A stretch of 30,421 nt of DNA from the IMG/VR virus record IMGVR_UViG_3300034520_000364, positions 1 through 30,421 of that record. One strand, written 5' to 3'. Source of the stretch: a virus. A program made the position numbers and the translations under genes. This document shows positions 1-30,421 of this stretch, piece after piece (within the stretch, counting starts at the first letter, position 1; the number at the start of each line of letters is the position of its first letter). Under the pieces are notes generated by a model. That model did not search any database. It had not been told where the DNA came from and saw only the letters and a program-made list of their open reading frames with translations.

Positions 1-127
1 TTTTTTGATACAGCTTTCGGTAATCCTATCAATTTACATCCTATGTTTGGTTTCTGGACTGGGACTATTGATATGTGGATTTTTTCAAACAAGCAAAGAA
101 TTATTCTGGTAGCAAGAAACAATATCT
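1..127. repeat. terminal direct repeat, left copy (circle overlap)
   Basis: Bases 1-127 are identical to 30295-30421. The copy ends exactly at both window ends, and the tail gene entering from 29791 continues in frame through it. This is what an assembler gives when it closes a circular (or circularly permuted or concatemeric) molecule with a 127-base overlap. I infer an assembly overlap rather than a biological terminal repeat because it lies in the middle of a coding sequence. Confidence 0.93.
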
Positions 128-597
128 GTTATACATTTTGCTATGTAGGCAATATTTTTAGACTTTGCCCACCCAAAGAATATCCTCAGCCTTTATGGGT
201 TCAAGCAGATTTATGGGGGATGCCTGATTTATCTTCTACAATATGGTATAATAGCACAGATAGTAATAGAAAGTTCTTAGCGATGCCTCGAACAAATCCA
301 GGGTATATGATTAATTTCGCAAATCAATGGTCTTCTAACTATGCTGTTGTCCCAACGCAAACAGATACAGGCAATTGGATTACTATTGCTTATATAGATG
401 GTTACGATAAAGTTTTATTCCCACTATATTTTATTTGCGATGGATATATAGTAGGAATGCCAGATGGATTTTATTATGCTCCTGGGCTGTCTTTATCCGC
501 TGAAAGCGAGATAATGGTCGGGACTGATAAATATATTCTATTCCCAAATTGCTGGAGAATAGGTTATGCAGATTGGATGGCGATAAAGGAGGAATAG
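1..597 (+). CDS. tail tip/baseplate structural protein, 3' part (continues from 29791 across the circle junction)
   Basis: This is the C-terminal 198 residues of a 366-residue protein that begins at 29791. Base 1 falls in codon phase 1 of that frame, so the ATG at 43 is an internal Met rather than a start. The sequence is rich in aromatic residues, Asn, Gly and Ser and has no signal peptide, typical of beta-rich virion proteins. Its end (a VGTDKYILFP segment, then an aromatic stretch) resembles the end of the next gene (VGTEVTYGTRKFVAIP), suggesting two related distal-tail proteins. It lies directly after the tape measure and one base before the next gene. Exact function, for example receptor contact or distal tail ring, is unknown. 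Confidence 0.8.
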   Translation, partial: FFDTAFGNPINLHPMFGFWTGTIDMWIFSNKQRIILVARNNICYTFCYVGNIFRLCPPKEYPQPLWVQADLWGMPDLSSTIWYNSTDSNRKFLAMPRTNPGYMINFANQWSSNYAVVPTQTDTGNWITIAYIDGYDKVLFPLYFICDGYIVGMPDGFYYAPGLSLSAESEIMVGTDKYILFPNCWRIGYADWMAIKEE

Positions 598-598
598 A

Positions 599-1537
599 AT
601 GGCTATTTTTACTCAGTATAGGTTTAATAATGTAAATAATGATTTAGCTGTATTGCAGAATATTGCGGATAAATGTGTTTTACACGGCTGGACTGTTGAT
701 AAATTTGACACAACTAACAAAGAGCTATACATTCATTCAGCAGGGAATGGATATCAAAACTTATATTATTCAATGAAAATTATCGACGGGGGAAGTTATA
801 AAAAACTTTATATATACGGCAATACGGGGTTTAACACAAGTCAATCTTTTAGCAATCAGCCTGGGAAGTGGACACCAGACTATATAACTTCCTATAATCG
901 ATACGCCGACGGGAATGTTTTTGCAATCCCCCTTATAACGCAATATCTTTTCATAAACCAATCAGGAATTTTCATGGGCTTAGATAGTGTTTTGCCTACC
1001 ATATCATTAGTGTTTGATGCTCCTATTTCTGGCAGAAAAGTTGTTTTGACCTATTTTGGCAGTATTGAAAGTTATAAAAGTAATGAAACAGAAGGGAATG
1101 TGTTGTTTGATTGTAGGGTAGCCAGGTCTTGTTTTAACGCTATTTTCAACAATGTATATATTGATCTTGACAGTATTTCTTCAGGTTTTATTTATTACTT
1201 TAATTCTCAGAAAATTATTTATTCTACTATCACTTTAAGTTATAAAGCAGGGATTACTGGTGTATATGATACAGTTGGCAGTTTTATCTATAATCAAGCA
1301 GTTAGAATGAATTCTTACACTAATAAATCTTCACTCATAAAACCAATCATATCTATAAGTCATAGCATCGGTGGATATAATTATTTCTTCCCAGTTGGCG
1401 AACTTCCCTATTATGCTGGCGTCCATTATCCTTATTATACCGTAGGAACTGAAGTTACTTATGGAACAAGGAAGTTTGTAGCAATCCCACTCGTTGAATA
1501 TACAGCTTCATATGGCGTTTTTATAGAAATAGCATGA
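599..1537 (+). CDS. putative tail tip structural protein, paralogue-like to the preceding gene
   Basis: A 312-residue protein with a clear Shine-Dalgarno (AAAGGAGG) just before the ATG. The N-terminal part (LAVLQNIADKCVLHGWTV) resembles the opening of phage virion proteins of the type 'many copies of a locus, then an NGWT motif'. The rest is beta-rich and full of Tyr, Asn, Ser and Gly. The C-terminal block (VGTEVTYG..KFVAIP) echoes the end of the preceding protein. It sits between the tape measure and the tail-tip hub genes and overlaps the next gene by ATGA. I infer a distal tail or adsorption component. The family assignment is from memory and weak; the structural role rests mainly on position. 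Confidence 0.7.
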   Translation: MAIFTQYRFNNVNNDLAVLQNIADKCVLHGWTVDKFDTTNKELYIHSAGNGYQNLYYSMKIIDGGSYKKLYIYGNTGFNTSQSFSNQPGKWTPDYITSYNRYADGNVFAIPLITQYLFINQSGIFMGLDSVLPTISLVFDAPISGRKVVLTYFGSIESYKSNETEGNVLFDCRVARSCFNAIFNNVYIDLDSISSGFIYYFNSQKIIYSTITLSYKAGITGVYDTVGSFIYNQAVRMNSYTNKSSLIKPIISISHSIGGYNYFFPVGELPYYAGVHYPYYTVGTEVTYGTRKFVAIPLVEYTASYGVFIEIA

Positions 1538-2592
1538 GCTACCTAATCGCAAATTATGAACAATTCATGCTTTCAAGCCATAACTGGTATCAATGCGAGT
1601 GGAATGATTGGACTTATTCTGGTAGCAATCCTATCCAGCAAGGACAGGTTTCAACAGGGACTTATAAAGAGAACCCTTTTATTTTAGGGATTGACCCTAC
1701 AAAACCAGCAAAAAGAGCAAATTCAATGTTTGAAATAATTTATTTTCAAATTTGGTTAATGTATAACAGCTTAGATGTTGGCTTAATTACAATGACAAAA
1801 TATTATGATTTTTATATCTGGAATGCCTATTTGTCAAATGTAAATTTGACTAAAATTGAAAAAATAAGTCTTGACGGAATATATTATACAGACGATATTA
1901 CAGGAATATTTTCCCCTCTCCAAGAAAAAGATACTCTAATTAAGATTTCACAAGAAGGCTCCCCTGTAATAAATGGGTATTTCGCTCATATTTTTGATGT
2001 TGGCAACTATGATTTGTATATTTCAGGGTTAAGAGTTCTTCCCATACCTTTGACCCATTTTATTTGTGATAGATTAAATTTTAAATGGAGTTTTACTATA
2101 GCAGTCGCAGTTAATATGTTTTTGAAAGAACAGAGGAGACTACTTGTCGATAAACCATTAAGAAGCCTCAATGGAAGCATTTTTTTTGATAGATTGGGTT
2201 CTTCTAACATAATGAACCTTCTTGACCAATATGGAGGAAGAATATGTGCTTGCTCAATACCGTTTGAAAAACTTACTCCTGTTGCTGAAAATTTATTCGG
2301 TCTAAAAAACATTTATGTAGAAGAGGATCTATCTCAATACTCAGAAATAGATACTTGCCCTCTTCTTCTTGTTTATTACAAAGACACTGGCAGAGCATAC
2401 TGCTACGAGATAAGTAATATAGATAAATCCAATAAGCTAATTACTTTAAAATTGGCAATAGATAGACAAAGCTTAAAAAATAACATAGAGCTTTATCCTG
2501 CCTTTTTTGCAATTATAGAAAGTGTTTCAAACACGGCAAAAATTGGTAAATATACAATTGCTGATGTGTCTTTTCAGGAGGTTTATAATTAA
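1534..2592 (+). CDS. putative distal tail/baseplate protein
   Basis: A 352-residue protein starting at the ATG that overlaps the upstream stop (ATGA) and ending in a TAATG overlap with the next start, so the genes are translationally coupled. The C-terminal half (about 185-350) contains a segment around FKWSFTIAVAVNMFLKEQRR followed by a GRICACSIPFEKL-type stretch. This is reminiscent of the 'KSCRKISASFMFKNRQEFKNF...FWLP' pattern of the following protein. The two may share a hub-ring fold, but the resemblance is only by eye. No enzymatic motif, signal peptide or membrane segment is seen. By position it is a tail-tip component between the tape measure and the GTA-type DUF2460/DUF2163 pair. Confidence 0.65.
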   Translation: MSYLIANYEQFMLSSHNWYQCEWNDWTYSGSNPIQQGQVSTGTYKENPFILGIDPTKPAKRANSMFEIIYFQIWLMYNSLDVGLITMTKYYDFYIWNAYLSNVNLTKIEKISLDGIYYTDDITGIFSPLQEKDTLIKISQEGSPVINGYFAHIFDVGNYDLYISGLRVLPIPLTHFICDRLNFKWSFTIAVAVNMFLKEQRRLLVDKPLRSLNGSIFFDRLGSSNIMNLLDQYGGRICACSIPFEKLTPVAENLFGLKNIYVEEDLSQYSEIDTCPLLLVYYKDTGRAYCYEISNIDKSNKLITLKLAIDRQSLKNNIELYPAFFAIIESVSNTAKIGKYTIADVSFQEVYN

Positions 2593-3230
2593 TGGCAGTA
2601 TATATTTCAGGATTGGGGGGAGAAACTGCAATCCTTTTAACTCCACCACTTTTAGATAACTATAAGGTTGAATTTGTCCCCACAGGAACATTTATAAGTT
2701 TCCCAGCAACGAAATTAGCAGGATATACTTATCCTATAAAAAGTTGCAGAAAAATTTCAGCAAGTTTTATGTTCAAAAATAGACAAGAATTTAAAAATTT
2801 CAGAGATTTCTTTGTTAATAGAAAAGGGCAGTTGCTTAGATTTTGGCTCCCTTGCTGGCAGAATGAATTTGAGCTAACCAGAAATGTTAATGCAAATGAT
2901 GGCGTTTTATACATTAAAAATGTCAATCAGGCTCAAAAAGAAGATGACTATTTAAGAATATTTATAGCTAAAAAAAACGGAGATATAGTTGTAAAACATG
3001 TAACAGAAGTTATCATAATAGATGAAACAGAGGAAAAATTTGTTTTGGATTCTCCTATGCCTATCGGTATCCAAACTTCTGAAGTTGGATTTTTTGGAAG
3101 AGTTATATTGGCAAGGTTTAATTCAGATTTGGAAGTTAAATTTTTTAAAGCAGATAATACGGATTTGATAGCTACTACATCTGTTTCTTTTATAGAAGTT
3201 CCATACGAATATAGCGAGGTTGGAGTATGA
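2592..3230 (+). CDS. distal tail protein, DUF2460-like
   Basis: A 212-residue protein; AGGAGG lies about 10 bases before the ATG, which overlaps the previous stop. The segment at residues 50-100 (an aromatic beta strand, then RQEFKNFRDFFVNRKGQLLRF, then WLPCW) fits small tail proteins that carry an 'F...R..F..FF..R.G....FWLP' core, as in DUF2460 and related baseplate-ring proteins. In gene transfer agents and many siphoviruses this protein is followed by a DUF2163 protein and an NlpC/P60 peptidase, and the same order is seen here. The order is what makes the call. It probably forms a ring at the distal end of the tail tube. Confidence 0.65.
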   Translation: MAVYISGLGGETAILLTPPLLDNYKVEFVPTGTFISFPATKLAGYTYPIKSCRKISASFMFKNRQEFKNFRDFFVNRKGQLLRFWLPCWQNEFELTRNVNANDGVLYIKNVNQAQKEDDYLRIFIAKKNGDIVVKHVTEVIIIDETEEKFVLDSPMPIGIQTSEVGFFGRVILARFNSDLEVKFFKADNTDLIATTSVSFIEVPYEYSEVGV

Positions 3231-4021
3231 CCTATCAGCAAGAAATTATAAAAACACAAATATTGCCTTTTGCTGAACTTTATGACTTTATATTCCCAGA
3301 TTACACTTTATATCTAACAAGCTATCCAGAACAAGTAAGTTATAACTTTAAAATTTATACCCCTGCTGTAATGATGAGAAATGACTTTCAAGCAGAAAAG
3401 GGCTCCCCAAGAGAACTAATCATTACATTCGCTACAAAAGAAAATGTATCTTTAAACTTTTTGATGGTCAATGTCCCAAAGATAAAAGTTATTTTACGAA
3501 GGTATTTTATAGAGGCACAAGTTGCTAAAACAATCTTTGTAGGCGAAGGAGAGGCAGTAGGGGTTGAGGGAAGAACAATAACTTTTAAAGCCATAGACCT
3601 GCTTGCTCTTAAAAAATGTCTTATTCCACCAACTGTCTATTCTTCTTATTGCAACAATACCCTTTTTGACAGTAATTGTGGGGTTCTTTCTTCTTTGTAT
3701 AGCACCGTTGCCCTTGTTAATACATCAGATGGAATGGTTTTATACAGTGGAGTTTTTGGCTCTGCTGACCCTGATTATTTCACTTATGGCTATGTTGAAT
3801 TCAATAATAATTTTAGGATGATAACTAAGCATGATAAAACCAATTCTTGTGTATATCTCCATATGAGCTTTGATGAAGATATCAATAATAAGACTGTTAA
3901 GGTTTATGCTGGTTGCGATAAAACACCGCAAACATGTAAAAATAAGTTTAACAATTTACGCAATTTTAGAGGCTTCGCATACATTCCTAAGAAGAACCCT
4001 GTTTTATGGGGATTTAAATGA
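3227..4021 (+). CDS. DUF2163/BR0599-type tail tip protein
   Basis: A 264-residue protein whose ATGA start overlaps the previous stop. The C-terminus carries the family hallmark: GCDKTPQTCKNKFNNLRNFRG followed by a PKKNP tail, near residues 227-258. Cysteines at about 142 (SYCNN), 150 (NCG), 228 and 236 are in the positions usual for this family, where they form a metal-binding or disulfide patch. In GTA-like phages the protein (gp13/DUF2163) sits in the baseplate between the distal tail ring and the hub. It is followed in overlap by an NlpC/P60 peptidase, again as expected. Family assignment is confident; the molecular role is structural and inferred from that family. Confidence 0.85.
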   Translation: MTYQQEIIKTQILPFAELYDFIFPDYTLYLTSYPEQVSYNFKIYTPAVMMRNDFQAEKGSPRELIITFATKENVSLNFLMVNVPKIKVILRRYFIEAQVAKTIFVGEGEAVGVEGRTITFKAIDLLALKKCLIPPTVYSSYCNNTLFDSNCGVLSSLYSTVALVNTSDGMVLYSGVFGSADPDYFTYGYVEFNNNFRMITKHDKTNSCVYLHMSFDEDINNKTVKVYAGCDKTPQTCKNKFNNLRNFRGFAYIPKKNPVLWGFK

Positions 4022-4503
4022 GATGGCTTTTTATGGACGATGAAATTTGGAATAGATATAAAGCAGAGCTTTTATCTTGGGTAGGAACTCCATATAGACA
4101 TATGTGCGGGGTTAAAGGTAGAGGAGTTGATTGCAGTAAATTCGTTGGGGTATCTTTAATAAATGTGGGTTTGCTAAATGGATTTGAACATGAATATTAC
4201 CCGCCTGATTGGTTTTTGCATATAGATAAAGAACTTATTCTTGATTATGTAGAAAGGAATAGAAAATTCTTGAAAGAGGGGATAGATTTTGTAGCGTTAT
4301 CTCCAGAGGAAAATAAAATGCGGGGGGATTATTTAGGTTTTGCTTACAACTCTCCTAAAGGGCTTGTAAACCATGTAGGGATAATGCTTGATGATGGGAC
4401 ATTTATCCATTCTGCAATTGGGCGGGGAGTTTGCATAAGTCAGTTTACTAATTTTTGGGAAAGACATTTAAAAATAATTTTAAGAATTGTGGAGATAATG
4501 TAG
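4018..4503 (+). CDS. NlpC/P60-type tail tip peptidase
   Basis: A 161-residue cysteine peptidase of the NlpC/P60 superfamily. It has the catalytic Cys39 in a VDCSKF motif preceded by WVGTPYRH, the catalytic His119 in NHVGIML, and a third polar residue, probably His131 in TFIHS. Phage tail versions cleave cell-wall peptide stems or process tail-tip proteins during DNA entry. The ATG overlaps the upstream stop; another ATG 15 bases on (4033) is possible and would leave all catalytic residues in place. It is followed immediately by the hub gene, so the DUF2163-NlpC/P60-hub order of gene transfer agents and lambda-like K/I/J modules is kept. No signal peptide is present, as expected for a virion part. 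Confidence 0.9.
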   Translation: MRWLFMDDEIWNRYKAELLSWVGTPYRHMCGVKGRGVDCSKFVGVSLINVGLLNGFEHEYYPPDWFLHIDKELILDYVERNRKFLKEGIDFVALSPEENKMRGDYLGFAYNSPKGLVNHVGIMLDDGTFIHSAIGRGVCISQFTNFWERHLKIILRIVEIM

Positions 4504-6783
4504 ATGGCATTTCCTGTTATTTTAGGTGCAGTTATTACGGGTGCAATGACATGGTTTTTTTCAGGCAGTTTAATTCTCGGTCTTGTTATGACAGGTTTGA
4601 CCTTATTATCTTCTCTATTTGTGCCAAAGCCAAAAATGCATTTAAAACCTGCCTCTTTGTCTGACTTTCAAATTACCCAAGCTAATGAAGGTCAACCTGT
4701 TCCTATCGTTTATGGTATCGTTCACATCCCTGGGAATATCATTTATTACGGAAATTTAGTGGTTAAAGAGGTCAAAGAAAAAGTAAAAGGTGGCAAGGGA
4801 GGCGGAGGCAGTAAAAAAGTTACAGTCGGATATAAATACTATCTTGATATTTGGCAGGCTATATGCCATGGGAAAATTGAGATACTTGACATGTATATTG
4901 ATGAAGATAAAGAAAAGTCAGTTCAAGCGGATTATGTAATTTTTAATGATGGAACACAAGATACATACCCTACTCATCTTGAATATGCAAGCCGAATTCC
5001 TGGGGTAGCTCATATTTTTTGGAAAAAATTTTATGTCGGGGAGAATAGAACTTTTGTTCCAACAGTGAAATTCAAAGTTAGAAGAATTTTAACCACTGGG
5101 TTGCCACATGAAAACATGGATAATGGCTCCAACCCTGCTGCAGTTGTTTATGACATTCTTTGCAATTATGGAAAGCTGTCTCCATCTGATATTAATATTG
5201 ATAATTTTATTGAGGCAGCTAATTACTATTATGAGCAAGGATATGGGGTTAACTATGTCATTTCTTCTTCCATTCAGGCGAGAGAAGCAGCCACAAAAAT
5301 TCTTGAATTCGTTGATAGTTACCTTGATTATGACGAAAACGGCAAAATAGTTATAAAGATTTTTAAAAAAACAGATGCTCCTGTAGGCACAATAGAAGAT
5401 GACTTTATTAATTTTAGTTTTGCTAAACCTTCTTGGAATACTATTCCTTCTAAGTTTGTAGCCAATATTGTGGAGGATGGAGTAGTAAGAACACTTATTC
5501 TTGAAAACACTGCTGTTCAACTATATGCAGGTCAAATAATTAGGGAAGAAATAGACTTAACAGCTTTTACTGACAGGGCAATTGCTTTAAAGAGATTATC
5601 TGAAATTATGAAAAGAGAGAGCTATCCAAGGATAGCTTTAAATCTTAAGCTTCCTATTAGATATGCTATATATAGTGTCGGGGATATACTTACAATCAAA
5701 AATTCGGATATAGGATTTACAGCAGATTTTAGAGTTCTCTCTATAAGTGAGCCAAAAATTGACAGCAACGAAATAGAAATGCAATTAATTCAGCATACTG
5801 ATGCCAAATTTGATAATTATTATCAAGATACTGGAGGGACTTTATGGCAAGAACCTTCTTATAATTTGCAACATTTTACAAAAGTTAAAATCATAGAATT
5901 GGATTATTTATCTTGGATACCAAATGCAACTGCTATTCTTATTTTAGTTAACAAAGAAACGAGCTTTGAAACAGAATTTGCTGTATATGGAAGCCAAGAT
6001 GGGACTTCTTATGAATTGCTTGGCGTTTGTTCTACTTTCGCAACGGCAGGAACATTATCTCAATCTTACCCAGCTGACACATATGACATTGATGATGAAG
6101 TAGGGATTATTTTCAAGCCTTATAAAGAACTATTAGATCCTTATCCAAATTTACCGAGAGCAGGGCTTTTTTCGGAACCGAGAGTTTTAGTCGTGGACGA
6201 TGAGATTATGGCTTTTCAAAATTATGATCCATACGGGACTAATGAGTATAAAATAACTGGCATAGTAAGAGGCTTACATTGGACAAAAAAGGCATCTCAT
6301 AATGCTGGGGCAAATGCATTTATTGCTGATATAAGCAATAATATTGTTCAAGTTCCTTATACCACAAATTTTTATATCAAAGTGGTTCCTGTGTTTTTTG
6401 GAACATCGCTTGATTTGGCAGGAGCTACTGCGTATTACATAACAAACACATCAAAAGCGAAAAAACCTAAAACTCCAGAAAGGATAGTTGCTGTCAGGAC
6501 AGGTTCTACTGTTAAGGTAGATATATTTCCAATCACAAAAGAAAGTTTAATTGGAGCAGGCAAACAAAATGCAGATATTTATACCGATGAATATCCTTTT
6601 AATTCAGCCGAAGGAAAATGGGAAGTAACTATTGGAAGCACAACAGTTTTTTATGACGATCCTCATTTTACAGTAGAAAATTCAAGCTCTTTTGTAATTA
6701 ATGTAAGACAATATTCTAATGGAATGTATTCAGACACTAAATCCATATCTGTCGGGACGGCAGATGGAGAATATATTGCTTAA
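4504..6783 (+). CDS. tail tip hub / host-specificity protein (gpJ/GTA gp15-like)
   Basis: A 759-residue protein that starts right after the peptidase stop. Residues 1-42 hold two hydrophobic segments, a feature of tail hub proteins that carry a gpI-like head. A Gly/Lys linker (about residues 97-110, GGKGGGGSKK) precedes the hub domain. The stretch NPAAVVYDILCNYGKLSPSD near 212-230, followed by a 'Y..G.G.NYVI......A..IL..VD..L' block, is typical of the phage-tail hub domain of host-specificity proteins. The C-terminal third looks like fibronectin-type and beta domains. It probably closes the tail tube, anchors the fibre encoded next and takes part in receptor recognition. Hub assignment is confident from motif and position; receptor specificity is inference. 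Confidence 0.82.
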   Translation: MAFPVILGAVITGAMTWFFSGSLILGLVMTGLTLLSSLFVPKPKMHLKPASLSDFQITQANEGQPVPIVYGIVHIPGNIIYYGNLVVKEVKEKVKGGKGGGGSKKVTVGYKYYLDIWQAICHGKIEILDMYIDEDKEKSVQADYVIFNDGTQDTYPTHLEYASRIPGVAHIFWKKFYVGENRTFVPTVKFKVRRILTTGLPHENMDNGSNPAAVVYDILCNYGKLSPSDINIDNFIEAANYYYEQGYGVNYVISSSIQAREAATKILEFVDSYLDYDENGKIVIKIFKKTDAPVGTIEDDFINFSFAKPSWNTIPSKFVANIVEDGVVRTLILENTAVQLYAGQIIREEIDLTAFTDRAIALKRLSEIMKRESYPRIALNLKLPIRYAIYSVGDILTIKNSDIGFTADFRVLSISEPKIDSNEIEMQLIQHTDAKFDNYYQDTGGTLWQEPSYNLQHFTKVKIIELDYLSWIPNATAILILVNKETSFETEFAVYGSQDGTSYELLGVCSTFATAGTLSQSYPADTYDIDDEVGIIFKPYKELLDPYPNLPRAGLFSEPRVLVVDDEIMAFQNYDPYGTNEYKITGIVRGLHWTKKASHNAGANAFIADISNNIVQVPYTTNFYIKVVPVFFGTSLDLAGATAYYITNTSKAKKPKTPERIVAVRTGSTVKVDIFPITKESLIGAGKQNADIYTDEYPFNSAEGKWEVTIGSTTVFYDDPHFTVENSSSFVINVRQYSNGMYSDTKSISVGTADGEYIA

Positions 6784-6821
6784 AATTAGCAAAGGATTAA
6801 GATAAAGAGGAGGGGGATAAA

Positions 6822-7859
6822 ATGGCAATTTTAGAACCAACCAAATTAGAAACAGCGAACTATGGAACTGTTGGCTGGAATGCCATTTATTCGAGCAATT
6901 TTCAGAAGATTAATGATTATCTAAAAAAATTTAATTGGTCAATTACTACGATAACTTATTCAGCATCTATAACTGTCGATTGGAATGCTTCAGATGTTCA
7001 GATAGTGACACTAACAGGTAATGCAACGATAAACTTTAGCAATCCTCGTTCTGGGGGTAAGTATGTTTTGCTTGTTAAACAAGATGGGACAGGAGGAAGA
7101 ACTATAACTTGGGGTAGCAACATAGTTTGCGGTCTACAACCTAAATCCACAGCAAATTCAATTACTGCCTTCTTTTTTATTTATGATAGCACAAATTCTA
7201 AATATATTTGTGTTCAACAGGAGGCTTTTAATGCAGATACTTTAGACGGACAACATGGAAGTTACTACCTTGACAGAACAAATCATACAGGGACACAGCC
7301 TCCAAGCACAATAAGCCCTCAAGGAAGGGGAAGCGGGTTAAATGCAGATAGGGTGGATGATTTTGATGCGAGTCAAACACCAGCACCGAATACAATTCCT
7401 GTCGCAAAAGCGGATGGGAAATTAGATTCAGGGTGGTTGCCTTCCAGTGGCTGGACTGAAGATGCTGAAAATAATAAGGTTTATGTTATCAATACAGGGC
7501 GGAATGTTGGTATAGGAACAACGGTACCTTCAGCAAAATTACATGTAATTGGTGACACAATTATAAATGGTGCTTTTTCTACTAAAGTAAATACAATAAC
7601 AGCTAATACAACTCTTGATAATACTTACCATATAGTTTTAGCTGATGCTTCAAGTAATGCAATAACAATTACATTACCAAGTGCGTCTACTTGTTCAGGT
7701 AGGCAATATATTATTAAGAAAATTGATAGTTCTGAAAATGCAGTTACTATTACCCCTCAGTCGGGACAAACTATAGATGGGCAAACAAGTATAAGTATTA
7801 TTATGCAAAATGATTTAAAAAGGATAGTTTCAAATGGAACGAATTGGTATATAATTTAA
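6822..7859 (+). CDS. tail fibre / adsorption protein
   Basis: A 345-residue protein preceded by a strong GAGGAGGGG Shine-Dalgarno. The N-terminal 130 residues are beta-rich and probably attach to the hub. Residues about 140-200 contain collagen-like fibre motifs (NADTLDGQHGSYYL, DRTNHTGTQPPSTI, GLNADRVDDFDA). Residues about 220-250 carry the fibre motif NTGRNVGIGTTVPSAKLHV common in tail fibres and S74-type adhesins. The C-terminal 90 residues (ITITLPSAS...IIKKIDSS..VTITPQSGQTIDG) match receptor-binding tips of many fibres. No chaperone follows. It is the last structural gene before the lysis cassette. I call it the main receptor-binding fibre, with the exact receptor unknown. Confidence 0.85.
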   Translation: MAILEPTKLETANYGTVGWNAIYSSNFQKINDYLKKFNWSITTITYSASITVDWNASDVQIVTLTGNATINFSNPRSGGKYVLLVKQDGTGGRTITWGSNIVCGLQPKSTANSITAFFFIYDSTNSKYICVQQEAFNADTLDGQHGSYYLDRTNHTGTQPPSTISPQGRGSGLNADRVDDFDASQTPAPNTIPVAKADGKLDSGWLPSSGWTEDAENNKVYVINTGRNVGIGTTVPSAKLHVIGDTIINGAFSTKVNTITANTTLDNTYHIVLADASSNAITITLPSASTCSGRQYIIKKIDSSENAVTITPQSGQTIDGQTSISIIMQNDLKRIVSNGTNWYII

Positions 7860-7874
7860 AAAACTTAGATAGCA

Positions 7875-8192
7875 ATGAATTATAAAAGGATTAGTTTGAT
7901 TTTACTCGGGCTAATTTTGCTGATTGGTTTAATTTTTCTCGTTTGGCGAGGTCATAAAGAAAATGCGATTTTAAAACAAGCTTTACAACAGCAAGAGCAG
8001 ATGATTAAGCAAAAAGAAGAGCAAATACAGCAATTACAAGAGCAATTAGAAATTTTACGGAAGGAGCAGGTGTTAAGGGAGAAGAGGATAACAACGCTAA
8101 AGAAGCGAAGAGAGCAAATACAGAAGCCGAAGACAGCTGAAGAGGTAATAAAAGCTTTTAAAGAGCTGGGGTATGATGCGGTTGTTAAATAG
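7875..8192 (+). CDS. inner-membrane spanin-like protein (Rz-type)
   Basis: A 105-residue protein with a basic N-terminus (MNYKR), one hydrophobic helix at about residues 6-24, then an unbroken coiled coil rich in Gln, Glu and Lys (about 28-85). This is the build of an i-spanin, anchored in the inner membrane with the coiled coil in the periplasm. The ATG has no obvious Shine-Dalgarno. The next gene starts inside its 3' end (20-base overlap), as for Rz/Rz1 pairs, and the partner is also a coiled-coil envelope protein. Its place between fibre and holin/endolysin supports a lysis role. Topology is visible; spanin function is inferred. Confidence 0.65.
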   Translation: MNYKRISLILLGLILLIGLIFLVWRGHKENAILKQALQQQEQMIKQKEEQIQQLQEQLEILRKEQVLREKRITTLKKRREQIQKPKTAEEVIKAFKELGYDAVVK

Positions 8193-8544
8193 TTTATTAG
8201 TGTGTTTATTTTTAGCAAGTCAAGCGTATGCGGTTGATGTATGTTTACCTGAAGAGCAAGCTAAGCAGGTAGTAGTAGAGTTAAAGCAAAAGAGGGTTTT
8301 AGAGCAAGAAATTCAGGAGTATGAAAGATTAATTGAAAATTTAAAAAAGCAGAATGAACTTTTGAAAGAGCAAAATCAATTATTGAAAGAGCAGATTGAG
8401 CTTTACAAAAATCAGAAACAGTTATATAATACAGCATTAAAGGAGTGCGAGAGGAAACAGCATATAGGGTCAATTGAAAAAGGGAAATGGTTTGTTTATG
8501 GTGCTGTTAGTGGGTTAATATTTTTAATTTTCTGGATAAAGTAG
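8173..8544 (+). CDS. exported coiled-coil protein with C-terminal membrane anchor; possible spanin partner
   Basis: A 123-residue protein with a signal peptide (about residues 1-20, ending AYA), a long Lys/Glu/Gln coiled coil (about 28-90, with the KEQ/NQLL pattern repeated) and a C-terminal hydrophobic helix (about 107-122). It is not a standard Rz1: I see no convincing lipobox, and it ends in a membrane span. Similar signal peptide-coiled coil-TM proteins occur in other phage lysis cassettes, but I cannot name the family with certainty. It overlaps the i-spanin-like gene by 20 bases, and either ATG of the tandem pair at 8173/8176 may be used. It could be the other half of a spanin complex, or a holin regulator. 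Confidence 0.6.
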   Translation: MMRLLNSLLVCLFLASQAYAVDVCLPEEQAKQVVVELKQKRVLEQEIQEYERLIENLKKQNELLKEQNQLLKEQIELYKNQKQLYNTALKECERKQHIGSIEKGKWFVYGAVSGLIFLIFWIK

Positions 8545-8591
8545 TTGGGCAAAATATTTAAATTGCTTAGAAAACTTCAGGAGGTAAAAAA

Positions 8592-8855
8592 TTGAAAGAA
8601 TTCATAAAACAATGGTGGCTTCAAATAGTCATAATTTTTTTTGCATTTGTTTTGTTTATTTCAGGATCTATTTTTGACTTTTTCCCATCTGTGCAAGTAG
8701 TAATCAAAAAGACTTTTTTGGTTGCTTGGTGGTATTTATTGACATATGTCTTTAGAAGATTTAGGATTGGTAAAATAGAATGGAGTGAAGATGAAAAAAA
8801 AGTTTACTATTTTGTTATTCTTTTTTGCTCTTGTCTCATTTTCGCCCTCGGCTAA
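8592..8855 (+). CDS. small multi-span membrane protein, candidate holin
   Basis: An 87-residue protein starting at TTG with a strong AGGAGG eight bases upstream. It has three hydrophobic segments (about residues 9-28, 38-54 and 68-86), separated by a short positive loop (FRRFRIGK) and an acidic loop (EWSEDEK). It lies between spanin-like genes and an exported lytic enzyme, and its 3' end overlaps the lytic enzyme gene by 65 bases. Size, spans and position fit a holin that times release or activation of the endolysin. I do not recognise a specific holin family, so the call depends on context. Confidence 0.6.
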   Translation: MKEFIKQWWLQIVIIFFAFVLFISGSIFDFFPSVQVVIKKTFLVAWWYLLTYVFRRFRIGKIEWSEDEKKVYYFVILFCSCLIFALG

Positions 8856-9387
8856 TGCATGTAACTCGCTAAAAATAAGACAGGCTCATGAATGGTTTTT
8901 TGGAATTGATTATCCATACTGGTTTAGTGTAGCTCAGGCAAAAATAGAAAGCAATTGTCGCTGGATCACTTCTCTTGATGGGCACAATTCATTAGGCTAT
9001 TTTCAGATTACTCCAAAGTGGTTTGATAAGGAGCTAAAAAAAGCGGGCTTTTATCATTGGCAAGAAAAAGACCATATTGATTATTATTTTTCTCATGCCT
9101 ATATACTGTTTAAACTGCACAAACTTAATAAATGCAAGTTGCTTTATCTTACATATCAATGCTACAATAGATCTTGCCAGAAAGTTTTAAAAGAAAATAA
9201 CTCTTGCAAGTGGGATGAAGGATACATAAACTGTCTGCAGAATGATAAGCAAGTTTGCGTTCATAAAAAAAAAGGCATCTGTATTCAATACCGTTCTGCT
9301 TGTGAAATAAATTATTCTTATTCGTTAAAAATTTATAAGGAGGGCAAAAAACTTGAAGAATGGAAAAGCAGGTGGTTTTTTTATTGA
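8791..9387 (+). CDS. exported lytic transglycosylase (SLT-type endolysin), cysteine-rich
   Basis: A 198-residue protein. I start it at the ATG at 8791, with GGAG just upstream, rather than the GTG at 8785. A cleavable signal peptide covers residues 1-23 (hydrophobic core, then SANA). The soluble lytic transglycosylase fold is shown by catalytic Glu53 in AQAKIESN and by the later LGYFQITP motif (the GxxQ.xP signature). The part after residue about 110 carries eight cysteines, ten in all after the signal peptide, suggesting disulfide bonds formed in the periplasm. It cleaves the peptidoglycan glycan strand. Export by signal peptide means it may not need a large-hole holin. C24 right after ANA leaves a slim chance of a lipoprotein. 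Confidence 0.82.
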   Translation: MKKKFTILLFFFALVSFSPSANACNSLKIRQAHEWFFGIDYPYWFSVAQAKIESNCRWITSLDGHNSLGYFQITPKWFDKELKKAGFYHWQEKDHIDYYFSHAYILFKLHKLNKCKLLYLTYQCYNRSCQKVLKENNSCKWDEGYINCLQNDKQVCVHKKKGICIQYRSACEINYSYSLKIYKEGKKLEEWKSRWFFY

Positions 9388-9399
9388 AAAAGGGAAAAT

Positions 9400-10056
9400 A
9401 TGGAAGTGACAATTAAATTAGAAGGAATTGAACAAGTTTTAAATCGTTATAACTCAAAACAAGTTACCAAGGCTATTAATTTTGCTCTTCGGAGAGCTGT
9501 AAGATCGGGGAAGACGGCTGCATCAGATGAGATTCGGAATAAACTTGGGTTTAATATTATGAAATCAGACCTTGATAGAAAAATCACCGTAACCACGAGA
9601 CCTTTGGAGGGGGAGATTACAGTTGCAGGAAAGCCCATAATTCTAAGCTACTTTAAGCCTGTTCAAATTCATTCAGGAGTAAGAAAACGCATCATAAAGC
9701 ATAAAGGTAAAGGGGCTTCTGCTTTTGAAATAAGAGAAACGAGAACAAGGCTTAGTGGCTCTGGTGTGCAGGTAGAGATTATCAGGGGCAGGAAAACATT
9801 ATTAAAAGGGGGAAGATTTAGAACTGGGGTAGAGGTTGCAGGAGTATTTATTGCGAGGGGCAAGGGTGGAACTCCTCTTGTATTTGGAAGATTAGCAAAG
9901 TCAAATAAGCTTATTGCTTTAAAAGTTTACAGTGAACATTTTATGTTTAAAAAGACGCTTGATAGAGTGGCAAGAAGGGTGATTGAGCAATGGAACAAGG
10001 AATGGGCGAATCAGGTTAAGCAGATGCAAGCGGGCTCAGCTTCTTGGCTTGATTAA
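9400..10056 (+). CDS. gpZ-like minor tail/head-tail completion protein
   Basis: A 218-residue basic protein whose opening (EGIEQVLNRYNSKQVTKAINFALRRAVRSGKTAASDEIR, read here in two pieces: the 'KAINFALRRAVRSGKT' helix and the 'SDEIRNKLGF' segment) matches prophage minor tail protein Z-type proteins, which cap the tail tube and join it to the head. In lambda, gene Z lies between FII and U. Here the gene is displaced to after the lysis cassette, next to a nuclease gene. No such protein is found between 24,933 and 25,586. Family call is from the N-terminal helix pattern, the basic Gly/Lys/Arg-rich middle and length. Confidence 0.7.
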   Translation: MEVTIKLEGIEQVLNRYNSKQVTKAINFALRRAVRSGKTAASDEIRNKLGFNIMKSDLDRKITVTTRPLEGEITVAGKPIILSYFKPVQIHSGVRKRIIKHKGKGASAFEIRETRTRLSGSGVQVEIIRGRKTLLKGGRFRTGVEVAGVFIARGKGGTPLVFGRLAKSNKLIALKVYSEHFMFKKTLDRVARRVIEQWNKEWANQVKQMQAGSASWLD

Positions 10057-10075
10057 TTAAAATTATGGAGGAGAC

Positions 10076-10387
10076 ATGGAGATGAGCATAGTTAAGAAAA
10101 ACAGGAGGAGAGCAAAAGCGGTAGAGAGAGCGATAGCTAAAAAATTAGGTGGCAGACGAGTGGGAATTCTTGGTCAAGAAGATGTGGTCACGGATTTATT
10201 TTCTATCGAAGTTAAAAGCAGAAAGTCGGTTGCGATATGGTCTTGGTATGAACAAGCTGTGAGAAATGCAAAAGGGAAAATACCAGTTTTGGTAATACAC
10301 ATAACTAACAAGCATCATGGCAATGATTTAGTAGTTATAAATTTAAAAGATTTTGAAAAATTAATAAAAAAAGAGGAAAATAAATAG
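10076..10387 (+). CDS. Hjc-like PD-(D/E)XK nuclease (putative resolvase/endonuclease)
   Basis: A 103-residue basic protein with the compact restriction-like core of archaeal Hjc-type resolvases: a basic N-terminus, Glu17 in AVERAIAK, Gly/Arg strand GGRRVG, Asp40 in VVTDLF, and the Glu45-x-Lys47 pair in IEVKSRK. A helix (WYEQAVRNAKGKIPVLVIH) follows. These are the metal and catalytic residues of the family. It may resolve branched replicating or concatemeric DNA before packaging. The Shine-Dalgarno GGAGGAG precedes ATG 10076; ATG 10082 is also possible. It is the last gene before the large intergenic region. Fold is confident; substrate is inferred. Confidence 0.78.
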   Translation: MEMSIVKKNRRRAKAVERAIAKKLGGRRVGILGQEDVVTDLFSIEVKSRKSVAIWSWYEQAVRNAKGKIPVLVIHITNKHHGNDLVVINLKDFEKLIKKEENK

Positions 10388-10671
10388 ATTTTCAGGTCTT
10401 TTAAGTCCTCTTAGTTCAAGCCTTTCTTTTTAAAAGAATATTCCCAAAATCCTTTATCATTTCCAGCGATCTTTAATACTCACGGCTAAAATTTTTAGGT
10501 TTTTAGGTTTTTAAAAAAAAATAAGAGAGATTAAGGAAAAGCGAGCAATCCAAGCCTAAATCCTAAAAATTGCTAAAAACTGCCAATAATTGGCTAAAAT
10601 CGGACTTGACCTTTTTAAATTGTTTAGGTATTTCTATTGGTAGAATGAAAAAAACAAAAGGAGTGAGAGCC
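10388..10671. promoter_or_regulatory. repeat-bearing AT-rich intergenic region between late and early units
   Basis: This 284-base stretch is the largest gap in the genome and I see no gene in it. TTTTTAGG occurs twice in tandem (10492-10499, 10500-10507), followed by TTTTTAA. AATTTTTAGG (10490-10499) is inverted as CCTAAAAATT (10562-10571). GGCTAAAAT appears twice (about 10484-10492 and 10592-10600), with GCTAAAAAC between. This density of related short motifs upstream of the first early gene suggests operator sites or a second origin-like element. An A9 run lies in the middle (10513-10521). Function is inference. Confidence 0.5.
10620..10646 (+). promoter_or_regulatory. candidate early promoter (extended -10)
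   Basis: TGGTAGAAT (10638-10646) is an extended -10 element, close in form to TGGTATAAG of the late promoter. A poor -35 (TTGTTT, 10620-10625) lies 15 bases upstream. A TTGACC at 10606-10611 is nearby but at the wrong spacing for this -10. Transcription would start near 10652, giving a short leader with AAAGGAG before the ATG at 10672. Confidence 0.45.
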
Positions 10672-10917
10672 ATGGACGGAAGAGAGATTAAAGAAACTCG
10701 ACAAGACTTGTATGAACTAATGTATACTATTTACAGCCTTGAACAGAATTATGGACGGAGAAAAACAAAAGAAATGTTTAAGAAAGTTTTGGAAGGAAAA
10801 GAAAGCGAAGAAAGCGAACTTTACGAGATTACAAAAAACATAGTTGAGTTTATTAAGCACATGGCAACTAAAGAGATTTTAGAAGATTTTTTGAAAAAAT
10901 ATAGCTACAGCATGTAA
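10672..10917 (+). CDS. small early protein of unknown function
   Basis: An 81-residue protein. I start it at the ATG at 10672, with AAAGGAG nine bases upstream, instead of the longer open frame from 10570, which begins in the intergenic repeats. The protein is highly charged (many Glu and Lys) and predicted all-helical, with a Tyr-rich N-terminal helix (DLYELMYTIYSLEQNYG). I see no known motif. As the first gene after the early promoter, it may be a host-takeover or regulatory protein, but nothing in the sequence proves this. Confidence 0.65.
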   Translation: MDGREIKETRQDLYELMYTIYSLEQNYGRRKTKEMFKKVLEGKESEESELYEITKNIVEFIKHMATKEILEDFLKKYSYSM

Positions 10918-10930
10918 AGAGAAAAATTTG

Positions 10931-10965
10931 TCCTTCCTGAAGAGCCCGAGCCTCTTCGGGAAGGG
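10931..10965. other. strong intercistronic hairpin
   Basis: CTTCCTGAAGAG (10933-10944) pairs with CTCTTCGGGAAG (10952-10963) around a 7-base loop, with one T-G pair and two further pairs at the base. It stands out in AT-rich surroundings. No T tract follows on the + strand, so it is not a normal terminator for the early operon. It may be an RNA stability or processing element between the first and second early genes. Confidence 0.65.
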
Positions 10966-11004
10966 AAAATAAACAAATTAGTTGAAAAGAGGAGATGTAG
11001 CCAT

Positions 11005-11514
11005 ATGGTTGAGGAGAAAAGTGAGCTTTTATCGCTGATTTTAAAGAGGTATGAGCAAATAAATGGAAGAAAAATTTTAGAGAATTTGAAGAAATATGAG
11101 TTTAGTGATGATGAGAGATTTGCAAGTGCATGTTTAAAAAAAGCTTTTGAATACCTCGAGAAGAAAGGGGGTGAGCTGACTGATGAGGAGTTTTTAGCAT
11201 TGCTGATCCGTTTGACCATGATGTATTTTGTCGAAGTAAAGCGTTATTCAAATCTCTGGTATTCGATTTTATCAGCATTGCTTCCTGAAGAAATTCAAAC
11301 GGCAAAAATGAGTGAGGTCGTGCGGAAGTTTGAGGAGCAATTCATAGAACACATGGAGACGATAGCTCAGATCGATGGTGATGAGGGTATTAGAAATGCG
11401 GTGCTGGTGTTCTTATTTAAAGAAAATGCGGAGTTTACTCTCTCGGTATTGAAAGCTATTGAAGGGAAAGTTGATAGTATTAGCAAAATAAAGAGGAGGT
11501 GGAATGATGGATAA
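11005..11514 (+). CDS. early helical protein of unknown function
   Basis: A 169-residue protein preceded by GAGGAGA about a dozen bases before the ATG. It is acidic, helical and mostly without Gly or Pro. A hydrophobic helix pair near residues 60-95 (FLALLIRLTMMYFVEVKRYSN, then LWYSILSALLP) suggests a helical bundle rather than a membrane span. I recognise no family. Its 3' end overlaps the next start by 11 bases, so it is in the early operon. Confidence 0.65.
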   Translation: MVEEKSELLSLILKRYEQINGRKILENLKKYEFSDDERFASACLKKAFEYLEKKGGELTDEEFLALLIRLTMMYFVEVKRYSNLWYSILSALLPEEIQTAKMSEVVRKFEEQFIEHMETIAQIDGDEGIRNAVLVFLFKENAEFTLSVLKAIEGKVDSISKIKRRWNDG

Positions 11515-11878
11515 GCTTTTACGCTCTGATGATTTTTTTGTAGAAATAGAAGACTTTGAGCTCTCTGAATTGTTAGCGAAAAGTGTTTATCTCGATTTAT
11601 CAAACCACACAGTTTGTATTGAGTTCTATGAGACAGGGCGATTAGACATTCTGAGTTTTATTTTGCGGGATTGGTGTCAACCTAAAGATATTATAATTTG
11701 GCTGGGAGATGGGGACAGAGGAGTTCGATTAAAAGAATGCTCTTTAGTATCGATTTCTCCCTTATCGTTAGGCAATTTGAATTTTGATGATGAAGAGGAT
11801 ACAAGTTATATAGTAAACATTAGCGTTTCAGCGAAATTTTTAGAGATAGAATTCGTTGAAGAAACAATAACTCAATAG
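11504..11878 (+). CDS. early protein of unknown function, beta-rich and acidic
   Basis: A 124-residue acidic protein with AGGAGG just before tandem ATGs at 11504 and 11507; either may be used. Strand-like segments alternate with acidic turns (SVYLDLSNHTVCIEFYETG, DIIIWLGDGDRGVRLKECSL). No membrane or catalytic motif is seen. It overlaps the upstream gene by 11 bases and precedes another small gene by 11 bases, so translation is probably coupled. Family unknown. Confidence 0.65.
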   Translation: MMDKLLRSDDFFVEIEDFELSELLAKSVYLDLSNHTVCIEFYETGRLDILSFILRDWCQPKDIIIWLGDGDRGVRLKECSLVSISPLSLGNLNFDDEEDTSYIVNISVSAKFLEIEFVEETITQ

Positions 11879-11889
11879 GAGGTGGAGCG

Positions 11890-12126
11890 ATGAGTAAGAT
11901 GAGTAAGAGAAGACTCTTTATGATGAATCAGTTCATTGTAAAGGAAGGTTTATTTTATTTTCAGGAGATTTCAAAGGAAAAGGCTGACGAGTTGATTGCA
12001 ATTGCTAAAGAAAAGGGTATTTTGGTTGAGTGTAGCGGTGAAGAGGTGGAATATAATATTAATGACGGAATTTTAGTGAAGCAAGGGGATAAATTTTATT
12101 TTAGCAAATATGCAGGTGATATTTAA
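11890..12126 (+). CDS. small early protein of unknown function
   Basis: A 78-residue protein with AGGAGGTGG directly before the ATG. The N-terminal MSKMSKRR is basic; later in-frame ATGs (11899, 11920) could also start it. The body reads as two repeats of a 'strand-turn-strand' pattern (FIVKEGLFYFQEI near 15-27 and GILVKQGDKFYFSKYA near 60-75), which look related to each other: both have an 'I/L-V-K-x-G-x-x-F-Y-F' core. This could be an internally duplicated small beta domain. Function unknown. Confidence 0.6.
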   Translation: MSKMSKRRLFMMNQFIVKEGLFYFQEISKEKADELIAIAKEKGILVECSGEEVEYNINDGILVKQGDKFYFSKYAGDI

Positions 12127-12142
12127 AAAAGGAGGTGAAACT

Positions 12143-12376
12143 ATGAAGAGAGTAGAATTGTTAGACATGTTAAGAGAAGTAAATGGATTAATTGACATTT
12201 TGGATCCTATTTCAATTGTTTTTGAGGAGTGGGCTATAACTTTGCATTGTAAGGCTTTAGATGATAAGGAAAATTTTTTATTGGATGAGGGTTTTGAAAT
12301 GAGGGAAACAATTTGTGGAACAAAAATTTTTGAAAAAGATTTAATTACAATAAGTTTAGAGGAGGGTGAGCTATGA
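12143..12376 (+). CDS. small early protein of unknown function
   Basis: A 77-residue acidic protein. I choose the ATG at 12143, eight bases after GGAGG, over the GTG at 12110 that lies inside the previous gene. It ends in overlap (ATGA) with the zinc-domain gene, so the two are coupled. Sequence is amphipathic with two cysteines and no known motif. Confidence 0.6.
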   Translation: MKRVELLDMLREVNGLIDILDPISIVFEEWAITLHCKALDDKENFLLDEGFEMRETICGTKIFEKDLITISLEEGEL

Positions 12377-12603
12377 AGTTAGTTCAATGCTATGAATGTA
12401 ATGGCAAGGGCATCATTGAATATGCCTGCTTTGATTGCTGTGGAAGCGGGCTTGCAATAATCAGTGGTGATCTTGTGAAATGCCCAACCTGCAAAGGTAG
12501 AGGATACAGCCCTTATCACTATGAAGTTTGCCCTCTCTGTGAAGGAGAGGGAGTAATAGAAGAAAAAAATGAGGGGGTGTGCTATGAGATTTCAATTGCC
12601 TAA
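12373..12603 (+). CDS. stand-alone DnaJ-type zinc domain protein
   Basis: A 76-residue protein made almost entirely of the DnaJ central zinc domain. Four CxxCxGxG motifs are present: CYECNGKG (6-13), CFDCCGSG (19-26), CPTCKGRG (37-44) and CPLCEGEG (53-60). In DnaJ, repeats 1+4 and 2+3 bind two zinc ions. There is no J domain or C-terminal substrate domain, so it cannot activate DnaK on its own. Possible roles are a small chaperone adaptor, a zinc-dependent protein-binding module, or a competitor of host DnaJ. It overlaps genes on both sides in the early operon. The fold is certain; the role is unknown. Confidence 0.85.
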   Translation: MKLVQCYECNGKGIIEYACFDCCGSGLAIISGDLVKCPTCKGRGYSPYHYEVCPLCEGEGVIEEKNEGVCYEISIA

Positions 12604-12775
12604 AAAGGTCGGACAGTGGACTTTTACGAAAATCAATGAAAATCTTGTCGTGTTTAAAAAGCATAAAACCCATCTTGAAGTTTTTATCAACGGGGTTCCA
12701 GTTTTTTACTATTCTGGGAACCCGCCAAAGGAACAGGTTCAAAAAGATTTAGAAAGAAAACTTCAAATCCAATAA
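12584..12775 (+). CDS. small basic early protein
   Basis: A 63-residue basic protein started at the ATG at 12584, after GAGGGGGTG, rather than the upstream in-frame ATG at 12569. It has strand-rich segments (QWTFTKINENLVVFKKHKTH, LEVFINGVPVFYY) and a charged C-terminal helix. Its start cassette (AGGGGGTGTGCTATGA) is repeated exactly at 15216-15231. No family recognised. It lies directly upstream of the recombination genes and may serve with them. Confidence 0.6.
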   Translation: MRFQLPKKVGQWTFTKINENLVVFKKHKTHLEVFINGVPVFYYSGNPPKEQVQKDLERKLQIQ

Positions 12776-12788
12776 AAGGAGGGAAGCC

Positions 12789-13556
12789 ATGGAAAAAGAA
12801 AAAGCATTGCAACCAAACAATGGAGAGGAAAGGCAGGAGTTTGAAAGAGTTTTGACAGAATATCTCAAAATCGTAGGGCAGAAAGTCTCTCAAGAAAATG
12901 TAATTCAATTTCTGAACATTGCCAAGGCTTATCAGTTAAATCCTTTCAAAAGAGAAATTTATCTTATTCCATACGGCAATCAGGCAAATATTATCGTCGG
13001 TTATGAAGTCTATCTTAAAAGGGCTGACCGCTCAGGTAAGCTTGCAGGCTGGCGGGTATGGACTGAAGGGTCAATAGAAAAAGGGGACTTAAAAGCCATT
13101 ATTGAAATAAAAAGAAAAGACTGGGAGGAACCTTTCAGGCACGAAGTGTTTTTCAAGGAATACTACAGAAAAACACCCATCTGGGAAGAAAAACCTATCA
13201 CTATGATTAAGAAAGTTGCTATCGCTCAAGGGTTCAGACTTGCTTTTCCTGAAGAGCTTGCAGGAATGCCCTATACCGCAGAAGAGATTGAAGTTGAATA
13301 TTACGAAGTTCCTAAAGAGCAAAAACAATCACATGAAAAGCCTCAAGCCCTTCCTGAAGCACCAAAATGGGATATAGAGCGTATCAAACAGGTAGCTACA
13401 GAAGAACTTAAAGAAGCTATAAGACAATACGGAGCAACTTCCAAAATATTAGTGGAACTTTTCAATGAATTTGACGGAGACCAGGTAGCAGTAATCAATA
13501 AGCTCAAAGAAATGGCAGAAGAAAGAAAAAAAGCTAAGGAGGGAGCCAATGCTTAG
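12789..13556 (+). CDS. bet: RecT/Bet-family single-strand annealing protein
   Basis: A 255-residue recombinase mediator. The N-terminal 170 residues carry the lambda Bet (RecT) core: a helix EFERVLTEYLKIVG, then LNIAKAYQLNPFKREIYLIPY (family hallmark 'A..Y.LNP..REIY'), then a G-Y-EVY-LKRADRSGKLAGWRVW segment and a C-terminal IKKVAIAQGFRLAFPEEL helix. The last 80 residues are charged and probably flexible, as in other Bet proteins where they bind partners. It anneals single strands exposed by the nuclease encoded next. The two genes overlap by eight bases. The SD is AAAGGAGGG. Confidence 0.92.
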   Translation: MEKEKALQPNNGEERQEFERVLTEYLKIVGQKVSQENVIQFLNIAKAYQLNPFKREIYLIPYGNQANIIVGYEVYLKRADRSGKLAGWRVWTEGSIEKGDLKAIIEIKRKDWEEPFRHEVFFKEYYRKTPIWEEKPITMIKKVAIAQGFRLAFPEELAGMPYTAEEIEVEYYEVPKEQKQSHEKPQALPEAPKWDIERIKQVATEELKEAIRQYGATSKILVELFNEFDGDQVAVINKLKEMAEERKKAKEGANA

Positions 13557-14355
13557 TTATACAAGGATTAGCACATATCAAAAGTGCCCAAAGCTTTTTG
13601 AATATAAATATGTCCAGGGGCGGCTCCCCGCCCCTACAGAAAAAATGCTTGAGGGATTGGAGGAGCATTTGAAAATAGCAAGTGTAGAAGATGTTCCTGA
13701 ATTTTTCCGCTCTGCTTTTATGCGAAACTTCCCCAATCCTGTTTTTGAAGAAAGATTAAGCTTTGATTTTTTGACTTTCACTTTACAAGGGGTAATTGAT
13801 TGCTACTCAGTGAATGATGTCTTTTGTTCTATCGCAGACTGGAAGCTCTTTCAAATTCCTGAAAGCGATGACCAGCTTAAAATTTACGCTTTGCTTTTAT
13901 CTAAGAAGTATACTCAACTCACTTTCTTTCAAGCCTACTTCGTAAGCCTCAAAGGAGAGTTTTTCAAGCGTTTTACATACAGCATTGAGGACATCCAGGA
14001 TTTTGAAAAACAGCTCTTTGATGTTGCAGATGAAATTCAGACTGCTAAAGAGTTTCTCCCCCGCCCAGGACAGCATTGTGGTTTTTGTGCTTTTATAAAA
14101 GATTGTTACGCTGAAAATCAGATTCAGGCTGAAATAGTAAAAATTACAACCCTTGATGAGGCTATAGAGATATCAAAGAAGCTTTACATCGCTGAAAATT
14201 TTCTAAAGCAAGTAAAAGAACAGCTCAAAGAGTTTCTCCTTGAGCAAGGCTTGGATGAACTTGTTTTTGATGAAGAGAACAGAGTCTATTTATCTCCTTC
14301 AATAGCCTTGCGTTTTGGCAAAGCAAACGGAAAAACCAAAACAAAAAAGAGGTAA
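13549..14355 (+). CDS. Cas4/RecB-like PD-(D/E)XK exonuclease with Fe-S motif
   Basis: A 268-residue nuclease, the partner of the annealing protein. The N-terminus is LSYTRISTYQKCP. The catalytic core has Asp84 (GVID), Asp97-x-Lys99 (IADWK) and the Gln109-x3-Tyr113 (DQLKIY) motif of the RecB family. Cys13, Cys177, Cys180 and Cys186 form the 1+3 cysteine pattern that binds a 4Fe-4S cluster in Cas4, AddB and related proteins. It probably makes 3' single strands for recombination. Asp replaces the usual Glu in the ExK motif, which is common in this family. A strong GC-rich hairpin lies in its first 90 bases. Confidence 0.85.
   Translation: MLSYTRISTYQKCPKLFEYKYVQGRLPAPTEKMLEGLEEHLKIASVEDVPEFFRSAFMRNFPNPVFEERLSFDFLTFTLQGVIDCYSVNDVFCSIADWKLFQIPESDDQLKIYALLLSKKYTQLTFFQAYFVSLKGEFFKRFTYSIEDIQDFEKQLFDVADEIQTAKEFLPRPGQHCGFCAFIKDCYAENQIQAEIVKITTLDEAIEISKKLYIAENFLKQVKEQLKEFLLEQGLDELVFDEENRVYLSPSIALRFGKANGKTKTKKR
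13616..13635. other. GC-rich perfect hairpin inside the nuclease gene
   Basis: AGGGGCGG (13616-13623) pairs with CCGCCCCT (13628-13635) around CTCC, near the 5' end of the nuclease coding region. It encodes part of the QGRLPAPT segment, which is in a normal place for the family, so it is not an obvious insertion. It could slow translation or fold the mRNA. Confidence 0.6.
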
Positions 14356-14362
14356 AATAGCT

Positions 14363-14683
14363 ATGATGACAAATGATGATTTTAACAAGTATATGATGGA
14401 GAGGTTTGAAGAAATTCTTCGTTTAAGAGAAGAAAAGGCAAAGGAATACTCTATCTTTTACGCCTTTGAGCATTTCATGACCGCTTCAAATTTCCTTCTT
14501 TCTCCGAAAGAAGCTGTGGCTTTCTATTACATGACCAAACACATAGTTTCTCTCAGGGATGCCGTTCTCTCTGGCAATGGAAGGAAAAAGATTAAGGAAA
14601 TAGTGAACGATCTGATAATTTATGCTCTTTTGATTGAGGCCATGATTAATGAGGAAGAATTAAAAAAAGGAGGTGGGAAGTGA
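14363..14683 (+). CDS. helical phage protein, DUF1599-like pattern
   Basis: A 106-residue protein started at the ATG at 14363, after AGAGGT, instead of the frame open from 14315 inside the nuclease gene. It is helical, with a central stretch (LSPKEAVAFYYMTKHIVSLRDAV) followed by a 'KI.EIVNDLIIYALLIEAM' helix. This looks like phage helical proteins of the DUF1599 type, which are associated with nucleotide modification, but the match is weak and made by eye. It lies between nuclease and SSB in the replication block. Function is left open. Confidence 0.55.
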   Translation: MMTNDDFNKYMMERFEEILRLREEKAKEYSIFYAFEHFMTASNFLLSPKEAVAFYYMTKHIVSLRDAVLSGNGRKKIKEIVNDLIIYALLIEAMINEEELKKGGGK

Positions 14684-14840
14684 AAGTGACAGGGTAGAAA
14701 AGATTTAATATAGGTTTGATAAAGAAACTTCTTTTGTGTTTTGTCAAGAAAAGGCTTCTAAGTGTTATGAAGTTATAGGAAACATATATGAAAATCCTGA
14801 ATTATTACAAGAAATAAAAAAGGAGGCAACAAATGATTAA
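14673..14840 (+). pseudogene. probable broken small gene with in-frame TAA
   Basis: A frame opening at GTG 14673, after AAAAGGAG, reads MGSESDRVEKI, then TAA (14706-14708), then 43 further codons to TAA at 14838. The post-stop part (YRFDKETSFVFCQEKASKCY, then EVIGNIYENPELLQEIKKE) has ordinary protein composition, with phage-like codon use, and ends by overlapping the SSB start. I read it as one small gene interrupted by a stop. It could instead be a short ORF from an internal GTG, or noncoding. Confidence 0.4.
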
Positions 14841-15216
14841 CAAAGTGATTCTTATCGGAAGACTTGGGAGCAATCCAGAAATGAAAGTTTATGAAGGCGG
14901 CAAAAAAATAGCTTGGATGAATCTTGCAACAAATAAACGCTATGTCCAAAACAACCAAAAACAGGAGAAAACAAGCTGGCATAGGCTTATATGTTACGGC
15001 CTTCTTGCAGATTTTGTTTATGAAACCCTTACTAAAGGCAAGCTCATTTATGTAGAAGGAAGGCTTGATTACTGGGGAAAGGAAAAAAGCCCTGTCATCA
15101 TAGTTGAAACTTTGAAAATCTTAAGCCCTAAGAAAACACTCTCTGGAAAAGAAGAAGAACTAAAAAAGTTTGAAAGCTTAGAAGAAGACATTCCTTTAGA
15201 AGAAATACCATTTTAA
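14833..15216 (+). CDS. ssb: single-stranded DNA-binding protein
   Basis: A 127-residue SSB with the OB-fold core: INKVILIGRLGSNPEMK at the N-terminus (family opening), W at position 35 (KIAWMNLATNKR), then TSWHRLICYGLLADF near 54-70 and KGKLIYVEGRLDYWG near 78-92. The C-terminus is acidic (ESLEEDIPLEEIPF) and ends in Pro-Phe, as in bacterial SSBs, where the tip recruits repair and replication partners. A strong AAAGGAGG precedes the ATG. It protects single strands during origin opening and Bet-mediated recombination. Confidence 0.95.
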   Translation: MINKVILIGRLGSNPEMKVYEGGKKIAWMNLATNKRYVQNNQKQEKTSWHRLICYGLLADFVYETLTKGKLIYVEGRLDYWGKEKSPVIIVETLKILSPKKTLSGKEEELKKFESLEEDIPLEEIPF

Positions 15217-15227
15217 GGGGGTGTGCT

Positions 15228-15399
15228 ATGAATTATCACAAACTAATTTGCGAAGTTTTGAAAGGTCAGCCTGTAATTGTGAAAGGACTTACAAGCTGAG
15301 ATGTTTGAGAAGAAAGAAACAGAAAAGTTTTTTAAAGAAGTTAAACAGCAATACGCTGTAAAAGCTCCAAGATGTAAAATTTTGATTGAAACTTTATAA
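15228..15399 (+). pseudogene. small gene apparently split by a one-base frameshift
   Basis: ATG 15228 (with the AGGGGGTG start cassette) reads 23 codons to TGA at 15297-15299. A second frame begins at ATG 15301 and runs 32 codons to 15399. Removing the single T at 15297 joins them as ...GLTS-E-MFEKKET..., a single 56-residue basic protein. It may be a recent lesion, a +1 programmed shift at AGC-TGA, or two tiny genes. Nothing about function can be said. Confidence 0.4.
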
Positions 15400-15412
15400 A
15401 AGGAGTGGAATT

Positions 15413-16285
15413 ATGCAAACTAAAAAAGACATTAGAACTTTAAAAGACGGAAATTGGGCTTGGTTCAATAAGCAAATCTTCGAAGACCCAAGATTAAGAC
15501 CAATTGAAAAATTGGTATACCTCGGGCTCACATATTTTGTAAATAACGAAACCCAAGCTTGCTTCCCGTCCATTGCAAAATTAAAGGAAATAACAGGATT
15601 AGGTAGACGGTCAATAATTAAAGCTCTACATCGATTAGAAGAACTTGGATATATCCATATTGAAAGAAACTCCGGTGGAAGCTCAACCTATTACCTTTTA
15701 AATACGAACCAAAATGTAAAAGATGATCCAGTTGAACCAGTGCACGACATGCACCAGTGCACAGGATGCACCAGTGCACAGGATGCACCAGTGCACCAGG
15801 TGCACAGGGGTGGTGCACCAGGTGCACAGGGTGGTGCACCAGGTGCACAGGGGTGGTGCACCACGTGCACATATAACAATAATTATTTAACAAGATTCAA
15901 TAACAATACTTATTTAACAAAAAATAAGCGATCGAATTTTGAAAAGTTGAATTTTGAAGATAAAAACTTTTTAGAAAAAACTTCCTTAAAAGAAAACCTT
16001 GATGCCCCTATAATTAATAATGCCCCTACCAATAATAATTGCCACTTAGAAAACGATTTTGCTATGAATGGCAACGACCCTCTTGTAGAGGGTGGGGCAA
16101 CATTATGTAAAATTGGAATGGGTCTTGAACCTGTTAGCAATATCCTTAATCTTTTATTATCACCTAAAGAAAAAAACCTCTTAGAAAAAGCTGAAAAATA
16201 TAAAGTTGAAAATATAGAAGAAAGATTAAAAATGTTAAATGAACAAGCTGAAAAATTGTGTAAAATTGGGAATAATGGAATATAA
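15413..16285 (+). CDS. winged-helix replication initiator (lambda O-like plan)
   Basis: A 290-residue protein, started at the ATG at 15413 after AAAGGAG; a longer frame from 15386 has no better signal. Residues about 10-100 form a winged-helix DNA-binding domain: W-F.KQIFEDPRLRPIEKLVYLGLTYF, then CFPSIAKLKEITGLGRRSIIKALHRLEELGYI. This is the HTH_36 type seen in phage replication initiators. The middle (about 105-155) is low-complexity and encoded by the GTGCAC repeat array; the C-terminal 100 residues are charged helices, perhaps for helicase or host recruitment. No helicase-loader gene is seen. Gene plan, with origin repeats inside the gene, parallels lambda O. Role is well supported by architecture, not by homology search. 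Confidence 0.78.
   Translation: MQTKKDIRTLKDGNWAWFNKQIFEDPRLRPIEKLVYLGLTYFVNNETQACFPSIAKLKEITGLGRRSIIKALHRLEELGYIHIERNSGGSSTYYLLNTNQNVKDDPVEPVHDMHQCTGCTSAQDAPVHQVHRGGAPGAQGGAPGAQGWCTTCTYNNNYLTRFNNNTYLTKNKRSNFEKLNFEDKNFLEKTSLKENLDAPIINNAPTNNNCHLENDFAMNGNDPLVEGGATLCKIGMGLEPVSNILNLLLSPKEKNLLEKAEKYKVENIEERLKMLNEQAEKLCKIGNNGI
15740..15920. other. putative replication origin: iteron array plus AT-rich unwinding element
   Basis: GTGCAC occurs 11 times from 15740 to 15870, starting at 15740, 15757, 15774, 15791, 15800, 15813, 15822, 15834, 15843, 15856 and 15865. The first part repeats the 17-mer ATGCACCAGTGCACAGG (15749-15765, 15766-15782). The second part repeats paired GTGCACCAGGTGCACAGGG units with a 21-22 base period. 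Because 17 and 22 are not multiples of three, the translated peptides differ between units, pointing to selection on DNA. An AT-rich tract follows, with TTATTTAACAA at 15883-15893 and 15910-15920. Iterons plus AT-rich tract inside an initiator gene is the lambda origin plan. Confidence 0.75.
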
Positions 16286-16471
16286 AATTATGATTTTTAA
16301 AGATTTTAAAAAAACCTTTTGGGTTTGGCGGGTCCTTCCTCGGGGAGGGTCGGCACGGCTCGCAGAGCCTCAAGATTTTTTTAGGCACGGGAGCTTTTTT
16401 AAGGGTTTCATTTCACTGCTTAAAGTTAAGGAGAGTTAATCGTAGATAAAAAAATTTTTAAGGGGGAGCTT
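16286..16471. other. intergenic GC-rich structured stretch between initiator and methyltransferase genes
   Basis: In this AT-rich genome, bases 16327-16372 form a GC-rich island without a credible gene. CCTTCC-TCGG-GGAGGG (16334-16349) and GGCTC-GCA-GAGCC (16357-16369) are two adjacent hairpins. A T7 run follows at 16376-16382. GGCACGG appears twice (16352-16358 and 16384-16390). An overlapping open frame (ATG 16275 to 16439) has poor signals and I do not call it. Options are a terminator, a structured RNA or the packaging (cos) site. None is proved. Confidence 0.45.
16334..16382 (+). terminator. candidate terminator: paired hairpins followed by T7
   Basis: Two short GC-rich stems (16334-16349 and 16357-16369) precede T7 at 16376-16382, with six bases between the second stem and the T run. 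That spacing is longer than ideal, so termination may be partial. It would end transcripts of the early replication genes before the methyltransferase and terminase genes. Confidence 0.4.
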
Positions 16472-17745
16472 ATGGGGCGAGAGATTCCAATTAAATGTGA
16501 GGGCAATCGATATTTAAGCTATGATGAGCTTAAAGATTTTCAAGGGAACTTAAAAAAGCTTACAAAAGAAAACCTTGAAAAGCTAAAAAAGTCGATAATT
16601 CAATTCGGGTGGGTGGCTCCTGTTTTTGTTTGGAACGGCAATTATATCATAGATGGGCATGGGAGGCTAAAGGCTTTGCGTGAGTTAATTAAAGAGGGCT
16701 ATACGATCGGCAAGATCCCCGTGGTGGATATTTATGCTGAGACGAAGGAAGAAGCAGGCAGGATTTTGCTGGCTATTAATTCGCATTATCAGCAGATAAC
16801 AGAGGAAGGCATACAAGAATTTATTTCAAACTTCAGCATAAACATTGAGGAGCTCAACGATTTTGTATTGACTGATATCGATTTAGAAGGGTTTTTAAAA
16901 GAGGCAACTAAAAAAGAGGAAGACGAGGCTGAGGATGAAGATGAAGTCCCAGAAGTTAACGAAGAGCCTATTACGAAATTAGGGGATCTTTATATTCTTG
17001 GTGGCAAGCACAGAGTTTTATGCGGGGACGCTACTATAAGAGAAAATGTTGAACTGCTTATGGATGGTAAAAAAGCGGATATGGTTTTTACGGATCCACC
17101 GTATGGCATGAATTTAAATACGAATTTTAAGAGATTAAGCACGGCTAAATCATGGAGAAAAGGCAAACATTATAGACCAGTTATTGGCGATGATAGAAAA
17201 TATGACCCTTCGCATTTATTTAGAGACTTCGGGTATGTAAAAGAGATGTTTTTATGGGGGCAGATTATTATGCGGAGCTCATTCCGAACAGGGATAAAGG
17301 TTCATGGATAGTATGGGATAAAAGGGCAGGAATAGAGGATGCATTTTTTATGACATCTGAATTTGAGCTGTGCTGGTCAAAACAAAAACATCACAGGAGG
17401 ATCGCACGATTTGCATGGTTTGGAGCATATGGGATGCAGTTTGAAGAACGAGAAGAGAAGAAAGGCGGGGGATTTAAAAGAGTGCATCCGAACCAAAAGC
17501 CTGTTCGACTAATAAAGTGGTTCTTTGAGCAATGGGGTAAAAGCGGGGATATAGTAGTTGACCTTTTCTTAGGTTCTGGCTCAACCATTATAGCTTGTGA
17601 CAAGATGGGTAGGGTTTGTTACGGTATGGAGATAGATCCTTTATATTGCGATATTATTATAGAAAGATGGTGTAGATATACAGGGCAGAGGGATATAATT
17701 AAAAACGGCGAGCCAATTAAATGGGGAATAAAGAATGGCAAGTAA
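16472..17745 (+). CDS. ParB-domain DNA methyltransferase (N4/N6, beta class), frames joined by -1 shift
   Basis: Two frames, 16472-17311 and 17254-17745, make one 424-residue protein if the frame shifts by -1 at G5 (17256-17260). The N-terminal 120 residues are ParB-like (a YIIDGHGRLKAL motif near 50-60). The methyltransferase has DPPY at about 208-211 in the first frame and the SAM-binding FLGSGS motif in the second, the beta-class order. The junction restores FLWG-ADYYAEL, the natural sequence of the family, so the shift is real in the DNA. It may be a programmed slip, with the Gly codon GGG re-pairing one base back, or an inactivating one-base deletion. It could protect phage DNA from host restriction. 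SD is GGGGGAG. Confidence 0.72.
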
Positions 17746-18289
17746 TTTAGTTAATCTTGAAATAGCTTGCCAGCAAATTTTTGGTATCTCATCACGCAGA
17801 TATAGACAGCTTGTAAAAGAGTTAGGGGCTCCACCTGTTGTAAATGGGAAGGTAGACATTTTGAAAGCTTGCAAGTTTCTTATTGACTATTATCGCAAGC
17901 TGGCAGAAGGGCAGGGAAGTTTATCTCTGACGGAAGAGAGGGCGAGGCTAACGAAAGTGAACGCAGATTTAAAACTGTTGATGTTAAGGAAACAGCAGGG
18001 GGAGTTAATAGAAAAACAGCTTGCGTTCGAAATGTTTACTCTTGTTCTTACAAGAATGGCAGAAAAACTAAAGTCAATTCCTGTAAAAGCATCTTCGCTT
18101 TTAATATCAGCTCAAAGCCCAATAGAAATAAAGCAGACATTAGAAGAGCTCATAAGAGAGGTATTAAATGAAATCACTTCCCCAGAATTTATCAGAAGTT
18201 CTGTCAGTGATTATGCAAGCTTGCACGATAATAAGACCAAAGCCAAGGTTGACAGTAAGCGAGTGGGCAGACCAAGAAAGAGTTCTTAG
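17735..18289 (+). CDS. terminase small subunit (Nu1-like)
   Basis: A 184-residue protein with an N-terminal winged-helix region (IACQQIFGISSRRYRQLVKEL), a VNGKVDILKACKFLIDYY stretch, and the Nu1-type linker SLTEERARLTKVNADLKLLML near 75-95 leading into a helical C-terminus. This recognises the packaging site and recruits the large subunit. The start overlaps the methyltransferase stop by 11 bases. Its C-terminal 122 bases overlap the large subunit gene, unusually long. The ATG has no strong SD; translation is probably coupled. Confidence 0.85.
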   Translation: MASNLVNLEIACQQIFGISSRRYRQLVKELGAPPVVNGKVDILKACKFLIDYYRKLAEGQGSLSLTEERARLTKVNADLKLLMLRKQQGELIEKQLAFEMFTLVLTRMAEKLKSIPVKASSLLISAQSPIEIKQTLEELIREVLNEITSPEFIRSSVSDYASLHDNKTKAKVDSKRVGRPRKSS

Positions 18290-20066
18290 TGCTGAAGCAT
18301 CAGCAGAGCCAGGGAAGTGGTATACATCAAGGGCAGAATATCAAAGAGGCATTATGGATGCTTTTAGTGATGACAACATCGAAATGGTTGTCGTCATGAG
18401 TTCTTCGCAGATTGGCAAGACAGAGATATTGCTAAATGTTGTGGGGTATCATATAGACAAAGACCCATGTCCTATTCTTGTTATTCAGCCGACCCTTGAG
18501 ATGGCTAAGGCATGGTCAAAAGAAAGACTTGCTCCGATGCTAAGAGACTCTCTTTGTTTTAGAGGGAAGGTTCATGATGTTAAAACACGCAACCCAGAGG
18601 AGACTATTTTGCTTAAGACTTTCCCTGGGGGGTTCATAGCGATTGCAGGAGCTAACTCTCCTGCCAGTTTGGCGTCAAGACCAATCAGGCTTTTACTTTG
18701 TGATGAGGTGGATAGATATCCCCCAAGTGCTGGAGTTGAAGGGGATCCAATTGACCTTGCAAGAAAAAGAACGACAACCTTCTGGAATCGTAAAATAGGG
18801 CTTTTTTCAACTCCAACTATAAAGGGATCATCAAGAATAGAACTTGCGTATGAATTAAGCGATAAAAGGAAGTTTTATGTTCCATGTATTCACTGTGGCT
18901 ATGAGCAAGTGCTTGATTTTGAAAATCTTGTGTGGGAAGAGAACAACCCAGATACTGCAGTTTATGTATGTCCTAATTGTGGAGGGGAGATAAACGATGC
19001 TGATAAAATCAAAATGATTAGGAAAGGAAGATGGATACCTGAAAGGGAGACAAAAAAAATTGCTGGTTTTTGGATTAATGAGCTTTATTCTCCTTGGGTA
19101 AGTTTTTCTAATATAGTTCAAAGATATTTAGAGGCGAAAAAGTCCAAAGAGACAATGAAGGTCTTTATAAATACTTCTCTTGGTTTGCCTTATGAAGAAG
19201 AGGGGGAGCAAATAGAAGAGAACAAGCTTTTTGCAAAAAGGGAAGTATATGACATAGTTCCTGCTGGTGCGGGAGTGCTTACATGTGCGGTAGATGTTCA
19301 AGAGGATAGACTTGAATGCCTTGTCGTCGGATGGGGTAAAGATGAGGAGGCTTGGCATATTGAACATAAAATTCTTTTTGGAAACACAGCGACAGAAGAA
19401 GTATGGCAACAGCTTGATGCATATCTTCAAAAGACCTTTATGCATGAGACTGGGGCTTTATTAAAGATAGCTATATGCGTTATAGATGCAGGCTATATGA
19501 CTAAAAAGGTTTATGATTTTGTAAAACCTCGTCAGACAAGAAGGGTATATGCGATAAAGGGTTCTCAAACAGCAGGTGCTCCTATCGTAGGGCGACCGAG
19601 AACTGTAGGCAAACAGAAAGTCAAGCTTTTTATGATAGGGACGACGACTGCAAAAGATATAATTTTTTCAAGACTTAAACTTGAGAAGCCAGGACCTGGC
19701 TATATGCATTTTAATATGCAGTGCGATGAAGAATATTTTTTGCAACTTACAGCAGAAAAGGCAGTATACAGATTGATAAGGGGGTTTGCTGTAAAGGAAT
19801 ATATCAAAGTTAGACCGAGGAATGAAATCCTTGACTTATGGGTATATTCTTTAGCTGCATATGTCATATTAAACCCGAATATGGATAAAATTCTAAACGA
19901 ATTGGCTCAAAATCAATCAAAAATGGTTCAAAATCGAGCCGAATTGGCTCTAAATCAACCCGAAACGGCTCAAAATCAATTAAAAACGGTTGGAAATGAG
20001 CAAAAACCAATAAATAATCCCAATTTTAGGCGTTGTAGAACTATATCATGGGTGAGAGATTGGTAA
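18168..20066 (+). CDS. terminase large subunit (GpA family)
   Basis: A 632-residue packaging motor. The ATPase has a Walker A-like SSSQIGKTE at residues 78-86 and Walker B LLLCDE with Asp179-Glu180. A zinc-ribbon-like pair (CIHC and CPNC) lies near 240-270. The nuclease domain follows, with VLTCAVDVQEDRLE and, further on, CVIDAGYM. The opening KPRLTVSEWADQERVL is the GpA signature. The last about 50 residues are five heptapeptide repeats, unusual for the family. It overlaps the small subunit by 122 bases and is the last gene before the late promoter. GAGG precedes the ATG. Confidence 0.95.
   Translation: MKSLPQNLSEVLSVIMQACTIIRPKPRLTVSEWADQERVLSAEASAEPGKWYTSRAEYQRGIMDAFSDDNIEMVVVMSSSQIGKTEILLNVVGYHIDKDPCPILVIQPTLEMAKAWSKERLAPMLRDSLCFRGKVHDVKTRNPEETILLKTFPGGFIAIAGANSPASLASRPIRLLLCDEVDRYPPSAGVEGDPIDLARKRTTTFWNRKIGLFSTPTIKGSSRIELAYELSDKRKFYVPCIHCGYEQVLDFENLVWEENNPDTAVYVCPNCGGEINDADKIKMIRKGRWIPERETKKIAGFWINELYSPWVSFSNIVQRYLEAKKSKETMKVFINTSLGLPYEEEGEQIEENKLFAKREVYDIVPAGAGVLTCAVDVQEDRLECLVVGWGKDEEAWHIEHKILFGNTATEEVWQQLDAYLQKTFMHETGALLKIAICVIDAGYMTKKVYDFVKPRQTRRVYAIKGSQTAGAPIVGRPRTVGKQKVKLFMIGTTTAKDIIFSRLKLEKPGPGYMHFNMQCDEEYFLQLTAEKAVYRLIRGFAVKEYIKVRPRNEILDLWVYSLAAYVILNPNMDKILNELAQNQSKMVQNRAELALNQPETAQNQLKTVGNEQKPINNPNFRRCRTISWVRDW
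19902..20006 (+). repeat. five 21-bp tandem repeats at the 3' end of the large terminase gene
   Basis: Five 21-base units encode LAQNQSK, MVQNRAE, LALNQPE, TAQNQLK and TVGNEQK. The repeats are in frame and hold the pattern hydrophobic-small-Q-N-Q/E-x-K/E, so peptide and DNA are both repeated. Function of the tail is unknown; it may bind portal or another partner. Confidence 0.9.
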
Positions 20067-20144
20067 TTTATTAAAGTTAGCTTTTATCTTTAAAATTTTT
20101 TATGTTTCAATAGGTTTGTATTTTTAGAACAGCCTCAATTTATC
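20067..20144. other. short AT-rich gap after the terminase gene
   Basis: TTAAAG and CTTTAA (around 20074 and 20091) form a weak AT-rich stem followed by a T run at about 20099, a possible weak terminator. Otherwise I see only the AT-rich approach to the late promoter. Confidence 0.3.
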
Positions 20145-20172
20145 TTGACAACTCTTCAAAATATGGTATAAG
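20145..20172 (+). promoter_or_regulatory. late promoter, sigma70-type with extended -10
   Basis: TTGACA (20145-20150), a 16-base spacer, and TATAAG (20167-20172) with TGG directly before it (20164-20166) make a near-consensus sigma70 promoter with extended -10. Transcription should start at about 20178-20180, only 2-4 bases before the ATG at 20182, where no Shine-Dalgarno is present. The first gene of the late unit is therefore probably translated from a leaderless message. Confidence 0.78.
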
Positions 20173-20181
20173 ACATTTTTA

Positions 20182-20718
20182 ATGGCAAATATTTTAACAG
20201 TAGAGCCGATAAAGTTTAGAGCAGGTGATACAGTTAAATGGAAAAAGGCATTTAATGATTATCCATCTTCTGAGTGGACTTTAGAATACATTATTTATAA
20301 TCGCAATAATTACTACACGATAACCGCAACAGCTCAGCCTGACAATTCATTTTTAATAGAAATCACATCAGTCCAATCTGCGACTTTTGCAGAAGGCGAA
20401 TATAAATGGATAGCAAGAGTAAAAAAAGGCGGAGAAGTATATACTGTAGGTTCAGGAACTTTATCCATCCTTCCGAATATCACATCTGCAATAGATGACA
20501 GAAGTCATGTAAAAAAAGTTTTGGATGCATTAGAAAGAGCATTGGAAGGGAGAGCGGAAAGAACAGATTTAGAATATTATATAGGGGATAAGAGGATTAG
20601 ACATATGACACATGAGGAACTTTACATGGCGTGGAGACGGTATAAAATGTTATATGAACAAGAGCTACAAGCAGAAAAGTTAGGGATAGGACGCAATGTA
20701 AAAGTGAGGTTTGTCTAA
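20182..20718 (+). CDS. head-tail connector protein, gpW-like C-terminus with N-terminal beta domain
   Basis: A 178-residue protein between terminase and portal genes, the position of W in lambda. The N-terminal 100 residues are beta-rich and Ig-like in rhythm (TVKWKKAF, EWTLEYIIYN, EGEYKWIARV). The C-terminal 75 are charged helices (HVKKVLDALERALEGRAERTDLEYYI, read in two parts: KVLDALERAL and GRAERTDLEYYIG) ending in a KVRFV strand, the pattern of gpW-like head-completion proteins. There is no Shine-Dalgarno: its start lies 2-4 bases from the predicted transcript start. The next gene starts directly after the stop (TAATTG). Confidence 0.65.
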   Translation: MANILTVEPIKFRAGDTVKWKKAFNDYPSSEWTLEYIIYNRNNYYTITATAQPDNSFLIEITSVQSATFAEGEYKWIARVKKGGEVYTVGSGTLSILPNITSAIDDRSHVKKVLDALERALEGRAERTDLEYYIGDKRIRHMTHEELYMAWRRYKMLYEQELQAEKLGIGRNVKVRFV

Positions 20719-22155
20719 TTGAAAATATTCGGATATGAAATAAGCATAAGAAAGGAAAAGCCTGTTAAAAGGCAATATCAAGGAGCAAAAATTTCTCGTT
20801 TTACAGCTGATTGGCTTACTCCAAATCTCACGGCAGACGAAATTCTTAGGTGGTCTCTTCCTACTCTTCGAGAGAGAAGCAGAGATTTTGAACGAAACAA
20901 CGATTATATGAAGAATTTTCTTAGAAAGCTTGAAGCAAATGTAATAGGTGCAAAAGGCATAGTTCTTCAGAGTAAAGCGAAGTTTAAAAATGGAGAGTTG
21001 GACATAAAAACAAATTCTTTAATTGAGGCTGAATGGGAAAAGTGGGGGAAAAGATATGCTTCGGTTTGCGAAACACTTACTTTCAGAGACATTTGTAAGC
21101 TTGCTCTTAGAACAGTTGCAAGAGATGGCGAAGTCTTGATTAGAGTGCTAAGAGGGTTTGATAATCCATTTGCTTTAAGTCTTCAAGTTTTAGAAGCTGA
21201 TTATCTTGATGAGAGGCTTAACCAAGAACTACCAAACGGCAACAGGATCATAATGGGTGTAGAAAAAAATAAATGGGGTAAACCTGTAGCATATTGGCTT
21301 TTCGAAAAACATCCAGGGGATAGGCAAGTTGCTGGTAATCGTCACATAAGAATTCCTGCAGAAGAAATAATTCATTTATATGTCAAAGAGAGACCTACTC
21401 AAACACGAGGGATCCCTTGGATAGCATCAGCTATCTTAAAATTGCGAATGCTTGGAGCATATGAAGAAGCAGAAGTTATAGCTGCAAGAGTAGCATCTGC
21501 TAAAATGGGTTTCTTTATAGAATCTCTTGAAGGTGTTCAATATACAGGAGCAGTTGATGAGCAAGGGAATATAATTTCAGAAGTAGAGCCAGGAGTATTA
21601 GAAAAGCTTCCACCTGGTGTAGACTTTAAACCATTTGACCCAGGTAGTCCATCTGCAGAATTCAGCGATTTTGTAAAAGCTATGCTAAGAGGGATTAGTG
21701 CTGGATTAGGATGTAACTATAATACTCTTTGCAATGATTTAGAAAGTGTAAACTATAGCTCTCTTCGAGCTGGAGCTCTTGAAGAAAGAGAATACTGGAT
21801 GGACATTCAAAGCTGGTTTATTGATGCATTTCTTGAAAAGCTATATCCTATTTGGCTTCAAATGGCAGTTTTAGCAGGAAGGATAAAGGTTCCCTATGCA
21901 GAAATAGATCGCTATATAGCTCCAGAATGGCAGCCAAGACGATGGGACTGGGTTGATCCGTTGAAAGATGTTCAAGCAAAGATAATAGAGCTTAAAAACG
22001 GGCTTACAACGAGAACTCGAATATGTGCAGAGCAGGGAATAGATTTTGAAGACATCCTTGAAGAAATAAAAAGAGAAAAACAGCTCATGGAGAAATATGG
22101 AGTTACAATACAAGACATAGACAAAGATATAGCATTAATAACTGAAGAAGAATAA
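20719..22155 (+). CDS. portal protein (lambda gpB family)
   Basis: A 478-residue portal. It carries the family features RFTADWLTPNLTADEIL at the N-terminus, then SRDFERNNDYMKNFLRKLEANVIG, VARDGEVLIRVLR, and a central LRMLGAYEEAEVIAARVASA helix. The portal ring forms the packaging pore at one head vertex, where it docks the terminase. It starts at TTG, directly after the preceding stop, and is followed 17 bases later by the protease-capsid gene. Family assignment is confident from these motifs and from gene order. Confidence 0.94.
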   Translation: MKIFGYEISIRKEKPVKRQYQGAKISRFTADWLTPNLTADEILRWSLPTLRERSRDFERNNDYMKNFLRKLEANVIGAKGIVLQSKAKFKNGELDIKTNSLIEAEWEKWGKRYASVCETLTFRDICKLALRTVARDGEVLIRVLRGFDNPFALSLQVLEADYLDERLNQELPNGNRIIMGVEKNKWGKPVAYWLFEKHPGDRQVAGNRHIRIPAEEIIHLYVKERPTQTRGIPWIASAILKLRMLGAYEEAEVIAARVASAKMGFFIESLEGVQYTGAVDEQGNIISEVEPGVLEKLPPGVDFKPFDPGSPSAEFSDFVKAMLRGISAGLGCNYNTLCNDLESVNYSSLRAGALEEREYWMDIQSWFIDAFLEKLYPIWLQMAVLAGRIKVPYAEIDRYIAPEWQPRRWDWVDPLKDVQAKIIELKNGLTTRTRICAEQGIDFEDILEEIKREKQLMEKYGVTIQDIDKDIALITEEE

Positions 22156-22172
22156 TAAAAGGAGGGGAAAAG

Positions 22173-24386
22173 GTGGCAATAAAAGTAAATAATAAAGGAG
22201 TAAGTCACGCAAAAAGTTTAATTAAGGAAGGAAAAGTAGATAAAACAAGCGATTGGAGTTTTGATGCTGAAGATGGAAACAAAATTTTAGGAGATGGCAA
22301 TTGGAATGAATATGCAAAATGGTTTCTTGCTATTGATACAGAAGCAAACGAAGAAACGAAGGCAAGATATAAATTCCCATATGGGAAGAATGGAAAAGTG
22401 TATCGGCGAGGAGTTATAGCAGCTAAGCAAAGAGCAGCACAGCAAGGCTATGACAATATAGTGCAAGTTGCGGATGAGCTTCTTCAAATGATTGATAAAG
22501 AAGAAAAAACATTCAAGCTACCTGTTCAGACGAGAACTTATCAAATAAGGCAATCTGATATAGATAGAGAAAGAAGAACAGTTGCTTTATCCTTTAGCTC
22601 AGAAGAACCAGTTGAACGCTGGTATGGGATGGAAATTCTTGACCATTCGGAGGGGGCAGTTGACTTAAGTCGGCTAAAGAAGATTGGAGCATTGCTAATT
22701 AATCATGACCCAAGAGACCAAGTCGGGGTCATTGAGGATGTATACCTTGACCAGGCTGACCGAAAGGGACGGGCGATAGTCCGTTTCGGACGGAGTGCCA
22801 AAGCGGAGGAAGTATTCCAGGATGTCCTCGACGGTATAAGAAAGAATGTCTCTGTGGGTTATTTAGTTAAGGAGATGAAATTTGAAAAGCATGAAAATGG
22901 CAAGGATTATTATCGTGTGACGAGATGGGTTCCTATCGAAATATCGCTGGTTAGCATTCCAGCTGATGCTACTGTAGGGATTGGTAGAAACTTAGAAACA
23001 GAGGTAAGGGTAATCAAAGAGGAAGCTCTAAATTTGGTAGAAAAAGAAAAGCAAGAAGAAACAAGACAGGATAACAAAAAAATTGAAGAAAGGAGGGGAA
23101 ATATGGAGGAGATTAGGAAGGAAGTTTTAGAGCAAGAGCAGAAGAGGGTTGCTGAAATTCTTGCAATCGGCGAGGCTCATAATTGTCTTGACCTCGCTAA
23201 GAAAGCTATTGCAGAAGGTAGGAGTGTTGATGAGTTCAAAGGTATAGTATTAGAAACTGTTTACAAAGCAAGGAAACAAGAAGTAATTGATCCACACATT
23301 GGCATGTCTGAAAAAGAAGCAAGGCAGTTCTCTATAGTTAGAGCTATAAATGCTTTAGCAAATCACAACTGGAATCTTGCTCCGTTTGAAAAAGAAGCTT
23401 CTGATGCCGTAGCAAAGCGGATTGGTAAAGAACCACATGGGTTTTATATCCCATACGATGTAATGACAACTCCTCTTGTATCCAGACGAGACCTTGAAAA
23501 AGGCACCCTTTCAGCTGGTGGCTATACAGTAGCTACAGAGCTTCTTGCTGCTGAATTTATCGAGCTACTTAGGAATGCTATGATGGTTCGCAAGCTCGGG
23601 GCAAGAATACTTTCTGGGCTCGTTGGCGATATAGCAATTCCGAAACAGACAGGGGGAGCAACAGCCTACTGGGTAGGAGAAAGTATGGCACCAACTGAAT
23701 CTCAGCAAACATTTGGTCAGCTTGGATTGTCTCCAAAAACTGTCGGAGCATATACAGATATATCAAGAAAACTTTTACTCCAGAGCTCAATAGATGTGGA
23801 GGCATTTGTCAGGCAAGATTTAACTACAATCCTTGCACTTGCAATTGACTTTGCATGCATAGCTGGAACTGGCTCATCCTATCAGCCAACTGGTATTCTC
23901 AATACGACAGGAATAGGCTTAGTAGAAATAGGTCCAGATGGTGGAGCACCTACTTATGACCATATTGTTCAGTTATGGAAAGAGGTTGCTCAGGACAATG
24001 CTCTTCTCGGTTCTCTTGGATTCCTGACAAACGCTATTATGATTGCTAAGCTTTCTCGCACACCAAAAGTTTCTGGATATCCAGTTTATGTTATTGAGAA
24101 TTTGCCAGGGCAGGATGGAATGACAACCATGCTTGGACTTCCATGTGCGATGAGTAATCAAGTCCCATCTAATTTGGTAAAGGGAACATCCAATGATTGC
24201 TCAGCTATAATTTTTGGAAACTGGGCAGATCTGATAATTGCTCAATGGGGTGCAGTAGATGTTCTTGTTGACCCATATACAGGTGGTGCAGCAGGTACAG
24301 TAAGAGTAAGAGTTCTTCAAGATATTGATATAGGAATAAGGCATCCAGAGAGCTTTGCTGCAATTAAAGATGCAAGAGATGTGTAA
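22173..24386 (+). CDS. fused prohead protease and major capsid protein (HK97 fold)
   Basis: A 737-residue fusion from a GTG after AAAGGAGGGGAAA. Residues 1-115 form an N-terminal domain found in prohead-protease proteins of this class. Residues about 120-290 are the S78/U35-type prohead protease, with His178 (LINHDP) and Ser227 (NVSVGY) 49 apart, close to the HK97 spacing. Residues 311-737 are the scaffold/delta region and HK97-fold capsid (KGTLSAGGYTVATELLAAEF through to ...RVLQDIDIGIRHPESF). An internal ATG at 23103 with a strong Shine-Dalgarno should give capsid protein alone. A perfect terminator follows the gene. Confidence 0.92.
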   Translation: MAIKVNNKGVSHAKSLIKEGKVDKTSDWSFDAEDGNKILGDGNWNEYAKWFLAIDTEANEETKARYKFPYGKNGKVYRRGVIAAKQRAAQQGYDNIVQVADELLQMIDKEEKTFKLPVQTRTYQIRQSDIDRERRTVALSFSSEEPVERWYGMEILDHSEGAVDLSRLKKIGALLINHDPRDQVGVIEDVYLDQADRKGRAIVRFGRSAKAEEVFQDVLDGIRKNVSVGYLVKEMKFEKHENGKDYYRVTRWVPIEISLVSIPADATVGIGRNLETEVRVIKEEALNLVEKEKQEETRQDNKKIEERRGNMEEIRKEVLEQEQKRVAEILAIGEAHNCLDLAKKAIAEGRSVDEFKGIVLETVYKARKQEVIDPHIGMSEKEARQFSIVRAINALANHNWNLAPFEKEASDAVAKRIGKEPHGFYIPYDVMTTPLVSRRDLEKGTLSAGGYTVATELLAAEFIELLRNAMMVRKLGARILSGLVGDIAIPKQTGGATAYWVGESMAPTESQQTFGQLGLSPKTVGAYTDISRKLLLQSSIDVEAFVRQDLTTILALAIDFACIAGTGSSYQPTGILNTTGIGLVEIGPDGGAPTYDHIVQLWKEVAQDNALLGSLGFLTNAIMIAKLSRTPKVSGYPVYVIENLPGQDGMTTMLGLPCAMSNQVPSNLVKGTSNDCSAIIFGNWADLIIAQWGAVDVLVDPYTGGAAGTVRVRVLQDIDIGIRHPESFAAIKDARDV
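23089..24386 (+). CDS. internal start giving free capsid protein (nested in the protease-capsid gene)
   Basis: ATG 23103 is in frame and preceded by AAAGGAGGGGAAA (23089-23101), the same 13 bases as before the full-length GTG (22158-22170). It would make a 427-residue scaffold-plus-capsid protein starting MEEIRKEVLEQEQKR. The coding frame (KIEERRGN) is unremarkable there, so the Shine-Dalgarno is likely selected for initiation. A low-copy fusion and a high-copy nested product solve the copy-number problem of a protease fused to its substrate, as in lambda C/Nu3. Confidence 0.72.
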
Positions 24387-24395
24387 CATTAATGA

Positions 24396-24420
24396 GGGCA
24401 GGGTAATCCTGCCCTTTTTT
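24396..24420 (+). terminator. intrinsic terminator after capsid gene
   Basis: GGGCAGG (24396-24402), loop GTAAT, CCTGCCC (24408-24414), then T6 (24415-24420): a perfect 7-bp GC-rich stem with a T tract. It would reduce transcription into the tail genes, raising capsid over connector and tail proteins. Read-through is needed for the rest of the late genes, as no good promoter is seen directly after it. Confidence 0.88.
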
Positions 24421-24440
24421 AGATTTGAGGAGGAACGAAC

Positions 24441-24620
24441 ATGAAAATAAAAATCATAAGAGGAACTGTAGTAGAAGGAAAAGATGTTTTTCAGGGGCAA
24501 ATAGTAGAAGTTAGCGATAATGTAGGCAAAATGCTAATCCAATTAGGTAAAGCTGAAGAAATAAAAGAAGAAGAAGTAAAGCAAGAAGATAAACATAGAA
24601 AGAAAAATTTAACTGTGTGA
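24441..24620 (+). CDS. small head-associated protein (DUF7210-like)
   Basis: A 59-residue protein, ATG 24441 with GAGGAGG just upstream. It has the pattern of small proteins found after capsid genes: KIIRGTVVEGKDVFQGQIVE followed by VSDNVGKMLIQLGKAEEI, then a charged tail (EEEVKQEDKHRKK). Similar proteins are found in other phages at this site, but their function is not known to me. It could be a head decoration or completion factor. Confidence 0.7.
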   Translation: MKIKIIRGTVVEGKDVFQGQIVEVSDNVGKMLIQLGKAEEIKEEEVKQEDKHRKKNLTV

Positions 24621-24627
24621 GTGTGAG

Positions 24628-24933
24628 ATGTTCTACGATAAAGATTTAAAAATCTTTTTTACAGACTTTGCACTGATGGCTACATATATTCCTCAGGGAG
24701 GAACTCCATCTTCTATCCCTGTTGTTATCGAAACAACTTATCAAGTTGCAGTCGATATAGACGGCTTTGCAGGGGTTTCAGGGTATAAAATTATTGTTGA
24801 GGCAAAAACAGCAGATGTCCATAATGTAAGAGTAAATGATACAATCATTATAAATGATAAAACTTATTACATCACAGAAATTCAGCAGACAGACTTTGGG
24901 ACAACCAAATTAACTATAAGTGAGGTTCTTTAA
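24628..24933 (+). CDS. head-tail joining protein (gpFII-like)
   Basis: A 101-residue beta-rich protein whose C-terminus ('VRVNDTIIINDKTYYITEIQQ', read as VNDTIIINDKTYYI then TEIQQTDFGTTKLTI) has the pattern of FII/gp10-type head-tail attachment proteins. They bind the capsid connector on one side and the tail tube on the other. GTG/GAG-rich sequence lies before the ATG, and the stop overlaps the next start (TAATG). Position (after the capsid, before the tail tube gene) supports the call. Confidence 0.72.
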   Translation: MFYDKDLKIFFTDFALMATYIPQGGTPSSIPVVIETTYQVAVDIDGFAGVSGYKIIVEAKTADVHNVRVNDTIIINDKTYYITEIQQTDFGTTKLTISEVL

Positions 24934-25370
24934 TGTCTATTCGTCAGCAGATTATTGATATTCTTGACACAGAGTTAAAGAAGATTCTCAAAACAAATGG
25001 TTATAACACGGATGCGGGTAAAAATGTCTATGCTTGGCGAGATAATCCATTAACAAAAAATGAATTGCCTGGGCTGATATATAGAGATGCTTTAAATAGA
25101 AAAGCTCCTATCTCTATCGTTGGCAAATTTAGATGGGTATTAAGAATAGAAGTAGCTGTTTTTGGAACTTCTGCAAATGAAATTAGAGCAGGAATAGAAG
25201 ATGTATTAAAAGTAGTAGGAAATTGCGAAAAAACTAAGTGGGGAGGCTATGCTCAAGATACAATTCTTGCTGACGGAGATGAAATGGCAGTAGAAAAACA
25301 TGATATAGAGACTGGAGCTGCCATTGTGTCGTTTGAGGTTATATATGATACAGACCAATGGAGAATGTAA
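24933..25370 (+). CDS. tail terminator/completion protein (gpU-like)
   Basis: A 145-residue alpha/beta protein: an N-terminal helix (RQQIIDILDTELKKILK), strands VYAWRDNPL, ELPGLIYRDA, FRWVLRIEVAVFG, a helix EIRAGIEDVLKVVG and a final AIVSFEVIYDTDQW strand. This order is typical of tail terminator proteins, which form the ring that caps the tail tube for head docking. It lies directly before the tail tube gene. The call is from layout and strand pattern, not a strong signature. Confidence 0.7.
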   Translation: MSIRQQIIDILDTELKKILKTNGYNTDAGKNVYAWRDNPLTKNELPGLIYRDALNRKAPISIVGKFRWVLRIEVAVFGTSANEIRAGIEDVLKVVGNCEKTKWGGYAQDTILADGDEMAVEKHDIETGAAIVSFEVIYDTDQWRM

Positions 25371-25550
25371 TTGAACAACGAACAGTATATTACACTAAGA
25401 GAATGCGATATAAAGCATAATAATATAAATGAACAGATTGATAAACTTGAAGCCAAATTGGAAAAAATTGAAAACAGGTTTTGGTGGATTATTACACTTT
25501 TAATTAGCAATTTGGTTGGGATAATCTTGTTATTTTTAAAGGTAAGATGA
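25371..25550 (+). CDS. small coiled-coil membrane protein, XhlA-like
   Basis: A 59-residue protein starting at TTG, directly after the preceding stop, with GGAG eight bases upstream. An N-terminal coiled coil (NEQIDKLEAKLEKIENR) is followed by a C-terminal membrane helix (FWWIITLLISNLVGIILLF), the plan of the XhlA (haemolysin) family of holin-associated proteins. The site, inside the tail genes and far from the lysis cassette, is unusual. It may be a second lysis factor, or a membrane protein with another job. Confidence 0.6.
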   Translation: MNNEQYITLRECDIKHNNINEQIDKLEAKLEKIENRFWWIITLLISNLVGIILLFLKVR

Positions 25551-25585
25551 CTAATTAGCGTTAAAGATAAAAAGGAGGTTAAGAG

Positions 25586-26548
25586 ATGGCACAAGCAATT
25601 GGAGCTAAAGCAAGAATAATATATCAGGAAGAAACAACATTCAAAACAGACCCTACGACTGCAGATGCAAAACTTTTATATTTTATCAGCGAAGATTTCA
25701 AATCAACACGAAATCTAATTGACAGTGAAGTTATAAGAGGGACAAGAGATGCAGCAAAACCAGCACTTGGCAATATAGCAATAGATGGGACTATAAGGAC
25801 AGAGCTTCAAGCTTACATTGGTTCACTTTTTAAAGGGCTGTTAGGGAATGTAACTACAACAGGAACAGGTCCTTATGTGCATGTATTAACGGTTGGCGGA
25901 TCGTTGCCAAGCTTTGTTATAGAGAAAGGGTTCACAGATATAGGACAATATTTTAAATATAATGGTTGCAAAATTAATAGATTTACTCTTGCAGTAAAAG
26001 CAGAAGGATTTCAGGAAATTAGCTTTGATTTTTTGGGTGCGAAAGAGACTGTTAGTTCTTCTTCATTTGATAGCACTCCTGCAGATTTGGGAAAAGTTTC
26101 TTGGACAGGCTTCGATATTGCAGTAATTGAAGAGGGAGGCTCAGCAATCGGTGTGGTCACAGAGGTTAACATCACCGTTGAGAATAACCTTGATGGTTCT
26201 GTCTATGTTATAGGTGGGAAAGGTGAGAGATATTCACTTCCTGAGGGCATAATCAAAGTATCAGGAACAATAAAAGCTTTATTTGACAGCATGAGCCTTC
26301 TTAACAAAGCAATGAATTCAACAGAAACAAGCTTAAGAATTCTCTATAAGCTCGGGACTGGTGATGGTTCGGCTGGTAATGAATCTCTTGAAATTTTAAT
26401 TCCTGAACTACTTTATTCACCGAATGCACCAGTTATAAGTGGACCTGCTGGGATATTTGTTGAACTTCCATTTACAGCATATTATGACAACTCTTCAGAA
26501 GGGACATCTATTCAGCTTACATTAAAAAATACACAAGCAACCCTATAA
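25586..26548 (+). CDS. major tail tube protein
   Basis: A 320-residue protein after AAAGGAGG. The N-terminal half has the tail tube family pattern (KARIIYQEETTFKTDP, then RNLIDSEVIRGTRDAAKPALG, then DGTIRTELQA). The C-terminal half is a similar beta domain with a GKGERYSLPEGIIKVSGTI stretch. Tube proteins with this plan form hexameric rings stacked to make the siphovirus tail. It is followed directly by the tail chaperone genes, as in lambda. Confidence 0.9.
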   Translation: MAQAIGAKARIIYQEETTFKTDPTTADAKLLYFISEDFKSTRNLIDSEVIRGTRDAAKPALGNIAIDGTIRTELQAYIGSLFKGLLGNVTTTGTGPYVHVLTVGGSLPSFVIEKGFTDIGQYFKYNGCKINRFTLAVKAEGFQEISFDFLGAKETVSSSSFDSTPADLGKVSWTGFDIAVIEEGGSAIGVVTEVNITVENNLDGSVYVIGGKGERYSLPEGIIKVSGTIKALFDSMSLLNKAMNSTETSLRILYKLGTGDGSAGNESLEILIPELLYSPNAPVISGPAGIFVELPFTAYYDNSSEGTSIQLTLKNTQATL

Positions 26549-26559
26549 GGAGATAGTTT

Positions 26560-26913
26560 ATGGAATATATCATCGGTGGCAAAAAATATATTCAAAGACC
26601 TCTGGTAATAGGACAACTTAAACAACTATCTAAGCTACTTAAAGATGTAGTAATATCTCCAGAGGCAAGCGCTGCGGAACTCGTTGAAGCTATTGGGGAT
26701 AAACTTCCTGAGGCGATAGCGATTGTTTTAATACCTGAAGGGGTTGAAATCAAAGACAAAAATATAGAAGAGATGGTAAGAGAGCTTGAATTTCAAGTTG
26801 ACATTGAAACTGCGGTGAAGATAGTTGAAGATTTTTTCGATTGCAACCAGGTTTCATTACTTTGGAAAAGACTTCAGGAAGCACTCAAGACAAAGACACA
26901 GAAGAAATCTTAG
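26560..26913 (+). CDS. tail assembly chaperone, short product (gpG-like)
   Basis: A 117-residue acidic helical protein after AAGGAGA, located between the tail tube and tape measure genes. That position, the small size and the overlap with a second frame identify the lambda G-type tail chaperone. It coats the tape measure so that tube rings can polymerise on it. The TTTTTTC site at codons 91-93 lets some ribosomes continue in the next frame. Confidence 0.85.
   Translation: MEYIIGGKKYIQRPLVIGQLKQLSKLLKDVVISPEASAAELVEAIGDKLPEAIAIVLIPEGVEIKDKNIEEMVRELEFQVDIETAVKIVEDFFDCNQVSLLWKRLQEALKTKTQKKS
26832..26838 (+). other. programmed -1 frameshift site TTTTTTC
   Basis: The chaperone frame reads GAT TTT TTC at 26830-26838, so the heptamer T-TTT-TTC is in the correct phase for simultaneous slippage. 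Both tRNAs can re-pair at TTT TTT in the -1 frame. Reading then goes on CGA TTG CAA... to the stop at 27183. This gives a 208-residue fusion. Confidence 0.85.
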
Positions 26914-27185
26914 ACGAGATGGTATGCATATTAGCGAAAGGGGACATAACGAAAAAAGACAGCATAGAATGGGGAGTTACACTCAATGAGTGTGGGAGAT
27001 ACCTGGAATATCAAAGTAGAGAAATACTTTTCAGGGAGGCTATTATTGCTTTCTTGGTTGGCGAAACAGAGGAAGATAAGAAAAAAAGATATAGAGAAGA
27101 GTATAAGAAAGCCTGCAAGGTCATCGGTAAAAAATTTGAAGGTGATATAGAGGTAATAGATTGGCAGAAAATCAAGTCAAATTAA
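26838..27185 (+). CDS. T-domain of the frameshifted tail chaperone (gpGT-like)
   Basis: This frame has no good start of its own (a TTG at 26841 inside the upstream gene is not credible). Joined at TTTTTTC it supplies 115 residues to a 208-residue G-T fusion. It reads RLQPGFITLEK..., with an acidic linker, then helices (IEWGVTLNECGRYLEYQS, EILFREAIIAFLVGE) that would contact the tube protein and recruit it to the tape measure. The tape measure TTG overlaps its 3' end by 25 bases. Confidence 0.82.
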   Translation, partial: RLQPGFITLEKTSGSTQDKDTEEILDEMVCILAKGDITKKDSIEWGVTLNECGRYLEYQSREILFREAIIAFLVGETEEDKKKRYREEYKKACKVIGKKFEGDIEVIDWQKIKSN

Positions 27186-29788
27186 TAATATCTGCTATAG
27201 ATAACACTAAAGCTGCTTTTGATAATATCAACAGACAGCTAAACAGCATGTCTACTCAGGTTGCTCTTGCGGCTGGTAAATTTTTAGCTATCAAAGCAGC
27301 GGTAGAAGAGATAGGGCAGGCATTAATCTCTGCATTTAAGCCAGCGTATGAAGCAGTAGAGCAATATAATCAGTCTGTTATAAAAATTGCAGCGATGATG
27401 ACCTCTTTAGCAGGGGCTCAAGGGGTCTCAGATATTCCAAGGTTCTATAAAGAAGCAACTGAATATGCTCAGTGGTTAGTTGAAGAGCTTGAGAAGATTG
27501 ACGCTAAGACGATTGCATCTGCTCAAGACTTGATGGTAATGACTGAGGAAATGGCAAAGCAGGGCGTTTTCTTAAAGGGCAATAAAGAAGAGCTTGAGGC
27601 ATTCACAAATATTGCAAATGCGGTTGCAGTTATATCTCAAGGCTCTGCTGCAAAAGAAATACAGCTAAGGCAAGAGATAAGGGCATTATTACAGGGGCAG
27701 GTAGATGCACATAGCCAGCTTGCAAGCCAACTCAATGCAATGGTCGGAGGCACTCTTAAGCAGAAGGTAGAACTTTGGAAACAAGAAGGAACAATAATAC
27801 AAAACATCGGCAATCTTCTAAAAGGCTACTCTGAAGCATCAAAAGATTTAGAGGGGACTTGGGGGGCGATAGGCTCTACTCTACAAACTCTCAAAAATCA
27901 AATAATGCGGATGGGGTTCAGGGAAGCATATATAGAGATAAATAATTTCTTAAAATCTATATTAGAGTTTTTGAGAGAGAATGCAGAAATAATAGCATCT
28001 GGAATACATAAAGGATGGCTTGCAGTTAAAGGAGTTTTGGAATCTATATGGAGCATATTAAAGCCTTTTGCTCCTATTTTTGAAGTTATTCTGGAATTAG
28101 TAGGAAAGATAGCTAATGGGCTTGGCTTAATAGTTTATGTTATTTTGCCACCGTTGACGCAAAAAATAAGTAATATTCTAAAAGGAATGGTTGAATGGGT
28201 GTTGTTAGTTAGAAATCTTGCAAATGTTTTTTGGAAATTGCTTACTTTAGATTTTGAAGGGGCTAAAAAGGCAGCATCGGAAGTAGCTAAAAATTTCAGG
28301 CAGGCTGGGAAATATACTGCTGAAGCTTTTGCTGGCGGGTTAAGCGATGAAATTGCAAAACGATTTTTTGAATGGGAAAGAAAAGGGTCAAAAACTAAAA
28401 AATCACCAATTGCTGCCGAAGCTATCAAACCAATTGACATAGAGAAAAAGAAAAAAGAAAAAGAAAAAGATTTAGAGAGATATAAAGAAGCATATCAAGA
28501 ATTTCTTGCTACTCTCGAAATGGAAAGGCAAGAAGGGTATCAAAGGGAGCTTGCTCAGGTTGAAAAATGGGAAATAGAAAAATTAAATAAACTCAATGAA
28601 TTCAAAAAGAAAGGAATTATTTCAGAGAAAGAATATCAAGAAAAGAGAGCACTTATACTTCAAATAGCTGGAGAAAAGAGACTTAGGATAACTGAGGAAT
28701 ATGCTAAAAAAGTAGTTGACATAGAAAAGGAAATTCTAAAGGAGCTTTTAAATGAGCATGAAAAGAAAATTCAAGAGATAGAAGACTGGGAAGAAGAAAG
28801 GGTAAAAAAGCTTGAAGAGCTTTACAAGCAAGATGTTATAAGTTATGAACTGTTTCAAAACCTGAAGGCTAAAGCACATGAAGCAATGTTAAAGAAAAAG
28901 GAGGAGGCTGAAAGGGAATATTATTTTAAAATTAGGCAATTGCAACTGGGGATAGAGCTTGCAGAAATAAAAACAGCTGAAAAGTCAAGAGCAATAACAA
29001 AAGAAGAATCCATCCGCAGGCAGATAGAAAATCAAAAAGAGCTTCTTTCTCTTCTTGAAGAGCAAGCTCAAAAAATAGCAGAGGTTGGGGATACAGAAGC
29101 ATGGCTCCTAATACAACAGCAAATACAAGGAGTAAGGGATAATATAGTAGATTTAAATGAAAAGCTTAGAGAACTCACGGGCTCATATATAGAAGGATTA
29201 TTTGAAGCTTTTTATGAATTTGCTGAAAAATCTAACAGTGCTTTTTTGAAAGCAAAAGAGGCAGGGCAAAATATAATCTCTTCAATGGAAAAAGCCTTTT
29301 CTGATTTCTTTGATGTGACATCAAAAGGATTTTTAGATTTTGGTGCCCTTGCAAGAGATATTTTATTTTCAATTTATAAAGAATTGCTAAAAATCTTAGT
29401 AATACATCCAATTGTAAATGCTGTTCTTAATAATGTTGGAGGGTTTTTCAAGCCTATAGGCGGGCTTGTTATGCATGAAGGCGGTCTTGTTATGCATGCA
29501 GGTGGATATATTCCAAGGTTCCATTTGGGAGTAGATGAAGTTCCTGCGATACTTCAACGAGGAGAAAGAGTTCTTTCAGTTGAACAGAATAAGATTTTTG
29601 AAAAATTAGCAAAAATAATAAATGCCTCTCAACCAGTTCCTGCAGGGGCTGAAGGCTCTGTTCAGATAGTAAATGTAATAGACCCGAACCTATTTAATCA
29701 ATATCTTTCAAGCTCAGCAGGGAAAAAGGCAATTTTAAATGTTATTAGTCAACAAGCCTCCTCAATAAAAAAAGTGCTTAGGGGGTAA
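27161..29788 (+). CDS. tape measure protein
   Basis: An 875-residue protein, the longest in the genome, starting at TTG inside the preceding frame. It has long helical stretches, hydrophobic segments around 290-365 and a highly charged coiled coil around 430-620 (many EKKKKEKEKDLER-type runs). The C-terminus has the family pattern GGLVMHEGGLVMHAGGYIPRF, then DEVPAILQRGERVLSVEQN. The tape measure sets tail length and enters the host envelope at infection. Using the rule of about 0.15 nm per residue, the tail should be near 130 nm, so a long flexible siphovirus is predicted. Confidence 0.93.
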   Translation: MAENQVKLIISAIDNTKAAFDNINRQLNSMSTQVALAAGKFLAIKAAVEEIGQALISAFKPAYEAVEQYNQSVIKIAAMMTSLAGAQGVSDIPRFYKEATEYAQWLVEELEKIDAKTIASAQDLMVMTEEMAKQGVFLKGNKEELEAFTNIANAVAVISQGSAAKEIQLRQEIRALLQGQVDAHSQLASQLNAMVGGTLKQKVELWKQEGTIIQNIGNLLKGYSEASKDLEGTWGAIGSTLQTLKNQIMRMGFREAYIEINNFLKSILEFLRENAEIIASGIHKGWLAVKGVLESIWSILKPFAPIFEVILELVGKIANGLGLIVYVILPPLTQKISNILKGMVEWVLLVRNLANVFWKLLTLDFEGAKKAASEVAKNFRQAGKYTAEAFAGGLSDEIAKRFFEWERKGSKTKKSPIAAEAIKPIDIEKKKKEKEKDLERYKEAYQEFLATLEMERQEGYQRELAQVEKWEIEKLNKLNEFKKKGIISEKEYQEKRALILQIAGEKRLRITEEYAKKVVDIEKEILKELLNEHEKKIQEIEDWEEERVKKLEELYKQDVISYELFQNLKAKAHEAMLKKKEEAEREYYFKIRQLQLGIELAEIKTAEKSRAITKEESIRRQIENQKELLSLLEEQAQKIAEVGDTEAWLLIQQQIQGVRDNIVDLNEKLRELTGSYIEGLFEAFYEFAEKSNSAFLKAKEAGQNIISSMEKAFSDFFDVTSKGFLDFGALARDILFSIYKELLKILVIHPIVNAVLNNVGGFFKPIGGLVMHEGGLVMHAGGYIPRFHLGVDEVPAILQRGERVLSVEQNKIFEKLAKIINASQPVPAGAEGSVQIVNVIDPNLFNQYLSSSAGKKAILNVISQQASSIKKVLRG

Positions 29789-29790
29789 AT

Positions 29791-30421
29791 ATGGCATATT
29801 CAGGCAAGATAACTATATCAGGGCAACAGAATAATTTTGTCAGTGCTTTTTCAGAATTCATAAGATACATTTGCGGAGACCCTTCAATTCCAGGAAGAGA
29901 TTGGCAAATTATTTTTACTGAGCTTGATGATTCACCAAATAATTTTCAATACATTTCCTATTCAGGGACTCTAAATGTAAATGCGAACAATGCATGGATA
30001 AATCTTCCTACTGCATTTGTGACAGAATATACTTTTACAAGAGGAGGAACAAACTTAATTGAAAATACAGATTACGAGCTTGATTGGAAGTTGGGAAGAA
30101 TAAAATTCTTAACAGGGACACCACCTTATGATGTTGATTATTCCTATAAGTTTAAAAGATTTAGGGTTGTAGTGAAAAACACAGGGTTGAGTGGGACAGA
30201 AAATATCTATGCAGGATTTTTGATGGTATCTTCTGGATATGACAAAGCAAATATTTTAGTTAGATGTTATCGAGGGTATGAAGCTGGAGTAACCTTTTTT
30301 GATACAGCTTTCGGTAATCCTATCAATTTACATCCTATGTTTGGTTTCTGGACTGGGACTATTGATATGTGGATTTTTTCAAACAAGCAAAGAATTATTC
30401 TGGTAGCAAGAAACAATATCT
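29791..30421 (+). CDS. tail tip/baseplate structural protein, 5' part (continues at base 1)
   Basis: ATG 29791 lies just after the tape measure stop. The first 168 residues (to 30294) join in frame to base 1 and end at 597, for 366 in all. The N-terminal part reads as a beta domain (GKITISGQQNNFVSAFSEFI, then GRDWQIIFTEL). The segment VVVKNTGLSGTENIYAGFLM near residues 128-147 is a motif I recall from distal virion proteins of other phages. It is not cut by a real gene end: the break is only the linear opening of the circle. Likely a tail-tip adsorption component; function not proved. Confidence 0.82.
   Translation, partial: MAYSGKITISGQQNNFVSAFSEFIRYICGDPSIPGRDWQIIFTELDDSPNNFQYISYSGTLNVNANNAWINLPTAFVTEYTFTRGGTNLIENTDYELDWKLGRIKFLTGTPPYDVDYSYKFKRFRVVVKNTGLSGTENIYAGFLMVSSGYDKANILVRCYRGYEAGVTFFDTAFGNPINLHPMFGFWTGTIDMWIFSNKQRIILVARNNI
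30295..30421. repeat. terminal direct repeat, right copy (circle overlap)
   Basis: Identical to bases 1-127. Counting it once gives a circular genome of 30,294 bp. The 127-base length matches a common largest assembler k-mer, which also suggests an assembly overlap; that tool link is inference. Confidence 0.93.

Follow-up and report, generated by a model that had tools for sequence, protein, structure and literature searches.

Phage λ carries its replication origin inside the gene of its own initiator, O, where the annotated iterons (TCCCTC-N5-GAGGGA) lie 20, 24, and 23 bp apart. O dimers fill these iterons, the DNA bends, and an A+T-rich tract opens (PMC5043065). The Stx phages P27 and 933W have six in-gene iterons, of which the four by the A+T-rich tract are bound strongly and the two distal ones are bound weakly yet are essential (PMC7466680). 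In phage SPP1, gp38 binds repeats within its own gene (oriL) beside an A+T-rich DUE (PMC6316719). Among plasmids, the Rep proteins of pSK41 and pPR9 use a winged-helix N-terminal domain to bind boxes inside rep, and their central linker is encoded by the origin (PMC5703833). This linker can be deleted in trans in pSK41, which has a RepA_N Rep, while in pPR9 the pfam13730 N-terminal domain has been exchanged together with the origin, and the mini-replicon replicates autonomously (PMC5703833).

Here, we analyzed a locus of this kind in the viral record IMGVR_UViG_3300034520_000364, positions 1 to 30,421 (the whole 30,421-bp stretch is called the window below). The ends of the window, 1–127 and 30295–30421, match each other over exactly 127 bp; the record therefore probably represents a complete circular map of ~30.3 kb. 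The genome is 36% G+C. Cumulative strand skew gave no replication-linked signal and is uninformative here because all window genes run in the same direction. Based on the features listed below, it is very likely that the locus is a λ-ori-like phage replication origin inside its own winged-helix initiator gene, where initiator dimers would bind iterons, melt the A+T-rich tract, and recruit the host helicase or primase.

12789–15216, + strand: RecT, PDDEXK exonuclease, and SSB genes, recombination and replication neighbors upstream of the initiator gene (domain and family matches).
15413–16285, + strand: initiator gene, 290 aa, with a winged-helix N-terminus, a linker encoded by the array and A+T tract, and a conserved C-terminal block (ORF, HTH_36, and phrogs).
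15491–15655, + strand: HTH_36 winged-helix domain, residues 27–81 (Pfam; AlphaFold2 model).
15605–15643, + strand: probable recognition helix, residues 65–77, RRSIIKALHRLEE (helix in the model; association tests).
15740–15754, no strand: iteron 1, GTGCACGACATGCAC (dyad scan, as for all iterons).
15757–15771, no strand: iteron 2, GTGCACAGGATGCAC.
15774–15788, no strand: iteron 3, GTGCACAGGATGCAC.
15791–15805, no strand: iteron 4, GTGCACCAGGTGCAC, which closes the 17-bp zone and opens the 21/22-bp zone.
15813–15827, no strand: iteron 5, GTGCACCAGGTGCAC.
15834–15848, no strand: iteron 6, GTGCACCAGGTGCAC.
15856–15870, no strand: iteron 7, GTGCACCACGTGCAC.
15871–15930, + strand: probable DNA-unwinding element (83% A+T, TAACAA repeats, A+T excess in relatives).
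16073–16285, + strand: conserved C-terminal block, candidate helicase or primase contact (near-identity with relative L006).

An earlier note on this DNA had counted eleven GTGCAC palindromes in 131 bp. The count holds, as all 11 copies in the window lie in 15740–15870, against a chance expectation of 2.5 for the whole window, and 0 of 100 shuffles reached 11. However, these hexamers are half-sites and resolve into seven exact 15-bp palindromes, GTGCA-N5-TGCAC, starting at 15740, 15757, 15774, 15791, 15813, 15834, and 15856. The binding unit is most likely this dyad, with half-sites 10 bp apart, rather than the hexamer that the note had taken as the unit. No copy of the dyad with 0 or 1 mismatch occurs elsewhere in the window. 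Successive dyads are 17, 17, 17, 22, 21, and 22 bp apart, and both periods described earlier, 17 bp and 21/22 bp, are real. First-zone sites hold one GTGCAC each because their right arm is ATGCAC; second-zone sites hold two. The array is itself 37% A+T and begins ~330 bp into the initiator gene, in linker-coding DNA after the winged-helix domain. Each site is a dyad, which weighs against direct-repeat iterons bound by monomers, as in Rep_3-type plasmids.

Directly 3′ of the array, the tract at 15871–15930 ranks in the top 0.2% of genome 60-mers for A+T. TAACAA recurs in it at 13–14 bp, and both copies of TTATTTAACAA that had been reported for an AT-rich tract after the array are present (15883–15893 and 15910–15920), as part of a 21-mer that recurs at a distance of 27 bp with 95% identity. 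Across 37 arrays, mean A+T content is 54% in the 60 bp 3′ of the array, which exceeds that of both the gene (43%, p = 3e-7) and the 5′ side (44%, p = 1e-5). The word [GT]AA[CT] occurs 111 times 3′ of the arrays, whereas shuffled sequences give 46 (maximum among 500 shuffles, 64). Its repeat distances peak at 12 bp, and the complementary words GGTTC and TTGAT were not enriched there. The 3′ repeats in relatives are possibly an initiator-specific unwinding motif. λ O binds single strands of its own A+T-rich tract (PMC7466680), and by analogy the initiator here may act on A+T-rich single strands as well. In L366, L352, L364, L009, and L264, GAACC, GAATC, TAAC, or AATACCC repeats stand ~11–13 bp apart after the iterons; these repeats are sometimes translated in all three frames (NRKEPSRTV-like peptides).

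The array was correctly placed by the note within the coding sequence of a winged-helix initiator. The 290-aa product matches PF13730 (HTH_36) with E = 1.6e-14 and 53.8 bits, against a cut-off of 25, and its only other Pfam match is a weak one to GntR; PF06970 (RepA_N) gave no match at E ≤ 0.01. It also matches phrog_270 and phrog_186 (replication initiation/DnaD-like loader). An AlphaFold2 model of residues 1–109 is a winged helix with a mean pLDDT of 82 and a helix at 65–77. Its PDB fold matches are modest, with none at E ≤ 0.001; the best neighbors are winged-helix regulators, TubR, and the initiator-titled entries 4pql, 4pt7, and 4pta. The best viral fold neighbors are phage HTH proteins. 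The C-terminal block has no family match and is a candidate for the helicase or primase contact.

The note had likened the locus to λ ori in gene O with a different site sequence. This stands for the layout, as in both cases the origin lies in the initiator gene and arm-N5-arm inverted-repeat iterons are followed 3′ by an A+T-rich tract. The word differs, the window has seven iterons where λ has four, and it has a 17-bp zone. The likeness does not extend to the protein, which by sequence belongs with the HTH_36 initiators: we rejected membership in PF04492 (Phage_rep_O), the only family that λ O matches, and the two proteins have no sequence similarity (profile comparison probability, 0.7%). 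No helicase or P-type loader was recognized among the annotated neighbors of the initiator, beside which small ORFs of unassigned function remain. Stx phages likewise have a λ-type O protein and word, unlike the window, but, compared by description, their strong and weak iterons are a possible parallel to the window's two zones. SPP1, also compared by description, has repeats described as direct, and its loader (gp39) and helicase (gp40) come from the phage itself. The plasmid pSK41 has a Rep whose C-terminal domain binds DnaG; pSK41 and pPR9 (the latter compared by description) are plasmids, whereas the window is a phage. The deletable linker of pSK41 and the arrival of the pPR9 domain with its origin fit a linker that exists for its DNA. 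Thermus phage Cumys (PQ109079) has a GTGCA-N5-TGCAC array of 7 scored sites in its initiator gene, which follows RecT and precedes a DNA methyltransferase, as in the window. However, the Cumys spacings are all 21–23 bp, the protein is distantly related, and the array is not annotated.

We then surveyed relatives. When viral contigs were scanned for GTGCAC triples, as the note had proposed for related initiator genes, 21 genes were found with an array following a related winged-helix domain. CACGTG triples were dropped as a neutral control (nine also fell within winged-helix initiators) and were replaced by shuffled linkers and unrelated ORFs. Further genes were gathered by winged-helix sequence alone, plus named phages and genomes, to guard against circularity. 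Removal of near-duplicates at 70% identity left 118 linkers, and for each of them the half-site and spacer that fitted best were sought de novo. Of these 118 non-redundant linkers, 62 reached a dyad-array score of at least 8; after shuffling, none of the 118 did so, and neither did most control ORFs taken from the same loci (9 of 125 reached it). Among the 93 genes not picked by array, for which several seed sequences of the winged-helix scans themselves derived from array scans, 45 scored at least 8, and four or more sites are present in 38. In these array-blind genes, 33 spacings are 15–18 bp and 97 are 21–24 bp, whereas 19 and 20 bp do not occur; a few are 13, 25, or 26 bp, and 24 are longer, mostly gaps across missed sites. 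The dyad search forbids spacings below 13 bp and otherwise favors no value. Of 73 ordered pairs, 65 have the short spacing ahead of the long one and 8 the reverse. The two-zone spacing noted in the window is present but not peculiar to this phage, as it recurs in unrelated relatives.

The short spacing equals the dyad length plus 2 bp, being 17 bp for N5 dyads and 18 bp for those with an N6 spacer. L362, L292, L381, L364, and L116 form an N6-dyad subclass with the 18-bp short spacing, several with RKT helices and GT[AC]CC words. The same layout occurs with different words in L341, L352, L355, L362, L364, L381, L382, L391, and phage Bcep176 (L370). Arrays in initiator genes were also seen in the named phages SfV (orf39; L366), Klebsiella RAH1 (L374), Bcep176, and Thermus Cumys (L367), and the records of these four have no origin annotation at the arrays.

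The recognized word appears to change with the recognition helix. Arginine at the position of R66, in the window initiator's helix, accompanies GCA half-sites in 26 of 38 genes versus 1 of 25 otherwise (all genes, p = 2e-7). When the association was repeated on genes not chosen by array, the counts were 12 of 23 versus 1 of 22 (p = 6e-4). Given the rest of the domain, site word and helix are still associated in a partial Mantel test, modestly but significantly (p = 0.0008 for all genes, 0.024 for array-blind genes), and RKT helices tend toward GT[AC]CC words and N6 (p = 0.0015). The clearest case of helix and word changing together is the pair L118 and L358. Their winged-helix domains are about two-thirds identical, their last six sites are spaced 17, 17, 23, 23, and 21 bp in both, and their A+T-rich tracts are almost the same, but the helix is SRRAV in one and GRTTV in the other, and the word at all sites is GTGCA in the former and GT[CA]CGG in the latter. 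These comparisons suggest that the same spacing rules are kept from relative to relative, whereas the word varies with the protein. We give about an even chance to the broader reading that HTH_36 initiators share one origin chassis, consisting of fixed N5 or N6 dyads, blocks at dyad length plus 2 bp and then at 21–24 bp, A+T-rich [GT]AA[CT] repeats ~12 bp apart, and a word retuned with the recognition helix.

Several other readings of the array were weighed. It is unlikely that the array is an in-gene operator through which the initiator represses or blocks its own transcription, with the origin elsewhere. Palindromic dimer sites for a winged-helix protein do resemble operators, and autoregulation could coexist with origin function. 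However, no clear promoter stands at the sites, which are ~330 bp into the gene, and seven sites with an A+T-rich 3′ tract and a shared repeat recur in relatives, like known in-gene origins. A role in partition, with the array as a centromere-like site of the kind used by the winged-helix proteins TubR and AspA, is less likely still. It would fit the TubR and AspA-type folds that the PDB comparison returned, and also the ParB-like/methyltransferase gene found downstream. However, no ParA, ParM, or TubZ was recognized among the proteins scanned, the family matches replication-initiation models, and relatives' initiator genes adjoin helicase or P genes.

Selection could also have acted on the encoded peptide, as a linker or low-complexity repeat, and some relatives with 21- or 24-bp spacing do stay in frame (e.g., L106, GAPDARG). 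The note had argued that the units are read differently and that DNA-site selection explains them better, and the frames bear this out. The window's seven sites occupy all three reading frames, and 47 of 54 arrays use two or three. L005 has an array identical to the window's, and L006, at 78% identity in the winged-helix alignment, is the only independent relative close enough for site-by-site comparison. This close homolog keeps the array as well as the gene, with seven dyads spaced 17, 17, 17, 22, 22, and 21 bp and a near-identical C-terminal block. Half-sites differ at 1 of 70 positions compared with 11 of 35 in the N5 spacers (Fisher p = 1.5e-5), and 6 of the 7 sites are translated in another frame; therefore, it is the DNA that is conserved and not the peptide, which leaves the peptide reading hardly credible. 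Equally improbable is a row of small hairpins in mRNA: GTGCA-N5-TGCAC could fold as a 5-bp stem with a 5-nt loop, but of the departures from the word across arrays, 173 break the pairing and 7 are compensated, so the word is kept rather than the pairing, and the word goes with the DNA-recognition helix. We give just as little credence to a restriction-modification cluster targeted by the N6/N4-type methyltransferase encoded downstream, as the conserved unit is the 15-bp dyad rather than the hexamer and relatives with the words GTACC, GTTC, and CCGCA keep the spacing layout. The peptide, hairpin, and restriction-modification readings were rejected.

For the in-gene origin, we infer binding, melting, helicase recruitment, and origin activity from the sequence as follows. 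Initiator dimers would bind the seven 15-bp iterons, each half-site taking one recognition helix, with the two helices of a dimer in successive major grooves that are 10 bp apart. Once filled, the array would bend or wrap the DNA and open the A+T tract at 15871–15930. The 21/22-bp zone beside this tract may form the unwinding complex, with the 17-bp zone auxiliary. The initiator, probably via its C-terminal part, would recruit the host replicative helicase or primase. Host recruitment is proposed because neither a helicase nor a loader of the phage was recognized. The same gap makes helicase entry the least certain of these steps. The window genes scanned, which took in some but not all of the small ORFs of this apparently complete genome, gave no recognizable helicase, helicase loader, or primase; in this the window is unlike SPP1, λ, and many relatives.

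By itself, the locus appears to belong to a kind already known from phage λ, and this assignment is well supported. The newer part would be the shared geometry and the helix-to-site relation across many words. A full-text literature search of incomplete coverage found no earlier description of GTGCAC arrays or of the spacing rule, which is weak evidence of novelty. An uncultured phage gains a candidate origin that is open to test, and origins could be sought in many phages as quantized dyads in the HTH_36 initiator linker. If the chassis reading is true, sequence alone could reveal where thousands of phage genomes have their origins and what their initiators recognize. The helix-word link opens initiator specificity, replicon compatibility, and origin exchange between phages and plasmids to direct test, and the recurring 17-then-22-bp layout poses the question of why two spacings are kept.

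Two further features of the neighborhood were observed. The gene at 12373–12603, adjoining the replication genes, encodes a 76-aa protein with DnaJ-type CXXCXGXG zinc-finger repeats, with PF00684 below cut-off and a match to phrog_127, a Q-like antiterminator (1.4e-6). Downstream of the initiator, the ParB-like/DNA methyltransferase gene (16472–17745) is split across two overlapping frames near 17254–17311, and L005 differs in length from the window where this gene is split.
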